DNA of 64,000 nt, from the IMG/VR virus record IMGVR_UViG_3300017770_000005, positions 1 through 64,000 of that record; one strand, given 5' to 3'. The DNA comes from a virus. Positions 1-64,000 of the stretch are shown piece by piece (positions within the stretch are counted from its first letter, which is position 1; each line of letters begins with the position of its first letter). The notes below the pieces were generated by a model. It made no database searches and was not told the origin of the DNA. It saw only the letters and a program-made list of their open reading frames with translations. The translations under genes and the position numbers were made by a program.

Positions 1-217
1 CATGGGCATTGATCTAGTTGATTTTAAAGTTGGGTATGGTTATGATGCTTATGGTGATTTGTATCTTGCCGATGAGATCAGTCCTGATAGTATGAGACTA
101 TGGAAGATTGGTAGTGACGAAAGATTTGATAAGGATCTATTCAGAAATGATGAAGGTGATATCGTCCCTGCTTATCGTGAGATCCTTGACCGTCTACAAC
201 CACTTGCAATCCAATGA
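1..217 (+). CDS. purC: SAICAR synthetase (PurC), C-terminal part
   Basis: This is the 3' end of a gene cut by the window start; about the last 72 codons are present. The sequence LADEISPDSMRLW followed by D-x-F-R and YREILDRL matches the C-terminal region of phosphoribosylaminoimidazole-succinocarboxamide synthase, where the ADEISPD-type motif contributes to the active site. The enzyme joins CAIR and aspartate in purine synthesis. The frame runs in from position 1, so the first methionine visible here is internal. Its TGA overlaps the ATG of the next small gene. purM and purS follow within 3 kb, which supports a phage purine-synthesis set that feeds DNA replication. Confidence 0.85.
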   Translation, partial: MGIDLVDFKVGYGYDAYGDLYLADEISPDSMRLWKIGSDERFDKDLFRNDEGDIVPAYREILDRLQPLAIQ

Positions 218-393
218 AAAAATCATCACTTCTTAGTCGAAGTCTTATAGGTACAGGTATAATTGTCCTTGTAACACCTTTGATACTTATGGTGGTATGG
301 AATGAATTCATACCAGGTATTTTTGGATTACCAACTTTGGGATACTGGTCTGCAATGGGATTGTATGCAGTTTGTAATATATTATTTAAATAA
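214..393 (+). CDS. small two-helix membrane protein
   Basis: A 59-residue protein whose ATG overlaps the purC stop as ATGA. The N-terminus is basic (MKKSSLLSRS), then a hydrophobic helix lies at about residues 10-28 (GTGIIVLVTPLILMVVW) and a second apolar stretch at about 36-58 (GLPTLGYWSAMGLYAVCNI). Two membrane segments are therefore likely. I do not recognise a family. The tight overlap suggests translational coupling with purC. It could be a membrane-acting accessory protein; no function is assigned. Confidence 0.6.
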   Translation: MKKSSLLSRSLIGTGIIVLVTPLILMVVWNEFIPGIFGLPTLGYWSAMGLYAVCNILFK

Positions 394-397
394 TGAA

Positions 398-1102
398 ATG
401 AGTTATACAAAAAAATACCCAGATGGATTTACAGACAAATGGGGCAATTATCGTAAAGTTGGAAGTGGAGATTCTTCTCCTGTCATAGGTAAATCTGGTC
501 CTCGGCCAGAACTTCGTAGTCTCTGTTATGGAGTGGGGATCAATGATGTAATGATTCCCTACTTCACATCAACACGAACCTGGAGAACTTGGAGTGGTAT
601 TATTAGGAGAACTGATAATAGAGACCCAAAATGGATAAATGAACAAAATAAAGAACACTATATTGGTTGCACTCTTGATTCAAGGTGGTATAAACTTTCG
701 GCATTCAAAGAGTGGATTGAGCAATGGGATGACTATGAGAACAAAGAAGTTGATAAGGATATCTTAATTCCTGGTAACAAAACATATGGACCAGATACTT
801 GTTTAATGGTTCGACCTATTGTTAACAAATGGTTCAAACCTAACAAGCATGGTGGAGGAGATTTGCCGAGAGGAGTTACTTTGAGTGTTCATTGGAAAAA
901 CAGGGGAACAGGTAAACCATATCGTTCTCAAATTACTCCTATTGGTGGTAAGAGGACAGGACTTGGATATTATGCTACAATAGAAGAAGCATCTGCCGTA
1001 TTTGAAAAAGCAAGAAGAGAACAAATTAAGATTCTTATTGAAACTGAAACAGATCTGAAAGTAAAAAATGCCATGCAATTCAATGAAACACGAAATCCCT
1101 GA
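398..1102 (+). CDS. HNH/AP2-type putative endonuclease
   Basis: A 234-residue protein starting at MSYTKKYPDGF, seven bases after the previous gene; an upstream in-frame ATG at 302 would overlap that gene deeply and is less likely. The middle (about residues 85-150) has the layout of phage HNH/AP2 endonucleases: a Tyr/Cys segment (YIGCTLDSRWYKLSAF), then VDKDILIPGNKTYGPDTC and a nearby Asn. The C-terminal part (LPRGVTLSVHWKN, later YYATIEEASAVFEKAR) resembles an AP2-like DNA-binding domain. Such genes are often mobile homing endonucleases, and this one sits between purC and purM. Canonical HNH histidines are not all obvious, so activity is uncertain. Confidence 0.5.
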   Translation: MSYTKKYPDGFTDKWGNYRKVGSGDSSPVIGKSGPRPELRSLCYGVGINDVMIPYFTSTRTWRTWSGIIRRTDNRDPKWINEQNKEHYIGCTLDSRWYKLSAFKEWIEQWDDYENKEVDKDILIPGNKTYGPDTCLMVRPIVNKWFKPNKHGGGDLPRGVTLSVHWKNRGTGKPYRSQITPIGGKRTGLGYYATIEEASAVFEKARREQIKILIETETDLKVKNAMQFNETRNP

Positions 1103-1355
1103 AGAGATTAAAAAGAATGCATTTGCTTGCTTCGGTAGTTTGAATCAAGCAGAGAGAGCAGTTGTTATGTTTGGTGATGAAGCATATCGTGAGTCACTAG
1201 ACCTTGACAACGATGATGCTCCTTGTTGGCAGATTCCAAGTGGAGAACACTCCACTTTTGCTGGATGGAATCCTCAGTGTGTGCCCACCATGGAGTACAT
1301 TGTATGGAAACTAAAACGACTTGACGGTATTATTACGGGAGAAATCATTGGATAA
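1083..1355 (+). CDS. hypothetical protein
   Basis: A 90-residue soluble protein. I chose the start MKHEIPEEIKK at 1083, which overlaps the end of the preceding gene by 20 bases; an upstream ATG at 1068 is also possible. It is acidic, with W and P residues in its second half (CWQIPSGEHS, GWNPQCVPTMEYI). No family is recognised. It lies in the purC-purM interval and overlaps the next small gene. Confidence 0.5.
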   Translation: MKHEIPEEIKKNAFACFGSLNQAERAVVMFGDEAYRESLDLDNDDAPCWQIPSGEHSTFAGWNPQCVPTMEYIVWKLKRLDGIITGEIIG

Positions 1356-1518
1356 GTTATCAAAAGAAGAAATGCGGGCTAAGATCAAAGAGTTCTCTGC
1401 ACTCCTTAGAAGTCAAAGAGAACACTGGGATAAAGAAGACCAAATTGGATTCACATATTCTTGTGATCTAATTTCACAATCACTCATTACATTATACATT
1501 CGTTTAGGTAGAGACTAA
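1348..1518 (+). CDS. hypothetical small protein (TTG start)
   Basis: A 56-residue, mostly helical protein (DKLSKEEMRAKIKEFSALL...). No good ATG exists near the front. I propose TTG at 1348, because GGGAGA at 1337-1342 lies five bases upstream as a ribosome binding site and the start overlaps the end of the previous gene. The stop is shared with the purM start as TAATG, which implies coupled translation. Function unknown. Confidence 0.5.
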   Translation: MDKLSKEEMRAKIKEFSALLRSQREHWDKEDQIGFTYSCDLISQSLITLYIRLGRD

Positions 1519-2447
1519 TGGACTACAAAACTGCAGGTGTTGATATTCAAAGAGGTAGATCTTTTGTAGAATATCTAAAGGTATTGGCACCTAACATTGG
1601 TGGGTTCAATGGAATGATGGAGATCCCATCAGGATATGATAAACCTGTGCTGGTATCTGGTACTGATGGTGTTGGAACTAAAATTAATATCTGTAGGATT
1701 GCTGATGATTACTCCACTATTGGTCAGGATCTCGTTGCTATGTGCGTCAATGACATTATATGTTCTGGCGCTAAACCATTATATTTTCTAGACTATATCT
1801 CTGCCAAAACACTTGACGGTAATGTAAGTGAAATCGTACATGGAGTTGTCAAGGCATGTGAACTTACTGGTATGGAACTCCTAGGTGGAGAAACAGCAGA
1901 GCATTTTAGAGCAACTGACTATGACCTTGCTGGTTTCTGTACTGGTGTTGTAGAGAAGAATGATATTGTCGATGGTAGTAATATCAGAGCAGGTGATGTA
2001 GTCATAGGTATTGAGAGTAGTGGACTTCATAGCAATGGATACACTCTTGTCAATGATATGCTGTGGAGAAATTACATCTTCTATAAAGAGATGCCTGAGT
2101 TGCTAACACCAACTACCATCTATGCTCCATTGGTTGAATATCTTCTAGATGAGATTCCTATCCTAGGCATGGCACACATCACAGGTGGAGGACTGCCTGA
2201 GAACCTCCCACGATGCCTTCCAAAGCATCTGACTGTTGATGTTGATTACTCTGCTTGGGATAGACCAGAACTCTTTAATAAGATCCAGAAAGCAGGAGAC
2301 ATTGCTGAGAGTGAGATGCGTAATGTATTCAATCTTGGTATTGGATTTTGTTTAGTTGTACCAAAAGAGGTAGTAACACTAACTCAAAGTTTGATTGCTG
2401 ATGTACCATTCGGTATGAAGTCTTGGACTATTGGAGAAGTAAAATGA
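1518..2447 (+). CDS. purM: AIR synthetase (PurM)
   Basis: A 309-residue phosphoribosylformylglycinamidine cyclo-ligase, which makes AIR from FGAM and ATP. Hallmarks are the near-N-terminal YKTAGVDIQRG, the glycine-rich LVSGTDGVGTKI, DLVAMCVNDIICSGAKPLYFLDY, LLGGETAEH, IGIESSGLHSNGYTLV and HITGGGLPENLPR. All match PurM. It is somewhat shorter than bacterial forms (about 340-350 residues), as is common for phage enzymes. The start uses a TAATG overlap with the previous gene, and its TGA overlaps the next ATG. With purC and purS nearby it supports phage-driven purine supply. Confidence 0.95.
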   Translation: MDYKTAGVDIQRGRSFVEYLKVLAPNIGGFNGMMEIPSGYDKPVLVSGTDGVGTKINICRIADDYSTIGQDLVAMCVNDIICSGAKPLYFLDYISAKTLDGNVSEIVHGVVKACELTGMELLGGETAEHFRATDYDLAGFCTGVVEKNDIVDGSNIRAGDVVIGIESSGLHSNGYTLVNDMLWRNYIFYKEMPELLTPTTIYAPLVEYLLDEIPILGMAHITGGGLPENLPRCLPKHLTVDVDYSAWDRPELFNKIQKAGDIAESEMRNVFNLGIGFCLVVPKEVVTLTQSLIADVPFGMKSWTIGEVK

Positions 2448-2611
2448 TAGACAAAATTGACACACAAGGAATGAGTCTTCCTGGTAAATCAAAGAAACCA
2501 AGTAGTTATGATCCGATGCCAGTAAAGCATCGTACAATCTTCACACCAGAAGAACGTATAGAATTGAAACAAATTATTCATGAAGCACTTGACGAGAGGG
2601 AGAAAGCATGA
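2444..2611 (+). CDS. hypothetical small protein
   Basis: A 55-residue protein starting at MIDKIDTQG. The ATG overlaps the purM stop (ATGA) and its own stop overlaps the purS start, so it is probably coupled to both. The sequence has a basic, proline-containing front (GKSKKPSSYDPMPVKHRTIF) and a charged helix at the end (TPEERIELKQIIHEALDERE). No family is recognised. Confidence 0.5.
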   Translation: MIDKIDTQGMSLPGKSKKPSSYDPMPVKHRTIFTPEERIELKQIIHEALDEREKA

Positions 2612-2883
2612 AGTTTAAAGCACTAGTATTCATCCGATTACGATCACAGGTGGATGACTCTCCTGGCAATGCCGTGAGAGATGCCTGTAAGAGATTGTCT
2701 GAGTTAGACATTAAGAAACTTAGACTTGGTAAGGTAGTTGATGTTTGGTTGGAAGCAGAGACCAGAGAGTATGCTGAGAAGGAACTCGAAATGCTATCTG
2801 ATAGATTCCTTGCCAACACAGTCATGGAAGACTGGGATTATGAATTGACTGAGATTGAAGACTTTCCTAAAGGTATTGAATAA
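2608..2883 (+). CDS. purS: FGAM synthetase subunit PurS
   Basis: A 91-residue protein with the PurS layout: an N-terminal beta strand (MKFKALVFIRLRSQVDDSPG), a helix (GNAVRDACKRLSELDI), the VGK-like segment LRLGKVVDVWLEAE and the C-terminal LANTVMEDWDYEL, matching the LANPVIEDY-type end of the family. PurS is the small subunit of the three-part PurS-PurQ-PurL FGAM synthetase, the step just before PurM. It overlaps its neighbour by 4 bases upstream and shares TAATG with the gene downstream. Length is normal for the family. Confidence 0.85.
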   Translation: MKFKALVFIRLRSQVDDSPGNAVRDACKRLSELDIKKLRLGKVVDVWLEAETREYAEKELEMLSDRFLANTVMEDWDYELTEIEDFPKGIE

Positions 2884-3077
2884 TGGATGATTTTAACACA
2901 CCAGGATCTAATAAATCTTGGATGGATGATGGATTCAAAAAGTATGCTGCTGAATGGCAACTCAATAATATTGAGAAACTATTGGATGCTAAGGTAGAAC
3001 GTTGTCGTGTATACAACAGTGACAACCGAGATGAAATATATAATCAAATCACTATTACCTACAAGGACAAAAACTAA
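2883..3077 (+). CDS. hypothetical protein
   Basis: A 64-residue acidic protein (MDDFNTPGSNKSWMDDGF...) that begins at the TAATG overlap with purS and ends on a TAATG overlap with the glutaredoxin-like gene. It contains a helix NNIEKLLDAKVERC and a C-terminal strand EIYNQITITYKD. No family is recognised. Confidence 0.5.
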   Translation: MDDFNTPGSNKSWMDDGFKKYAAEWQLNNIEKLLDAKVERCRVYNSDNRDEIYNQITITYKDKN

Positions 3078-3319
3078 TGCAGGCAGTAATTTATAGTAAC
3101 GGCAGTCAAGAGTGTGAGCGTGCTGGTATGCTCCTTAAGAGTGTTCATGAAGACTTCCATGAATACTTCTTGGATAAAGATTTTACAGACAAACAATTTC
3201 ATGCAGAGTTTGGTAGCAATGCAGAGTATCCGCAGATTTCTATTGGACTCAAGCACCGTGGTGGTCTCAAGGAAACTTTACACTATATGAATACGAATGA
3301 TATGCTCACACATTGTTGA
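3077..3319 (+). CDS. glutaredoxin-like protein (NrdC-type)
   Basis: An 80-residue protein with a thioredoxin-fold pattern: strand QAVIYSNGSQEC, helix ERAGMLLKSVHEDFHEYFLDKDFT, then the cis-Pro segment AEYPQISIGLKHRGGLKETL, equivalent to the TVPQIFI..HIGG element of glutaredoxins. The usual CxxC is SQEC here, so only the second cysteine remains. It would be a monothiol or non-redox variant. Glutaredoxins supply electrons to ribonucleotide reductase, which would fit the purine genes upstream. The 3' end overlaps the convergent halogenase gene by 14 bases. Confidence 0.6.
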   Translation: MQAVIYSNGSQECERAGMLLKSVHEDFHEYFLDKDFTDKQFHAEFGSNAEYPQISIGLKHRGGLKETLHYMNTNDMLTHC

Positions 3320-4448
3320 AATACCAGATGGCATAGTCAGTATATGCAAATTCAGACACCATTTCTTCTGGATATTCGAGATGATCAACAAAATGATCCC
3401 AATCACAGTCCATAACCATCTCTACAAGTTCATCAAAGTCTTCTGAATAATCGTAGTTCTGTGCTAATTTTTGTGCATACTTCCAAAAAGGAGTATCATA
3501 GTCGGACCCATAAAAATAATGCCATAGAATCCATTGATGTACTTGTCTAACCTTTATATCGTATTTGTGAAGGGCAACTTTCAAATTTTTTCCAGATAAT
3601 GCAGATTCAAAAAAATCATCAATTAAGGTTCCATACATTGGAGTCGCAGTAGACTCTAAAGGTTCATAAAAGAAAATTCTATTACCATTTAATAGAGTTT
3701 TATTTTCAATATCAAAATATTTTTTAGATAGATAATTTTTAAAAGGAACTTTGTGAAGTGTTTCAACTCCAAACATTTCATAGAAGTTCTTTTCTGCTAT
3801 TTCTGGATCAGTAATATCCTTGTTGAAAATATAACCATATGAATATCCATCTTCGAGAGGTATTTTGAAAGTCCAACCATCTGGTGTAGCTATATTTTCA
3901 GTCCATACTTCTGGTGGTCTTGGTTCTTTAGTTCTTCCAATCAAAGCACAGTTTACGGGACTGACCATTTCCTCATAGTCTTCCCAGTTATTAGCAGACT
4001 TCCCTCTACAATCAATTATGATATCAAAGTCATCTTTAATATCTTCTGGAGATACATTTTTTTCTACAAACTTGGTCAAGTTAGTTTTTAAGAAACACTC
4101 TCTCAATCTTTTTGGATCATAGTGATATGCTAATCCATTACCACCTAGTTTGTATAATAGATTTTTATTTTTCTTTGCCCAATTTCTATAGTAGAATCCA
4201 ACCTTTGGAGTAATTCCTGCTAAATTTCCTAGGTCTTCATTACATATTAACTTTGATATTGCATGTGAAACATTTAATGTAGTTCCTTGACCAACAATTT
4301 CTGTTGGAATTTCAGAATCATGAAAGACTGTTATCTTTGGATCTTTTAGATCATGTTCTCTATACTTGAATATAATCATTATCGCAGATATAATACCTGC
4401 ATTCCCACTACCAATGATGGCAATCTTGGGATTATTCTTTAGATCCAT
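3306..4448 (-). CDS. flavin-dependent halogenase (tryptophan-halogenase family)
   Basis: A 380-residue protein on the strand opposite its neighbours. It opens with an FAD-binding motif (IAIIGSGNAG, GxGxxG at residues 13-18). K82 in ITPKVGFYYRNW fits the catalytic lysine region of flavin-dependent halogenases. FDIIIDCRGKS lies at 141-151, GWTFKIPLEDGYSYGY at 191-206 matches the conserved W/IPL segment, and EPLEST at 262-267 matches the family's EPLES motif. Bacterial relatives are about 500 residues, so this is a compact version. A cyanophage enzyme of this family (VirX1 from Syn10) is reported to halogenate, and preferably iodinate, aromatic substrates. A late-type box CTAAATA sits upstream on the same strand. 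Confidence 0.8.
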   Translation of the reverse strand: MDLKNNPKIAIIGSGNAGIISAIMIIFKYREHDLKDPKITVFHDSEIPTEIVGQGTTLNVSHAISKLICNEDLGNLAGITPKVGFYYRNWAKKNKNLLYKLGGNGLAYHYDPKRLRECFLKTNLTKFVEKNVSPEDIKDDFDIIIDCRGKSANNWEDYEEMVSPVNCALIGRTKEPRPPEVWTENIATPDGWTFKIPLEDGYSYGYIFNKDITDPEIAEKNFYEMFGVETLHKVPFKNYLSKKYFDIENKTLLNGNRIFFYEPLESTATPMYGTLIDDFFESALSGKNLKVALHKYDIKVRQVHQWILWHYFYGSDYDTPFWKYAQKLAQNYDYSEDFDELVEMVMDCDWDHFVDHLEYPEEMVSEFAYTDYAIWYFNNV

Positions 4449-4468
4449 TAAAAATTCTTATTTCTAGT

Positions 4469-4475
4469 ATTTAGT
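4469..4475 (-). promoter_or_regulatory. late-type promoter box (CTAAATA)
   Basis: On the minus strand CTAAATAC resembles the T4 late promoter consensus TATAAATA. It lies about 20 bases upstream of the halogenase start codon, the spacing seen at other late genes in this window. Confidence 0.5.
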
Positions 4476-4493
4476 TGCATTATACAAAATTAC

Positions 4494-4522
4494 TTGACTA
4501 AATAGTGTATGAGGTCTATAAT
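4494..4522 (+). promoter_or_regulatory. sigma70-type promoter overlapping a late box
   Basis: TTGACT (4494-4499) and a perfect TATAAT (4517-4522) are separated by 17 bases. A late-type CTAAATA (4498-4504) overlaps the -35 box. The -10 box sits inside a perfect inverted repeat, GGTCTA-TAA-TAGACC (4513-4527). Transcription should start near 4529 and run through a structured leader into the 54-residue gene. Confidence 0.8.
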
Positions 4523-4527
4523 AGACC

Positions 4528-4582
4528 TGTCGTTCATCCCGAAAGGGACGCAAGTAAGTCGCGGAACGGAGCCGTTCATCCC
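4528..4582 (+). promoter_or_regulatory. structured 5' leader with repeated CGTTCATCCC
   Basis: The GC-rich leader between the promoter and the ATG at 4583 holds two copies of CGTTCATCCC (4531-4540 and 4573-4582), the second abutting the start codon. TCCC-GAAA-GGGA can form a GNRA-tetraloop hairpin at 4537-4548, and GAACG-GAGC-CGTTC at 4564-4577 a second hairpin whose 3' arm overlaps the second repeat. Alternative folds that hide or expose the start region are possible. It may correspond to a described cyanobacterial or cyanophage leader motif; that was not tested. Confidence 0.55.
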
Positions 4583-4747
4583 ATGTTAGAAGTACTATTC
4601 TATACAACCCTCACCTGTGCTCAAGCCGATGCAATTATGTTTCGGATGAAAACAAATGAGAACATTCCTGCCGAATATAAGGTAGAATTGATTGAGGTAA
4701 TGAAGGAATCAACCCCTAATTGTTACCCATGGGACGCAAACGACTGA
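4583..4747 (+). CDS. conserved small cyanophage-type protein
   Basis: A 54-residue protein, MLEVLFYTTLTCAQADAIMF followed by a charged helical part and the end NCYPWDAND. I chose ATG 4583 over the GTG at 4505, because the region before 4583 is a promoter plus structured leader. The N-terminal stretch (about 1-20) is hydrophobic and contains a CAQAD motif that looks like a secreted or membrane-associated peptide. No function can be assigned. The strong sigma70 promoter suggests early expression. Confidence 0.6.
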   Translation: MLEVLFYTTLTCAQADAIMFRMKTNENIPAEYKVELIEVMKESTPNCYPWDAND

Positions 4748-4818
4748 AGGAACGGGAAAAAACGGATCCATCGAAAGATGAGAAGGTTCAATTTTCACCC
4801 AACTTCAGGAGTAACACC

Positions 4819-4986
4819 ATGAACACACTAAACATCATCAGAAAGCAGATCAACAAAGCATCTGCTCTTCACGACGCACAGATTAATCACACCTCATATC
4901 GTGGTGTTGAGTATTCTACTCGTTGTGTAGAAAGTAAGGAAACACACGGTACATTCTGCTATCGTGGACGTACTTACAGCAAGTGA
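4819..4986 (+). CDS. small protein with YRG..Y motifs (DUF4278-like)
   Basis: A 55-residue protein. The start MNTLNIIRKQINKA is chosen at 4819 because CAGGAG at 4806-4811 provides a ribosome binding site; the upstream in-frame extension to 4720 overlaps the previous gene. The second half holds two YRG-x-x-Y motifs (SYRGVEYST and CYRGRTYSK), a pattern seen in the cyanobacterial DUF4278 family. A terminator follows 20 bases after the stop. The function of this family is unknown to me. Confidence 0.55.
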   Translation: MNTLNIIRKQINKASALHDAQINHTSYRGVEYSTRCVESKETHGTFCYRGRTYSK

Positions 4987-5006
4987 GTTACTTGTATTAG
5001 ACTATC

Positions 5007-5033
5007 AGGACCTGCTTGACAGGTCCTTTTTTT
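5007..5033 (+). terminator. intrinsic terminator containing the next -35 box
   Basis: AGGACCT (5007-5013), a seven-base loop and AGGTCCT (5021-5027) form a perfect 7-bp stem followed by a run of T to 5033. The loop plus first stem base spells TTGACA (5016-5021), the -35 box of the following promoter. Confidence 0.85.
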
Positions 5034-5044
5034 ATGGGTATAAT
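5016..5044 (+). promoter_or_regulatory. consensus sigma70 promoter within a terminator
   Basis: TTGACA (5016-5021), 17-base spacer and TATAAT (5039-5044): both boxes are perfect. The -35 box lies in the terminator hairpin of the preceding unit. It should drive the two small genes and thyX. Confidence 0.85.
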
Positions 5045-5065
5045 TAGTACAGTAGATTTTGTGCT

Positions 5066-5224
5066 ATGGAAAAGGACAAATTGAAACTAATAGTTCATAA
5101 TCTAGAACTTCTAGTTGATGCTCTGAAGGCAGAAGTATATTCAGACCCTCAGGCATATTTGGAACGTTCTGAGATTAGTGACTATGATGAAATCTTTGAA
5201 GATGATGATGGCTACCCAGACTAA
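5066..5224 (+). CDS. conserved small acidic protein
   Basis: A 52-residue protein starting MEKDKLKLIVHNLELLVDAL, with an amphipathic helix and a very acidic tail ending EIFEDDDGYPD. It is the first gene after the promoter at 5016-5044 and ends three bases before the next start. I know similar short acidic proteins from other T4-like cyanophages but not their role. Confidence 0.6.
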   Translation: MEKDKLKLIVHNLELLVDALKAEVYSDPQAYLERSEISDYDEIFEDDDGYPD

Positions 5225-5227
5225 ACA

Positions 5228-5431
5228 ATGTTAACAACGAATATAAGAAATATGTATGAATCACTTAACTGTTTTGAGGAAGCACTCAAACACTTTGGAA
5301 CTAGAGTTGAGATGATCACTGCCATGGAGATGGCAAAGAAATTGTCACCTGAAGATGCCTATCAGATGATTAAAGATGAACTCAAAGATGTCAAAAAATG
5401 TCGTAAGCAATTTAAAAAAGATGAACGTTAA
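5228..5431 (+). CDS. hypothetical helical protein
   Basis: A 67-residue protein (ATG 5228; an in-frame ATG at 5252 is an alternative). It is predicted fully helical, with the core NCFEEALKHFGTRVEMITAMEMAKKLSPEDAYQ split across two helices and a basic tail KKCRKQFKKDER. Its stop overlaps the thyX start. Function unknown. Confidence 0.55.
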   Translation: MLTTNIRNMYESLNCFEEALKHFGTRVEMITAMEMAKKLSPEDAYQMIKDELKDVKKCRKQFKKDER

Positions 5432-6068
5432 ACTGATTTCTGTAACACCTGAAGCAGAAAAAAATATTGCTTATTGTGCTCGTGTGAGCAATCCTAATAA
5501 TCAGGAGAATGAAAAGATTGCTGGTCTTCTTAAATACTGCATCAATCATCAGCATTGGAGTATTTTTGAGATGGCATTCATGACTCTTGAGATCGAGACC
5601 ACAAGAGGACTAGCAGCTCAGATCCTGAGGCACAGGAGTTTCACATTCCAAGAGTTTTCTCAACGGTATGCTGATAGTTCTATGCTAGCAGATCGCATTC
5701 CTCTTCCAGACTTGCGTCGTCAAGATACAAAGAATCGTCAGAATTCTACTGATGATTTAGATGCTTTCCATAAGCAAGAGTTTGAGATTGCTATCGAGAG
5801 ACACTTTGCTTCTGCTATGGATCTATATCAGACCATGCTTGATCATGGTGTGGCAAAGGAATGTGCTCGCTTTGTGCTTCCTTTAGCAGTTCCCACAAAA
5901 ATTTACATGAGCGGCTCAGTTCGTTCATGGATCCATTATATTGATCTGCGTTCTGCTCATGGAACACAGAAAGAGCACATGGATATTGCCAATGAGTGTA
6001 AGTGTCTCTTTGCTGGACAGTTTCCAGTGATTGCTGAAGCACTTGGATGGACTGAGCATAATAAATAA
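5421..6068 (+). CDS. thyX: flavin-dependent thymidylate synthase ThyX
   Basis: A 215-residue protein with the ThyX signature RHRSFTFQEFSQR (RHR-x7-S), the N-terminal SVTPEAEKNIAYCARVSNP, the HWSIFEMAFMTLEIETTR segment and the distal SWIHYIDLRSAHGTQKE. ThyX methylates dUMP to dTMP using FADH2 and methylene-tetrahydrofolate, supplying thymidine for phage DNA. The start MNVKLISV at 5421 overlaps the previous stop; a longer frame start at 5376 is unlikely. Length is normal for the family. Confidence 0.95.
   Translation: MNVKLISVTPEAEKNIAYCARVSNPNNQENEKIAGLLKYCINHQHWSIFEMAFMTLEIETTRGLAAQILRHRSFTFQEFSQRYADSSMLADRIPLPDLRRQDTKNRQNSTDDLDAFHKQEFEIAIERHFASAMDLYQTMLDHGVAKECARFVLPLAVPTKIYMSGSVRSWIHYIDLRSAHGTQKEHMDIANECKCLFAGQFPVIAEALGWTEHNK
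6060..6067 (+). promoter_or_regulatory. late-type promoter box (AATAAATA)
   Basis: AATAAATA overlaps the thyX stop codon and lies 21 bases before the start of the carbamoyltransferase gene set. It resembles the T4 late consensus TATAAATA. Confidence 0.55.
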
Positions 6069-6088
6069 AACATATAGTAGTTCTTCAG

Positions 6089-6661
6089 ATGAAAGTAATC
6101 CCACAGGTAAGTTATTCTACCGTTGCAAAATTAATAAAAGATAATCATATTATAGCAATCTTTCAGGGTGCCGATGAAGGTGGTCCACGTGCATTAGGAA
6201 ATAGATCTTTCCTATTCAATCCGACAATGTATGAAATGTGGGGTCATGTAAATTTGCATAAGGGTAGAGAATGGTATAGACCAGTAGCTGGTTCTATTCT
6301 TCTGGAGGATTTTTCTGATTGGTTTGAAAATGGATCAATTAAGGAATCTCCTTTCATGACTTATGCAATCAGTGTGAAAAAAGAAAGAGCAAAAAGAATA
6401 CCTGCTATTGTGCATAAGAATAAGACTTGTAGAATACAAACTGTAACCGAAGAACAGAACTTGCATTACTATAATTTGATCAAAGCATTCAAAGATTTAA
6501 CTGGAATTCCAATCATTGGTAATACTTCATTCAATTTGAGTGGAAAACCAATGGTCCATAATTTAAAAGGTGCTCTTAGAACCCTGGAAGAATCTTCATT
6601 TGAATATCTTTATCTTCCTGAAAAGCAAACACTAATCTATTCAAAGAATCAAGAGGTTTAA
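6089..6661 (+). CDS. carbamoyltransferase C-terminal (YrdC-like) domain protein, copy 1
   Basis: A 190-residue protein equal to the C-terminal domain of NodU/TobZ-type carbamoyltransferases. It has GADEGGPRALGNRSFLFNP (family GRxExGPRALGNRSI), YRPVAGSILLED, CRIQTV and PIIGNTSFNLSGKPMV. In TobZ this YrdC-like domain makes carbamoyl-adenylate from carbamoyl phosphate and ATP, and the N-terminal Kae1-like domain transfers the carbamoyl group. Here the domain is a stand-alone gene that precedes an N-type gene by one base. The first motif has GAD where relatives have GRS or GRM, so this copy is the more divergent. Confidence 0.85.
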   Translation: MKVIPQVSYSTVAKLIKDNHIIAIFQGADEGGPRALGNRSFLFNPTMYEMWGHVNLHKGREWYRPVAGSILLEDFSDWFENGSIKESPFMTYAISVKKERAKRIPAIVHKNKTCRIQTVTEEQNLHYYNLIKAFKDLTGIPIIGNTSFNLSGKPMVHNLKGALRTLEESSFEYLYLPEKQTLIYSKNQEV

Positions 6662-6662
6662 T

Positions 6663-7928
6663 ATGTATATTTTAGGTGTAAACATATCACATGAACCATC
6701 AGCATGTCTTTTGAAAGATGGTGAAATCGTGTATTTTTCTGAGGAAGAGAGATTAACAGGCATTAAAAATCCAGAGGGATCTGTTGATGAAATCTTCCAA
6801 GAATTTGATGATACTGGTAAGATTATTGAACTTTGCCATCATGTAGATTCTATTAAAGAGTATACAACTTTCATTGATTATATTATATTTTCTTCTTATG
6901 GTAGAGATAGGGATGGTGATGATGAGGTTGTCTATAGTAGTTTTCTTCGGGGATTGCAGAATGGTGGTATAAAATTCAATACTTCTATATTTTATGCCGA
7001 CAATCATCACATTTATCATGCTGCAAATGCTTTCTTTGCATCTGGATTTGATGATGCAGCTGCACTTGTTCTAGATGGTGGTGGTGCTTTCGATGTAAAG
7101 TATAGAGCAGAAGTAACTTCTCAAAAATATGAGTATCCATTTAGAGAAATTGAAAGTATCTTTAATTGTTCTTATGATTTCCCATTCCTAGAAACTAAGT
7201 TTAAACAATGTTCTATCTTAGACTCTTTGGGTGATGAGATGCGTGGGGAGGAAGAAATTTTTTGGAAGAGGAGTAAGAATGAAATCTACTCTCGCACACG
7301 AAGTTGTGGGGATTTGTTTAATATGATTTGTGGCCTCTTTGAAATGCATGGTGGAACTGAGGCTGGTAAAATTATGGGATTATCTGGTCATCGTTTGGCA
7401 TCTGATAACCTCGAAGAGAATAAGCACATTTATAGAAACTATGAAAGAGAAAAAGCACTCTTTGTTAAAGATTGGTTTACAGAGTTTGAAGGTGTAGGGA
7501 TAACTGTATATGATCTCTACAAATATTTTGAAGACTTTATTGATGGAGTTGATCCAGAAGAATATGATGTTTCAATGGGTTCACGAGGAATCAATACCGA
7601 GTTTGATAACCCTACACTAGACTTTTATATTTGTGCATCTCTTGCTGAAAAACTTCAGAATACAACTTTCAAACATACATGCACTCTAATTAAGAAAGCA
7701 TTGGATCTTACTGGTAAAAATAAGATTGTACTTTCTGGAGGTTATTTTTTAAATTGTGTGAACAACTATAAATACACTGTAGCATTTCCAAATGTAGAAT
7801 TCTTTGTAGATCCTATTGCACATGATGCTGGAACAGCAATAGGAGCAGCAAAATACTTATGGTATGGAATAAGTAAAAGCAAAGATAAAATCCCATTCAA
7901 ACACCTTTATTTTGGACCTAGTGTATGA
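6663..7928 (+). CDS. carbamoyltransferase N-terminal (Kae1-like) domain protein, copy 1
   Basis: A 421-residue protein equal to the N-terminal domain of NodU/CmcH carbamoyltransferases. It has MYILGVNISHEPSACLLKDG, EEERLTG, the metal-binding NHHIYHAANAFFASGF (H115, H119) and LVLDGGG with D138. The C-terminal SGGYFLNCVNNYKY and PIAHDAGTAIGAAKY complete the family pattern. It would transfer carbamoyl to a hydroxyl, often on a sugar. The usual fused C-terminal domain is missing and is encoded by the next gene, which overlaps it by 4 bases (ATGA), so the pair probably acts as a complex. Confidence 0.88.
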   Translation: MYILGVNISHEPSACLLKDGEIVYFSEEERLTGIKNPEGSVDEIFQEFDDTGKIIELCHHVDSIKEYTTFIDYIIFSSYGRDRDGDDEVVYSSFLRGLQNGGIKFNTSIFYADNHHIYHAANAFFASGFDDAAALVLDGGGAFDVKYRAEVTSQKYEYPFREIESIFNCSYDFPFLETKFKQCSILDSLGDEMRGEEEIFWKRSKNEIYSRTRSCGDLFNMICGLFEMHGGTEAGKIMGLSGHRLASDNLEENKHIYRNYEREKALFVKDWFTEFEGVGITVYDLYKYFEDFIDGVDPEEYDVSMGSRGINTEFDNPTLDFYICASLAEKLQNTTFKHTCTLIKKALDLTGKNKIVLSGGYFLNCVNNYKYTVAFPNVEFFVDPIAHDAGTAIGAAKYLWYGISKSKDKIPFKHLYFGPSV

Positions 7929-8482
7929 AAATAAAATATGATGTTACATATGATGATGTTGTTGAATTAATTTTAGAAGAAAAAATTGGAGCAATACATC
8001 AAGGAAGATCCGAAGTTGGTCCTAGAGCATTGGGAAATAGATCAATAATTTTTGATCCAAGAATTCCTGGTGGAAAAGATATAGTTAATATTGTAAAAAA
8101 GAGGGAAAGTTTTAGACCATTTGCTGGTTCTGTTTTAGAAGAACATGCTGATAAATGGTTTGAGATGATTGGTCTTGAAAGATCTCCCTATATGACATTT
8201 AACCTTAGAGTGAAGGATGGAATGTCAGATTACATTCCTGCAATTACTCATGTAGATCAAACTTGTAGAATTCAAACCGTAAGTAAGGAAGAAAATTTTC
8301 ATTATTATAATTTGATTAAAACTTTCTATATGAGCACACAGGTTCCAATCTTGTTAAATACATCATTCAATCTTGCTGGTGATGCAATAGTAGAAACTGT
8401 AGAGCAAGCAATAAATTCTTTAGAGAAATCTGAACTTCATTATGTTTATTTCGCAGATGTCAGCATGTTGGTGGTAAAATGA
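7925..8482 (+). CDS. carbamoyltransferase C-terminal (YrdC-like) domain protein, copy 2
   Basis: A 185-residue paralogue of the gene at 6089. The motifs are closer to the family norm: GRSEVGPRALGNRSIIFDPR, FRPFAGSVLEEH, CRIQTVS and PILLNTSFNLAGDAIVETVEQA. By analogy with TobZ it would form carbamoyl-adenylate. It overlaps the preceding N-type gene and the following N-type gene by 4 bases each, giving a coupled N-C-N stretch. It could serve either N-type partner. Confidence 0.88.
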   Translation: MKIKYDVTYDDVVELILEEKIGAIHQGRSEVGPRALGNRSIIFDPRIPGGKDIVNIVKKRESFRPFAGSVLEEHADKWFEMIGLERSPYMTFNLRVKDGMSDYIPAITHVDQTCRIQTVSKEENFHYYNLIKTFYMSTQVPILLNTSFNLAGDAIVETVEQAINSLEKSELHYVYFADVSMLVVK

Positions 8483-9702
8483 AAGACTATAATGTAGCTG
8501 CTATGTCCTGTAGTGGACATGAAGCAGGTGTAACTATGCTTCGCAATGGTGAAATCCATGAGATTCTTTTGGAAGAAAGATTATCTGGCAAAAAGCATGA
8601 TAACTTTTTATACTATATTTTTGGGAGTCTAAAAAAGTTTCATGATGAGTATGGTCTCGATGAAATTATTCTACTCAATGGAGAAGATGCAGAATTTCGG
8701 GACATGATTGACATGTTGGAGAAATATAAACTCAATCATATTAAAAGGGAGCAAGAAGTTCAGGAGCATCATTTATATCATGCTGCTTCAGCATTTTATG
8801 CCTCAGGATTTGAAGATGCTGCTTGTATTGTTATTGATGGATGGGGTGCAGACTATAGAGTTGATACTCTAATGGAACTGGCAGGTATTGAATTGAACGA
8901 GGAGGAACTAAAGCAGGCTCAGGCATGGGATGATGTCATGTTCCTAGAGAGTACATCAATATATGATGCACAATATCCACATGGGTTTACTCCATTGTGG
9001 AAAAACTTTATTGTTCCATCACCACAACCCAGAGGATTTATTGAAGTCTATTTTCCAAATGACTTCTTTGAAATGATGACTGCAAATGATAAAATTGATG
9101 TCAATTCATGTTACGACATTGGCATTATGTATGGGACAGTTACATATCATCTAGGATGGCATCGTGATGAATGTGGTAAGACAATGGGTCTTTCTGCATA
9201 CGGGAAACAGAATGAACAGTTCCCACCATTCATTCTTGATAACGGAATGGCAAATATGAATGTGTTCTATAGTAATAGACTATTCAATACAACAAACTTC
9301 CCAGTTCTTAGACATCATGATGATTTCCAGAAGAAGGCAGATTTGGCATGGGAGATACAAAACTCTATGGAAGAAGTTTTGAGAATGAGAGTTGAACAAA
9401 CTTTAGATCTGAGACCAGAAACTAAGAATATTGTATTCTCTGGTGGATGTGCATTGAATATATGTGCGAACTCAGTAATTCAAGAAGAGTATCCTGATAT
9501 TAATTTCTATATTGATCCTATTGCAGGTGATGCATGTCAATCATTTGGTGCAGCAAAATTATTCCACTACGAAAGAACACAAGATACAACGATTAGACCA
9601 TTAGATTCCATCTATAAGGGTAAAATTCCACCATCAAACAGTATTTTAAAGAAGCAAATTGAACTAGAGGTTGCAAGACAGGACAAATTAGGTTATAATT
9701 GA
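8479..9702 (+). CDS. carbamoyltransferase N-terminal (Kae1-like) domain protein, copy 2
   Basis: A 407-residue protein of the same family as the gene at 6663 but clearly diverged. It has CSGHEAGVTMLRNGEI, LEERLSGKKHD, EHHLYHAASAFYASGF (H97, H101), IVIDGWGAD (D120), KTMGLSAYGKQ and FSGGCALNICAN. Metal-binding and glycine-rich motifs are intact. No YrdC-like domain follows in the same frame. The next gene is a sugar-nucleotide dehydratase-like enzyme, so the substrate may be a sugar. Confidence 0.87.
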   Translation: MKDYNVAAMSCSGHEAGVTMLRNGEIHEILLEERLSGKKHDNFLYYIFGSLKKFHDEYGLDEIILLNGEDAEFRDMIDMLEKYKLNHIKREQEVQEHHLYHAASAFYASGFEDAACIVIDGWGADYRVDTLMELAGIELNEEELKQAQAWDDVMFLESTSIYDAQYPHGFTPLWKNFIVPSPQPRGFIEVYFPNDFFEMMTANDKIDVNSCYDIGIMYGTVTYHLGWHRDECGKTMGLSAYGKQNEQFPPFILDNGMANMNVFYSNRLFNTTNFPVLRHHDDFQKKADLAWEIQNSMEEVLRMRVEQTLDLRPETKNIVFSGGCALNICANSVIQEEYPDINFYIDPIAGDACQSFGAAKLFHYERTQDTTIRPLDSIYKGKIPPSNSILKKQIELEVARQDKLGYN

Positions 9703-9721
9703 AAAGTATTTGAGAAAAGAC

Positions 9722-10738
9722 ATGAAAAGAGCGTTAATTACTGGTGGTGCAGGTTTTATTGCACATCATTTAATTTCACAGATTCTGAGAAACACAGACT
9801 GGGAAGTAGTTACGTTAGATCGTCTAGACTTTAGTGGAAATCTTAATCGTCTTCAAGATGTTTTAAAAGATTTTTCTGCTGAGGATCGTTCTCGGGTGAG
9901 GATTGTATTCCATGATCTAAAAGCAGCAGTGAATCCACTGATTGCTGCAGACATTGGTAAGATTGACTACATTCTTCACCTTGCTGCTGGTTCTCATGTT
10001 GACCGCAGCATCGAATATCCTATGGAATTTGTCATGGATAACGTTGTAGCAACCTGCAACATCCTTGACTATGCTCGTAGTCTAGATCATCTAGAAAGAT
10101 TTGTTTACTTTGGTACTGATGAAGTCCTTGGTCCTGCACCAGACGGTATTCTGTATGATGAAAACGATCGTTATAATTCTACCAACCCATACAGTGCAAC
10201 TAAAGCAGGTGGTGAGGAACTCGCAGTTGCTTTCCACAACACTTATGGTGTACCTGTATACATTACTCACACAATGAATGTCTTTGGGCAACGTCAACAC
10301 CCAGAAAAGTTTATTCCTATGTGCATTAAACGTGCTCGTGATGGTGAGACAATTACAATCCATAGTGATCCAACTAAGGAAATCCCTGGTTCACGACACT
10401 ATATCCATGCTGAAGATGTTGCTGATGCACTTCTGTTTCTTCTTGGTAAGAACGTAGAGTCATCTACTTGGGGAGGTGCAAGGTGTCCTAAGTTTAACAT
10501 CGTTGGTGCGGAAGAACTCAACAATCTTCAACTTGCACAGATGATTGCTGATGCTCAGGGTAAAGAACTTAAGTATGAGATGGTTGACTTCCACTCTGCA
10601 CGTCCTGGACATGATTTACGATATGCATTATCTGGTGAAAGGATGAAGGCAATGGGATGGCAACCAAAAGATATCCGTAATCGTGTCAAGGAAGTTGTTG
10701 AATGGACCCTAGCAAACGAACGTTGGATTAAGATCTAA
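9722..10738 (+). CDS. dTDP-glucose 4,6-dehydratase-like SDR enzyme
   Basis: A 338-residue extended short-chain dehydrogenase starting at MKRALITGGAG (a TTG at 9710 is an alternative). The NAD-binding GGAGFIAHHL has Ala where RmlB enzymes usually have the third Gly. Other RmlB hallmarks are present: HLAAGSHVDRSIEYP, FGTDEV with the Asp-Glu pair used in dehydration, YSATK as the YxxxK catalytic pair, FGQRQHPEKFIP and SRHYIHAEDVADALL. The likely reaction is 4,6-dehydration (or epimerisation) of a nucleotide sugar. It ends the carbamoyltransferase run, which suggests a joint route to a modified sugar. Confidence 0.8.
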   Translation: MKRALITGGAGFIAHHLISQILRNTDWEVVTLDRLDFSGNLNRLQDVLKDFSAEDRSRVRIVFHDLKAAVNPLIAADIGKIDYILHLAAGSHVDRSIEYPMEFVMDNVVATCNILDYARSLDHLERFVYFGTDEVLGPAPDGILYDENDRYNSTNPYSATKAGGEELAVAFHNTYGVPVYITHTMNVFGQRQHPEKFIPMCIKRARDGETITIHSDPTKEIPGSRHYIHAEDVADALLFLLGKNVESSTWGGARCPKFNIVGAEELNNLQLAQMIADAQGKELKYEMVDFHSARPGHDLRYALSGERMKAMGWQPKDIRNRVKEVVEWTLANERWIKI

Positions 10739-10741
10739 ATA
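10735..10741 (+). promoter_or_regulatory. late-type promoter box (CTAAATA)
   Basis: CTAAATA contains the TAA stop of the dehydratase gene and lies 21 bases before the next start codon. Confidence 0.5.
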
Positions 10742-10761
10742 AACTACACTCATTGATAATT

Positions 10762-11013
10762 ATGGCAACATATCCTGTTAAGAATAAACAAACTGGTGAA
10801 ACCAAAGAAGTGAAAATGAGTATTCATGATTGGGACCAGTGGAATGAAGATAATCCAGAGTGGGAAAGATATTACACTCCCGAAAATTCACCTGGATTGG
10901 GACTAGAACCAATTGGTGAGTGGAAAGACAAACTTGTTAAATCAAAACCAGGATGGAATGAAGTTCTAGAAAGAGCATCAAAACAACCTGGAGCACAAAA
11001 CCTAAAGATCTGA
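10762..11013 (+). CDS. conserved hypothetical protein
   Basis: An 83-residue protein starting MATYPVKNKQTGETKEVKMS, with several Trp residues (DWDQWNEDNPEWERYY, GEWKDKL) and the end PGWNEVLERASKQPGAQNLKI. The beginning resembles short FmdB-like zinc-ribbon proteins but has no cysteines, so no zinc site is possible. It is linked to phoH by a one-base gap. A late-type box lies just upstream. Function unknown. Confidence 0.6.
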   Translation: MATYPVKNKQTGETKEVKMSIHDWDQWNEDNPEWERYYTPENSPGLGLEPIGEWKDKLVKSKPGWNEVLERASKQPGAQNLKI

Positions 11014-11014
11014 T

Positions 11015-11776
11015 ATGGCTAGAAGGAAAAGAAACAACAATAACGTTGGTATTAATTCTGAGTACCATCGTCAAGCACTTAAGGGTAAGAAACCAATCAA
11101 TACAGATCACCTTTTAAAAGTTGAACCACTTACTGATAATCAGAAGAAGTTGTTCAAATCTTATGAGGAAGGAAAGCACGTTGTTGCCTATGGAACTGCT
11201 GGTACTGGTAAGACATTTATTACTTTGTACCATGCGATTAAAGAAGCTTTAGATCAATTTACACCATATGAAAAGGTGTATATTATTAGATCCCTTGTGT
11301 CAACTAGAGAGATTGGTTTTCTTCCAGGAGATCATGATGACAAATCTAATCTCTATCAGATTCCATATAAGAACATGGTTAAGTACATGTTCCAAATGCC
11401 TTCTGATGCTGAGTTTGAAATGCTCTATGGCAATCTAAAGACTCAGGGAACAGTTGGTTTTTGGAGTACATCATTCATTCGTGGCACTACATTTGATAAT
11501 TCTATTCTCCTCATTGACGAATTTCAAAACTTGAACTATCATGAACTTGATAGTATTATTACACGGGTTGGTGACAACTGTAAGATTATGTTCTGCGGTG
11601 ATGCAAGTCAAAGTGATTTGGTAAAGACCAACGAAAAGAATGGTATCTTTGACTTTATGAAAATTCTAGAGCAAATGCCTTCAGTAGATATCGTTGAGTT
11701 TGATGCTGATGATATTGTAAGATCTGGTCTTTGTAGAGAATATATTGTCGCAAAAAATGAATTAGGTATTGTATGA
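11015..11776 (+). CDS. phoH: PhoH-like ATPase
   Basis: A 253-residue P-loop ATPase with the PhoH layout: PLTDNQKKLFKSY, Walker A AYGTAGTGKTFI, the IIRSLVSTREIGFLPGD segment, Walker B NSILLIDEFQNL and the sensor region IMFCGDASQSDL. PhoH-type proteins are nearly universal in cyanophages; a helicase or ribonuclease-related role is suspected but not settled. A basic N-terminal tail (ARRKRNNNN) may bind nucleic acid. The stop overlaps the next start by 4 bases. Confidence 0.92.
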   Translation: MARRKRNNNNVGINSEYHRQALKGKKPINTDHLLKVEPLTDNQKKLFKSYEEGKHVVAYGTAGTGKTFITLYHAIKEALDQFTPYEKVYIIRSLVSTREIGFLPGDHDDKSNLYQIPYKNMVKYMFQMPSDAEFEMLYGNLKTQGTVGFWSTSFIRGTTFDNSILLIDEFQNLNYHELDSIITRVGDNCKIMFCGDASQSDLVKTNEKNGIFDFMKILEQMPSVDIVEFDADDIVRSGLCREYIVAKNELGIV

Positions 11777-12477
11777 AGTATGATGTTTACTATGATCCTG
11801 TAAATTTTCATGATGAAAATATAATTGAGCATGAGGATCGTAGTTCTCATTCAGATTATACCTACAGTCAATGTCCTGTTTGGGGGCATATGTTTGACCG
11901 AACCTTTATTGGATATTCTCCTGTAGATTTTTCACTACAATATGAAGGTGACATTCTAAAGTATCAAATTGATGAGGAACCTTGTGTTACCATTAAGTTA
12001 GATGATGTTGATGAAGAATATGGTGACGAAAATATTTTCTTCACACTAAGTGATCTGGATAGTGATATCCATGTCATTCAGTTATCATTCATCAATTCAT
12101 TTTTCTGGACATCATATAAACAAGAATACTTGTGGTTTGAATTTTTAGATCACCCACAAACATTTGCTGATAATAACTTTGTTGCTATTGGTGGATGGTT
12201 TAATCTTGCCAATCATCCAAGAACAACTTCTCTTGGTATTAAATATGAAGCAAACTCACATGGAGTTATGATAGAGAGAGGTGATCCACTCTATCGAGTT
12301 CGTTTCTATACTGATAATATGAACGACAAACCAATTCTTAAGAAGAAAAAATCAACGGATAGTATGTTTGATGCTCTCGAAAATCGAAGAGAAGTTTTAT
12401 CTGAAGATTCAAAGTTCTTAAAAGAAGTTTTATTTGACAAAAACCTAAGAGGAAAATGCCCTTATCATGACGTTTAA
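11773..12477 (+). CDS. hypothetical protein between phoH and an exonuclease
   Basis: A 234-residue acidic protein with many beta-type segments (FFTLSDLDSDIHVIQLSFIN, WFNLANHPRTTSLGIKYEAN) and the conserved-looking stretch HGVMIERGDPLYRVRFYTD. The C-terminus is helical and basic (KKKKSTDSMFDALENRREVL). Its start overlaps phoH and its end overlaps the exonuclease gene. The middle vaguely resembles the DUF6065 family, but I do not assign it. Function unknown. Confidence 0.5.
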   Translation: MKYDVYYDPVNFHDENIIEHEDRSSHSDYTYSQCPVWGHMFDRTFIGYSPVDFSLQYEGDILKYQIDEEPCVTIKLDDVDEEYGDENIFFTLSDLDSDIHVIQLSFINSFFWTSYKQEYLWFEFLDHPQTFADNNFVAIGGWFNLANHPRTTSLGIKYEANSHGVMIERGDPLYRVRFYTDNMNDKPILKKKKSTDSMFDALENRREVLSEDSKFLKEVLFDKNLRGKCPYHDV

Positions 12478-13141
12478 TCACATTAATCTAGATCTACCAG
12501 AACTAACTAGAGAAACTATTGATGGAGTTCGATATTATACAGTACCGAATCATGATGGTCCATTAAAGTTTGTATCTGCCACATCAGTTACCAGTCACTT
12601 TAATCGTGAAATTTTTATAAAGTGGAGAAAAAGAGTTGGTGAAGCAGAAGCTAATAAAGTAACCAAACAATCTACAAGTCGTGGTACTGACATGCACACT
12701 CTTGTAGAGAACTTTCTTCACAATAAAGAACTACCTTCTGGTTCTGTTCAACCACTGTCAGAGTTTCTATATTTGATTGCAAAAGATGATCTTAATAGGA
12801 TCGATAATATTCATGCTCTTGAAAGGTCCCTATATAGTCAGCAGTTAGGTATCGCTGGAACCGTCGATTGTATTGCAGAATTTGACGGTGAGTTAGCAAT
12901 AATTGACTTCAAGACATCTAAGAAACCCAAACCCAGAGCATGGATCGAAAACTATTTTGTTCAATGTGCGGCATATGCGTGTATGTTGTTTGAATTGACG
13001 GGTATTTCAGTCAAGAAATTCGTAATCATCATGTCATGTGAAAGTGGAGAATGCGTAGTCTATGAGGAAAGAAACAAATCAAAATATATCAAACTTCTCA
13101 CTCAATACATTAGAAAGTTTGTCGAAGATAAACTGTCTTGA
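12467..13141 (+). CDS. PD-(D/E)XK exonuclease (MGME1/RecB-like)
   Basis: A 224-residue nuclease with the motif order of MGME1/RecB-type exonucleases: SATSVTSHFN near the front, STSRGTDMHTLVENFL, GIAGTVDCIAEFDGELAIIDFKTSKK (the Asp and the DFKTS motif form the PD-(D/E)XK metal site) and the later YFVQCAAYACMLFELTG helix with the conserved Gln. It probably processes DNA ends in replication or host-DNA breakdown. It overlaps the previous gene by 11 bases. The sigma70 promoter for gp33 begins inside its stop region. Confidence 0.8.
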   Translation: MTFNHINLDLPELTRETIDGVRYYTVPNHDGPLKFVSATSVTSHFNREIFIKWRKRVGEAEANKVTKQSTSRGTDMHTLVENFLHNKELPSGSVQPLSEFLYLIAKDDLNRIDNIHALERSLYSQQLGIAGTVDCIAEFDGELAIIDFKTSKKPKPRAWIENYFVQCAAYACMLFELTGISVKKFVIIMSCESGECVVYEERNKSKYIKLLTQYIRKFVEDKLS

Positions 13142-13166
13142 CCTTTAAAGTATCTAATGTTATAAT
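13138..13166 (+). promoter_or_regulatory. sigma70-type promoter before gp33
   Basis: TTGACC (13138-13143) and TATAAT (13161-13166) have a 17-base spacer. The -35 box overlaps the exonuclease stop codon. It should drive gp33 and perhaps gp59. Confidence 0.75.
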
Positions 13167-13190
13167 GTTATTATGAATTAATTTTATTAT

Positions 13191-13484
13191 ATGTTATCAA
13201 TCTTTTCCGATATTATGCCGAAGAAAGAAAACGAAGAGTTAAATAAAGAACTAGAAAGTAAATTCTATTCTCAGGTGAAAGTGTCGCAGGATATTGAAGA
13301 AATCTATACCAAGAATTCTGATATGAGTTACATTGATAGTGTAATGCATTTCTGTGAACTCAATAAGATAGATGTTGAATCTATTCCTAAACTAATCTCA
13401 AAACCGTTAAAAGAAAAAATTAAATACGAAGCAATGGAACTTAACTTCCTAAAGAGAACTAGTAGAGCTAAACTCTCAATTTGA
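13191..13484 (+). CDS. 33: late transcription coactivator gp33
   Basis: A 97-residue protein. The segment DMSYIDSVMHFCELNKIDVE continuing to SIPKLISKPLKEKIKYEAMELNFL aligns with T4 gp33 (SYLEATTAFLEENSI..., IIEKIQSEAIDENLL) in order and spacing. gp33 bridges RNA polymerase and the sliding clamp to activate late promoters, and the many late-type boxes in this window are its expected targets. It precedes gp59 and gp32, as expected in this group. The start could also be MPKKENEEL at 13215; there is no clear ribosome binding site before 13191. Confidence 0.7.
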   Translation: MLSIFSDIMPKKENEELNKELESKFYSQVKVSQDIEEIYTKNSDMSYIDSVMHFCELNKIDVESIPKLISKPLKEKIKYEAMELNFLKRTSRAKLSI

Positions 13485-13514
13485 AAATCGATTTTTAGTT
13501 CCAAAAAAGGTCGT

Positions 13515-13561
13515 AAAAAAATCCCCAAAATTTTTTCGCACGAAGGGTTTTTCAAAATATT
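13515..13561 (+). repeat. gp59 leader copy of a repeated 5' element
   Basis: A 47-base AT-rich element ending exactly at the gp59 ATG: A7-T-CCCC-AAAA-T6-C, then CGAAGGGTTTTTCAAAAT. A close copy ends at the start codon of the small gene at 33094. The A and T runs can pair around CCCC. See the copy at 33049-33093. Confidence 0.6.
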
Positions 13562-14158
13562 ATGTTGAAGATGACTCCATTTGATTGTTATAAAACTTAT
13601 CTTGGTTTAAAGAATCATTTCACAAAAGATTCTTATGATTACCACAAGTATTGTGGTAAAACCCGTGCCTCTCTTCAGTCTTTCTACAAGAGGAAAGATA
13701 GGTACTGGTTTGAAAAAATTTCTAGACAGAAAGATGATGATGAAGTTAGAGACTTTTTTGTTTCTAACTTCATTTCTTGTGATGATCCACAGACTCTATG
13801 GATTGGTGAGATCATTCGTTCTGGTCAGATGAATTATAATAAGTGGCAGAAGAGGAATCAATCTTTGTCATATGTTTTTCGAGAAGAAGTTCAAAGTCTC
13901 ATTGAGAATAAAGACTTTGACTCATTGTTTTCTGTAGAAAAAGGTCATCCAATTATCTTAAAGAAGCATTTGTGTGGTGATATTTCTATCGAATCTTTGG
14001 TAATCTTGGAAAAGATCTTAGGATATAAGAAGCACTTTGATAAGTCTTTGAAAGATCCAGTATGGGAATTGACCAGTCTACGAATTAAAAAGTATATTCC
14101 TTTTCTAAATATCGATGTCTTTAAATACAAAAAAATCTTAAAGGAGATAGTTTTATGA
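13562..14158 (+). CDS. 59: helicase loader gp59
   Basis: A 198-residue basic protein. The front FDCYKTYLGLKNHFTKDSYD, then KTRASLQSFYKRKDRYWFEKI and FFVSNFISCDDPQTLWIGEI, match T4 gp59 (KRRDKYFFQKL, LALIFISNL, AWIGDI) in order. gp59 loads the gp41 replicative helicase onto gp32-coated DNA. A second in-frame ATG is at 13571. Its end overlaps the DUF1825 gene by 4 bases. It sits close upstream of gp32, which it contacts in T4. Confidence 0.8.
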   Translation: MLKMTPFDCYKTYLGLKNHFTKDSYDYHKYCGKTRASLQSFYKRKDRYWFEKISRQKDDDEVRDFFVSNFISCDDPQTLWIGEIIRSGQMNYNKWQKRNQSLSYVFREEVQSLIENKDFDSLFSVEKGHPIILKKHLCGDISIESLVILEKILGYKKHFDKSLKDPVWELTSLRIKKYIPFLNIDVFKYKKILKEIVL

Positions 14159-14493
14159 CTTTCTTTGAATCTGAACTTGTGAAGAATGAGATGGATGAGA
14201 TCTCTAAACTACAAGAAAAAGTCTATTCAAATGTGTTTGTCTTTCCAAGTTTAGATAGAGATGGCAAACTTAAACATATTAGTGATCTTGAGATGCTTAT
14301 GGAGAAACAAAAGATTCTTTACATGAGACTTGCATTATCAGATGATCCAGATGCATTGAATATGAAATTAAAAATTCAAGATTCTGCAACAATGATGGGT
14401 CTTCCTGAAGATGTTGACATGAACGCACTCTTTGCTAATATGACTAAGTTGGTTGGTAATCTCAAAGAGCAATTGCTCAAGGAAATCGATTGA
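14155..14493 (+). CDS. DUF1825 family protein (cyanobacterial type)
   Basis: A 112-residue protein. MTFFESELVKNEMDEISKLQ, then FPSLDRDGKLKHISDLEMLMEKQKILYMRLALSDD and a final segment with Met and Asn, follow the cyanobacterial DUF1825 pattern (MxFFDSEIVQ.., DREGK..FIEQMEALMER..I.MKRFELS). The family is widespread in cyanobacteria and of unknown function, so this is a good host marker. It lies between gp59 and gp32, overlaps gp59 by ATGA, and the gp32 promoter starts in its stop region. Confidence 0.8.
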   Translation: MTFFESELVKNEMDEISKLQEKVYSNVFVFPSLDRDGKLKHISDLEMLMEKQKILYMRLALSDDPDALNMKLKIQDSATMMGLPEDVDMNALFANMTKLVGNLKEQLLKEID

Positions 14494-14518
14494 CACTAAA
14501 TAAAATGCCTGCTATAAT
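14490..14518 (+). promoter_or_regulatory. consensus sigma70 promoter of gp32 with adjoining late box
   Basis: TTGACA (14490-14495), 17-base spacer and TATAAT (14513-14518): both boxes are perfect. A late-type CTAAATA (14496-14502) directly abuts the -35 box, so the same site may serve early and late. CTGC and GCAG flank the -10 box as a short inverted repeat. The leader after +1 (about 14526-14563) is A/C-rich and looks unstructured; GAGGTAA is the ribosome binding site. Confidence 0.85.
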
Positions 14519-14563
14519 GGCAGAGCACACAAGCCACAATACAAACAAACCGAGGTAATCCGA

Positions 14564-15496
14564 ATGTCCTTTTCAAATCTTAAAAAGCAATCATCTCTTG
14601 GTTCTCTGACCTCTAAACTGGTCAAAGAAGTAGAAAAAATGAGCACCAAGAGTGGTGGAGATGATCGTCTCTGGAAACCAGAACTAGATAAGTCTGGTAA
14701 CGGTTATGCCGTGATCCGATTCTTGCCTGCACCAGATGGAGAAGAACTCCCATGGGCAAAGATGTACTCCCATGCTTTCCAAGGTCCTGGTGGTTGGTTC
14801 ATTGAGAACTCACTAACCACAAATGGTGGAAAAGATCCTGTATCAGAGTATAATCGTGAACTCTGGAACAGTGGTAATGAAGCAGATAAGGAAACTGTCC
14901 GTAAGCAGAAACGCAAACTGTCCTATTATGCTAACATCTATGTTATCAAGGACTCTGCAAATCCTTCTAACGAAGGTCAAGTCTTCCTGTATAAGTTTGG
15001 TAAGAAGATCTTTGATAAGATCATGGAAGCAATGCAACCAGAATTTGAAGACGAGCAACCCATCAATCCTTTTGATTTCTGGCAGGGTGCTAACTTCAAA
15101 CTAAAGATCAAGAAAGTTGCAGGTTACTGGAACTATGATTCTTCTGAGTTTGATCGTCCTGCTAATCTACTAAATGATGATGATGCACTAGAAGCAGTTT
15201 GGAAGAAGGAGTACTCATTAGAGTCTCTAACTGCAGCAGATCAGTTCAAGACTTATGATGAACTGAAGACTCGTCTTGACTATGTTCTAGGTAACAAAGG
15301 TACTCCTCGTTTCCAAGATCAGGAAACTGTAGAAGAGGAAGCAGACTTCCGTCGTCAAAACCGTAGTGAAGAAACTTCTTTCACTCCCAAGTTCAATTCT
15401 GCTCCAACTCCTGCACCTGAACCTTCTCTTGAAACTACCACAGGAGAAGATGATGATGCACTATCATTCTTCCAAAAACTTGCTGAAGAAGATTGA
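14564..15496 (+). CDS. 32: single-stranded DNA-binding protein gp32
   Basis: A 310-residue gp32. The N-terminal basic part has SLGSLTSKLVKEVEKM; the core has DDRLWKPELDKSGNGYAVIRFLP, GGWFIENSLTTNGG, KRKLSYYANIYVIKDSANP, EGQVFLYKFGKKIFDKI and NPFDFWQGANFKLKI, all close to T4 gp32. The C-terminus is acidic (TTGEDDDALSFFQKLAEED), the tail that recruits partner proteins in T4. The zinc ligands of T4 gp32 (one His, three Cys in the TTHG...CPVC region) are absent here: TTNGGKDPVSEYN. It binds ssDNA cooperatively during replication and recombination. Confidence 0.95.
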   Translation: MSFSNLKKQSSLGSLTSKLVKEVEKMSTKSGGDDRLWKPELDKSGNGYAVIRFLPAPDGEELPWAKMYSHAFQGPGGWFIENSLTTNGGKDPVSEYNRELWNSGNEADKETVRKQKRKLSYYANIYVIKDSANPSNEGQVFLYKFGKKIFDKIMEAMQPEFEDEQPINPFDFWQGANFKLKIKKVAGYWNYDSSEFDRPANLLNDDDALEAVWKKEYSLESLTAADQFKTYDELKTRLDYVLGNKGTPRFQDQETVEEEADFRRQNRSEETSFTPKFNSAPTPAPEPSLETTTGEDDDALSFFQKLAEED

Positions 15497-15508
15497 GGTT
15501 AACTTATG

Positions 15509-15529
15509 AGAGGGTTTGCTTAACCCTCT
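15509..15529. terminator. hairpin between convergent gp32 and gp53
   Basis: AGAGGGTT, a five-base loop and AACCCTCT form an 8-bp stem just after the gp32 stop and before the end of the convergent gp53 gene. The T run is weak on both sides, so it may act as a bidirectional terminator or as an RNA-stability hairpin. Confidence 0.55.
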
Positions 15530-15559
15530 TAGTTATTGCAGCATATTATAGTTTAATAT

Positions 15560-16213
15560 TTAAATAGATTCTGTATCTTTAAGGGTTCTGCTGATAAAAC
15601 CAGTGGAACCCTTTCTATATGACATGATCTCATCCATATCTTCAAATACAATATTTAAGTATAATGGTTTTAGTATCTTGATTACTCTTTTTTGTTCTTG
15701 AATTCTTTCTTCATATGTGTAATTTGTGACTGGAAAAGAACAATCTTCAAGAGATACATGTTGACCTAAATCACCATCATAGTATTCAACTTTATGGTTT
15801 ACATTCACAACAACTTTTGCTGGAAAAACTACTGTACCATTAGAATTTTTTATTCTCTTAGATTCGTAATGATGAACTTCATATATTGCTTCATAACTTC
15901 CATATTTTTCTAGTAGGAAATCATTATATAAATTTGTAGGCATTGGCCATTCGTTTTGGATATTTAAAATGTTATTAGTAATTAAAACTACCCAATCTAA
16001 ATCAGAATCACCATAAACTTTTTCTGCAACATTGTCTGGTCTTTCATCACCAACAATAAAATAATCTTCAAAGTAAGTTGTTTGACTTAAAATGTCCTCT
16101 CTAAGTTTTGCTCTTCTAAAAATATTTTTAGCATCAACTTTTAATCCAGGAGAACCTATCTCCAGAAGATTTTGATACTTTATGTTTGGTAGTCTTTTAA
16201 AGTAATTTGCCAT
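15560..16213 (-). CDS. 53: baseplate wedge protein gp53
   Basis: A 217-residue protein, MANYFKRLPNIKYQNLLE at the front and VYGDSDLDWVVLITNNILNI with WPMPTNLYNDFLLEKYGS in the middle. This combination is typical of gp53 baseplate wedge proteins of T4-like phages. It helps join six wedges to the hub. It is the last gene of a minus-strand block (gp4, unknown, gp48, gp53) and starts two bases after the gp48 stop. Confidence 0.8.
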   Translation of the reverse strand: MANYFKRLPNIKYQNLLEIGSPGLKVDAKNIFRRAKLREDILSQTTYFEDYFIVGDERPDNVAEKVYGDSDLDWVVLITNNILNIQNEWPMPTNLYNDFLLEKYGSYEAIYEVHHYESKRIKNSNGTVVFPAKVVVNVNHKVEYYDGDLGQHVSLEDCSFPVTNYTYEERIQEQKRVIKILKPLYLNIVFEDMDEIMSYRKGSTGFISRTLKDTESI

Positions 16214-16215
16214 GA

Positions 16216-17655
16216 TTAATATCCTATTTGGTCTGTAGGTATGCCTGTATAATCATCATAATATAGTGGTTCCATTTCTGTAAATGATAATGACATGGTG
16301 TATGCAGTCATCGTTGCTGCAGAATCATTGAAAGTCATATAACTTCCATCAGGAATATAATTAACGTTTACAGATTTCAAAGCACAAACTTTAGGTCTAC
16401 CAATTGATGGGTGATTACCATCACCTGATTGCCCACCTCGATGATAAGAAATTTTATATACATTTGGTGCGAGTAAGAAAAGATTTGTTGACTCTTTCCT
16501 CACTGCCATCGATTGCTTAAACATTCTAATAATTCTTCTGACCATTACTGCCTCAGCAGAGTTTCTTGGTCGTAATTGATATGAGAAAGAAAAATTTCTC
16601 AACTCTGGTTTTTGGAATAGTAAAACCATATTCGGATTTAAAATACCACCACTAGTTCTGGAAAGCATATTTGTTGTTTGAGATGCTGCTTGAGCAGCTT
16701 GCATCGCAATATATTTCTTTGCTTCTACACTCTTACCAGAAAGAGCAGTTTTTGCATTAGCTAAAGATTTACCAAGACCTCTACCACCATCAATAATAGC
16801 ACCATAAGCTGCCTCATATGCAAATGCTTTTAAAGGATTTACTTCATTATTTCCCCAACCAACAGCATTACCATCTTCAGCACCACCCGATATAGACAAA
16901 TAGCACGTTCCTTCTAATTTACCAAGACCTGCAGAATCAAAACCTATTTGACCTGCACTTTTAAATGTCTGGGGTTCATATCTATGTGTTGCAAATTTTA
17001 TATAATCTTGTTCAAGTTTAACCATTTTTTCAGGAAACTGTAACGTACCAAAATCCCTAGATTGTGATTTGAATGTTATTGGATTCGCAGATTCGTAGGC
17101 AGTTTCTTGACTTGTATCTTCATTTGTTTCACCATCAGTATCATCATCGGAACCAGTGTCATCATCTTCTTCTGAAGTTTCAACCTCTGTGGCAGTTAAA
17201 GAGTTTGATTCTATTTCTGTAACAGTTAATGCACTACTAGATATCAGTTTTTGTTGATCCTCAATCGATAGATTAGCATTTCTTTTTTCTGTACCATTTC
17301 TCTGCAAATCATCATTCCCACCATTAGCCATCGCAGAATTTAATTTACTTTGACTAATATTTTGACCACCAGGAAGATTTTTTGTAGATTGTAGTAATGC
17401 TTCTTTGTCTGTAATAGTAATTTGTCCGTTAGATTTGACGGATCCACCTCTTCCAATTAATGTTTCTGTACCATTAATTGTTGTATAAATTTCATATCCA
17501 CCATCTTGCTTTACTAGTTGGTCTGCTCCACCATCACTAGAAGTTGGAAACCTATAGATTATTGGTATATTAAATTTTTTATTTTGTACTCTAGAACCCT
17601 TGCCCACATTAATATCTAGACTCAGAGTATGTTCTTTTTTCTCTTTGTATGTCAT
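16216..17655 (-). CDS. 48: baseplate tail-tube cap protein gp48
   Basis: A 479-residue protein, longer than T4 gp48 (about 364). The N-terminal 200 residues are variable and acidic, with a Glu/Asp/Thr-rich stretch at about 155-190. The C-terminal half (GGILNPNMVLLFQKPELRNFSF, then AVMVRRIIRMFKQSMAV) has the tail-tube-like beta pattern and conserved NPNM..F motif of gp48. gp48 sits on the hub and, with gp54, seeds the tail tube. A CTAAATA box lies upstream inside the end of the neighbouring gene. Confidence 0.75.
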   Translation of the reverse strand: MTYKEKKEHTLSLDINVGKGSRVQNKKFNIPIIYRFPTSSDGGADQLVKQDGGYEIYTTINGTETLIGRGGSVKSNGQITITDKEALLQSTKNLPGGQNISQSKLNSAMANGGNDDLQRNGTEKRNANLSIEDQQKLISSSALTVTEIESNSLTATEVETSEEDDDTGSDDDTDGETNEDTSQETAYESANPITFKSQSRDFGTLQFPEKMVKLEQDYIKFATHRYEPQTFKSAGQIGFDSAGLGKLEGTCYLSISGGAEDGNAVGWGNNEVNPLKAFAYEAAYGAIIDGGRGLGKSLANAKTALSGKSVEAKKYIAMQAAQAASQTTNMLSRTSGGILNPNMVLLFQKPELRNFSFSYQLRPRNSAEAVMVRRIIRMFKQSMAVRKESTNLFLLAPNVYKISYHRGGQSGDGNHPSIGRPKVCALKSVNVNYIPDGSYMTFNDSAATMTAYTMSLSFTEMEPLYYDDYTGIPTDQIGY

Positions 17656-17672
17656 CTAGTGGATGCTGTTAT

Positions 17673-18020
17673 TCAGCTATTTAGTATTGTTTTTTGATAT
17701 GGTATTGATTTCATATATTCAATCTCTTCATTATATACCCGATGAACTTTACCAATAACTTCTTGCCAAGTATATCGTCTTGGCATACTTAAATGAAAGT
17801 TCAACCCAGTGAATCCCCAAGAATGAATAGAAGTGCAGGCAATTAATGGATGTTGATCGTAAATAATGTTGGGAGTTTTTGCAAGATAAACAAATGTATA
17901 ATAATTTCCTGGTTCTGGAATATATTCAGACTCGGTGAATACTTCAAGAACTGCAGTCATATAATCATCTGGATCAGAAAAGGTATCGATTAGTGCTCCT
18001 AATTCTGCAGTGCGATTCAT
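17673..18020 (-). CDS. conserved structural-module protein of unknown role
   Basis: A 115-residue protein between gp4 and gp48. It has YYTFVYLAKTPNIIYDQHPLIACTSIHSW followed by GFTGLNFHLSMPRRYTWQEV, split here by a short link. The pattern YDxxPLI...GxxGLNxH is one I associate with small proteins encoded among head and tail genes of several myoviruses, but I cannot name its job. The start overlaps the gp4 stop by 4 bases. A role in tail or neck completion is a guess from position only. Confidence 0.6.
   Translation of the reverse strand: MNRTAELGALIDTFSDPDDYMTAVLEVFTESEYIPEPGNYYTFVYLAKTPNIIYDQHPLIACTSIHSWGFTGLNFHLSMPRRYTWQEVIGKVHRVYNEEIEYMKSIPYQKTILNS
17678..17684 (-). promoter_or_regulatory. 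late-type promoter box (CTAAATA) for gp48
   Basis: On the minus strand CTAAATAG lies about 23 bases before the gp48 start codon, within the last codons of the upstream gene. Confidence 0.45.
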
Positions 18021-18466
18021 CTCTTAATGCCAAGTTCGTTTTCTGTTATGATTTTAAATTCAAGTAAACGATCAGCACAAAATTCTGATGCTGCTCTCCA
18101 TTTTGCTTGGTTTACTGCGTATGTTTTTACCTCATACAACCATGATTTAGTCTTACGTTTTGGTTTTGGGTTAGGTTGTTGTGTTTGTTTATGTGGTTTT
18201 ACTTCAATTACATACTTTTTAATTTTACCATCTCTTTCACGAACCTTAACGAAAAAATCTGGAAAGTATTTGTGAACTCGATTATCAACAGGAGAACGAT
18301 AGGGTATCCAAAACTCTTCACTACCCCATTCTAAAATACTTTCATTAGTATCACACCAATTGCAGAATCTCCTTTCCCACGAACTTCTACAAATTATATT
18401 ATTTACATCACCCACATACTTTTGAGTGTTTGAAGGTTTAAATCTACTCTTGATGCTTTTCGACAT
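18017..18466 (-). CDS. 4: head completion protein gp4
   Basis: A 149-residue protein: SRFKPSNTQKYVGDVNNIIC, RSSWERRFCNWCDTNESILEW, GSEEFWIPYRSPVDNRVHKY and FPDFFVKV...YVIEVKPHKQTQQP. This is the gp4 (gp50) head-completion family, which has a TnsA-like nuclease fold; PDF and E-V-K are the metal-site motif. It finishes filled heads before tail joining. An exact TATAAATA late promoter lies 30 bases upstream on the same strand. Confidence 0.85.
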   Translation of the reverse strand: MSKSIKSRFKPSNTQKYVGDVNNIICRSSWERRFCNWCDTNESILEWGSEEFWIPYRSPVDNRVHKYFPDFFVKVRERDGKIKKYVIEVKPHKQTQQPNPKPKRKTKSWLYEVKTYAVNQAKWRAASEFCADRLLEFKIITENELGIKR

Positions 18467-18495
18467 CTCTTATACATAGTATAACGAAGTATCTT

Positions 18496-18503
18496 TATTT
18501 ATA
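18496..18503 (-). promoter_or_regulatory. T4-type late promoter TATAAATA
   Basis: On the minus strand the exact T4 late consensus TATAAATA lies 30 bases upstream of gp4, in the short divergent gap with gp54. It should drive the gp4-gp48-gp53 block. Confidence 0.75.
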
Positions 18504-18508
18504 GTGTA

Positions 18509-19279
18509 ATGGCAGCCACTGGACCAAAGAAATTTAGTATGGCTGATGTCAAAGCCAGGATGGGTAACTATGCATCCACTAACTATTATCACGTATATTT
18601 TAAAATACCAAGTAAAGCAGAACAATTCGTAAAAGCACAGTATGGAGTCAATACATCACAATATCAAAATTTAGTAGAAATTGCTTGTATTGATACTACG
18701 TTACCAGGTTCTAGTCTTGTAACTCATGAAATTACAAATGATTATACTGGAATTACTGAGAGACATGTATATCGTAGACAATTTGACGGTAAAATTGATT
18801 TTACGTTTGCCATTGATAGGGAATATACTCTCCTAAGAATGTTTGAAGGATGGATGGGATATATTGGTGGTGAAAATGATCCACAAAACTTTTATAATAG
18901 GGATCAGATCAACGAAAGTTATAGAGTCCCTTTTACGAATGACTATATGTGCCAAAATTTATCCATTGTTAAGTATGAAAAGGATAGTTTCTCTCCATCA
19001 GGATCTAAAAAATCACTAAAATATACTTTTTTAAATGCGTTTCCGATTGCTATCACAAGTATTCCAATATCTCAAGGACCAACTGACTTCTTGACAATGA
19101 CTGTAACTATGGATTATCAAAAGTACTTCACCGAACCTATTCAGGGTAATTCCAGTTCTCCTGGTGAAGAAAAACCTAAAGCATCCGATGAAAATGTCGG
19201 AGCTGAGACTACTGCAGCAACACCTGGAGCAAACGGTCTCATAGGAGATGGGTATGATCCATACCAAGGATTTGCCTAA
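18509..19279 (+). CDS. 54: baseplate tail-tube initiator gp54
   Basis: A 256-residue protein with the tail-tube-like fold: FSMADVKARMGNYASTNYYHV, IACIDTTLPGSSLVTHEITN, DYTGITERHVYRRQFDGKID and FTFAIDREYTLLRMFEGWMGYI. In this position, divergent from gp4 and before gp26, it fits gp54, which starts tail-tube polymerisation on gp48. The last 50 residues are polar and low-complexity (SSPGEEKPKASDENVGAE...). A major tail-tube paralogue is the main alternative. Confidence 0.72.
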   Translation: MAATGPKKFSMADVKARMGNYASTNYYHVYFKIPSKAEQFVKAQYGVNTSQYQNLVEIACIDTTLPGSSLVTHEITNDYTGITERHVYRRQFDGKIDFTFAIDREYTLLRMFEGWMGYIGGENDPQNFYNRDQINESYRVPFTNDYMCQNLSIVKYEKDSFSPSGSKKSLKYTFLNAFPIAITSIPISQGPTDFLTMTVTMDYQKYFTEPIQGNSSSPGEEKPKASDENVGAETTAATPGANGLIGDGYDPYQGFA

Positions 19280-19285
19280 TAAATA
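19278..19285 (+). promoter_or_regulatory. late-type promoter box (AATAAATA)
   Basis: AATAAATA overlaps the gp54 stop codon and lies 22 bases before the gp26 start. Confidence 0.5.
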
Positions 19286-19306
19286 AAATTACTGAGTTGA
19301 AATACT

Positions 19307-20041
19307 ATGCCATTACCAACAATTGCTACACCAACGTTTGAACTAGAGTTACCTTCAACAGGACAAACGATTGAATATAGACCATTCCTAGTTAAAGAAG
19401 AAAAGGTTCTCCTATACGCATTGGAGTCTGAAAGTCAGAAACAAATTAGTAATGCAGTGAAGACTGTTATTAAAAATTGTATCAAAACAAAAGGTATCAA
19501 GGTTGAAAAACTTCCAACCTTTGATATTGAATACCTATTCTTGAACATTCGTGGAAAATCTGTTGGAGAAGATATTGAGGTTAATTTAATTTGTCCCGAT
19601 GACGGTGAGAGTACTGTCACTGTTCAAATTAATGTTGATGATATTGAAGTTCATAAGGAAAAAGGTCATGATCAACAGATCAGACTAGATGATACTATTA
19701 TGCTTGAGATGGCATATCCATCACTAACACAGTTCGTTAAAGATAACTTTGATTCTGAAACTGAAGCAGATAGATCTTTTGATTTAATTGCAACATGTAT
19801 TGACAAAGTTTATACTGAAGACGAAGTTTGGGAGGCTGCAAACTGCACTAAGAAAGAACTTATGGAGTTTGTTGAGCAAATGAATTCAACACAATTTAAA
19901 AAGATTGAAGATTTCTTTACCAGTATGCCCAAACTATCCCATACTGTAAAGATTGTAAATCCAAATACAAAAGTTGAAAGTGAAGTTGTACTTGAGGGTC
20001 TAGCATCTTTTTCGCATAGGCATGATCCATATGGATCTTGA
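19307..20041 (+). CDS. 26: baseplate hub protein gp26-like
   Basis: A 244-residue protein: MPLPTIATPTFELELPSTGQ, YRPFLVKEEKVLLYALESES, TFDIEYLFLNIRGKSVGEDI and CPDDGESTVTVQINVDDIEV match the T4 baseplate protein family that includes gp26. The C-terminal part is helical (ELMEFVEQMNSTQFKKIEDFF). gp26 takes part in hub assembly. The last bases overlap a small reading frame of gp51 type. Confidence 0.75.
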   Translation: MPLPTIATPTFELELPSTGQTIEYRPFLVKEEKVLLYALESESQKQISNAVKTVIKNCIKTKGIKVEKLPTFDIEYLFLNIRGKSVGEDIEVNLICPDDGESTVTVQINVDDIEVHKEKGHDQQIRLDDTIMLEMAYPSLTQFVKDNFDSETEADRSFDLIATCIDKVYTEDEVWEAANCTKKELMEFVEQMNSTQFKKIEDFFTSMPKLSHTVKIVNPNTKVESEVVLEGLASFSHRHDPYGS

Positions 20042-20201
20042 GAATTATTTCCGTCTCAATTTTGCCTTGATGCAGTACCATAAATATTCATTAACTGAGA
20101 TCGAGAATATGATTCCGATCGAACGTGACATCTACGTTATGCTACTTCAACAACATCTTGATGAAGAGAAGTTAAAACAGCAGACAGCAAATGGCATCTA
20201 G
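20031..20201 (+). CDS. small hub-assembly protein (gp51-like)
   Basis: A 56-residue frame starting MDLENYFRLNFALMQYHKYS and continuing LTEIENMIPIERDIYVMLLQ. It overlaps gp26 by 11 bases and the next long gene by 11 bases, in different frames. The FxLNFxLMxYHKYSLxEIExMIPxERDIY pattern resembles small gp51-type hub-assembly proteins and tail-assembly chaperones that follow gp26-like genes. Assignment is by pattern and position. A -1/+1 frameshift fusion with gp26 is a possibility I could not test. Confidence 0.6.
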   Translation: MDLENYFRLNFALMQYHKYSLTEIENMIPIERDIYVMLLQQHLDEEKLKQQTANGI

Positions 20202-22611
20202 GACTAGCACCGATCCACTAGAAATACTCTTAGAGATGGGTGTAGACCTAGATAATCTCTCTGGTGAGGAAGATTATCTTAGTGCCTTGATGGAGGCGGC
20301 AGCAACTATTGAATTCTTGACAAAAGGAAGTGGTGATGAACGTAGTGCTGCCCTTAGAAAAGAAATTATAGCAGTAAGAAAGAAAAGAAAAGCAGCAGAT
20401 CCAAAGTTTAAAGCAAAAACTGCAAAAATATCTAAGAGTTCTTTTAAACCAAAGCAGGCACCTAAACAGAAAGTATTACCTTCAAGTGCTCTTGTTCCGT
20501 ATCAGAGTCCAGAGAATAAACCTGAGGAAGAGAGTGGAAATAAAAAAACAAAAAATGAACTTGTAAAGTCTGATAAAAGTGAAAGTATTTTTTCTAGTAT
20601 TCTGAAGAATATCATTGCAATAAAAGGTCTCATTAAGGAAAGACTTAATGTAACTAAGAGTATCAGAAATGCTGAGAGAAAGAACCTTCTGAAGCAGAAA
20701 AGAAAAGCAAAAGAAGATTTGTTAGAAAAGGATAAGAAAGGAAATGGTTTCCTCAAAAAATTAAAAGGTGCTTTACCTCGATTAAACATATTTGATGCAA
20801 TATTTAATTGGATCAAGAATGTAGTTCTAGGTAGAATTCTTATCAAGATCATTGATTGGATGTCAGATCCAAAGAATAAGAAAAAACTTGATACTCTTGG
20901 TAGGTTCTTAAAAGATTGGTGGCCAGCACTTACTGCTGCATTTGTATTGTTTGCTACTCCATTGGGTGCTTTTATTAGAACCGTAGTAAGTGGAATGGCA
21001 AGACTTACTGCGTTCTTAGTACGAAGAGCAATACCTGCGTTAATAGGTTTTGCAGCAAAGAATCCACTTGCAGCTGCTGCAGTTGCCACTGCCATCGGTG
21101 CTGGTGTTTTAGCATATAGAGCTAAGGATGGCACTGAACAGCAACTAGAAGAGAAAGGTCTGAGTGATGCTACTCCAAAGGAGCAAGCAGATGAACTATC
21201 AAAACCTGGTAGTATTATGGAAACATTTACTAGGGGTCTACTACCTTCTTTGAATGATAAACGAGAAGGATATTCTGGTGGTGGTATGGCTCGTGGAACT
21301 GATACTGTTCCTGCCATGCTCACTCCAGGTGAGTTTGTAATGAGTCGTGGTGCTGTTGATAAGTTTGGTAGTGGTTTTATGGAATCTATCAATGCTGCTG
21401 GTGGTGGTACAAATAAACCAAAAATAATGAGTGGAACCACATATGCATCAGGTGGTGGTAGTGTTATTGCGTCCGATTCTAAAGTGAGTTATTATGATCC
21501 ATCTCTTGGTGGAATTAATGCGAGTGGTGCTAAAACTGCTAGTGGTCTACCTGCTACTTCTACTGGTGAAGGATATAAACCAGAGGTATTTTCTGCTGCA
21601 GCATTTCCACCATTACTAAAACTTCTTCCCAGTGATATGACAGCACCTGCACAAGGTTTCCCTGGAGGTAGAACATTAAAAAGTCCATTCCAGGTTGTTG
21701 TTACCAAAGGTGATAAAAAGGCAGTTGTGCGTGTCAATGATGTTGGTCCTGGTGTTGAAGGACACGCAGATAATCATATGCTAGATTTTAGTGTTGCTAC
21801 TAAAAATTATCTAGGAACAGGAAGTGGTGGATTTGATATTCACATGGCAAAGAGTAATGCTAAATTGGGACCAATCGATAAAGATAAAAATATTTCCAAC
21901 TTTACAATCAAGTTTGACGGATTGAAAAATTATGGTGGTTATGTTCTTCCTAGTCTTGATAGCATTCCCAACTATAGTCAAGAAAAAGAAACTAAGAAAG
22001 AGTATAAAGTTGGTGATCTTGTACAAAAGACTACAGGTGGCAAAACTAGAATCCTAGTATTCGATGGTCAAGGATGGGCAGATGCTAGAAACCCGAGGGC
22101 AGCAACATCTCAAGGAACTGTTACAACTACACTAGGTGGTAGATCTGCATCTGAAAGTCGAGCTAATAGTGGTATTATGAGTAGTCTAGAAGGTATAGAT
22201 TTCTCAGATCTAAGAGGAACTTCTGCTTTTAGTGATATTTTTGCTGGAGCAAGACAGAGTTTAGGAACAGAAGGACCAACATTTACTCCATATGTAAACT
22301 CTTTAAGTGATTCACCAAGTACATCAATTCAAAACAATAATACTACTAATACATTTAAGTCTGATGGTAGACAACAACTCATCCCATTTCCTTTGGAGAG
22401 ACTTTCTCCAATCGATAACTTAAAACGTCAACCTCTAAATTCAGTTGAAACTATAGATCTTGATCCAATTACATCGGCATTTGGACCACCATCTTCAAAT
22501 CCCACAAACTCACCACATGATCCAGAATTTCCAACAATTTCAGAATCCAAAGAGTCGGTAATTGTGAGAGAAATGGTTCTTCTAAACACTCTTGGAGGTG
22601 ATGGAGAATGA
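20191..22611 (+). CDS. tape-measure/hub protein with RlpA-like domain
   Basis: An 806-residue protein. Residues 1-100 are charged; 130-200 form Lys-rich helices. Hydrophobic helices follow at about 205-310 (FDAIFNWIKNVVLGRILIKI, ALTAAFVLFATPLGAFI, AAAAVATAIGAGVLAY). GTDTVPAMLTPGEFVMSRGA at about 369 is a motif typical of tape-measure proteins. A double-psi-barrel RlpA-like domain lies at about 430-540 (KVSYYDPSLGGINASGAKTA, VVRVNDVGPG, MLDFSVATKNYLG). RlpA-type domains cut or bind peptidoglycan. The C-terminal motif LEGIDFSDLRG is shared with the next gene. It may be the gp29-position tape measure. Confidence 0.7.
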   Translation: MASRTSTDPLEILLEMGVDLDNLSGEEDYLSALMEAAATIEFLTKGSGDERSAALRKEIIAVRKKRKAADPKFKAKTAKISKSSFKPKQAPKQKVLPSSALVPYQSPENKPEEESGNKKTKNELVKSDKSESIFSSILKNIIAIKGLIKERLNVTKSIRNAERKNLLKQKRKAKEDLLEKDKKGNGFLKKLKGALPRLNIFDAIFNWIKNVVLGRILIKIIDWMSDPKNKKKLDTLGRFLKDWWPALTAAFVLFATPLGAFIRTVVSGMARLTAFLVRRAIPALIGFAAKNPLAAAAVATAIGAGVLAYRAKDGTEQQLEEKGLSDATPKEQADELSKPGSIMETFTRGLLPSLNDKREGYSGGGMARGTDTVPAMLTPGEFVMSRGAVDKFGSGFMESINAAGGGTNKPKIMSGTTYASGGGSVIASDSKVSYYDPSLGGINASGAKTASGLPATSTGEGYKPEVFSAAAFPPLLKLLPSDMTAPAQGFPGGRTLKSPFQVVVTKGDKKAVVRVNDVGPGVEGHADNHMLDFSVATKNYLGTGSGGFDIHMAKSNAKLGPIDKDKNISNFTIKFDGLKNYGGYVLPSLDSIPNYSQEKETKKEYKVGDLVQKTTGGKTRILVFDGQGWADARNPRAATSQGTVTTTLGGRSASESRANSGIMSSLEGIDFSDLRGTSAFSDIFAGARQSLGTEGPTFTPYVNSLSDSPSTSIQNNNTTNTFKSDGRQQLIPFPLERLSPIDNLKRQPLNSVETIDLDPITSAFGPPSSNPTNSPHDPEFPTISESKESVIVREMVLLNTLGGDGE
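22186..22254 (+). repeat. 69-bp direct repeat, copy 1
   Basis: Codes for LEGIDFSDLRGTSAFSDIF and a few more residues. Copy 2 at 25608-25676 differs at about five bases. The repeat links the C-terminal ends of the two long hub proteins. Confidence 0.85.
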
Positions 22612-25600
22612 TTGGATTACTGGGGAGTTCAATTACAAGAGCAGTTGGTGGTCAACTAGCAAAAGGTGCTGCAAAAAAAGCACTTGGTGGTAAAAATAAA
22701 AAACAATCTCAAATTGTAAAAAGTCCAACCCAAGGTCAAGGACAAGGAAAAGGTGGTGCGATTGCAATAAGACCAAAGTCTGTACTTATACCAGCATCAA
22801 CTATTCCTGCAAGAAATAATAAAACAGTATCTGGATCATCAAAGTCTGGTCCAGGAACACTCGAACGTATTGATAAAGAAGTTCTTGAAATTAGAAACTT
22901 ACTTGGCAAGTCAATAAAAATAGAGAAACAAGATGCAACTACCAAGAAAAAATTATTTGAAAAAGAATTAAGGCAGTCTAAAGAGAACAAACTAGAAAAA
23001 AAATCTAAGATTGGTTCTGGACTTGGTGGACCAGGACTTTCAAAAATTCTTCCCAGTGGTGGAATTATTGATGCTATTCAAAACTTTATATTCAGTGTTA
23101 TTGGTGGTAAAATATTAATATTTTTATTTGAAAACAGAGAAGCAGTATTTAATATTGTAAAAGGTCTTGCTGCTGCCACAGAATTTATCCTAGATCTAGG
23201 AGGAAAAATTCTAAATGGAATTATATCTCTAGTTGATGGTGCCTATGATATTACCGACGCAATATCAAAAGAGATTGAAGCTGTTGGTGGAGAGGATGCT
23301 GGAAAAGAATATGGTAAGTTCACAGAAAAATTCAACAAGTTTGTTAACATTGCAATGATCTTGGCAATGTCTGGAGTTCCTCTTGGTGGTATGGGATCTC
23401 CTGCAGCAAAACCTGGAGCAAAACCTGGAGTAAAACCTCAAAGTAATCTATCACCTGGTGGAAAACCAGGACCAGGATCAAATAAATTTGGTGGTGCAAA
23501 TAATAAGACTACGGAATATATGAATCGTAACCGCACGGCAAAATATTTTGAGAGAAAGTATGGTAATAATGCTGCTAGAGAATTTTCTAATGCACATAAC
23601 AATGCTATAAACTCTGGCATGAAGCCAAAAGACGCATTAGCAGATGCAAAGAAACGTACAGAAAGGTTGATAAGAAAGAACAAGGGTCGTTTCAAAGTTC
23701 AATCTGCAGGACCTGGTTTGAGAGGTGGACCTGGAGGACAAGTAGCATCTGGAAGAGCAGGTGGTGTTTTTAGAAGAGGACTTAGAAATTCTGGAAGTCG
23801 TCTTCAGACCAGAATTATGGGTCGTGGTGCAAGACTTGGTTTGAATAGAACAGGAGCAAGACTTGCAAGTAAATTTGCCAGAGTTGGTGCTGGACCTCTA
23901 GGTAGAATACCAATTGTTGGTCCACTTATGGTTGGTATTGCTTCCTATATGGAAGATGGTAAACTTGATAGAGCATTGTTTAAGGTAGGTGGTTCTGCTA
24001 TTGGTGGTTTCCTTGGTTCATTTATCCCAATTCCATTCCTAGGAACACTCCTCGGAACACTTGCTGGTGAATATGTTGGTGACTTATTTTATGAACTACT
24101 GCGTGGTGGTGGTGCATCTGCGGTTGGAAAGAGACTGAAAAATGATATTTTAAAAGTTGTAAATGGAGCTAAATTATTTTCTGAGTGGATGATGAAGGGT
24201 ATTTCTAATATCCAAAAACAAGATGGACCAGAACTTGATTTATCATGGGTTCCCTTCTCAGATTTTGGTAAGATAAGACTTGGTGGTTGGGCTACTTTAT
24301 TAAATCCTTTAGAGTTGAATCTAGTTAAAAAGTTTGATGTTTTAAGAAAATCATTCTTCTCAGAATCGAATAATAATCCTGATAGTTCAACAACTTATAC
24401 TGAAGGTGGAAGTAACGATGGAAGAGGAAATAGTGATGCTGAGGGTGAAGAAAGTAGGAGTGGTGGTGGTGCAAGACCAACTGTAACTGGTGGTGGTGGT
24501 AGACGTTCAATTCCTTCTGGGAATGGAGCAATTACCAAAGTTCCATTTGGTGATCCAAACTTTAGTCCAGGTACAACTAGAAATAAGTCCACACAAATTT
24601 ATCTACATTGGACTGGTGGAAATTATAATGATACTAGTGCAAGTTATGGATATCATACTATTTTTGCAGGTGACGGCAGTATTCATAGAAATAAAGGATA
24701 TGATGTTACTGGAATGCATACTGAAGGAAAGAACTCTAATTCAGTAGGACTATCACTTGCTGCTATGGGTGGAGAAGGTGTAGATTGGGATAGATTTGGG
24801 TCATACCCAGTTACTCAGGAACAATTAAATGCAATGACTGCAGAAGCAGCAAGACTTGCAATCAAATGGGGGTGGAGTGAAGGTGATATTGATAAGAATA
24901 TTTGGACTCATGCCGAAGCAGGTTCTGGTTTAGATCCAAGAGGATTGAGTGGACACCTAGACAAGAATGGAGATGGAGCTCCAGATAATTATGGTCCGAG
25001 AATGTGGGGTGGATCTGTAGCAAGATGGGACCTATTGAATGTCACTGAAGGTGCAGAAATGGGCAGTGGAGGTAGTGTTGCCCGTGACATGGTTAAGAAA
25101 CATTTTAGAAACTTTAAGCAAGAAGAAACTCAAAGAGGAAAAAGTGATGCTGAAGGTCTAGAAGCAGCAGCACCATCAGGATCAGGTGATAGAAAGATTC
25201 CAAATTCATCTGGACTAGAAAAGTGGCTCAATAATACTGAGAGAGGTAGTGGAGAAGAATATAATTTGAAAGGAGTTGGAAATTATGTTAGAGGGACAAT
25301 GTTCGGAGGAGCACCTTATGACAAGTTATTCCTATATCCTGGTGCTAAGGAATTTAAAGATAAGAATGGACAAGTAAAAGGCATAACAAGAATTAGATCA
25401 TATCTAGAAAGAAACTATCCAAATTTGTTGTCTGATAAAATTATGGATGAAAAAGGAAGGACCCAGAAAGGTGCGGGTCTTCCTGGTAATCAAAGTCTTT
25501 CCCTTAAAGAAAGGAAAGCTGCTTTAGATGCGAAACAAGAGGTAAAAACAACTACAAAGACTACTACCACAACAACAGAAGATGATTCAAGAGAAAGAAA

Positions 25601-25877
25601 TACAGGTCTAGAAGGTATAGATTTTTCAGATCTAAGAGGATCTTCTGCGTTTACTGATATTTTTGCTGGGGCAAGAAGTAATTTATCATCAATAGGTCCT
25701 TCTTCTACCATTATGAGACCTGAAGAACTAAATAGGGATATTGCTTTACGTGATCAAGCAAGTTATGAGCAGGATGGTAGTAGAACAATTATAGTAAATC
25801 AACCGTATCTAATTGCTACTGGTAATCGTGATGAGCAACAACTAGCAAGTTCATCTGGAAGTAAATTCTATTCGTAA
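22608..25877 (+). CDS. long hub protein with PGRP/amidase domain
   Basis: A 1089-residue protein overlapping the previous gene by 4 bases. The front has TMP-like helices (residues 155-230, 250-270) and a basic, Gly-rich stretch (340-460), then GAGPLGRIPIVGPLMVGIAS and glycine-rich membrane-type segments (480-520). An amidase-2/PGRP domain lies at about 655-815: TQIYLHWTGGNYND, YGYHTIFAGDGSIHR, GMHTEGKNSNSVGLSLAAMG and NIWTHAEAGSG carry the zinc His residues and the fold core. This domain cuts the peptide from muramic acid and may locally open the cell wall during infection. The C-terminal LEGIDFSDLRGSSAF repeats the neighbouring protein. Confidence 0.8.
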   Translation: MIGLLGSSITRAVGGQLAKGAAKKALGGKNKKQSQIVKSPTQGQGQGKGGAIAIRPKSVLIPASTIPARNNKTVSGSSKSGPGTLERIDKEVLEIRNLLGKSIKIEKQDATTKKKLFEKELRQSKENKLEKKSKIGSGLGGPGLSKILPSGGIIDAIQNFIFSVIGGKILIFLFENREAVFNIVKGLAAATEFILDLGGKILNGIISLVDGAYDITDAISKEIEAVGGEDAGKEYGKFTEKFNKFVNIAMILAMSGVPLGGMGSPAAKPGAKPGVKPQSNLSPGGKPGPGSNKFGGANNKTTEYMNRNRTAKYFERKYGNNAAREFSNAHNNAINSGMKPKDALADAKKRTERLIRKNKGRFKVQSAGPGLRGGPGGQVASGRAGGVFRRGLRNSGSRLQTRIMGRGARLGLNRTGARLASKFARVGAGPLGRIPIVGPLMVGIASYMEDGKLDRALFKVGGSAIGGFLGSFIPIPFLGTLLGTLAGEYVGDLFYELLRGGGASAVGKRLKNDILKVVNGAKLFSEWMMKGISNIQKQDGPELDLSWVPFSDFGKIRLGGWATLLNPLELNLVKKFDVLRKSFFSESNNNPDSSTTYTEGGSNDGRGNSDAEGEESRSGGGARPTVTGGGGRRSIPSGNGAITKVPFGDPNFSPGTTRNKSTQIYLHWTGGNYNDTSASYGYHTIFAGDGSIHRNKGYDVTGMHTEGKNSNSVGLSLAAMGGEGVDWDRFGSYPVTQEQLNAMTAEAARLAIKWGWSEGDIDKNIWTHAEAGSGLDPRGLSGHLDKNGDGAPDNYGPRMWGGSVARWDLLNVTEGAEMGSGGSVARDMVKKHFRNFKQEETQRGKSDAEGLEAAAPSGSGDRKIPNSSGLEKWLNNTERGSGEEYNLKGVGNYVRGTMFGGAPYDKLFLYPGAKEFKDKNGQVKGITRIRSYLERNYPNLLSDKIMDEKGRTQKGAGLPGNQSLSLKERKAALDAKQEVKTTTKTTTTTTEDDSRERNTGLEGIDFSDLRGSSAFTDIFAGARSNLSSIGPSSTIMRPEELNRDIALRDQASYEQDGSRTIIVNQPYLIATGNRDEQQLASSSGSKFYS
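25608..25676 (+). repeat. 69-bp direct repeat, copy 2
   Basis: Near-identical to 22186-22254 and in the same relative place, close to the protein C-terminus. Confidence 0.85.
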
Positions 25878-27182
25878 ATGACAACAAACAAAGCACTCGA
25901 AGTACACAATATAACGAAGTTTAAACTTCATTCAAACTATGGAAAGGATATTAGTTTGCTTGGAGAGGGTGCATTTTCTCATGTCTTGATATTTCAAAGC
26001 ATCTACGACCATTCTGTTCGTGCAACATTTGAAATGTTTGATAGTGGTATAAGACAGGAAGAAAAGAAAACTAAATCTATTGAAGAAACAGAGTCATTTA
26101 ATATAACTGCTGGTGAAAAGGTTGAACTTATACTTGAAGATGAAAGAAAACAAAAATTAGAATTTATTGAAGGAAAAGTATTTACAATATCCGAAGTGAA
26201 AGCTTCAATGACGAACACTATGAAAGAAAACTTCAAGATTGAAATGTGTCTGAATGATTTTATAGAGAATGAATTGGAGGAAAATTTTGTTGTTGAAAGA
26301 TTTGATCAAAAAATAAGTGCTACTGTTAATCAAGTTCTTTCTAAGGTAACTGAAAGAACTATATTTATTGATCCAACAGTGACAGAACTACCTATAAAAG
26401 GATGCACTGAAAGACCTTTTGATTTTGTTACATCATTATGTTTAAAAGCACAACCAGAAAAGTTTCCTGAATCTGCAGGATATCTTCTTTTTGATAATTA
26501 TAATGGACTACACTTCAGATCCATTGATGTTATGTTTAGTCAAGAACCCAAGAGGAAAATGATACTAAACGAAACTCCAAGACTTCCTCCAGGATATAGT
26601 AATAAAATATTGAATGTAGAATTTAATAACACCATGAATGTTCTTGATAGTTTAAGATATGGTGCATTACAAAACGACAAGATGAGGACATTAGATCCAA
26701 ACTATCATACATATGCACAAAACTCTCACAATAGTGATGACCTTTATTTGGGAGACAATAATCTTAAGGATGTAAAACCAGTAGTTGGAGATCACTTAGA
26801 ACTTCCAAAAAAATCTAGTAGAGTTATGAATCAAATGCGTGACACTGGTGTTCATCCACCTGGAAAAGACCTAGAAGAACAACTCCCATTTGCACAAGAA
26901 CGGGTATTTGATCATGATACGATCCCACAATTAGCAATCAAAAGACATTATCAGTCTAGGTTATATACTGTAAATATTAAATTATACGGTGATTTTGGCA
27001 TTTTCCCTGGTGATGTAGTATATTGCGACTTTCCAGAAATTTCTTCGGACCAATCTAAAAAGAATATTTCAAAGAAAAAATCTGGAAAATACTTAGTAGC
27101 AGATGTGGCACATTTAATATGTCCAGAAGGTTGTTATACTAAGCTAAATATGATCAGAGACTCAATAGTAGAAGAGGAGTAA
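25878..27182 (+). CDS. baseplate hub protein, probable gp27
   Basis: A 434-residue protein starting directly after the previous stop. The front has beta-rich segments with SVRATFEMFDSG and AGEKVELILEDE, then VNQVLSKVTERTIFIDPTVT, FDFVTSLCLKAQPEKFPESA and GYLLFDNYNGLHFRSIDVMF. The end has FGIFPGDVVYCDFPE and SGKYLVADVAHLICPEGCYT, which is characteristic of gp27/gpD-type hub proteins. Such proteins form the trimer that holds the gp5 spike. Position directly before gp5 (with CP12 between) supports this. No firm sequence motif for gp27 exists, so the call is moderate. Confidence 0.6.
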   Translation: MTTNKALEVHNITKFKLHSNYGKDISLLGEGAFSHVLIFQSIYDHSVRATFEMFDSGIRQEEKKTKSIEETESFNITAGEKVELILEDERKQKLEFIEGKVFTISEVKASMTNTMKENFKIEMCLNDFIENELEENFVVERFDQKISATVNQVLSKVTERTIFIDPTVTELPIKGCTERPFDFVTSLCLKAQPEKFPESAGYLLFDNYNGLHFRSIDVMFSQEPKRKMILNETPRLPPGYSNKILNVEFNNTMNVLDSLRYGALQNDKMRTLDPNYHTYAQNSHNSDDLYLGDNNLKDVKPVVGDHLELPKKSSRVMNQMRDTGVHPPGKDLEEQLPFAQERVFDHDTIPQLAIKRHYQSRLYTVNIKLYGDFGIFPGDVVYCDFPEISSDQSKKNISKKKSGKYLVADVAHLICPEGCYTKLNMIRDSIVEEE

Positions 27183-27183
27183 A

Positions 27184-27411
27184 ATGGACAGTATCGAGCA
27201 ACATATTGAAAAGGACAAAGAGATTCTTGATAATCCAATGATCTCACCCAATCAACGTCGTCATATTGAAGGTGAGTTGCATGAATTGGAAGACTATGCA
27301 GAACATCATAAGAAAGAAATTGAAGAAGGTGATCATCACGATCCCTCTCCACTAGAATTATATTGTGACGCAAATCCATCAGAACCAGAATGTCTTGTTT
27401 ACGAGGACTAA
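27184..27411 (+). CDS. cp12: CP12-like Calvin-cycle regulator
   Basis: A 75-residue acidic protein. The C-terminus LELYCDANPSEPECLVYED fits the CP12 signature (C-x-x-x-P-x-x-x-E-C-x-V-Y-E/D), with two cysteines available for a disulfide. The front SIEQHIEKDKEILDN and RRHIEGELHELEDYAEHHKK matches marine cyanobacterial and cyanophage CP12. CP12 binds GAPDH and PRK and stops the Calvin cycle, which in cyanophage infection favours NADPH from the pentose-phosphate route. GAGGAG at 27175-27180 is the ribosome binding site. It sits inside the hub gene cluster. Confidence 0.8.
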   Translation: MDSIEQHIEKDKEILDNPMISPNQRRHIEGELHELEDYAEHHKKEIEEGDHHDPSPLELYCDANPSEPECLVYED

Positions 27412-27418
27412 ATGAACA

Positions 27419-30280
27419 ATGGTTAGAAGAGTAACAAGCCAATACAATAGAACAGGTGTTGAAAAAAATGTAATGTACTGGTGGACTGGTCAAGTAGTTG
27501 ATGAGTCTACCTGGCTTGACAATGAACTTACACCAAATCACCCAAAGGGTGCTGCAAAAGGTCACGGAAAACGATATCGTGTTAGAATATTCAGTAGAGA
27601 TTCTGAGGTCAAAATTGTCCCAGATCAACAACTGGATATGGCAGATGTCATTATCCCTGTAACTGCAGGTTCTGGTCATGGTTGTTATTCTGAGACTGTT
27701 GTCTTATCTCAAGGATCCTGGGTTACAGGATGGTTTTGGGATGGTGCTGAAGGTAGACAACCAGTTATTTTAGGTTCTCTCCCCAATAATCCAGATACGG
27801 GACTTTTTGGTGGAGATCCACCAGAAGGATATATTGGTAGAACTGGTCTGAATGGTCTAACTGGACCAAAACCGATAAAAGAAGAAGATATACTTGCTGG
27901 CACTGCAAGTGGAACTGCAATGCCTGCTATCGAATCAAAAAGTGCAGATCCTAGTGAATTAACCAACGCAGATCCTATACAAACAGCAGATGGGAATGAG
28001 GTATCACCAAGAAAAAGAAATATTGAGTGTGAAGGTGGTTCTGGTCCATTAAAAGGTGTTCAAGGATTTATCCAAAGAGCTCTTGCTACTATCCAAAAAC
28101 TAAAACTATTCAAATCAACAGCACAGAGCACAATTAACAGTATCTTAGCAACTGCATCGAATATTACAAATCAAGTTGCTGGTGCAGTTGCAAGTCTCTT
28201 TAAGATGATTGTTGGTAAGATGAGAGGATTTATCCTCAATAAAATCAATGCTGGTCTTAAAGATGTTGGAGAACTGTTACCACCAAGTTTGAGACAAGCA
28301 TTTTCTTCTGGTGCTAATAATACGATTGACACACTTGCCTGTGTATTCCAAAAAATTATGGGTACACTCTTTCAGATGGCAAAGGGTATGTTTGAGGAGT
28401 TGGTTGATAGTTATGTTATGGCACCATTATGTGCCGCCGAGAAGATGGTCGGTGATATGATTGGAAATATTCTGGGTGAAATTACTGATGCTGTAGATGG
28501 TGCAATAGGTGCTATTGCTGGATTAGTTGACTCTGGATTTGCTATTGTAGACCAAGCATTTTCTGTTCTTGAAATTATTCAAGGTCTCCTTAATTTCTTA
28601 AAATGTGATGCTACTCCAGATTGTGAGTATAAAGATCAGTGGAGTTTCTGGAACGGTTCTAGTCTATCGGCAGATGTGTCTGATGGAATTGCAAATATTA
28701 TGAAAGATATCTCACAGGGAGTTGATAATGCTCTTGGAGGAGGTGGAGGAGGTGGTGGAGGTGCTGGAGCAGGATGTAACACTGATCAACTACCTTGTGG
28801 TCCTCCAGGTCTTTCTTTCAGTGGTGGAGGTGGATCTGGTCTTGCTGGTAATTTGATAATGTCTGCTGGACAAATCATGGGTGTTGATTTCTCCAGTTTT
28901 GGTAGTGGATATTCATACACACCAACTCTTAGTGTTACAGATGGTTGTGGAAATGGTGGTGGTTATAAAATAGAACTTCTTACTAATGATGGAAACAATT
29001 CTTCATCAGATACAAGTATAAAAGAAGGAGAGAATATTCAGATTGTTGGTGCTGTTGTAGTCCAACCTGGTTCGGGTTATCTAGATGAACCAGACGGTTC
29101 TACAAATATTAGTAAACCAGAAGAGTCAATTATTAGATATGAAGATGATAGATGGGAGGTAATGAAACCTGATGATGTAGTTGAGATACCTTATAAAGAA
29201 GACGGATATGATAATTGTCCTACTATTGCTATGCCAGTAGATACAGAATCTCAAGTATTTGATCCAAGTGGAAATGTAATTCAAGTTCTTACTGGTCAAG
29301 GACCAACAACTCCACTTCCAATGTGTAATGGTGGAACAATTACAATTCCAACTCCTCCAAATGTATTTGAAAACGAGCAAGGTCCTGCAGATTTTACTGG
29401 AACTGCACCTGTAGATCCTGAACTCAATTCACCATACGTTAATGTTACGACTGGTACTGGAAATTGGGATGGATTTGTTGGTGAAGATGTTAGAAATGAT
29501 GATAAGGCAATTTGGGATGGTGAAAAATGGAGACTTATAAAAGAACCACGTGATAATAGACCTAATAGTGGTGGAGAAAAGGCAGATATTATATTAGATG
29601 GGGTGTATATTTACAATCCTGGATATAACTATCAACAAGGTGATGTAATTGTAGTAGAACCAGATACTGGTTTAAAATTAATTCCAACATTTAATGATAT
29701 TGGTCAATTGACTGATGTTACAATTCAAGATCCTGGGTCAACATTTAGTTCTTACCCAGAAATTTACATTAAATCAGTGACTGGAATTAATGCTACAATC
29801 TTACCAATATTTAAAGTTAGGACTGAAGAAGATCCTGACGCAAATTCAAGAATTCTTTCTGGAGACAGAATTATTTCTGTTGATGATTGTATTGGTAGAT
29901 TGATTATAGGTTATGTAAATGGTCAACCATACTATGGACCATTCCATAAGCATAAAGGAAGGAAGATGGTTGGTGCTGTACATAGTTCCAAACCACATGC
30001 ATTCATTTACGATACACCAGAAGCAAGTCTGAGAGATCCATATTCAAAACTAAAATCAAAGATTTATACTGCAGGACCAACTGTTCCAGTTGAGGAAACA
30101 GAAGTTTCTTCGGATGAAAGTGTTATGGTGGAACAATCAACACCCACACCTGCACCTACACAAACTCCCACAATCATATCAACACCAACACCACCTCCAA
30201 CAACTAGACCCACACCACCACCATCTAGTGGAGGAAGTTCTGGATATAGTAGTGGTGGAAGTGGTGGATCAGGGTACTAA
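27419..30280 (+). CDS. 5: baseplate hub spike protein gp5-like
   Basis: A 953-residue protein. Residues 15-150 look like the gp5/VgrG OB-fold (MYWWTGQVVDESTWLDNEL, GKRYRVRIFSRDSEVKI, VTGWFWDGAEGRQPVILGSL). A helical middle (about 210-400) and a poly-Gly run at about 440-450 follow. Beta-type repeats (GSGYSYTPTLSVTDGC, PGSGYLDEPDG, NPGYNYQQGDVIVVE) precede YYGPFHKHKGRKMVGAVHS, a motif typical of phage hub proteins. The end is Pro/Thr- then Gly/Ser/Tyr-rich. No lysozyme domain as in T4 gp5 is visible, so the cell-wall activity may lie in the two long neighbours. Confidence 0.72.
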   Translation: MVRRVTSQYNRTGVEKNVMYWWTGQVVDESTWLDNELTPNHPKGAAKGHGKRYRVRIFSRDSEVKIVPDQQLDMADVIIPVTAGSGHGCYSETVVLSQGSWVTGWFWDGAEGRQPVILGSLPNNPDTGLFGGDPPEGYIGRTGLNGLTGPKPIKEEDILAGTASGTAMPAIESKSADPSELTNADPIQTADGNEVSPRKRNIECEGGSGPLKGVQGFIQRALATIQKLKLFKSTAQSTINSILATASNITNQVAGAVASLFKMIVGKMRGFILNKINAGLKDVGELLPPSLRQAFSSGANNTIDTLACVFQKIMGTLFQMAKGMFEELVDSYVMAPLCAAEKMVGDMIGNILGEITDAVDGAIGAIAGLVDSGFAIVDQAFSVLEIIQGLLNFLKCDATPDCEYKDQWSFWNGSSLSADVSDGIANIMKDISQGVDNALGGGGGGGGGAGAGCNTDQLPCGPPGLSFSGGGGSGLAGNLIMSAGQIMGVDFSSFGSGYSYTPTLSVTDGCGNGGGYKIELLTNDGNNSSSDTSIKEGENIQIVGAVVVQPGSGYLDEPDGSTNISKPEESIIRYEDDRWEVMKPDDVVEIPYKEDGYDNCPTIAMPVDTESQVFDPSGNVIQVLTGQGPTTPLPMCNGGTITIPTPPNVFENEQGPADFTGTAPVDPELNSPYVNVTTGTGNWDGFVGEDVRNDDKAIWDGEKWRLIKEPRDNRPNSGGEKADIILDGVYIYNPGYNYQQGDVIVVEPDTGLKLIPTFNDIGQLTDVTIQDPGSTFSSYPEIYIKSVTGINATILPIFKVRTEEDPDANSRILSGDRIISVDDCIGRLIIGYVNGQPYYGPFHKHKGRKMVGAVHSSKPHAFIYDTPEASLRDPYSKLKSKIYTAGPTVPVEETEVSSDESVMVEQSTPTPAPTQTPTIISTPTPPPTTRPTPPPSSGGSSGYSSGGSGGSGY

Positions 30281-30283
30281 ATA
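30277..30283 (+). promoter_or_regulatory. late-type promoter box (CTAAATA)
   Basis: CTAAATA includes the TAA stop of gp5 and lies 17 bases before the next start. Confidence 0.5.
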
Positions 30284-30299
30284 CAAATAAAAACACAGT

Positions 30300-30890
30300 A
30301 TGTCAGAGTCAAAGCAATTAAAACATTTCCAGGTAAGAAAAACTAATCCTCAGGGTGATTTGTTGCTTGGAACTCAGTGTGCTGACGGTGTAATTACTGG
30401 ATGTGGATTTGAAGCTTTCCACCCATTACATTATCTGCATATGGATAATGATGGAAATAGAGCAGGATGGACTTCTCTAAGAAATCCTGGTGTATTTCAG
30501 ATAAAATGTGGTGATACTGTAAATGGTAGAGAACCTGGAATTGATATTCATTGTCTCAATGGTGATATAAACTTGACAGCAGACAATGGTCGTATTAGAC
30601 TGGTTGCTAGAGATATCGACATTCTAGCAAATGGTGAAACTACAGGACGTGGCCATATCAAAATAGAAGCAAACCAAGATATTAAACTTAAAGCCGATGG
30701 ATCATTTGATCTAAAAGCAGAAGTTGGGTATAGACTTTTTACACCTCATGTAGGAAAGGTCGTGGCAAATACTGAACTGAAAATAGTATCAAACTTTGTT
30801 AAGGGATTGACATGTGCATCTTCAAAACTAATCGGTAAAACAGATCTCTTGAATGTCGCAGATTTCACAACATTATCATCTTATATTTAA
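30300..30890 (+). CDS. beta-helix spike-type virion protein
   Basis: A 196-residue protein. The repeat pattern GDINLTADNGRIRLVARDID, GHIKIEANQDIKLKADGSFD and LKAEVG at residues 80-140 resembles the triple-stranded beta-helix of gp5/VgrG needles. N-terminal NPQGDLLLGTQCADGVITGC precedes it. It follows gp5 and may supply the needle portion that gp5 of this phage lacks. I do not recognise a named family. Confidence 0.55.
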   Translation: MSESKQLKHFQVRKTNPQGDLLLGTQCADGVITGCGFEAFHPLHYLHMDNDGNRAGWTSLRNPGVFQIKCGDTVNGREPGIDIHCLNGDINLTADNGRIRLVARDIDILANGETTGRGHIKIEANQDIKLKADGSFDLKAEVGYRLFTPHVGKVVANTELKIVSNFVKGLTCASSKLIGKTDLLNVADFTTLSSYI

Positions 30891-30896
30891 ATAATT

Positions 30897-31730
30897 ATGG
30901 CATGGTCATTCGATGATTTAGTAATCCAACATCAACTCAATGTTGGTGCAGGTATAGTTCCATTTTTTGGATTAGGAGCTGCAAGAGTTCGTGGTGCCGC
31001 ATATATTGAAGGACCAATGAATGTTGGCACACCATTTCCTCTATGTTTTGGTGCAGTTAATATTGGTCCCCTAATCAATCCCGATTCACCACCACCATTT
31101 ATTCCTGGTGGGTTCTGCTATGGACCACCTGCAAACCCATTCTCGTTAGCAGTCTTGGGTAGTGTTGGTATTCTGGGTGATCTTAATGTTGCCACCAATG
31201 CAGTCGTAGGTGCTAATGTTTTAGCACAAGGCATGGTTATAGGTAGTTGTGGAAGACATGTTCTTGCACTCAAAAAAGATTTACCATTTGATATGCCTCA
31301 TCCAAATAAGGATGGATGGAGATTAAGGCATGTTTGTATAGAAGGTCCAGAGATTGCTGTATATTGTAGAGGAAAGATTCCACCAAATGGTGTTATTGAA
31401 CTCCCATCTTTTTGGGATGGTCTCGTCAATAAAGAAGATATGTCCATTAACCTGACACCATTTGGAACTTGGCAAGAACTATTTGTTCAAGAGATTAGAT
31501 GGGGAAAGCAAGTTATTGTAAGAAATAATCTTGGTGGACCTATTCGTGGTGATTATCATATTGTTGCCCGTAGACTAGATGATGATCTTATTGTAGAATA
31601 TGAGGGTGAATCACATGAAGATTATCCTGGAGGAAACGAAGGATACTCTTTCAACTTTGAACACAACTATGTTGAAGGATTGATTAAAGACATGGTTAAA
31701 GAAAATCTAAACAACATTGAGGAAAAATAA
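30897..31730 (+). CDS. virion protein with LxH-x-CxEGPE domain, copy 1
   Basis: A 277-residue protein. The C-terminal half begins FDMPHPNKDGWRLRHVCIEG and continues PEIAVYCRGKIPPNG, ELPSFWDGLV and INLTPFGTW. This is a common C-terminal domain in tail and fibre proteins (HPxxxxxLxHxCxEGPExxVYxRG), thought to be part of receptor binding or folding. The N-terminal half is Gly/Pro-rich with GVGILGDLNVATNAVVGA-type beta structure. It shares TAATG with the next gene, its paralogue. Confidence 0.65.
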   Translation: MAWSFDDLVIQHQLNVGAGIVPFFGLGAARVRGAAYIEGPMNVGTPFPLCFGAVNIGPLINPDSPPPFIPGGFCYGPPANPFSLAVLGSVGILGDLNVATNAVVGANVLAQGMVIGSCGRHVLALKKDLPFDMPHPNKDGWRLRHVCIEGPEIAVYCRGKIPPNGVIELPSFWDGLVNKEDMSINLTPFGTWQELFVQEIRWGKQVIVRNNLGGPIRGDYHIVARRLDDDLIVEYEGESHEDYPGGNEGYSFNFEHNYVEGLIKDMVKENLNNIEEK

Positions 31731-32353
31731 TGACATTTACACCAGGAAATAGACCACCAGGTCCCGATTGCGCTGATACCGCAGTTTGGGGAGCTCCATC
31801 AACTTTAACGCAGTATATTGCAAAGATTAAAGTTGAGGGACAAGATGATTATCCAGCAGATGCTTGCCCACCATATTATTATTCAACAGCAACGATTGAC
31901 AATTTTACAATCACTGCAACGTTGGGTGTTGGTGGTCTTTTGACGGGAACATCTGCAGCATTTTCTGGTTTAGTTTCTGCAGGATCGTTCAGTTCAAACT
32001 CGAAAGCATTCAATATTCCACACCCATCACCAAATAAAGATGGTATTAGGTTGTGGCATGGATGCCTTGAAGGACCAGAATATGGTGTATATGTTCGTGG
32101 TAGAGTAACTAATAGAAAAGAAATTAATCTTCCTGCATATTGGAAAGACCTTGTAGATGTTAGGACAATGACTGTTTCACTAACACCTATTGGTTCCCAT
32201 CAAAATGTTATTGTAAAAAGACTTGATTCTGAAAAAGTACATCTACAAGCACAGGGTGGTATGCCAATTGATTGTTTCTACCACATTTATGGAGAACGTA
32301 AGGACATCGATCCACTGGTCATCGAGCAAGAAGAAGTTGACATGGATCCCTGA
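31730..32353 (+). CDS. virion protein with LxH-x-CxEGPE domain, copy 2
   Basis: A 207-residue paralogue of the preceding gene. FNIPHPSPNKDGIRLWHGCL, EGPEYGVYVRGRVTNRKEIN and LPAYWKDLV line up with it. The N-terminal part (LTQYIAKIKVEGQDDYPADA, GLLTGTSAAFSGLVSAGSF) is shorter. Adjacent paralogues with a shared C-terminal domain suggest duplication of a fibre or tip gene. The -35 box of a sigma70-type promoter lies in its last codons. Confidence 0.65.
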   Translation: MTFTPGNRPPGPDCADTAVWGAPSTLTQYIAKIKVEGQDDYPADACPPYYYSTATIDNFTITATLGVGGLLTGTSAAFSGLVSAGSFSSNSKAFNIPHPSPNKDGIRLWHGCLEGPEYGVYVRGRVTNRKEINLPAYWKDLVDVRTMTVSLTPIGSHQNVIVKRLDSEKVHLQAQGGMPIDCFYHIYGERKDIDPLVIEQEEVDMDP

Positions 32354-32365
32354 TCCTGCTATGAT
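32337..32365 (+). promoter_or_regulatory. sigma70-type promoter in a gene end
   Basis: TTGACA (32337-32342) and TATGAT (32360-32365) have a 17-base spacer. The spacer holds an inverted repeat GGATC-CCT-GATCC (32344-32356). It should drive the small genes and the CpeT-like gene that follow. Confidence 0.75.
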
Positions 32366-32388
32366 ACGTGGGTAAACCAGGGAAAACC

Positions 32389-32577
32389 ATGGAAGAATAC
32401 GTCAATTCAGTACTAATTGATATGAGTACGAGGAAATTCACGTTATTTTCAAGTTTGGGTAATGAAAAAGTTGTTAATTGCGATAACTATGATGAATTCA
32501 TGAATGTATTCAAAGTTGTTCGTGACAAAATTGATGAAGATATGATCTTCTATACAAAACCAAATGTGGCAGCATGA
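32389..32577 (+). CDS. conserved small protein
   Basis: A 62-residue protein. The ATG at 32389 is preferred over the upstream GTG at 32368, since it lies about 17 bases after the expected transcription start. It contains MEEYVNSVLIDMSTRKFTLF and FMNVFKVVRDKIDEDMIFY, a mixed alpha/beta pattern I associate with conserved short cyanophage proteins. The stop overlaps the next start by 4 bases. Function unknown. Confidence 0.6.
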   Translation: MEEYVNSVLIDMSTRKFTLFSSLGNEKVVNCDNYDEFMNVFKVVRDKIDEDMIFYTKPNVAA

Positions 32578-33032
32578 TTGAAGAGTTTGTAACAAAATTA
32601 ACAGGAAAATATAATAATTTAAGTCAAGCACAATCAAGTCCCAGAGATCACTCTCATGTTCATATTGAATGGACAAACCTTCGTGAAGGAGGTAGAATGA
32701 CCATTAAACAATGGTATGATCATGAGGGAGAATCAAGTCCTTATCGTGCTCGTTGCCATAAGGTCTTGGTAAAAGATGACTCAATCGTTGTTGAAAACTG
32801 GGGCACTGATTGGACCCATAGTCCTACATTCGATATGAGGTTTACACTCATAGATACATTCTATAAAGGTGAACTAATTTATCCAGATCCAATCATTCGT
32901 GAAACAACACTTAAAAGTTTTGTGGAATTTGATGGGTATACCTATCGTAGTATGGATCAAGGATGGAAAGGTAACAAACTTGATTGGGGTTCATTAACAT
33001 ATTATGAACTCCAAAAGGAAAACGGATTTTAA
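32574..33032 (+). CDS. CpeT-like (T-type phycobiliprotein lyase) protein
   Basis: A 152-residue protein. MIEEFVTKLTGKYNNLSQAQ, the adjoining SSPRDHSHVHIEW and later SPYRARCHKVLVKDDSIVVE follow the front pattern of cyanophage CpeT-like proteins (MIEE..KL.G.Y.N..QAQS.P...H..I, ..PYR....). CpeT/CpcT lyases attach bilins to phycobiliproteins; the cyanophage form is known to bind bilins. The protein ends earlier than usual, with WKGNKLDWGSLTYYEL. The fit is good at the front but weak later, so a distant lipocalin-type protein is possible. Confidence 0.55.
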   Translation: MIEEFVTKLTGKYNNLSQAQSSPRDHSHVHIEWTNLREGGRMTIKQWYDHEGESSPYRARCHKVLVKDDSIVVENWGTDWTHSPTFDMRFTLIDTFYKGELIYPDPIIRETTLKSFVEFDGYTYRSMDQGWKGNKLDWGSLTYYELQKENGF

Positions 33033-33048
33033 ATCAAAAAAATGGGGC

Positions 33049-33093
33049 AAAAAAATCCCCACAATTTTTTCATATGAGAGGTTTTTGAAAATT
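33049..33093 (+). repeat. repeated 5' element, second copy
   Basis: A7-T-CCCC-ACAA-T6-C, then ATATGAGAGGTTTTTGAAAAT, ending just before ATG 33094. About 37 of 44 aligned bases match the gp59 leader at 13515-13561. GGGG-CAAAAAAAT-CCCC (33044-33060) can form a terminator-like hairpin in this copy. Confidence 0.6.
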
Positions 33094-33255
33094 ATGCGAC
33101 CAGAAACAAGAGAGTCAATGGAAATGCTATTTTCGGCAAAATGGAATCTTCCGAAAGCAGCAAAAAATTGTGGATTGACAGAAAAGGAAATGAAAATAAC
33201 ATTTAATGAATACTGCTTTTTTCACCCACCCACTTGGGAATCATCGGAAGTGTAG
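33094..33255 (+). CDS. small HTH-like protein
   Basis: A 53-residue protein starting MRPETRESMEMLFSAKWNLP and continuing KAAKNCGLTEKEMKITFNEY, a helix-turn-helix-like pattern. An upstream in-frame start at 33004 would add SKKWGKKIPTIFSYERF, but that region is the repeated leader. I prefer ATG 33094 because the leader copy at gp59 also ends at the ATG; the longer form cannot be excluded. The stop lies in the acceptor region of the tRNA gene. Confidence 0.5.
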   Translation: MRPETRESMEMLFSAKWNLPKAAKNCGLTEKEMKITFNEYCFFHPPTWESSEV

Positions 33256-33338
33256 CTCAATTGGCAGAGCGAGAAGCTTATACCTTCTGTATGCACCAGA
33301 TTAGTGCGCGGTTGTGGGTTCGAGTCCCACCACTTCCA
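33246..33338 (+). tRNA. tRNA with UAU anticodon and long variable arm
   Basis: A 93-base cloverleaf: acceptor GGAAGTG/CACTTCC with A as discriminator, D-arm GCTC...GAGC, anticodon stem AGAAG/CTTCT with loop CTTATAC, and T-arm GTGGG-TTCGAGT-CCCAC. With U33 as the second loop base the anticodon is UAU, which reads AUA (Ile). The variable region is about 25 bases and can form TGCAC/GTGCG. That is class II length, unusual for tRNA-Ile. No CCA is encoded. The 5' end overlaps the small protein gene by 10 bases. Confidence 0.75.
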
Positions 33339-33362
33339 TAAAATTATTACTATAATTATATT

Positions 33363-33370
33363 GATAAATA
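33363..33370 (+). promoter_or_regulatory. late-type promoter box (GATAAATA)
   Basis: GATAAATA lies 30 bases before the start of the 1853-residue virion protein, after the tRNA. It should start the fibre-gene transcription. Confidence 0.6.
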
Positions 33371-33399
33371 GACCTATAGGAATTTAACGCGTTAATACA

Positions 33400-36300
33400 A
33401 TGGGTCTTAGTCGTCTGGATAATTTTCTAAAGAGTACTAAAGGTGAGATTCTTTATGTAGATCCTTCAAGTTTGGATTCTACTGATAGTATCGAAAATAA
33501 AGGTAACTCTTTAGCAAGACCATTTAAAACAATCCAAAGAGCACTGCTAGAGGCATCTCGTTTCTCCTACCAAGCAGGAGAAAATAATGATAGATTTGGT
33601 AAAACTACCATTCTACTCTATCCTGGTGAGCACATAGTAGATAATAGACCAGGATGGATACCAATCCAAGATCAAGTACCAAATACATATAGACTTAGGT
33701 CTGGTACAACTTCTGATGATTTTCCACCATTAGATGTAAACAGTAATTTTGATTTAGATAGTCCTAATAATGCATTATATAAACTTAATAGTGTTCATGG
33801 TGGTGTCATCATCCCTAGAGGCACATCATTAGTTGGTCTTGACCTTAGAAAGACCAAGATTATTCCCAAATATGTTCCAAATCCAGAGAATGATCAGATT
33901 GCAAGATCTGCAATTTTCCGTGTAACTGGTGCATGTTATATGTGGCAGTTCTCCATCTTTGATGGTGATCAGACTGGTACGGTATATAAAGACTATACAA
34001 CTAACGCATTTGTTCCCAACTTCTCACACCATAAACTAACAGTATTTGAATATGCTGATGGTGTAAATCCAGTAACTATCAATGATGACTTCTTAGTCTA
34101 TACTGATACAAATACTGACCTTGAGATGTATTATCAAAAGGTTGGTTTTGCATATGGTAAACCATCTGGAAGAGAAGTTTCACCAGACTACCCTTCTGAT
34201 ACTCTAGATATTGAACCAAAGGTTGATGAATATCGTATTGTTGGTTCTACTGGTGCTGAAGTAGGAATTACTAGTATTAAGTCTGGTGATGGTGCTCTTG
34301 CCACGACAGAGATTACAGTTACATTAGAGAACTCAGTTCCTGGTCTAGATGTAAATACCCCAATTCGTATTCAAGGTATTGCTGATCAGGGTTATGATGG
34401 TCTGTTTGCTGTATTTGAAGTTCTATCACCAACAGAGGTGAAATATCAAGTATCTGTCCCACCAAATAATCCACTACCAGCATCAACTTCAGGTGCAACT
34501 CTGAATATTTCTGTCGATACTGTTACATCTGCATCACCATACATCTTTAACATCTCACTGAGATCCGTTTTTGGTATGTGTGGTCTCCATGCAGATGGAT
34601 CTAAGGCAACTGGATTCAAGTCCATGGTTCTAGCTCAATTCACGGGAATTGGACTTCAAAAAGATGATAATGCCTTTGTTAAGTATAATCCAACTACTGG
34701 ATTATATGAAGGAACTCTTGCTGCAGGAAATGAGAACATTCATACAGATTCTGATGCTAGATTTAAACCAGAATATGAAAACTTCCATATCAAGTGTAGC
34801 AACAATTCACTTCTACAGATTGTTTCTGTCTTCGCAATTGGTTTCAACAATCACTTCTTACTAGAGTCTGGTGGTGACGCATCTATCACCAACTCCAACT
34901 CTAACTTTGGAGCAAAAGCTCTTGTTTCTAGAGGTTTCAGACCAGATGCCTTCCCAAGAGACGACATTGGTTATATTTCACATATAGTTGCACCAAAAGA
35001 AATTGAGTCTGTTAAGGCAGGTATCGAATTCCTAGGTATTGATGTAGGTGTTTCTACTGCTGTAGGTATTGCAACAACTAGCAAATTATTCCTATATGAA
35101 GAAAATAACTTCGATATTCCACCAGCAACAGTTATTGATGGATATCGTGTTGGTTCTAATAAAGATGAAGCACTAAAAGTTCTCCTTGCAGAAGGAAACG
35201 AAATTACAACTTACCACTCTAAAGTTGTAATGCCTAATACAGAAGGCACTAGTGATGAAAAGATATCTGAAAAAATTCATAAAGTTAAACAAACTGCTGG
35301 TGTAAATGTTATTGTATCAAATACATTTACTCTTGTAGGAAATCATAGTTTCCTAAATGGAGAAACAGTTAGAATTATTAGTGAAAATGGTGGACTACCT
35401 GATGGTGTTGAAGAGGAAAGAGTATATTATGTAATTACTACAGCAATTGCTCCTAATCCAGCACTTGGAGCAAATCAACTAAAACTTGCTGCAACTCTAA
35501 ATGATGCAAACAATGATATCCCAATTACTCTCAACAATACTGGTGGTATTCTCAATATTGTAAGTAGAGTATCTGATAAATCTGCTGGAGATCTTGGGCA
35601 CCCAGTTCAATGGGATGGATTAAAAAGTCAGTGGTATATTAATGTATCAACTGGTAGTACGGGAGCAAGCATTTATAAGCAACTTTATGATAGAGGTGTT
35701 GCAGAATTGGGTGAAACGACTCCAAGAACATTTGTACTCAGAAAACCAACTGATAGAAACATTGAAGCAAGCATCTATAAGATGCGTTATGTTCTACCAA
35801 AAGATTCCCCAACATTGGGTAGACCTCCTGTTGATGGATTTATTATCCAAGAGTCAAACAACGTTGATGGTGTTTCTAACAGTGAAGTCGAAAAGTATCT
35901 AAGTTTTGATAGTCAAACACTATCAAACTCAACCGAGTTTAGAAACTTTAAGTTTATTGCAGATGCTGAGTGGAGTTCTGTTGATAGTAAAGCAACAATC
36001 AGAACAGAAATGCCGCATAATTTGACTGCTGGTTCTGAAGTAGAAATCACTAACACATTTAGTGGATTTAATACTACAGGAAGAATAAATTCAGGATTTA
36101 ATGGTACATTTATTGTAGATAGTATTGTATCAAGAAAAGAATTTAAAGTTAATATTTTAACAAATCCAGGTGATCTTACAAGTGATACATCCATTCGCAA
36201 TCAAGATCTTCCAAAAGTTAAGAAGAAAAAGCACGATGGCACATTTGTTGTATATAAGTCGGACGAAGTTCAACGGTATGTGCAAAATGAGCAGGATGGT

Positions 36301-38961
36301 GTATATCACCTAACTGTCGTTAACTCATCAAATACACCAAATGTTGCACCATTTACTGGTGTAAAACTATCACAACCTCTTGATAACTTATATCCAGAGT
36401 ATGATAGAGACAATCCAAACCCTGATCCAGATCCTTCAAGATGTTTTGCTGTTGCTGATCCTATCGGTAAGGTTGTTATTGATGATCCAGAAAAGAGTAT
36501 TACTAAAGAAACAATAATCTCTGCTCTAGAAAATCACGGTGTTGGCATTGCAATTACGGATATTATTTCTGATGATGAACTTCAGGGTTACAGACATACA
36601 GTCTTCACTTCCAGTGATCATGGACTAAACAGAGTTGTAGAAGTTGAGATTGTTGATCCAGGAACCAGTTATGGATCTGGTATTGGTGTAACCGAAAACC
36701 TTTATAACGCAGAACTAATTGGGTATGGTGGATCAATCACTGGTGAAAAAGCAACTGCAAGAGTTCAGGTATCATCTGCTGGTACACTTGCGAGTATTGA
36801 AATTGTTGATGGTGGTTCTGCATATGGTGTAGGAAACACTATGTCTGTTGTTGGTATTGCCACAACAACGGGACACCTTTCAGGATCTGTAAGAGTAACT
36901 AAAGTCTACAGTAACGTCGGTGATTCTATCAGTATTGAAAGAGTTAGTAATCTTTATAAAGGATATAATACTACATATCAAATTAATGATATTAGTGTTG
37001 GAGAAATTAATAGTTTTGATGTAGTTTCTTCAACTCCTGTGGGTATTGGTTCTACAATCAGTGGAATTGGTCAATTAAATGCAATAGATGCATTTGCATA
37101 TCTAAACGGACCAGCATTTAATATCACAGGTGCTAATTTCACTCCAGCGACTGGTATTGCTACATTTACTACGGGTCTCAATCCTCATGGATTGCAAGTT
37201 AACGATAAGATTTATATTGGTGGTGCAACAGGAAATAGTGAACACTTTAATGGTGAATTCTTAATTCGGAGAGTTGATTCTCTCATTGATCTTGTTGTCA
37301 ACGTTGGAGTTTCAACATTAGCAGCAATTACTCTTGGTGGATCTCCTGCACTATATCCAACTACTTTGGGTGCTAAAGGTGGAGAAATTACTAGAGGTGA
37401 TGAAAGTTTTAGTAGTAGACTTTCAATTCCATATGGTAATCTTTATGGAAGTCTTGCATTGGCAATGACGAAACTTGATTCTACAATGAATATTACCGAT
37501 CTAGATGGTTTAGATCTAGATATTGGTGACTTTATTCTTGTCGATAGTGAAATCATGAGGGTCAAGCAAACTGTGACTGGGAATCCAGTTCAGGTTTATA
37601 GAGGTCTCTTAGGAACACAGGCAGATGCACATATTAGTGGATCAGCATTTAGAAGAATTGATGCAAAACCAGTAGAACTAAGAAGACATTCTATTATTCG
37701 TGCTTCTGGTCATACGTTTGAATATCTTGGTTATGGTCCTGGCAACTACTCTACTGCATTCCCAGATCGTCATGATCGTCAACTAAGTGCATCAGAAGAA
37801 GTTCTTTCCCAATCATTCCAAGAAGAAGGTGGATTTGTTGTTTACACTGGCATGAACAGTGATGGTGACTTCTATATCTCCAATAAGAGAGTCATTACTA
37901 CCGCAGGTGATGAAGAAGTATTCTCCACACCACGTCCAAGATTTAGGGGTGAATCTAAGCAGATTCCAGATACTAAACTAGGATTTAATGTTATTAAAGC
38001 ATCTGAAGTTAATGTCTCCGATGCTGTAAGAGTTGATGGTGGTGATAGTAAAACTACTATTTCACAGTTTGATGGTCCACTTCTTGTTAATAACAAACTT
38101 ACCGTTACTTCAAACAAAGGACTAGAATCACCAAGTCTATTCTTACAAGGTAATGAGACGGTTTCTAGAAAGTATACTGTAGGTGTTACCCAACCAGCAT
38201 CTTCTGTAGAACTTGTCGGAGAAGGTGCAGGAAACCCAGGTGATATTATCTTCAACGGCAACCCATTCAGAGGTCAAAATGCTGGTTGGTGCTACACAAC
38301 TGACAATGATTGGTATCCTTGGGGTGCTATTTCCAATAAAACAGATAGATTCGAGATTGGTGGATACTTCATCGGTACATTTACTGGTGATGGTGCTGGT
38401 CTCTATGACGTGTCTGATATTTGGCAAATTGATGCTACTGGTATTCACACCACTCGTAATGTAGGTTTTGGTTCTACAAATAGTTCCAAACCAGACATTG
38501 CCATGTACGTTCAAGGCAATGCAGAAATCAGAGGCACCATGAAGGTGTTTGAAATCATTGAAAATACTACCCTAGATAATGCTACAGTTATTGGTATTGG
38601 TACTACAGTTATTGAAGTTGACTTGGATAGATCTTCTATCTACTACTTCACACAAGATGCTGGTGCTAACTGGGCAGTGAACATGAGAGCACGTGCAGGA
38701 CTCGCATTGACTGAATTCCTAGAAGTTAGTGAGTCTATTACACTTGCTATCACTACGAAACAGGGTCCGACACCATACTATAATGATGAAGTTTATATTG
38801 ATGATATCAGAATGTCTCCAAGATACTATGGTTCATTGGCTATAAATACTGGAAATGCAAACAGTTTAGATCTATATACATATGTGTTGGTCAGGAAATC
38901 TAATACTGGTGATCCAGTAGTTGACTTTGATGTTCTATACTCACAATCTCAATATCAATAA
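33400..38961 (+). CDS. very large virion structural protein
   Basis: An 1853-residue protein, the largest in the window. The front ILYVDPSSLDSTDSIENKGN, then SLARPFKTIQRALLEASRFS and TTILLYPGEHIVDN resembles proteins with right-handed beta-helix folds. GMCGLHADGSKATGFKSMVL and FAIGFNNHFLLESGGDASIT look like additional beta-helix rungs. Repeats of the type VEIVDPGTSYGSGIG and IEIVDGGSAYGVGN occur near 1080-1145. The end (ADPFDVLYS-type beta strands, NTGDPVVDFDVLYSQSQYQ) is typical of a fibre or baseplate-periphery protein. The exact role is unknown. Confidence 0.65.
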   Translation: MGLSRLDNFLKSTKGEILYVDPSSLDSTDSIENKGNSLARPFKTIQRALLEASRFSYQAGENNDRFGKTTILLYPGEHIVDNRPGWIPIQDQVPNTYRLRSGTTSDDFPPLDVNSNFDLDSPNNALYKLNSVHGGVIIPRGTSLVGLDLRKTKIIPKYVPNPENDQIARSAIFRVTGACYMWQFSIFDGDQTGTVYKDYTTNAFVPNFSHHKLTVFEYADGVNPVTINDDFLVYTDTNTDLEMYYQKVGFAYGKPSGREVSPDYPSDTLDIEPKVDEYRIVGSTGAEVGITSIKSGDGALATTEITVTLENSVPGLDVNTPIRIQGIADQGYDGLFAVFEVLSPTEVKYQVSVPPNNPLPASTSGATLNISVDTVTSASPYIFNISLRSVFGMCGLHADGSKATGFKSMVLAQFTGIGLQKDDNAFVKYNPTTGLYEGTLAAGNENIHTDSDARFKPEYENFHIKCSNNSLLQIVSVFAIGFNNHFLLESGGDASITNSNSNFGAKALVSRGFRPDAFPRDDIGYISHIVAPKEIESVKAGIEFLGIDVGVSTAVGIATTSKLFLYEENNFDIPPATVIDGYRVGSNKDEALKVLLAEGNEITTYHSKVVMPNTEGTSDEKISEKIHKVKQTAGVNVIVSNTFTLVGNHSFLNGETVRIISENGGLPDGVEEERVYYVITTAIAPNPALGANQLKLAATLNDANNDIPITLNNTGGILNIVSRVSDKSAGDLGHPVQWDGLKSQWYINVSTGSTGASIYKQLYDRGVAELGETTPRTFVLRKPTDRNIEASIYKMRYVLPKDSPTLGRPPVDGFIIQESNNVDGVSNSEVEKYLSFDSQTLSNSTEFRNFKFIADAEWSSVDSKATIRTEMPHNLTAGSEVEITNTFSGFNTTGRINSGFNGTFIVDSIVSRKEFKVNILTNPGDLTSDTSIRNQDLPKVKKKKHDGTFVVYKSDEVQRYVQNEQDGVYHLTVVNSSNTPNVAPFTGVKLSQPLDNLYPEYDRDNPNPDPDPSRCFAVADPIGKVVIDDPEKSITKETIISALENHGVGIAITDIISDDELQGYRHTVFTSSDHGLNRVVEVEIVDPGTSYGSGIGVTENLYNAELIGYGGSITGEKATARVQVSSAGTLASIEIVDGGSAYGVGNTMSVVGIATTTGHLSGSVRVTKVYSNVGDSISIERVSNLYKGYNTTYQINDISVGEINSFDVVSSTPVGIGSTISGIGQLNAIDAFAYLNGPAFNITGANFTPATGIATFTTGLNPHGLQVNDKIYIGGATGNSEHFNGEFLIRRVDSLIDLVVNVGVSTLAAITLGGSPALYPTTLGAKGGEITRGDESFSSRLSIPYGNLYGSLALAMTKLDSTMNITDLDGLDLDIGDFILVDSEIMRVKQTVTGNPVQVYRGLLGTQADAHISGSAFRRIDAKPVELRRHSIIRASGHTFEYLGYGPGNYSTAFPDRHDRQLSASEEVLSQSFQEEGGFVVYTGMNSDGDFYISNKRVITTAGDEEVFSTPRPRFRGESKQIPDTKLGFNVIKASEVNVSDAVRVDGGDSKTTISQFDGPLLVNNKLTVTSNKGLESPSLFLQGNETVSRKYTVGVTQPASSVELVGEGAGNPGDIIFNGNPFRGQNAGWCYTTDNDWYPWGAISNKTDRFEIGGYFIGTFTGDGAGLYDVSDIWQIDATGIHTTRNVGFGSTNSSKPDIAMYVQGNAEIRGTMKVFEIIENTTLDNATVIGIGTTVIEVDLDRSSIYYFTQDAGANWAVNMRARAGLALTEFLEVSESITLAITTKQGPTPYYNDEVYIDDIRMSPRYYGSLAINTGNANSLDLYTYVLVRKSNTGDPVVDFDVLYSQSQYQ

Positions 38962-38982
38962 TATATTCGGAGGATTATATAA

Positions 38983-41900
38983 ATGCCTTTAATTGGTGCT
39001 CAGGGTCCTGGATCTAATATTGCGTGGAGAGGTAATCTGGATGAATATCCAGATTCATTTAGTTTTGTAGAAATTCTTGAAGTATTTCCAGGAACAGCTG
39101 CTACTTGTACTCCACAAGTTATTACAGGTATTAACTATAAAGCACTGGTAACAGCAGTTGGTTCTGGTGCTTCAGTAAGAGTTACTCCATATATTGAAGA
39201 AACTGATTCTTATGGACCAGTGGGACCATTCCTACCTGGTGATGATGTTAACAATAACCCTGTCATCATCAGAAATAAGGATAAAATTGAGATTGAAATA
39301 CTTACTGAGTCACCACAAGTTGGTGGTAGAGGATCATTTAACAGGACATATCCTGCAAATATTACTATTGGTAAAAGAGGTCCAGAAGGTTGGTTTATTA
39401 AAACAAGGGATTTGGATGATATTCCAATCCCATTTGATTTTGTAGATCTTAATAATCTTCAAATTAATACTCTTGTTAATAGTGATGTTGTAACAGTTGA
39501 TGATATTGATAATACTATTGGTGTAGATATTTTTATTGTTGGTACAGGACAACTCCAAGTAAATGGAAATGGAACCTGGACGCAAACCGCAAAGATTTTT
39601 GATGGGCAGACTCTACAGTTAAGAAACACCACATCAAATTTTTATTCCACTCAAGTAGAAACAGTTGTTCAAATCGGTGTTTTCCAGGCTAATTGGTTAA
39701 TCCAAACTAGACCAGCAGATACTACAATTGTCGATTTTACGTTTAATGATATCGTTGATGTAGATATTAATACAATACATGAAAGTAATTCAATCACTAT
39801 CAGTGGTGCAGATAATAATTTAAATGGAAATAATCCATTACCTCTTACTTTCAGTGGTAATGGTCAGTATAGAATCGTCAGAGGTGGTTCTACAGTACAA
39901 GACTATACAGATGTATCACCATCCACTTGTAATAATGGTGATATAATTACCCTAAAGCAGACAGCATCTGGTAATTATGTTGCAACAACTAATGCGACAT
40001 TAACTGTTGCGAATCAGTCAGACACTTATTCTGTAACAACTCGACCAAGACCGATTGATACAGTTCCAAATCAATATACTTTTACTGATCAAACTGGTGT
40101 ACTTAGAAATGAATTGATTTATAGCAACATAATTACCCTATCAGGTATGACTGCTTTTGGTGATGAAGGTACTGCTACTATTGGTGGGTTTGATGGAGCA
40201 CGATATCAAGTTACTAGAAATGGAACAGTAGTAAGAAGTTGGACTAAAAACTCATTTGGAGTTCAACTTGGTGATCAAATTCAATTAAGATTGACATCTG
40301 CAACAACATCTCAAGGCACTAGAAGTGCAACGTTTACTATTGCTGGTACAAATACATTTAACGTTATTGGTGGAGTTAGTGGATCTACATCAGATACTTG
40401 GAATGTAACATCAAAGGCAAGAGATTGTAGTATCACAAGTTTTAGTCTCACAAATATACCAGAATCATCATCTACACTAAATCCTGGTCAGCAGGCAAGT
40501 ACAAACTTTACAATTGGTGGGGGTTTTGAATTTGATTGTGCAGTTTCTGCAACTACATCTAATGCCAACTCATTCCTTAGAAAGAGAGGAACTACTCAGC
40601 AAGGTACAACATTAAACAATCTTGTTCGTGGAGATATCATCGATGTCTACATGACAACTCCATACTTCTGTAGCACTAGAACTACAACAGTAAGTTTGTC
40701 TGCAGCATTTACAACTCCTGGATCAGTTAGGTCTACTACTTGGGTAATATCACCAAAGGCACCACCAAAACCAACATTAACATTATCTGCAGATAACCTC
40801 AATCCACCGTTTGTCTTCCCAGATGGAGGAAGCACTACAATTAGATATTCATACACTCATGTTACAAATAGTTCAGTAACTGCCACTGGTCCTGGTGGAT
40901 TTAGTGGGTTGAATAGTATTCCAGTTACGACTCTAGGTGCTCAAACAAAGAGTGGAAGTAGAAATGTATCAGATTTATTGCAAGGACAAAGTACATTTAG
41001 GTTAACTGTATCTAATTGTACTGGAAGCACACAAGAATCAATTAATGTTATTACTGGAGCTCCACCAAATCCAACATTATTCTTCTGTGTTAATAGAACT
41101 GCTGTAAATGGTTGCCCCACTACATTTAACTTAGCTAGAGGTGGTAGTGCAACTTTGTATTGGTCATCATCCAATGCAATTAAAGTAGAAGCTGTACGTG
41201 GATCGGGATTTAGTACAGGAAATAGACAATCTGGAAATGACTCAGTTAAACCTTCATCTGACGGTGAAATTTATACTGCAAAGGCAACTGGTGCAGGTGT
41301 ATCACCACAGACAGTTTCAAAGAGTATTACCTTTAGATTTAAACCATCAGTAACTCTTACCGTATCTCCAGCAAATGTAATTACTGGTAATAATGTAACT
41401 GTTACATGGAGTGCTGTTGATGCTGATAGTGTAACATCTAGTAGTGGACCAAGTTTTAATAGTATTAGTGCATTATCTGGTAGTCAAACAATCAACATGG
41501 GTACTAGAGGTAATTATAATTGGTCAATTAGTGTTAAAGATAATGGAACTGGTGAAACGGCAACTGCTAGTGACTCAACACGAGTAACTGATGACACAAC
41601 TATTGATAATTATAGTATGAGTCCATCAAGTGAAACTAACCGAAATCTTGGTGAAAGAAGAGAATCCGAACCAAGGTTCAGTGCTTCTCCCACAAATTCT
41701 GTTCATGGACTATCTCCTGGTGTTTCTGTAACTGCCAGAGTTAGTGGTGGTGGTGCTACATTCGTCAGTGGAGGAACCACAAAAACTGTATCTAATGGTA
41801 CTTCTTGTAGTAGTTTAAGAATTAAGATGAATGCATCTGGTTCTTTCAGCACCACAAAAACTGCTACAATGAACATTGGTGGAGTTAGTAGAACTTTCTC

Positions 41901-42993
41901 AGTAAGAACAAAATCTTGTACGGTAGAAAATGGTACTGGAACTGTTGGTGGATGTACATTAAGGACCAGAAGATTTATCAACAATCATGGTATTAATATC
42001 ATGGGGGTTAGAGGTATGGATTCTTGTGCTGGAACCACTGGTGGAAGAAGAGAACAGAGAACTTCAGGAGTTATAGATAGATTTTCAAATCAAAAGAATT
42101 CAACATTTACACTACCTCAAGGAACTTCAAGAGTAGAAGCAAAAGGAGTTGGTGGTGGTGGTGGAGCTGGATGCGACAGAAACGATAGAGATGAAGGTGC
42201 TGGTGGTGGTGGAGGAGGTGGATCCTTCAATGTAGAATGGAACCAAGCAGAGGGTGGAGATACAGTTACATTCTGGGCTGGTAGAGGTGGTAACGGTAAG
42301 AGTGGTGATAATGGTGATGGAGAAAGTGGAGAAAGTTCTTTCATTGAAATTAGAGGATCTCGCCAAAGAAGCAGAGCAAATGGTGGCGGTGGTGGAGGAG
42401 GTAATGAAAGCGGCGGAGGAGGCGGCGGAGGTGGACAAGGAAATGGTTCCTCTGGCCGTGGTGGTGGTGGAAGAAGAGGTGATGAAGGTGGACATGGTGG
42501 TGGTGCCGCTCGTCTAAATGGTGGGCAATGTTCAAATGGATATGCAGATTCTGGTTCAAAATCATGTGATCAAGGTGGTCCAGGACAAGGAACAGACCAA
42601 AGTGGTGGTTGTGGAGGAAACAATCGTCAAGAAAGAGGAACTGAAGAAGGTTGGTCTGGAAACACTTATGGTGGTGGTGGATCTGGAGGTGGATGTGGAA
42701 ATGGTGGTGGCAGAGGTGCAGATGGACTCTGCGTTATTCAATATTATATTGAATTTTCAAGAGAAAGAAAAGCAGACGTTATAAAAAGGGTTAATAGAGC
42801 ATATTGGGATGACCAAAATAGACCAGCAACTGTTGGTGAAATTAGAGTTTGGTATCAAAGATTTAGAGATGACCCCAATAACTATCCCACTTTAGATTCA
42901 ATGTACAATACTATTAAGAGTAATCTTTCTGGATCAAAGAGTGGTGGAAATCCAAGAGACAACTGTGGAAATTCCTATCCAAAATTTACATAA
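38983..42993 (+). CDS. virion protein with Ig-like repeats and Gly-rich tip
   Basis: A 1336-residue protein. Residues about 1-580 are tandem Ig-like modules that each end with a pattern such as WLIQTRPADT, WFIKTRDLDD or WNVTSKARD. Similar beta domains continue to about 1040. Residues about 1052-1255 are very Gly-rich (GVGGGGGAGCDRNDRDEGAG and many GGGGGG blocks, with Cys, Arg and aromatic residues). This resembles the polyglycine-rich tip of phage adhesins such as gp38. The end EIRVWYQRFRDDPNNYPTL recalls a DUF4214-like helix. GGAGGA at 38970-38975 is its ribosome binding site. A receptor-binding role is inferred. Confidence 0.65.
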   Translation: MPLIGAQGPGSNIAWRGNLDEYPDSFSFVEILEVFPGTAATCTPQVITGINYKALVTAVGSGASVRVTPYIEETDSYGPVGPFLPGDDVNNNPVIIRNKDKIEIEILTESPQVGGRGSFNRTYPANITIGKRGPEGWFIKTRDLDDIPIPFDFVDLNNLQINTLVNSDVVTVDDIDNTIGVDIFIVGTGQLQVNGNGTWTQTAKIFDGQTLQLRNTTSNFYSTQVETVVQIGVFQANWLIQTRPADTTIVDFTFNDIVDVDINTIHESNSITISGADNNLNGNNPLPLTFSGNGQYRIVRGGSTVQDYTDVSPSTCNNGDIITLKQTASGNYVATTNATLTVANQSDTYSVTTRPRPIDTVPNQYTFTDQTGVLRNELIYSNIITLSGMTAFGDEGTATIGGFDGARYQVTRNGTVVRSWTKNSFGVQLGDQIQLRLTSATTSQGTRSATFTIAGTNTFNVIGGVSGSTSDTWNVTSKARDCSITSFSLTNIPESSSTLNPGQQASTNFTIGGGFEFDCAVSATTSNANSFLRKRGTTQQGTTLNNLVRGDIIDVYMTTPYFCSTRTTTVSLSAAFTTPGSVRSTTWVISPKAPPKPTLTLSADNLNPPFVFPDGGSTTIRYSYTHVTNSSVTATGPGGFSGLNSIPVTTLGAQTKSGSRNVSDLLQGQSTFRLTVSNCTGSTQESINVITGAPPNPTLFFCVNRTAVNGCPTTFNLARGGSATLYWSSSNAIKVEAVRGSGFSTGNRQSGNDSVKPSSDGEIYTAKATGAGVSPQTVSKSITFRFKPSVTLTVSPANVITGNNVTVTWSAVDADSVTSSSGPSFNSISALSGSQTINMGTRGNYNWSISVKDNGTGETATASDSTRVTDDTTIDNYSMSPSSETNRNLGERRESEPRFSASPTNSVHGLSPGVSVTARVSGGGATFVSGGTTKTVSNGTSCSSLRIKMNASGSFSTTKTATMNIGGVSRTFSVRTKSCTVENGTGTVGGCTLRTRRFINNHGINIMGVRGMDSCAGTTGGRREQRTSGVIDRFSNQKNSTFTLPQGTSRVEAKGVGGGGGAGCDRNDRDEGAGGGGGGGSFNVEWNQAEGGDTVTFWAGRGGNGKSGDNGDGESGESSFIEIRGSRQRSRANGGGGGGGNESGGGGGGGGQGNGSSGRGGGGRRGDEGGHGGGAARLNGGQCSNGYADSGSKSCDQGGPGQGTDQSGGCGGNNRQERGTEEGWSGNTYGGGGSGGGCGNGGGRGADGLCVIQYYIEFSRERKADVIKRVNRAYWDDQNRPATVGEIRVWYQRFRDDPNNYPTLDSMYNTIKSNLSGSKSGGNPRDNCGNSYPKFT

Positions 42994-42996
42994 ATA
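42989..42996 (+). promoter_or_regulatory. late-type promoter box (CATAAATA)
   Basis: CATAAATA contains the TAA stop of the previous gene and lies 49 bases before the next start. Confidence 0.5.
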
Positions 42997-43044
42997 GGAT
43001 TAGTAAAAAATAAATTGGGGGGAGAGTGAACCCCAGGAGAATCG

Positions 43045-46000
43045 ATGGGTATTAACAAGAATTTTGTCGTTCGTAACGGTCTTGAAGTTGCGAACACCTT
43101 GTTATATGCAAATGATGAAACTAATCGTATTGGTATTAATTCAGGAACACCCGAACATGAATTGGATGTTGTTGGTGATACCTCACTAGACGGTAAGATC
43201 TTTTCACCAGTATCATTTGGTGGAACTAGTGGTGTAACTGGGCAATATCTTGCATCAACTGGAGAAAAGTGGAAATGGGAATCATTTCCCAGGTCCAGAC
43301 ATACAGAAATATTTACTCTTACTGCAGGACAAACTAGATTACCTCCCACTGGAAGTTTCGGAACTTTTATACTTACAGAAACCGAACTAACCAGTGTATT
43401 CCTTGATGGTGTAAAACTTACTGACGGTGACTATGTAATTAACCCTGGTGGTGGATCAATCTCACTATTTGCTCCAGCATTTGGTGGTGAAGAGGTAGAA
43501 CTTATTGGTCATGGTGCTGTTGCTGTTGGTGCAGGAAATACTGGTATCCTTGGTATTTCTGTTAGAAAAGCAGGTATTGATAGTGGCACTGCTGGTAGAA
43601 TTAATATTATTGATTTTGTTGGTCTAGGTGTTACTCTAGATTCACAATCGGGTTTAGTTACAGCATACATCGACTCTGGTGGTCTAACTGCTGTTATCAA
43701 TGACCCATCACCAACACTTGGTGGTTTCTTAAACTTAAATAATTATGGTATTGCTGGTGTAGGTGTTGTCACCGCAACAGAATTTTATGGTGATGGTGCT
43801 AATATCACTGGTATTTCTACTCTTAATATTACTGGATATGGCATTGGATTGGGTGGAGGTTCCAATGCTGGTGCATCTGGAGTATTTGGTGAGGTAAATG
43901 ATGACTCTGCTGTTGGTATCTTCACTGACAGTGCTGCAGTTGGTCTTGGCACAACAAATCCACGAGTCCAAGTAGAAATTGGAAATAGTCAGGGAGAAGT
44001 TGCTGGATTAGGAACTAATCTTTGGGTTAATGGTGATGCAAGAATTACTGGTATTCTAACTGTTGGTTCATCCAGTATTGCAATTGATGGTGTCAATGAT
44101 GAGATTAGAATTGGTGCTGGTTTCACACTGTCTGCAGATACAATCACTCAAACTGCAAACCTACAAATCACTGGTATTGTTACTGCAACTGGATTCGATG
44201 GTGACTTAGTTGGTCAACATAAAGTCTTCACTGCAGGTGTATCTAATGATGATGATTATGATATTGCACTATTCCTCGATCCAGAGCAAGGTGCTCATAC
44301 ATTCAATAGATTTGATCTAGGAGGAAAACTAAGATATAACCCAAATTCTGGTCAACTTTCAAACTTAGGTGTTACAAGTACCCGTGGAGTATTAGTTACT
44401 GCTGGTGCAACGTTTACTGATGAAGTTCAGTTCCAAGGTAATATTCAACTTGGAAATAATGATCAAGCAATCTTTGGTGCAGGTAATGACCTAAGAATTT
44501 ACTTTGATGGTACAAATAGTTACATTCAAGATCAAGGTAGTGGTGGACTTAATATTGATGCAAGTCCATCGGTTACGATTGGACAGTATGGAACTGCTGC
44601 AGAAATGGCATCCTTTAGAGTGGGTGCTGGTGTAAGTCTCTTCCATAATAATTCTAAGAAGTTTGAAACTACTTCAGATGGTATTGATGTAACTGGCAAA
44701 GTAACTGCAGATGACGACATACAATCAGTTAGTGGTAATCAGACAGCAACAATAACAGGTAGTGATGATACCAAAAATGATCCAGAATTAGTTCTGTACA
44801 CAGATAATACATCTGAATTTAGAGGTTCAAGAGTTGAACTTTTAAACTCTTCAAATGGAACTCAGTTAGCACATTTAAATAATACATCAAGTGCTGGTGG
44901 TGGACAATATTTTGCCATAGAAAAAACTGATAATGCTGGTGTTTTCCAGCAACAGATGGTAATCTACTCTTATCTAAATGATGAGTGGGTGTTTAAAACT
45001 GGTTCTGCGGAAGTTGAAAGTCTCACTATCAATAATGGTCAGGTTGGTATTGGAACAACAGTTATTACTGATACTCTAACAGTTGATGGTAATATAAGAG
45101 CTACTGGAATTAGTTCTGCATTATCATTCTCTGGATCAGGTATTGGTCTAACTGGAATGGTTGATGTTGCAGATGGAACCTATGGTGGTTCTACTGTATC
45201 ACCACAGATAGAGGTGACTGATGGAAGAATTACTGGCATCACTGCAACTCTCATCTCTGGAGGAGGTGGAGGAGGCGGTGGTGGAGGCACCGAAGTCATC
45301 ATTGAAGATAATGATAGTCTTGTAGGTACTGCTGGAACAATTAACTTTGGTTCTGGAATTTCTGTATCCTCTTCAACTGCTGGTGTTGTTACTGTTACTG
45401 CTGCATCTGCAGAGGTCATCAATGACACCACACCACAACTTGGTGGTAACTTAGATCTCAATAGCAGAACCATTAACGGAACTGGTAATATTAACATTAC
45501 TGGTAGTTCACGTTTCAATGGTCCTGCTACTTGCACCAGTGATCTTGATGTAGATGGTGAGATTAAGGCAGGATCTGGTTGTGTTCCAGATACGGATTTG
45601 GGTGCTTACTTAGGATCTAGTACTGAAAGATGGACTGCTGCTTGGATTGATAATATCGGTATTGGAACAGGAGCTGGTGCATTAATTGCCTCTCACGTAG
45701 GTGATCTTTCTATCAGTTGCAATGAATCTACTGGAATTGTATCAGTATCTACAGATATTAATGTTTCTGGTGTTGTCACTGCAACAGCATTCTATGGTGA
45801 TGGATCAAATCTAACTGGTATTGTTGCTGGTGGTGGAAGTGGAACTGGATACTTCGATAACAACCAATCTAATCCTGGTATACATACAACAGCAGCTCAT
45901 GTTGGTCTCGGAACTACCAATCCAAGAACACCTCTACAAGTTGAAGAAGTCTATGGTGTCTACACAGACTATGGATCATTCACAGCAGTTGCAGGTGTTA

Positions 46001-46284
46001 CAACTATAGGTGATGCTTCTTGGGTGATTGCAACGGATGACTTTAAAACTGCAGAATATACACTGTACTTCAAATATAATGATAACATCCAATCACAGAA
46101 AGTTCTATTGATGAACGATGGGACAACTGCATATTCTCAAGAGTATGCGATTATGTATAATAATGACCTTCTAGTTTCGGTAGGTGCTACTGTTAATTCT
46201 GGAACTTGTGAATTACAATGGACTCCAGAACCAGGAGTAAGTGGTATAGTCACATATAGAGTAGTAAGGGAGACAATGCTCTGA
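43045..46284 (+). CDS. tail fibre-type protein with GDGSNLTGI repeats
   Basis: A 1079-residue protein. The front MGINKNFVVRNGLEVANTLL precedes a common fibre-start segment. Repeats VTATEFYGDGANITGIS, VTATGFDGDL and VTATAFYGDGSNLTGI recur, with TPQLGGNLDLNSRTINGTGN. This is the typical pattern of trimeric fibre proteins in marine myoviruses. A run of eleven Gly residues lies at about 741-751. The end EYTLYFKYNDNIQSQKVLLM is a beta-domain cap. A role in host recognition is likely. TTCTGATG links it to the subtilase gene by a TGATG overlap. Confidence 0.7.
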   Translation: MGINKNFVVRNGLEVANTLLYANDETNRIGINSGTPEHELDVVGDTSLDGKIFSPVSFGGTSGVTGQYLASTGEKWKWESFPRSRHTEIFTLTAGQTRLPPTGSFGTFILTETELTSVFLDGVKLTDGDYVINPGGGSISLFAPAFGGEEVELIGHGAVAVGAGNTGILGISVRKAGIDSGTAGRINIIDFVGLGVTLDSQSGLVTAYIDSGGLTAVINDPSPTLGGFLNLNNYGIAGVGVVTATEFYGDGANITGISTLNITGYGIGLGGGSNAGASGVFGEVNDDSAVGIFTDSAAVGLGTTNPRVQVEIGNSQGEVAGLGTNLWVNGDARITGILTVGSSSIAIDGVNDEIRIGAGFTLSADTITQTANLQITGIVTATGFDGDLVGQHKVFTAGVSNDDDYDIALFLDPEQGAHTFNRFDLGGKLRYNPNSGQLSNLGVTSTRGVLVTAGATFTDEVQFQGNIQLGNNDQAIFGAGNDLRIYFDGTNSYIQDQGSGGLNIDASPSVTIGQYGTAAEMASFRVGAGVSLFHNNSKKFETTSDGIDVTGKVTADDDIQSVSGNQTATITGSDDTKNDPELVLYTDNTSEFRGSRVELLNSSNGTQLAHLNNTSSAGGGQYFAIEKTDNAGVFQQQMVIYSYLNDEWVFKTGSAEVESLTINNGQVGIGTTVITDTLTVDGNIRATGISSALSFSGSGIGLTGMVDVADGTYGGSTVSPQIEVTDGRITGITATLISGGGGGGGGGGTEVIIEDNDSLVGTAGTINFGSGISVSSSTAGVVTVTAASAEVINDTTPQLGGNLDLNSRTINGTGNINITGSSRFNGPATCTSDLDVDGEIKAGSGCVPDTDLGAYLGSSTERWTAAWIDNIGIGTGAGALIASHVGDLSISCNESTGIVSVSTDINVSGVVTATAFYGDGSNLTGIVAGGGSGTGYFDNNQSNPGIHTTAAHVGLGTTNPRTPLQVEEVYGVYTDYGSFTAVAGVTTIGDASWVIATDDFKTAEYTLYFKYNDNIQSQKVLLMNDGTTAYSQEYAIMYNNDLLVSVGATVNSGTCELQWTPEPGVSGIVTYRVVRETML

Positions 46285-49200
46285 TGCATACAGAAGTACA
46301 TTCCGAGTCTGGCAGAGTCATTGTCATCAGTGACATAGCAGATAATGAATCTCAATCGTTTACAGTTGCAATTAGAGATCCCGCCGATTGGCAGGAAATG
46401 CATGACTATATTATAAATGAAAATGATCTTGATGGGATACCAAATAGAAGAATAGATTGTACTGCTGAAATGCCCTTCTCAACAAAAAGGGCAGTGTATC
46501 AGATTTCTGTGGAAGAAGCAGAAGTTTTAAGACAACATCCTAAAGTTGAATGGGTTGAAGAGTCTTCTACTTATAATCCAACTTGTCTTGAGCAAAGAAA
46601 GTATGATGAGAAATTTGATCGTCATGCTGATAAATTTAGATTTAAAGATACTAGCATTAGACATCTAAGAGCTGCTGGTACTCCAGGTTCGGATCTAGAT
46701 TTTACTCAATGGGGTTTACATCGTCATGGATATAAAAATGATCCTTTTGGATCAGAAACAAATGCAACAGCAGATATTAAGTACCAATTTACTGGTAAGA
46801 ATGTTGACGTTGTAATTATGGATACTGGAATTCGTTGGGATCACCCAGAATTCTTAAAACCTGGAGTTACAACTTTTGTTGATAAGAATAGTACAAGAGT
46901 TAGAGATATTCTAATCCATGGAGCATCTGAATATGGAATTGATTGGGAAGCAGAAGGATTGATTCCTGCAGGACAATCCACATATTCAAACTATACTGTA
47001 GCAAATGTTTTAGAATCAAGTACGTTTGGAAATCCTGGATCTTGGCACGGATCTCATGTTGGAGGAACTGCTGCTGGTAATCAATTTGGTGCAGCATTTG
47101 AAGCAAATATTTGGTCTATTGCTTGCGTAGATCGTTCTGATGTTGGTTGGGCAGAACCATCTGATGGATTTGATTATATTAAAGTATGGCATAAAAATAA
47201 ACCCATCAATCCAGAAACTGGAAAAAGAAATCCAACTATTGTAAATTGTAGTTGGGGACACAGGCAATTTATAAGAACTGATCTTTCTTCTGAAGCAACA
47301 TTTAGAGGAGTATCATATGGTGATGGTGGTGATTTTTACCGCAATGAAGCATATGACGCCATTTATTACCTAGACTATACGACTTCCGTATATAAAGGAT
47401 TTACCACTAGAAGAGTAAGTGGTCAAACCATAATGAATGAACTTCTAGATGATCCAGATTGTCAGGGTGTAGTTTTTATATGTTCTGCTGGTAATTCTGA
47501 CCACAAACAAGATACTATTGGTGGCATTGATTATAACAATCGATTTACTTCAGGATCACTTTATTATAGTACAGCTGGTTATGATAGTTATTTTCATAGA
47601 GGAGGAACTCCAGCAGTTGGTCATGAAGGAGCAGCAGATGCAGTAATTAGTGTTGCTGCTTTATCAGAATATTATAGTAACAGTCAAGAAACATTAGATA
47701 GTTATACAAATAGAGGACCAAGAACTGATATATCTGCTGCTGGTGGTGAGATTTTGTCTCCATGGGACGCAGGATATGATGATCCAAGAGATACGTCATT
47801 CCATAATAATTACTTACAAGGAACAAGTATGGCAGCACCAAATGTAACTGGTGTTCTTGCTTTATATTTACAATCAAGACCAGATGCAACAAGAGTTGAT
47901 GCTAGAAATTGGTTATTTGACCATGGATCTATAGTAGCACCACTAAGAGATTCTGAACCAGACTTTACGGATTCTAGTTATTGGGGAAGTAGTACTGCAC
48001 TGAGAAATACAATTCCAAGAGTTCTTTTCAATCCATTTGCAAATAATGAGAGAGTTTCAATTGTTCCTGGAGTTGAGCAAATTATCAAAGAAAATCTAGT
48101 TATGGAACTGGATGGTGAAAAAGAAGAAATTGTAGATAATATATGGAGAGATACAAGTCGTAATGGTTCTAATAATCTCGCAACATTAGATCCTGGTGTT
48201 GATTACTTTGGTGATCGTTACTCTTATCAATTTAATGGTAATGCTAAGGCAAGTATAGCCAATAATAGTGACTTCCAATCTATTGGAGAATTTACTATTG
48301 AACTTTGGTATAATCAACATACACACTCACTATCAAATGTATATCCAACAGTAATTTTTGGATCATGGAATGCTCTTGAAGTTGATGATAATGAGTTTGC
48401 AATTTACCAACAACCAGATGGCACATTGACATATGAACTTGCAGGTGGTTCTGCAAATTCTGGCATCACATCTACACATCAAACAACACCACAACTGAAT
48501 ACTTGGAATCATGTTGTTCTAACAAGAACTAGTAATAAAATTGATTTTTATCTGAATAAAGAAAAAACAACATATCAAGGAATTTATTCTCCAAATATTA
48601 CTTGCACTCTTGAAGCAAGAGTCGGAACAGACAACAGCACTGGAGATTTTATTAATAGAGTTACTGGTATTAGTGCTGGATCTGGGTATGAAACAGTACC
48701 AACAGTTAATGTTGTGAACCCTGGTGGTGCAACAGGTGCTACCTTTGTTGCATCATTAAGCACTCAAGGAACTTTTAAAAGATTTGAAGTTACTAGTGGT
48801 GGATCTGGATACACATATCCACCTGTTGTAACACTTGGTGGTGGTATGGCAGATGTTGGTGCTACCGCAGCAATTACTGCTGGTGTTGTTACGTCAATTT
48901 CCCTTGATGGTATTGTTTATGATACTACTAATTCCGATGATATCTTTCAGTTTGGTAGTGGAACTAGTATTGCAAGTAATGGATCTGGTAATGGAGAGCA
49001 GGGTGGATTTGACATTGGTGGAACACACTTAAGATTTGGTGATTCTGATGGTGGTATCCGTGCAGTTGTTGTAAATCCAGTCGATGCCACAGATTTTGAT
49101 ACTATTAGAATCTATGCTATTCGTGGTGATGACTTTAATGGTGGTGAACTTCCTGAGGGAGATTCTGGTGACGAAAGTCTAAGACTTTCTTATAATATTG

Positions 49201-50510
49201 GTGCTGGAGTTACTGATTCTTGGACAGATGCTGGTATCATTATTTGGCATGAAGGTCTTGATGGTACTTATGGAAATCCTGGTGGTGATTTGAGAAACTG
49301 GGACATTAGTATTCCTGGTATTGCAAGAACAGATAATGTCTACTTTAGATTGTATATGCCAAATAATAGTGGAACAATTTATGATAACTATGGTATTTTA
49401 AGTGTCTCATTTATTGATGAAGGCACGGAATATACTGATAGTACAGTTACATTAACACCCAATGCACTGGAGTCTAATCCATCGGGCATCACAACAGCAA
49501 CAGCAAATGTTTGGATCAATAAAAATATAACCGATATTGAACTAACTGATGGTGGTTCTGGATATGGTGGAACATATGCATTATCAATGTCAGGTGGAAA
49601 TCCAACTTCACCAGGATCTGGTCAAGCAGTTGCAGATGGAAATTTATACTATGATGGTTATGTTGGTATGGTGAGATACTATAAAGGTAGACCATTCATT
49701 CAAGATGAAGTCAATCAACATTATGAAGAGCAAATTGCAAGATTTGATCCAAGTAAGAAACCATCAATATCTTTTGGAAACTCAGATCCTAGTACCGATG
49801 CATCACTTGCTGATATAACTACAACTGGACTTGTAATGCACATTGATGGTCCAACTAAATTTGATACTGATTTAAGTGGTAATGGCAATGTACCAACTTA
49901 TTATAGTGATAATCCATATAATGGACTATCATATCTTAATTTTCAAGGAACTACCAATACTTCTGGTGGTGGATTACTTAGTGGTGTGAACATATCTGGA
50001 GGTTCCTTTGCAATGGAAGCATGGATTTATCTTCTAGGAGATCCTAATTCTGGCACAAATGGACAGATTGTATCTCAAGATGATGGTGGTAATGATGGGC
50101 AGGGATGGCAATGGAGAATAAGTGATGCTCCAGATTATCAACAAGATTTTGTATATTTTACTTCTTCATCAAGAGGTTCTGCAGTTGATCTCTCAGCAGC
50201 ACCAACTCCAATTCCTTTAAATAAATGGAGTCACGTTGCAGTTACATATGATGGAACTGATATTAGAATGTACTTGAATGGTGTTCAAGATTTTATCCAC
50301 ACACCAGCATCTTCACTTTATGCAAGCAGTACTCAGATAGGAATTGGAAGATATGGTGGCACCGCTTTTGCTAGCAGTTATAGATTAAATGCTAGATATG
50401 GTGCTGTCCGTCTTTACAATCAGTTCTTAACTGGTGATCAAATCAAATCACACTATGATTTACAAAAGTATCGTTTCATCCCTCAATCTCTCACTTTATC
50501 ATACGAATAA
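46284..50510 (+). CDS. subtilisin-like protease fused to lectin-type domains
   Basis: A 1408-residue protein that encodes an intact S8 protease. D180 (VVIMDTGIRWDHP), H255 (SWHGSHVGGTAAG), N404 (ICSAGNSD) and S515 (QGTSMAAPNVTGVLALYL) form the catalytic set. Residues 1-95 look like an I9 prodomain (VYQISVEEAEVLRQHPKVEW ending VEES). Two LamG/concanavalin-like domains follow, at about 665-790 and 1235-1395 (SFAMEAWIYLLG, WSHVAVTYDGTDIRMYLNG). GGSGY-type modules lie between. It stands between two fibre genes. A virion protease that digests host surface protein or matures fibres is likely; self-processing is possible. Confidence 0.82.
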   Translation: MHTEVHSESGRVIVISDIADNESQSFTVAIRDPADWQEMHDYIINENDLDGIPNRRIDCTAEMPFSTKRAVYQISVEEAEVLRQHPKVEWVEESSTYNPTCLEQRKYDEKFDRHADKFRFKDTSIRHLRAAGTPGSDLDFTQWGLHRHGYKNDPFGSETNATADIKYQFTGKNVDVVIMDTGIRWDHPEFLKPGVTTFVDKNSTRVRDILIHGASEYGIDWEAEGLIPAGQSTYSNYTVANVLESSTFGNPGSWHGSHVGGTAAGNQFGAAFEANIWSIACVDRSDVGWAEPSDGFDYIKVWHKNKPINPETGKRNPTIVNCSWGHRQFIRTDLSSEATFRGVSYGDGGDFYRNEAYDAIYYLDYTTSVYKGFTTRRVSGQTIMNELLDDPDCQGVVFICSAGNSDHKQDTIGGIDYNNRFTSGSLYYSTAGYDSYFHRGGTPAVGHEGAADAVISVAALSEYYSNSQETLDSYTNRGPRTDISAAGGEILSPWDAGYDDPRDTSFHNNYLQGTSMAAPNVTGVLALYLQSRPDATRVDARNWLFDHGSIVAPLRDSEPDFTDSSYWGSSTALRNTIPRVLFNPFANNERVSIVPGVEQIIKENLVMELDGEKEEIVDNIWRDTSRNGSNNLATLDPGVDYFGDRYSYQFNGNAKASIANNSDFQSIGEFTIELWYNQHTHSLSNVYPTVIFGSWNALEVDDNEFAIYQQPDGTLTYELAGGSANSGITSTHQTTPQLNTWNHVVLTRTSNKIDFYLNKEKTTYQGIYSPNITCTLEARVGTDNSTGDFINRVTGISAGSGYETVPTVNVVNPGGATGATFVASLSTQGTFKRFEVTSGGSGYTYPPVVTLGGGMADVGATAAITAGVVTSISLDGIVYDTTNSDDIFQFGSGTSIASNGSGNGEQGGFDIGGTHLRFGDSDGGIRAVVVNPVDATDFDTIRIYAIRGDDFNGGELPEGDSGDESLRLSYNIGAGVTDSWTDAGIIIWHEGLDGTYGNPGGDLRNWDISIPGIARTDNVYFRLYMPNNSGTIYDNYGILSVSFIDEGTEYTDSTVTLTPNALESNPSGITTATANVWINKNITDIELTDGGSGYGGTYALSMSGGNPTSPGSGQAVADGNLYYDGYVGMVRYYKGRPFIQDEVNQHYEEQIARFDPSKKPSISFGNSDPSTDASLADITTTGLVMHIDGPTKFDTDLSGNGNVPTYYSDNPYNGLSYLNFQGTTNTSGGGLLSGVNISGGSFAMEAWIYLLGDPNSGTNGQIVSQDDGGNDGQGWQWRISDAPDYQQDFVYFTSSSRGSAVDLSAAPTPIPLNKWSHVAVTYDGTDIRMYLNGVQDFIHTPASSLYASSTQIGIGRYGGTAFASSYRLNARYGAVRLYNQFLTGDQIKSHYDLQKYRFIPQSLTLSYE

Positions 50511-50513
50511 ATA
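50506..50513 (+). promoter_or_regulatory. late-type promoter box (AATAAATA)
   Basis: AATAAATA overlaps the subtilase stop codon and lies 14 bases before the next start. Confidence 0.45.
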
Positions 50514-50527
50514 ACTAAAAAAGACTT

Positions 50528-53137
50528 ATGGCCAATAAGGATTTTGGTGTAAAGAAGATAGAACTTATTGGTTCATCTGGCACCCCAAATTTAACTAGTC
50601 CAACTAACCTAAACTTAAACGCAAATACTGTTGCGATTAGTACGGATGTCACGATCGGAGGTAAAGTTCAATCAGATGTCATTGTTGGTAGTGGATATTC
50701 AGTAGGTATTGGTAGTACACAACCACAGCAAGCACTTGATGTTAGTGGAACAATTCGTGCTACTGCTTTTGTAACTCCTGATGGTCCCATTGGTGCTGGT
50801 GGAGGTGGTGGTGGTGTAACTGGTGTAACAATCAGAGAAGAAGGATCTGTCGTCGGTGTTGCAAATAGTATTACTGATATTGATTTTGTCAGTAGTAATT
50901 TAACAGCAACTGCATCTGGTGCTGATGCCACAATCACATTATCAGATACACCATCATTCACTTCAGCAGTAGTAGGATCTGCAGTTAATATTAATTCTAC
51001 TGGTGTCAATGTTGTTGGTACTGTAACTGCAACATCATTTTCTGGTGATGGTTCACAACTTACCAACATTGGTGCAGGAACAACTAGTGAATGGACTTTG
51101 GGTGCAAATGGTAGTAGTGATTATACATTCACTGGTCCTGGTCTAACTGGTGCAGAGAATGATCCCACACTCTACTTAGTAAGAGGTCAGTCATATAGAT
51201 TTACTAATAACATGGGTGCTCACCCATTCAGAATTCAGAGCACTGTAAACGGATCTACTGGAAGTCAATATAATGATGGTATCACAAATAATGATGTAAG
51301 CAACGGAACTCTAGTATGGGATGTTCAGTTTGATACTCCTGACACTCTATATTATCAGTGTACTGCTCATGGTGGTATGGGTGGTCCAATCTTTATTGTT
51401 GGAGAATCACCCAACAAAGAACTTACACAACTTACAGTCACTGGTGTTGCTACAATTACCAATGGTAGAATTCAATCGGGTGGAGCATCCAACCTAAGAT
51501 TTGGTAACATTGCTGCTGGATCTGGTAGTGGTAGAAATATTGCAATTGGTGATCAGGTTCTAGGTTCACTCTCTAGTGGTAACGGTAGAAATATTGGTCT
51601 CGGTGAACTTTCACTTAATAATGTAAATTCTGGTGGATATAACATTGGTCTTGGTATCAAAGCAGGACAATTAATCACAAATGGTCAATATAATGTTGTT
51701 ATTGGGGGATATGATGGTAACTCTGGTAATCTAGACATCAGAACTCTATCTAATCGAGTTATTATTGCTGACGGTGAAGGAAATATTAGACAATATATCA
51801 ACAACTCTGGAAGAACTGGTATCAATACAACAGTTCTCACAGACATGCTAACTGTTGGTGGTAGTGTTACTGCCACATCTTACTCTGGTGCTGCTTCTGG
51901 ACTTACAGGATTGCCTGCTGGGCAACTCACAGGAGCACTACCTGCACTCGATGGTTCTGCACTTACTGGTGTATCTGCTGTTGGATCTGGTATTGAAGTC
52001 AAGGATAGTGGTTCAGCAGTTGGTGCTGCTGCAACCATTGATTTCTCTACTGGTTTAGATGTATCTCCAGTATCTGCTGGTGTTGTCACAATCACAGCAT
52101 CTATTCCTGGTATCAGCACAACAGGAACTTCTGGTTTTAGTGATATTACTAGTACTGGTATTGATGTAACTGGACATACTGAGACTGATAGTTTAAGAGT
52201 TTCTGGTGTTTCTACATTCGATGATGTAAAAGCAACAAGGGTGTCTACTGGTGACGGTTTCAGTTCTGGATTGAAGGTTGGTGTAGGTGATGATCTTTCA
52301 ATATATGAAACTAGTAGTGATGTTGGGATGAGCTATGGTGGTACTGGACTACTATTTGTGCGTACTGGTGGAAACTATCAAATTGATAAAAATGGTTCAA
52401 AGAGAATTTATGCATACTCTTCTGGTGAAGTAGACCTTTATTATAACAATTTCTTAAGACTTCAAACAACAACTAACGGAATTACTGTTTATGGTAATGT
52501 AACACTTTCTGGTTCTGGTTCAGAGTTTGTTGGTTCTGGTGCTGGTCTCACAAGTATTCCTTCAGGTGAACTTACTGGTTCATTACCTGCTATTGATGGA
52601 TCTGCACTACTCAACGTTAATGCAACTGGTGATGGTGTTGTTGTTGAAAACAGTGGGTCAAACGTTGGTTCAGCAAAGACTATCAACTTTGATACTGGTC
52701 TAGATGTTAGTTACGGTTCTGGTATTGCTACTGTTACTGCATCTGGTGGTTCACTACAAAACAGAACAATAGTTTCTGCATCAACAACATCTATTGCAGA
52801 CAATGCTGTAGGTCTTGTAACAGTTACTGGATTTAAGTCTTATGCACTGATGAAAGTTGGTCTATCTACAGCAGGTTGGATTAGAATATATACTGATAGT
52901 GAATCTAGAACTGCTGATTCTAGTAGAAGTGTTGGGGAAGATCCAGCAGCAGGAAGTGGAGTTATTGCTGAAGTTGTAACGACAGGAATCTCTACTGAAC
53001 AAAAAATCTCTCCATTCACAATGGGTGGAAACATGAATGATCCAGTTGATGCCACGATTTATATGGCAGTCACAAATCTATCTGGAAGCACACAATCAAT
53101 CAATGCAAATCTAACCATTCTTCAACTAGAGGCATAA
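50528..53137 (+). CDS. tail fibre-type protein with cupredoxin-like domain
   Basis: An 869-residue fibre-type protein. Residues about 185-293 form a cupredoxin-like domain: LYLVRGQSYRFTNNMGAHPF, then LYYQCTAHGGMGGPIFIVG. H232, C278, H281 and M284 match the ligand order of type 1 copper proteins (H...C-x2-H-x2-M). The rest has fibre repeats: VTATSFSGDGSQLTNI, LTGLPAGQLTGALPALDGSA and LTSIPSGELTGSLPAIDGSA. A role in host contact or in particle stability is likely. A loss of copper binding in the context of a fibre is possible, but all ligands are present. Confidence 0.72.
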   Translation: MANKDFGVKKIELIGSSGTPNLTSPTNLNLNANTVAISTDVTIGGKVQSDVIVGSGYSVGIGSTQPQQALDVSGTIRATAFVTPDGPIGAGGGGGGVTGVTIREEGSVVGVANSITDIDFVSSNLTATASGADATITLSDTPSFTSAVVGSAVNINSTGVNVVGTVTATSFSGDGSQLTNIGAGTTSEWTLGANGSSDYTFTGPGLTGAENDPTLYLVRGQSYRFTNNMGAHPFRIQSTVNGSTGSQYNDGITNNDVSNGTLVWDVQFDTPDTLYYQCTAHGGMGGPIFIVGESPNKELTQLTVTGVATITNGRIQSGGASNLRFGNIAAGSGSGRNIAIGDQVLGSLSSGNGRNIGLGELSLNNVNSGGYNIGLGIKAGQLITNGQYNVVIGGYDGNSGNLDIRTLSNRVIIADGEGNIRQYINNSGRTGINTTVLTDMLTVGGSVTATSYSGAASGLTGLPAGQLTGALPALDGSALTGVSAVGSGIEVKDSGSAVGAAATIDFSTGLDVSPVSAGVVTITASIPGISTTGTSGFSDITSTGIDVTGHTETDSLRVSGVSTFDDVKATRVSTGDGFSSGLKVGVGDDLSIYETSSDVGMSYGGTGLLFVRTGGNYQIDKNGSKRIYAYSSGEVDLYYNNFLRLQTTTNGITVYGNVTLSGSGSEFVGSGAGLTSIPSGELTGSLPAIDGSALLNVNATGDGVVVENSGSNVGSAKTINFDTGLDVSYGSGIATVTASGGSLQNRTIVSASTTSIADNAVGLVTVTGFKSYALMKVGLSTAGWIRIYTDSESRTADSSRSVGEDPAAGSGVIAEVVTTGISTEQKISPFTMGGNMNDPVDATIYMAVTNLSGSTQSINANLTILQLEA

Positions 53138-53140
53138 TAA

Positions 53141-55093
53141 ATGGCAATTACTACAAACACAGTTTCTATTGCAGGAACTTGGACAAAAGTAAATCACTTA
53201 GAACAACTTGGTGAAGCTCTTGAGTGGTTAGGTTGGCACAGTATTGCTGGTTCTGGATCTTCAGAAACGGGTAAAGTTTGTGGACTTCAAACATTTTATG
53301 GTGGTGGATCATTACCTAATGCAGATCCCAAACAACCAGAATATCAAGATGTATTTCCTATAGCAACAACTGGTATTGGAACTGGAGCATCATTCTTGGT
53401 GCAAAGATGTCCACTCGACAACGACAACGGTTCAGGTGTCAGAGTTGTTGATGCGATTATGGCTAATCGTCCTGGATACGGATATACTGGTGGAGAAGTT
53501 GTAACACTTTCTGCTGAAGATATTGGTGGTTCTTCAAATGGTGCAACAAATATTACAATTCCAGTTGTTATTGAATCTGATATAACTGGTGGTAATTCTT
53601 ATATTTGTACATTTACAGGATCCAGCCCTATGACCATGGAAGCATATGGTAGAAATGGATTTGTTTCTGGATCATGCACTAACACCTATGTTGAAATTCA
53701 AGAAGGTGACACTATAACCTTTGATAATAACACTGGTGCATGGAATATGGCACTTTGTTGGAGAAATCATCCAATCCAAAATAATTTATTTCATGAATAT
53801 AGCAACGAAAACAGAGTTTTTAATGCCAATGTATTCAATAACGGAGGAACGGGAACATTTACTCCAATCTCTGGTCAAGCAGGAAAGTATTTCTTACGTG
53901 AAGATAGCACAGATATTAGAGATATTGTCAATAATGATGTAGGTAATATAATTGTAACTGCAGCAACTTCTGGTATTTCTACAGTTGGTTTTGGTACAAC
54001 AAACAGTTGGTATCATGTTGACTATTCAAATACATCATACCCATGGGCAGTTTGGAGACAAAGTTTTGACGAGAATAAAAAGTTTGGTGCAACCTATAGA
54101 TTATTTGGAATTAATAATAACTTCCTTGGCATTACTCAATGGGTTGGTAGTGGATGGCAACCTTCAACAAGATCGCAATATGTTTATTTCAGTGGTGGTC
54201 ATGGATATGGTATGAGATTTGCTGGTGCAAATGGATTAGATAATGGTTACGGAGGTCATATGTATGAGACATATGCTACATTTGAAAGTGGACTTACTGG
54301 AAATAATCTTACTGCCCATACAAATGCAGGTTTATCCCATGGTGGAACTGCAAACAAAGCCCTTGACTTAAACATTTATAGATCAGGAATTGATACCGAT
54401 TTTGCAGTATTTTCATATTATGAACCAGATGTATCTGCAACAAGATGGGACGGAAGAAGTGTCAATGCATGGTTCTTCCATAACTTCTCACAGAATGTTT
54501 GGGATCTAGATGAATGCTTTACATCTGGAACAACTTTTATTAGTCCTGGTTCACAAGGTGGTGTAAATCCATACATTCGTATCCAAACACAAGTTGGTGG
54601 AACTCACCGTGTAGGTTATGATGATAATCCTTCAAGACGTTCTGGTGAATTTGGTTATTCATCTCTTGATAATGGTTATGATTTTAATAATTTTATTACT
54701 ACTGATTACTATTCTGAGATAGTTCCAGCAAGATCTTCTGCTACCATCAATCCTGCTGATGAAATGAGAATTTACCATAGATCAACAAATTCTTCATTAA
54801 ATCAGAAAGATTTGAGTACTGGTTCAGGTGGAACAACAGGACAAGATACCGTAGGTGTTGATTTTAATCCAGTCATTAAAGGAATTCCAATTAGTGGTAA
54901 GATGGTTCCTTGTCCATATTATATTCCAGACGATTTTGTGTTGATTGATTTCTTCTATGCTTCCGATAACGAATTCATCGACCAGGGAGATACAATTACA
55001 ATTAGTGGTAGTGAAGTATACACAATAATTGTTGCATCATATTATCAAGGATCAGGAACAACAGGTATTGCATTCTGTGCGAGGACAACCTAA
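53141..55093 (+). CDS. large virion protein of a duplicated cassette, copy 1
   Basis: A 650-residue protein. The front MAITTNTVSIAGTWTKVNHL and the end CPYYIPDDFVLIDFFYASDN, QGDTITISGSEVYTIIVASY and GIAFCARTT closely match the gene at 55352. Both have the motif NRPGYGYTGGE at about residue 109. Residues about 178-272 (EGDTITFDNNTG...AGKYFLRED) have a cupredoxin-like strand order but no clear copper ligands. It is followed by a short gene, with TAATG overlap. It is likely a fibre or tip component. Confidence 0.65.
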   Translation: MAITTNTVSIAGTWTKVNHLEQLGEALEWLGWHSIAGSGSSETGKVCGLQTFYGGGSLPNADPKQPEYQDVFPIATTGIGTGASFLVQRCPLDNDNGSGVRVVDAIMANRPGYGYTGGEVVTLSAEDIGGSSNGATNITIPVVIESDITGGNSYICTFTGSSPMTMEAYGRNGFVSGSCTNTYVEIQEGDTITFDNNTGAWNMALCWRNHPIQNNLFHEYSNENRVFNANVFNNGGTGTFTPISGQAGKYFLREDSTDIRDIVNNDVGNIIVTAATSGISTVGFGTTNSWYHVDYSNTSYPWAVWRQSFDENKKFGATYRLFGINNNFLGITQWVGSGWQPSTRSQYVYFSGGHGYGMRFAGANGLDNGYGGHMYETYATFESGLTGNNLTAHTNAGLSHGGTANKALDLNIYRSGIDTDFAVFSYYEPDVSATRWDGRSVNAWFFHNFSQNVWDLDECFTSGTTFISPGSQGGVNPYIRIQTQVGGTHRVGYDDNPSRRSGEFGYSSLDNGYDFNNFITTDYYSEIVPARSSATINPADEMRIYHRSTNSSLNQKDLSTGSGGTTGQDTVGVDFNPVIKGIPISGKMVPCPYYIPDDFVLIDFFYASDNEFIDQGDTITISGSEVYTIIVASYYQGSGTTGIAFCARTT

Positions 55094-55335
55094 TGGCAGA
55101 CTATTCTTTTTCACATATAACCACACCATCACGAAGTATGTTCGATACTGTTACCAGATTTACAACTGGTAGCACTATTCGATCGGGAGATAGTCCTTTT
55201 TATATTACTACAACTAATGGTGGTATCCAATTAAGAGCATTTGATGTCACACATACATCTGGCACAATAAATGTCTTTAATAGTAGTCAAGATAGACCAC
55301 CAAATGGTCAGATGTATCCTAGATTTAATAAATAA
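55093..55335 (+). CDS. small partner protein of the duplicated cassette, copy 1
   Basis: An 80-residue beta-type protein, MADYSFSHITTPSRSMFDTV...GQMYPRFNK. It overlaps the preceding large gene by TAATG. The gene at 57271 has the same start (MAD-[YW]-SF) and end (GQ-x-YPR...NK), so the two are diverged partners of the two large proteins. It may be a chaperone or a tip subunit; no family is recognised. Confidence 0.6.
   Translation: MADYSFSHITTPSRSMFDTVTRFTTGSTIRSGDSPFYITTTNGGIQLRAFDVTHTSGTINVFNSSQDRPPNGQMYPRFNK
55327..55334 (+). promoter_or_regulatory. late-type promoter box (AATAAATA)
   Basis: AATAAATA overlaps the stop of the small gene and lies 17 bases before the second large cassette gene. 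Confidence 0.5.
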
Positions 55336-55351
55336 CTAAAAATAAAAACCA

Positions 55352-57271
55352 ATGGCAATATCCACACATACAGTATCTATTGCTGGAACATGGACAAAAG
55401 CAGATCTCATCAATCAGTGGGAAGATGCTTTTGAGTGGTTAGAATGGCATGGTGATACAAAAACTGGATTAATTATTGGAATCTCTACATTTACTGGTGG
55501 AGATTATAGAGAGGGAACTAGTGATGCTGATCATTATGATGTTTTTGCAAAATCAACATCTGGAATTGGAACTGGTGCATCATTCTCTGTTGATTTAAGT
55601 AATGGTGGTATTAACCATGTTCGTGTTAATCGTCCTGGATACGGATACACTGGTGGAGAAGAAATTACAATTGATGGGGCAGATATTGATAGAACTTCTG
55701 GTGTAGGAGATATTAGTTTTAAGGTTGCAATTGCATCAACTATTACCAATGCAGTTTCATATGCAATAACTGCCACTGATTATTTTGTACTTTCTGGAAC
55801 TGATAGAAATGGTGTAGTATCTGGAAAAGCAACCTCTATTACAATTAAAGAAGGTGATACTCTAAAGTTTGATAATAATATGAGTAACAGTAGTTATCGT
55901 TTAAATATTGTTTGGAATTGTGATGAACAATCTGGTACAAGTGTTGGAAGTACAAATAGGGTATTTAATGTTTATGGACAAAATGCAATTTATAATACTG
56001 GAGAAATGTTCTGGACTCCAGTTTCTGGGCAAGCAGGAACATATTTGGTGAGAGATGATAATGGTAATGAGGGTATAAGTGGTGTAGGTACAATTACAGT
56101 ATTGCCCGCAAGTCCTTCAGATGTCACTGCACTTGGATATGGTAGCACAACTACATTCTATGCAAAAAATACCACCAATGCATATCCATATGGTGTATTA
56201 AGACATGTAATTGCAGAAAACAAAAAGTTTGGTGATACTTATCGTGGATTTAGTTTTCGTGATACTACTAATATAGTTTTCAGTGTAGGTTCTGCATTTT
56301 CTCCACATAAACCTTGGGATTCCGATCACGGATCTTCTGCCAATGGAGGTTCTCAGTATCCCGAAAGGATGGCAGGAAATTCTTTCTTAGATACTTATCT
56401 TCAACCACAAAGTACCCAGGCAAGTTTAACGAATTCTTCTCATTATCAATATACTCAAAATGGATATACTGATGGTACTCGATTTCAAACTGGTGGAAAT
56501 ACAACAGAGCAATTAGATCTAAACATTTATAGATCCAGTTTAGATCCTAAGTTTGTTGTAATGTCATATAAAGCACCTACAGTATCAAGTACCAAACTTA
56601 GAGAAAATACTTTTGATACAATCATCTTCCACAACTTTACAAATGATAATTTGTGGGATAATGATGATCTATTCTTAGGTGGGTATACACAAATTATCCC
56701 AAGTGCCGATTATACAAATGATAATTTACCATCGTTAGAATTCCGTACTAGTCTCACTGGTAATCATGACGATGGCAATAATAGATACCCATCTAAGAGA
56801 ATGGCAGAATTTGGATATGAAGGTATTAAATTGAGTGGCACTGATCCATATTATGTACAACAATATTGTAGTTATTATATTCAACCAACAAATAATTCTG
56901 CGGGTGGTAGTACACCAATGACTTTTGATCATGGGAGAGTATATTACAGAAATGCTTCAGATGATCCAGAAAGATCATGGGGTGGTACTTCTCAACAAGA
57001 ATCTGGCAATCAATACGATAAAATTGGAGCAGGTGCAGATTTCAATGCTGTAGTCAAAGGTATTCCATTGAACGGAAACCTAATTCCAGTTCCGTATTAT
57101 ATTCCAGATGATTTTGTAATAATTAATTTCCATTATAGTAACCCAAATACAAATATTTCTCAAGGTGATACAATCACCATCAGTGGTAGTGAAGTTTATA
57201 CTGTAATCACTGGTTCTTATAACCAGGATACACACACTAGAGGTATTCTATTCTGTGCGAGGTCAACCTAA
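55352..57271 (+). CDS. large virion protein of a duplicated cassette, copy 2
   Basis: A 639-residue paralogue of the gene at 53141. MAISTHTVSIAGTWTKADLI, VNRPGYGYTGGEEITIDGAD, KFVVMSYKAP, VPYYIPDDFVIINFHYS and QGDTITISGSEVYTVITGSY all have counterparts at the same places. The middle is more diverged than the ends, as expected if the middle contacts the host. It overlaps its small partner by TAATG. Confidence 0.65.
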   Translation: MAISTHTVSIAGTWTKADLINQWEDAFEWLEWHGDTKTGLIIGISTFTGGDYREGTSDADHYDVFAKSTSGIGTGASFSVDLSNGGINHVRVNRPGYGYTGGEEITIDGADIDRTSGVGDISFKVAIASTITNAVSYAITATDYFVLSGTDRNGVVSGKATSITIKEGDTLKFDNNMSNSSYRLNIVWNCDEQSGTSVGSTNRVFNVYGQNAIYNTGEMFWTPVSGQAGTYLVRDDNGNEGISGVGTITVLPASPSDVTALGYGSTTTFYAKNTTNAYPYGVLRHVIAENKKFGDTYRGFSFRDTTNIVFSVGSAFSPHKPWDSDHGSSANGGSQYPERMAGNSFLDTYLQPQSTQASLTNSSHYQYTQNGYTDGTRFQTGGNTTEQLDLNIYRSSLDPKFVVMSYKAPTVSSTKLRENTFDTIIFHNFTNDNLWDNDDLFLGGYTQIIPSADYTNDNLPSLEFRTSLTGNHDDGNNRYPSKRMAEFGYEGIKLSGTDPYYVQQYCSYYIQPTNNSAGGSTPMTFDHGRVYYRNASDDPERSWGGTSQQESGNQYDKIGAGADFNAVVKGIPLNGNLIPVPYYIPDDFVIINFHYSNPNTNISQGDTITISGSEVYTVITGSYNQDTHTRGILFCARST

Positions 57272-57492
57272 TGGCAGACTGGTCTTTTCCATCACTTACT
57301 ACAGTTAAAGTAGGATTTGTAACAACTACTGTACAGATTGGTAATAATATTATTTCAGTAAATCCTGGAATAAGTTATAAAGATAACACCAACTTTGTCT
57401 TTACGAACATAAGTCCACAAGTACCTGGATTCTTGACTGGTCGTAGACTTGGAGTTGGTCAATTATATCCCAGAGGTGTATATAATAAATAG
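57271..57492 (+). CDS. small partner protein of the duplicated cassette, copy 2
   Basis: A 73-residue protein, MADWSFPSLTTVKVGFVTTT...GQLYPRGVYNK. The ends match the small gene at 55093 and the middle is different. It is linked to its large partner by TAATG overlap. A beta-rich fold is likely; function unknown. Confidence 0.6.
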   Translation: MADWSFPSLTTVKVGFVTTTVQIGNNIISVNPGISYKDNTNFVFTNISPQVPGFLTGRRLGVGQLYPRGVYNK

Positions 57493-57516
57493 CAGATTAT
57501 TAAAAACTAAATACTC

Positions 57517-57523
57517 TTAAGAG
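57517..57523 (+). promoter_or_regulatory. late-type promoter box (CTAAATA)
   Basis: CTAAATAC lies 22 bases before the start of the last large virion gene. The palindrome CTCTTAAGAG follows at 57524-57533. Confidence 0.55.
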
Positions 57524-57545
57524 ATCCACCTAGCTAAAGAAATAG

Positions 57546-60500
57546 ATGACTAGAAATAGTAGAGAATTATCTCAATTTGCATCTTTTGTTGAAATTAGAG
57601 ATGCTAATCAAAACATAGGATTGTCAACATCTTTGGTGATGTTGGGTGGTGTTGGTATTGGTAGTACGGTCGGTGATTTTTTAGCAGAAAGAGCACTAAG
57701 AGATCCTGATGGTGATCCATTAATTAACTTTAATAAATCATTTTTCTTAGATGATGTCTTCATTCGTGGAGACTTCAATCTAGATGGTGGAGAAACTTCT
57801 ATAACTGGTGCTGGCGCCACATTCCCAGCATTGAATGTAACTGGATTAACAACAACTAAAAATCTAGTTGTCACGGGTGTTACTACGCTTTCCCGTGACA
57901 CTGGAATGGGAACGGTTTATATTGGTCAACAATCGGTTCCTGTTGCTGGAGCACAGGGAGATGATCCAACAAATAGTAACTCTGATATTGGAATTGGAAT
58001 TACTGGTCCTGGTGGAACAGTTAATGGTTCTGCGGATGGTCCTGGTATAGCACACGGTTTAGTTGTCATTGATAATGTTGGTGCTGGAGATCCTCAAAAG
58101 GATGTAGCACTATATGTTTCAGGTAGGGTTCACTTTAATGGTGGTGATCCACTTATTACTGATCCCGCAAATGGTGGTGAAACTGGGTTAGGAACTGAGT
58201 TCGTTGTTGTTCCCGAATCACTCTTCTATGACACCATTACTTGCATGGAAGATATCAATATCGTCCGTGAACCAGGTAATTCAACGAAAGCAAGATTAAG
58301 AGTATTTAATGATGAACGTGAGGGTGATTGGGCACAAGCAGGTATTGATACAGAGTCAGCATCTGCTGCAATTTTCACCACTGGTGGTTTTGAAGCAAAG
58401 AAATTTGGATCAGTAGGTTGGGGATTAAGAGTTCAAGAATATGTTGATGTTGGTTATGATTTAGGTGGAACTAGTGGATCTGAAGATCATCTCGGTGATG
58501 ATGTACTCAGTAGATTTTACGGAAATATGAATTTGGAGATGCCAATCCTTTCGATTGGTATGACACCTGCTTCCCATAAGGCAGCATTTGCTCCATACGG
58601 AAAAACTGAGGTTAATACTGATGGTGCAGTATTCTCCCAACTACAACCAAATATTGTTAACACTCCAACTGGTGGTATTGGTAGTGATGGTGCTCGTTGG
58701 AATAATGTTTTCAGTAACTTCTTAGATGTTGGTCCTTTAGGAACTGACAGTCAAGCAAATATGGTTAACCTAGACGTTGGTTTGGGTGCAACTATTGGAT
58801 ATCTAAATGTTGCTGGTGTTGGTGGAACCGATGAGAATGAAATTTATCTAGATGTTGGTCCTGGTAAATCAAGACTATCTAATGTGGATAGTTCTGGATT
58901 CTTTAATCATCTTGGTGTTGCAACAATCAATGGATTCTTAAACGTCATCAGTGATAGTTACAATAATGCGTATGTTGCTACTGCTTTCCAATCAAATAAT
59001 GTAGATTTATTCAAGCAAGACGAAACTAATAGTACAAATCCCGAGTTTTTCTATCCAGCAATGGGCAACTCTGGACAGAATCAAACTGATGCTGGTGCTC
59101 AACTATTTGTCAACCCAGGATTCTATCTGGATGCATTTGGTACTAGTTTATTCGTACATAATAATCTAAATGTTCTTGGTACATCTATTCTTGCGTCAGA
59201 AGAAAATCCAGACCTAAGATTTGACCTAATAAACTATGGTGTTACTGAACTTAATTTTGCAAGTCAGGCAAGATATATTGATATTGGTGAAGCACAAAGT
59301 GCTGTTGGTGGTTTTACAACAATTAGAAGTAATAATACAGAACTTGCCAGACTAGTTCTATCACAGAATGAGATTAAAGCAAGTGATCAGCAAGTAAATA
59401 TCACTCTTGATAGTGCAACATCCACAGCATTTGCTGGTTTTGTTCAAATTGGTGGTACACACATTAAATGTGATTCCAATGTTATTGACATTGCAGACTC
59501 ATCACAAAGAGCAGATTTATTCAAACAAGCAGAAGATATTATTGTTGGTTCTAATGATGTTGGTATCATCACCATTAGGAATAATGTCACAGAACTTACT
59601 GGTTTCTTGAGACTTGGTAAGAATGTTATTCAATCATCTGATGAATTTACCGCAATTCAAATTGGATTGGGTGCAACATATACTGAAGTCACTGGTGATT
59701 TGGTTGTTGGTGGAAAAGATATTCAAGATGGTATTGGTATCACAAACATGACCCTAGATGGTGATGTTAAGACTACTTTCTATGGAGACATTGAGGTTCG
59801 TGGAAATCAGATTCTAGCATCAGATGGTACAGTCAACATCTTGATGTTTGATGCACAAGAAGCAACGAGTTTTACTGGTAACATAAGAGTTGAAGGCAAT
59901 AACATTTTAGCAGGTACTGGTGATACAAATATCACTATGGTTGCAAATAATAATACCATATTTGCTGGACCAATTCAAGTCAATGGTAATGCAATTCGTG
60001 CAAGTAATGGTCAAGATAACATCGAAATGGATAGTGATGTTAAGACAACCGTTTTAGGTGATTTGCAGGTAGGTACAGGCACAATGCGTGCTGGTGATGC
60101 AACAATATGTATTAAAATGATTGGTGGTACTGGTGATGTTGGAATTACAAGTGACTTAACTGCTAATAGTGCATTCTTTAATGGTGATGAAGCAAGACTG
60201 AATACATTAGATGTTAACATCAGAGATAATCTACTAACTCTTGGTCTCATTGAAGATCCACTTAATCAAGGTCAACTTATTCCTCCTAATGTATCGGTAG
60301 GAAATAGTGGTGATGCTGGTATCGTCATGGCACGTTATGACGTTGGACTTTCAACTCATAAGTATGCTGCTATTTTCTACGATAATTCTCAAGGAAGAAT
60401 TGCAATCCGCACTGATGTTAATCCAGATCCTGGTACTGGTGAGGTTGGAAGAGATCGTTTTGTTGTTGAGCAAGGACTTCCATCAGAATTGGAAGTACAA

Positions 60501-60632
60501 AATTTATACATTAATCTAAATAGCACTCTTGGAATCACTACTATCTTTGAAGCACAAGTTTCTGATGATGGTGAATCAGTTGAGGATGTTCTTGCTGTTG
60601 TAAATGTTGAGATTGATGCTGGGTTCTTCTAA
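57546..60632 (+). CDS. large fibre-type virion protein with short tandem repeats
   Basis: A 1028-residue protein. The front LSQFASFVEIRDANQNIGLS and RGDFNLDGGETSITGAGATF resembles marine phage fibre proteins. Residues about 746-860 are tandem units near 30 residues long of the form G-[DNP]-I-x-V-x-G-N-x-I-x-A-[SG]-x-G-x-x-N-I-x-M (GDIEVRGNQILASDGTVNIL, GNIRVEGNNILAGTGDTNIT, GPIQVNGNAIRASNGQDNIE). They probably stack as beta-helix turns. The end VSVGNSGDAGIVMARYDVGL and the short tail are typical of fibre caps. A virion adhesin role is inferred. Confidence 0.65.
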   Translation: MTRNSRELSQFASFVEIRDANQNIGLSTSLVMLGGVGIGSTVGDFLAERALRDPDGDPLINFNKSFFLDDVFIRGDFNLDGGETSITGAGATFPALNVTGLTTTKNLVVTGVTTLSRDTGMGTVYIGQQSVPVAGAQGDDPTNSNSDIGIGITGPGGTVNGSADGPGIAHGLVVIDNVGAGDPQKDVALYVSGRVHFNGGDPLITDPANGGETGLGTEFVVVPESLFYDTITCMEDINIVREPGNSTKARLRVFNDEREGDWAQAGIDTESASAAIFTTGGFEAKKFGSVGWGLRVQEYVDVGYDLGGTSGSEDHLGDDVLSRFYGNMNLEMPILSIGMTPASHKAAFAPYGKTEVNTDGAVFSQLQPNIVNTPTGGIGSDGARWNNVFSNFLDVGPLGTDSQANMVNLDVGLGATIGYLNVAGVGGTDENEIYLDVGPGKSRLSNVDSSGFFNHLGVATINGFLNVISDSYNNAYVATAFQSNNVDLFKQDETNSTNPEFFYPAMGNSGQNQTDAGAQLFVNPGFYLDAFGTSLFVHNNLNVLGTSILASEENPDLRFDLINYGVTELNFASQARYIDIGEAQSAVGGFTTIRSNNTELARLVLSQNEIKASDQQVNITLDSATSTAFAGFVQIGGTHIKCDSNVIDIADSSQRADLFKQAEDIIVGSNDVGIITIRNNVTELTGFLRLGKNVIQSSDEFTAIQIGLGATYTEVTGDLVVGGKDIQDGIGITNMTLDGDVKTTFYGDIEVRGNQILASDGTVNILMFDAQEATSFTGNIRVEGNNILAGTGDTNITMVANNNTIFAGPIQVNGNAIRASNGQDNIEMDSDVKTTVLGDLQVGTGTMRAGDATICIKMIGGTGDVGITSDLTANSAFFNGDEARLNTLDVNIRDNLLTLGLIEDPLNQGQLIPPNVSVGNSGDAGIVMARYDVGLSTHKYAAIFYDNSQGRIAIRTDVNPDPGTGEVGRDRFVVEQGLPSELEVQNLYINLNSTLGITTIFEAQVSDDGESVEDVLAVVNVEIDAGFF

Positions 60633-60635
60633 CCC

Positions 60636-60664
60636 TTGACAAGATGCCCAAATGTTGCTACAAT
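60636..60664 (+). promoter_or_regulatory. sigma70-type promoter after the fibre block
   Basis: TTGACA (60636-60641) and TACAAT (60659-60664) have a 17-base spacer. A short hairpin GGGTT-CTTCT-AACCC (60621-60635) that covers the fibre stop codon lies directly upstream. It should drive the 54-residue gene; a second TACAAT at 60725-60730 lies nearer that gene but lacks a good -35 box. Confidence 0.7.
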
Positions 60665-60749
60665 CTCTCTGTTGAGGTTAGAAAAGATATAGCTCTAAGA
60701 CTTTAATACTTGTCTATATACTGCTACAATATAACTAAGGATTATTTTC

Positions 60750-60914
60750 ATGGACCCATCTGAAATTTCTTTAAGTACTCCATCAAAATCTTTTGAATAT
60801 GAAAAACTTGCTAGAGATATTGATAAAATTGAAGATATTGAAGAACTGAAAATGACTCTTAAATCTTATGTTAAATTATATTTTAAGCAACAAGAAACAA
60901 TTAAAATGATCTGA
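60750..60914 (+). CDS. small helical protein, NblA-like candidate
   Basis: A 54-residue protein: MDPSEISLSTPSKSFEYEKL, then ARDIDKIEDIEELKMTLKSY and VKLYFKQQETIKMI. The two-helix plan, with F and E early, V/L-K-L-Y and Q-Q-E late, resembles NblA, the adaptor that sends phycobilisomes to Clp protease, but the spacing between helices is about three residues longer. I also associate it with small conserved genes of other T4-like cyanophages. The NblA link is a hypothesis. Confidence 0.5.
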   Translation: MDPSEISLSTPSKSFEYEKLARDIDKIEDIEELKMTLKSYVKLYFKQQETIKMI

Positions 60915-60938
60915 TGGAGACAGTTTGAGAACCGTCAC

Positions 60939-60968
60939 AAGCACCTTGACTTTAGGGTCGGGGTGCTT
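60939..60968 (+). terminator. 12-bp hairpin overlapping a promoter
   Basis: AAGCACCTTGAC and GTCGGGGTGCTT pair over 12 bases (two G-T pairs) around the loop TTTAGG. The T run is short. The -35 TTGACT of the next promoter lies across the end of the 5' arm. It can serve as a terminator for the 54-residue gene. Confidence 0.6.
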
Positions 60969-60974
60969 TATAGT
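60946..60974 (+). promoter_or_regulatory. sigma70-type promoter inside a hairpin
   Basis: TTGACT (60946-60951), 17-base spacer and TATAGT (60969-60974). It should drive the helicase gene. Confidence 0.7.
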
Positions 60975-60997
60975 ATATTCATTGACAGGGACAGCAC

Positions 60998-62245
60998 TTG
61001 ACCATCACTCTTCGTCCACACCAGCAACGTGCAGTTAATGCTATGTGGGACAACAGCAAAGGTCAGGTCATCGTTCCTACGGGTGGTGGCAAGACTATTT
61101 GTATGATTGAAGATGTAATGATCAATCTTGATCTTATCAATCTTGGTCAGACTTATGTTGTTGTAGCACCTCGCATTCTGCTTGCTGAACAACTTTGTAG
61201 TGAGTTTCTTGAACTGATTGATACTAAGAATGTTCATGTAATGCACGTTCATAGTGGTGAGACTCAGCATTTCAGCAGCACTAAAGCAGAACAGATTCAT
61301 ATGTTTGCTAATGTTGCTCGGACTTCTGGTGACTCCTGCATTATCTTTACTACTTATCATTCTCTTCATCGTGTGATGGAAGCAGATATTGAGGTCAATA
61401 CTATCTACTTTGATGAAGCACATAACAGTGTTCAACGTAACTTTTTTCCTCCCACTGAGTTCTTCTCTCACGAAGCAGATCGTTGCTTCTTTTTCACTGC
61501 TACTCCTAAGCATTCTATCACGGTAATGAAACCTGGCATGAATGATCCTGAAGTTTATGGTCAGGTTATTTGTCAGGTTCCTGCTCCAGAACTTATCAAT
61601 GGTGGTTTCATTATTCCTCCTAAAGTTGTTGTTAATCAACTAGATAATGCAGATCTCTATCCTGATGTTCCTCTCAGGGATTCTACACACTTAATCAAGA
61701 CTATTGATGAGACTGGTGCTGATAAGGCATTGATCTGCTCTAAGTCTACAAAAAACATCATCAATCTAATTGGTCAGTCTGACTTTACTTTCCAACTAGA
61801 ATTGCGTGGATATTCTTACATGTATATCACAGCAAAAACTGGTGCTATCATCGATGGACGTAAAGTCAACCGTGAGGTGTTCTTTGACACTTTGAGTGCA
61901 TGGGGTCGTGATGATGACAAAAAGTTTGTTGTGCTCCACCACAGCATCCTCTCAGAAGGTATCAATGTCAGTGGTCTTAATGCTGTAATTTTCATGAGGT
62001 CAATGGATTATATTGGCATCAGTCAGACTATCGGTCGTGTGATTCGATTGCATAAAGATGATGCTGCTGGTCTTCGCAATGGCACTATTGTTCCTGGTAA
62101 ACTTGATCAGTATACCAAATCTTATGGTCTAGTTTGTATCCCTGCCTTCAATAAAGTTGGTATTCAGACTGCACAAAAGATTCAGAATGTTGTTGACATT
62201 GTGTTTGAGCAAGGTGATGCTGCTGTTTCTGTAGTTAAGAAGTAA
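60998..62245 (+). CDS. SF2 DEAH-type helicase
   Basis: A 415-residue helicase. LRPHQQRAVNAM is the Q-like front, VPTGGGKT (residues about 26-33) is Walker A, IYFDEAHNS is motif II, FFFTATP is motif III, and ISQTIGRVIRLH is motif VI. This layout is that of small RadD/UvsW-related helicases. I start at TTG 60998, since the frame upstream has no ATG and CAGGGACAG lies near; the next ATG at 61043 would cut the LRPHQ segment. It lacks the N-terminal extra domain of T4 UvsW. A role in recombination or fork restart is likely. Confidence 0.82.
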   Translation: MTITLRPHQQRAVNAMWDNSKGQVIVPTGGGKTICMIEDVMINLDLINLGQTYVVVAPRILLAEQLCSEFLELIDTKNVHVMHVHSGETQHFSSTKAEQIHMFANVARTSGDSCIIFTTYHSLHRVMEADIEVNTIYFDEAHNSVQRNFFPPTEFFSHEADRCFFFTATPKHSITVMKPGMNDPEVYGQVICQVPAPELINGGFIIPPKVVVNQLDNADLYPDVPLRDSTHLIKTIDETGADKALICSKSTKNIINLIGQSDFTFQLELRGYSYMYITAKTGAIIDGRKVNREVFFDTLSAWGRDDDKKFVVLHHSILSEGINVSGLNAVIFMRSMDYIGISQTIGRVIRLHKDDAAGLRNGTIVPGKLDQYTKSYGLVCIPAFNKVGIQTAQKIQNVVDIVFEQGDAAVSVVKK

Positions 62246-62248
62246 TTT

Positions 62249-62473
62249 ATGAAGTATACATACACTAACTCATCAAAGTTAGAACCTACTTACTATAAAC
62301 AATTCTGCTCTGATGATGGAAATTTTGTTGTAATTCCAATTGCAGGAAAGGGTGTTAAATACACCATTATTGCTCAAGGAAAACCAACGGGAAAAATTTA
62401 TAGAAAATTTGACACAGCAATGAAAGATGTGTTAAAGTTACAAAAAAAGTACAAAAAGAAATTCAAAAAGTAA
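62249..62473 (+). CDS. hypothetical basic protein
   Basis: A 74-residue basic protein, MKYTYTNSSKLEPTYYKQFC, then FVVIPIAGKGVKYTIIAQGK and a Lys-rich helix ending VLKLQKKYKKKFKK. It lies three bases after the helicase stop and six before the next gene. The Lys-rich tail suggests nucleic-acid contact, but no family is recognised. Confidence 0.55.
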   Translation: MKYTYTNSSKLEPTYYKQFCSDDGNFVVIPIAGKGVKYTIIAQGKPTGKIYRKFDTAMKDVLKLQKKYKKKFKK

Positions 62474-62478
62474 TTGGT

Positions 62479-63147
62479 ATGTCAAATTTTTCATTATATT
62501 GTGATGTTCCAGAAGGGCATAATGAATATCTAATTCCCATGTTTTCTGTCCCACTTCTGCATCTCAAAGTGGAAGAATGGGATGAAAAGAGAAAAAGTCT
62601 TCTCGATATGTATTCAAGAAGAAGACAAGAAAGTGATAAATTTAAGATTGCCACAGGTTCTAATTCTTCTCTAGATGTGGAAACTGATTATCACCACAAT
62701 CATGACACTGGAGAGACTTACGATAGAGAAATAACAGATATTCTCAAATCAGAATTAGAAACTTTTTCAGATACTTTTGAATGTGCTGCTGAAGTATGTA
62801 CTTCATGGTTTGAAAGAGCAACTAATAGTAAGTTTCATCAGGTTCATAATCATGGATCTATGGGATTTAGTGCTGTATTATTCATTCAGTTTAGTCCTGA
62901 GTATCATACTCCCACAGTATTTTTGAATCCAAACCTGGCAGATAATGAGGTTTGTAATTGCGTACCACCAGGAATTAGGGAAGGTTCACTTATATTTTTC
63001 CCTTCTTATGTTCTTCATTATACTGCACCGAATGAGAGTGAGAAGGATAGAATCGTCCTCTCATTTAATATAAATGTAGAATACGAGAGTTTTTCTTTCG
63101 CAGATGAAGACGATAGTGATGGTGAATACTTCACAAAAGATGTCTAA
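62479..63147 (+). CDS. 2OG-Fe(II) oxygenase-type protein 1
   Basis: A 222-residue protein with the pattern of the putative 2OG-Fe(II) oxygenase family: YLIPMFSVPLLHLKVEEW at the front, KFHQVHNHGSMGFSAVLF with the first His, CVPPGIREGSLIFFPSYVLH YT with the distal His, and DRIVLSFNIN with the Arg that would hold 2-oxoglutarate. Such enzymes are common in cyanophages but their substrates are unknown. The acidic tail (FADEDDSDGEYF) overlaps the next start by 8 bases. Confidence 0.7.
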   Translation: MSNFSLYCDVPEGHNEYLIPMFSVPLLHLKVEEWDEKRKSLLDMYSRRRQESDKFKIATGSNSSLDVETDYHHNHDTGETYDREITDILKSELETFSDTFECAAEVCTSWFERATNSKFHQVHNHGSMGFSAVLFIQFSPEYHTPTVFLNPNLADNEVCNCVPPGIREGSLIFFPSYVLHYTAPNESEKDRIVLSFNINVEYESFSFADEDDSDGEYFTKDV

Positions 63148-63703
63148 ATCATTTATTCTTCGCAATTTTTTATTCAAAGATGATGTAAAAGCACTCAATC
63201 AATGGACTCTAGATAATTGTCATCTAGATTTTTTTGAAGATGCCTGCATGGATCCAGATAATCATGGAACACGATTCACAACTCGATTCCCTAATGAAGA
63301 GATAGCACCTAATTTAAACTATCCAAAGTCTGCACATACTGTACGGCAAAGAATAATCAATTATTTTCATCTAGAAGGTTACAAAAGTCCACCATCCTAC
63401 AGTCATGGAATTGTAAATGGCATTGGATATGATGGTGGCAGAATAGAGAATCATATTGACCCTACATATTATCCAAATACTAAAACAGTTCACTTTAATG
63501 CTATTACTCAACAAGCACATAAGGGTGGACATACGATCATTGGTGGTGTAGAATATACAGATATAAATTCTACAGATCTTTTGATATATCAAGTCTCTGA
63601 GATTCACCATGAAGTAACACCAACACAAGGTGATACTGCCAGAATACTATGGGTTTTTGGATTTTGTTTAGATGATGAAAAAGTACAGGAGATATTCTTA
63701 TGA
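63140..63703 (+). CDS. 2OG-Fe(II) oxygenase-type protein 2
   Basis: A 187-residue protein starting MSKSFILRNFLF (a longer frame from 63104 is less likely). ENHIDPTYYPNTKTVHFNAI has the H-x-D metal pair, QVSEIHHEVTPTQGDTARIL has the distal His and the Arg that would bind 2-oxoglutarate. The fold is that of prolyl-hydroxylase-type enzymes. It overlaps both neighbours by a few bases. The substrate is unknown. Confidence 0.7.
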   Translation: MSKSFILRNFLFKDDVKALNQWTLDNCHLDFFEDACMDPDNHGTRFTTRFPNEEIAPNLNYPKSAHTVRQRIINYFHLEGYKSPPSYSHGIVNGIGYDGGRIENHIDPTYYPNTKTVHFNAITQQAHKGGHTIIGGVEYTDINSTDLLIYQVSEIHHEVTPTQGDTARILWVFGFCLDDEKVQEIFL

Positions 63704-64000
63704 AAGATTTTGCCAACGATGAATCATTATTTGAAACTAATGATTTTTCTAATATGAATATCATTGAGTTTTGTGATGGTGATAAGGTTTCCAATTTTTA
63801 TTGGATGGATAATTTTTATAAAAGACCATACGATGTCTATGAATATCTTTTATCTGTTGAACCACCATTATGGAAAATGGGAGAAGATTGGGAACTTGGC
63901 AGAGGTACACTCAACACAAAAAACTTTGAGGATCGTAGACATATGATGAAGCATCCTGGTATGTCTTCACTATACAGTAAGATCTCGGGTATTTGTGACC
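63700..64000 (+). CDS. oxygenase-like protein (DUF6445-type), 5' part
   Basis: The first 100 codons of a gene cut by the window end. MKDFANDESLFETNDFSNMN precedes NFYWMDNFYKRPYDVYEYLL, then NFEDRRHMM and LYSKISGICD. The NFY-x-x-P-x-x-V front and FEDRRH are features I associate with cyanophage DUF6445 or 2OG-type proteins, but the metal-binding part lies beyond the window. It starts 4 bases before the previous stop, in a row with two other oxygenase-type genes. Confidence 0.5.
   Translation, partial: MKDFANDESLFETNDFSNMNIIEFCDGDKVSNFYWMDNFYKRPYDVYEYLLSVEPPLWKMGEDWELGRGTLNTKNFEDRRHMMKHPGMSSLYSKISGICD

Follow-up and report, generated by a model that had tools for sequence, protein, structure and literature searches.

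A paralogous gene pair with predicted exchangeable wall-cutting modules beside a lysozyme-free gp5 in T4-like cyanophages

The window analyzed here, a stretch of 64,000 nucleotides along which all positions are counted, comes from an ocean virus record of 76 kb. It reads as a T4-like cyanophage, and the isolates closest to it are Synechococcus phages, with S-SCSM1 at the top. Two long adjacent genes, ORF A and ORF B, lie in the order gp26, gp51, ORF A, ORF B, gp27, CP12-like ORF, and gp5 (Table 1), and their reading frames overlap by 4 nt. A sequence-only reading of the window had placed both genes at their correct coordinates; its name for their products, hub proteins, is conjecture based on where the genes lie.

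Table 1. Features of the locus, with positions in the window.
Feature	Position	Strand	Evidence or remark
gp26-like baseplate hub protein (T4_baseplate)	19307..20041	+	Pfam PF12322 E=1.4e-72
Small gp51-like ORF, 59 aa	20022..20201	+	Same position: gp51 in S-SCSM1, Bellamy, others
ORF A, first of paralogous pair, 806 aa	20191..22611	+	phrog_35029 E=4e-88, aa 1-431
Chassis of A, helical N-terminal part, aa 1-310	20191..21120	+	AF2 helices, hydropathy
DTVPAMLTPGEFVMS motif region, also in tape-measure families, A aa 353-404	21247..21402	+	phrog_23013, 3547, 37649, others; E 1e-5 to 4e-4
DPBB/RlpA-like barrel, swap module of A, aa 426-600	21466..21990	+	Pfam 0.01; family profile
69-nt repeat copy 1, C-terminal motif of A	22184..22252	+	64/69 to copy 2
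ORF B, second of pair, 1089 aa	22608..25877	+	phrog_2588, phrog_35997
Chassis of B, part with homology to A aa 127-267	22839..23249	+	hhalign probability 99%, E=8e-18
Glycine-zipper hydrophobic segment, B aa 400-514	23805..24149	+	Single copy per genome
Amidase_2/PGRP-type domain, swap module of B, aa 645-860	24540..25187	+	Pfam 3.4e-6; conserved columns
69-nt repeat copy 2, C-terminal motif of B	25606..25674	+	64/69 to copy 1
gp27-like hub protein (phrog_350 'tail protein')	25878..27182	+	phrog_350 E=3e-57
CP12-like ORF	27184-27411		Between gp27 and gp5
gp5-like central spike without lysozyme domain	27419..30280	+	phrog_1922 E=3e-71; OB match to T4 gp5

ORF A and ORF B are paralogs, as had been proposed. 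Within the window the two proteins match over the N-terminal helical part (blastp E=9e-7), their family profiles align with a hhalign probability of 99%, and the N-terminal match between the two proteins of one genome recurs in most of the 23 genomes checked. The low-confidence AF2 model of ORF A places helices at aa 9-69 and 130-310 of this shared chassis, and hydropathy marks a hydrophobic stretch at aa 244-262; a fold search with this model, which is too poor for the purpose, returned no meaningful match. Across the 83 non-redundant cyanophage loci surveyed below, hydrophobic stretches are present in A or B in 79, and a glycine-zipper segment lies in B in 57 loci and in A in five, never in both.

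Each protein of the window carries one candidate wall-cutting module. In A, the Pfam family DPBB_1 reaches only E=0.01 and 16.5 bits against a cut-off of 28.8 for the window protein alone. The aligned family of A and its relatives nevertheless matches the RlpA-like protein PA4485 of P. aeruginosa (4avr) at 4e-23 and the DPBB domain of the phage A-1(L) hub (8kea) at 6e-15, the latter over residues 289-386, within the domain that its authors named endoglucanase. The RlpA-like barrel ascribed to A is thus supported by the family profile and not by the single protein, and since the DPBB_1 score is below the Pfam cut-off, we limit the name to DPBB-like. The Asp of the ND motif is conserved in all nine barrels compared, and the His of the TAAH motif is absent from the window-type barrel and present in the other family barrels; we take both residues to be catalytic in RlpA-type barrels, and therefore do not class the window barrel as an RlpA enzyme. 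The PGRP/amidase domain of B stands on firmer ground: Amidase_2 scores above the curated cut-off (27.8 against 26 bits, E=3.4e-6), the domain matches T7 lysozyme and PGRPs, and across nine relatives the His, His, and Asp columns are invariant and the Tyr is conserved too. His, His, and Asp are presumably the zinc ligands, an assignment that follows AmpD and T7 lysozyme, and an intact zinc site in B is plausible from these columns.

The gp5 of this phage type lacks the lysozyme domain, in agreement with the earlier reading. By Pfam and PHROG domain content, neither a lysozyme nor any other wall hydrolase is present in 57 gp5 proteins, those of the window and 56 relatives. Of the 57, 43 have the Gp5_OB domain, and the same scan recovered the lysozyme (GH24) of T4 gp5 at 1.3e-12. 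The OB domain of the window gp5 aligns with T4 gp5 (hhalign 97%), and in the low-confidence predicted fold of this gp5 (pLDDT 48) the OB strands precede long helices at about aa 210-394. The match of this fold to T4 gp5 is confined to the OB part, and no lysozyme was seen in it, so that the result named earlier as contradicting the reading did not appear in this weak model.

The near-identical repeat reported close to the ends of both genes was confirmed. Its copies agree at 64 of 69 positions, the best ungapped 69-nt match between A and B, compared with a maximum of 44/69 in 20 codon-shuffled versions; when the repeat is lengthened to 103 nt (A copy up to 22286), identity is 82%. It encodes the peptide IDFSDLRGxSAFxDIFAGAR, situated about 118 aa from the C-terminus in A and 66 aa in B. 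This motif is limited to a group formed by the window and three survey loci (L006, L007, and L033). At identical residues, A and B of the window use the same codon in 18 of 21 cases against about 49% by chance, which equals the 86% codon agreement between the window and its L006 orthologs. The A motif of the window is more similar to that of B in the same genome (0.89) than to that of A in L007 (0.69), and in L033 both copies are altered jointly to ALKGVDFSTLKG...GAFSDMFAEARANLG. Codon sharing, the closeness of A and B, and the joint change in L033, in a comparison of few sequences made without a tree, fit either gene conversion in the recent past or strong co-selection to keep a binding site common to both proteins.

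The arrangement extends well beyond the window. Among 104 T4-like cyanophage loci with both gp26 and gp27, exactly two large genes lie between gp26/gp51 and gp27/gp5 in 103, and the order gp26-gp51-A-B-gp27-gp5 is kept in these 103 loci. The sole single-gene locus, ACG-2014j, carries a lambda-lysozyme-like module, and its gene gave no alignment with the A chassis. After near-duplicates were dropped, 63 of the 83 remaining loci have a recognizable peptidoglycan-cutting module in A and/or B (A in 29, B in 56, both in 22), compared with none of the 57 gp5 proteins, which places the wall-cutting modules in this pair rather than in gp5, as the sequence-only reading had suggested. The modules fall into 11 classes and 38 arrangements: DPBB, Amidase_2, M23, VanY/M15, glucosaminidase, GH24, Phage_lysozyme2, SleB-type, GH19, C39, and lambda-lysozyme-like, the last matching 1am7 only at 1e-3 by profile. 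Most classes are supported directly by Pfam, and loci were assigned through profiles seeded from Pfam matches. GH19 was counted with a narrow profile (two proteins), as a broader version matched the shared chassis (66 hits). The Pfam-seeded profiles detected no module in 20 of the 83 loci, among them some with very short pairs (420-509 aa). The B proteins of some of these loci end in M15-like HxxHxHIE stretches, and some may hide unrecognized modules. Among the loci with the shortest pairs, one has a gp26 with cyanophages as its closest matches, and the A of another is unmatched among isolates.

Comparison of related loci indicates that the predicted wall-cutting domains are swappable modules, exchanged also between A and B and not fixed to either. 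Window A and L007 A share 55-97% identity per 40-aa block up to aa 400 and only 10-23% over aa 441-560, where in L007 A the barrel gives way to a lambda-lysozyme-like module; the linker after the swapped module (PSLDxxPxxxQEKET) then resumes at 30-45% identity, and L007 B retains the amidase. The carrier of the barrel also differs, being A in the window and B in RB11-B (57% identity). Hence the assignment of one domain to each gene, barrel to A and amidase to B, describes the window and does not extend to the family. The proposed use of two chemistries found family-wide support: a sugar-chain and a peptide cutter occur together in 24 of 29 multi-module loci, where shuffling predicts 14.6 (p=1e-4), a count that leaves out the SleB-type class and ignores relatedness. 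With SleB-type counted as a sugar cutter, 30 of 37 loci are mixed against 19 expected, and with SleB-type as a peptide cutter the excess is gone (24 of 37 against 20, p=0.12).

PGRP-type folds include non-catalytic receptors, and with the TAAH His missing from the window barrel, the modules might bind peptidoglycan without cutting it, in which case they would serve to dock A and B, as hub or tape-measure proteins, on the wall. We regard this as improbable, given the conserved His, His, Asp, and Tyr columns of the amidase and the fact that most module classes which other loci carry at this site are enzymatic (GH24, M23, VanY, and GH19). Additionally, in the A-1(L) hub protein gp15 (8kea), the DPBB 'endoglucanase' and the peptidase domain both lyse Anabaena (PMC10966104).

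Evidence from isolates places orthologs of A and B in the virion. S-SCSM1 ORF213/ORF214 and S-CREM2 ORF208/ORF209 are direct positional orthologs of A/B, and both members of each pair were detected by mass spectrometry in CsCl-purified virions (PMC9602691, PMC10665884), in S-CREM2 with 73 and 71 unique peptides. Their modules differ from those of the window, being glucosaminidase and VanY in S-SCSM1 and GH19 and lambda-lysozyme-like/GH24 in S-CREM2. Alternatively, the pair could be endolysins that act in release when infection ends and adhere to particles, a reading suggested by 'endolysin' labels in the P-SSM4, P-RSM1, and S-CREM2 records, by the filing of the S-CREM2 pair as endolysins (PMC10665884), and by the judgment of the S-SCSM1 authors that both proteins are unlikely to be structural (PMC9602691). 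The many virion peptides in S-CREM2 argue against such a role, as do the position of these large multi-part proteins within the hub gene block in 103 of 104 loci, the conservation of the chassis whatever the module, and the longest pair accompanying the longest tail; we therefore consider it very improbable.

The relation to tail length raises the question of a tape measure. The 418-nm tail of S-CREM2, the longest among cyanomyoviruses according to its description (PMC10665884), goes with a pair of 1565 and 1456 aa, and its cluster mates S-N03 and S-H34 have tails of 138 and 129 nm and pairs of 933+722 and 936+735 aa, which hints at a tape-measure role. In the four phages available, tails of 129, 138, 173, and 418 nm go with A+B lengths of 1671, 1655, 2081, and 3021 aa. 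One or both proteins could be a classical tape measure with lysins, as in TM4 and T5, the pairing having no further meaning. The pair lies relative to the hub genes as T4 28/29 do, a tape-measure motif is present in A of 23 of the 83 loci, and the hydrophobic segments also fit. When the part of the window at 33-62 kb was scanned for another tape measure, only fiber, wedge, helicase, and unknown families came up. However, neither the A nor the B profile shows detectable homology to T4 gp29 (hhalign probability 2.3% and 0.3%). The pf16 counterpart likewise showed no similarity to gp29, nor did it resemble A or B. Furthermore, the predicted helices of the ORF A model extend over only ~180-250 residues, the extra length of S-CREM2 A is partly helix-poor, and 420 aa, the length of each protein in the shortest pairs, would span at most 63 nm as one helix. 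Because of the helix-poor extra length, the short pairs, and the missing gp29 similarity, we hold back from assigning a tape-measure role, and a classical tape measure seems possible but doubtful. Of the tape-measure-like helices noted earlier, the helices and a motif of tape-measure families stand, without detectable similarity to gp29.

Taken together, these results make it probable that the two proteins belong to the virion, occupy the tail hub/tape-measure slot, and act as paired plug-in carriers of entry lysins in place of the gp5 lysozyme. Each carrier has an N-terminal chassis, helical and partly hydrophobic by sequence and of weakly predicted fold, together with long flexible linkers and, in the proposed scheme, a pluggable cutter. 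The near-identical short C-terminal motif may dock A and B on a common partner, putatively gp27, gp5, or gp48, and this docking would place their modules at the tail tip. Upon contraction, the lysozyme-free gp5 spike would pierce the outer membrane and A and B would be freed into the periplasm, where the B amidase could strip stem peptides and the A barrel attack glycan strands until a hole opens. The hydrophobic segments, including the single glycine-zipper segment, may then aid DNA passage through the inner membrane. Modules would be traded between phages and between A and B, with most two-module phages keeping a sugar and a peptide cutter. A more elaborate version, in which A and B form a two-component tape-measure/pilot complex whose docking motifs are matched per genome by gene conversion and whose modules move freely to suit host wall chemistry, appears unlikely on present evidence.

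Tail proteins with wall-cutting domains, multi-domain cyanophage hubs, and tape-measure lysins are already known. The proposed carriers would resemble T4 gp5 in cutting the wall at the tip of a T4-type contractile tail, and the OB domain is conserved in the window gp5; in T4 the lysozyme is in gp5 itself, whereas here the predicted cutters are in two other proteins. A-1(L) gp15 is likewise a cyanophage tail hub with several wall-lytic domains, and its DPBB matches the window barrel, but one hub protein holds all its domains beside a separate tape measure, in contrast to two paralogs with exchangeable modules. Mycobacteriophage TM4 (PMC1796659) and T5 pb2 (PMC6116005, a review) have a peptidoglycan-cutting domain inside a tape-measure-type virion protein, each a single siphovirus tape measure without a paralogous partner, unlike the paired A and B. 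In the accessible portions of the S-SCSM1 and S-CREM2 reports, the pair is not treated as paralogous tail components (PMC9602691, PMC10665884), and we found no description in the open-access literature of a family-wide fixed paralogous carrier pair with interchangeable modules instead of a gp5 lysozyme.

Current annotation hides the entry route of these phages, with gp5 labeled 'tail lysozyme' without having the domain and the likely entry enzymes labeled 'endolysin' or 'hypothetical'. With the A/B pair, the missing tape measure gains a clear candidate, and the natural chassis-matched swaps offer material for relating wall chemistry to phage entry. Marine T4-like cyanophages rank with the most abundant viruses, and a fixed carrier pair with swappable cutters would make their entry chemistry readable from sequence.

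Many records of these phages annotate gp5 as 'tail lysozyme', a carried-over label: a domain scan detected no lysozyme domain in gp5 of the window or of its relatives. The place that the lysozyme takes in T4 is occupied here by a helical region (aa 217-450), to which several tape-measure families show a weak match. CP12 and cpeT are found in relatives at the position of the window's CP12-like ORF. The window's gp26 ends SFSHRHDPYGS and that of close relatives SFFA; this divergent C-terminus may stem from the gain or loss of a single base around 20010-20020, which could itself be an artefact of the assembly.

Among the 104 surveyed T4-like cyanophage loci, only that of ACG-2014j (L025) has one large gene between gp26 and gp27; this gene carries a lambda-lysozyme-like module and gives no alignment to the chassis, the N-terminal helical part, of ORF A. 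At three other loci (L142, L151 and L154), both proteins of the A/B pair are short (420-509 aa) and hold no detectable wall-cutting module; these pairs are bare chassis.

Coordinates of the features discussed, in the window or in the respective surveyed locus
Feature	Source	Position
gp26	window	19307-20041
CP12-like ORF (75 aa), between gp27 and gp5	window	27184-27411
gp5	window	27419-30280
tRNA-Ile, anticodon TAT (93 nt)	window	33246-33338
Single large gene	L025 (ACG-2014j)	946-3543
Short A/B pair	L142	2019-4945
Short A/B pair	L151	4649-7463
Short A/B pair	L154	1983-4507
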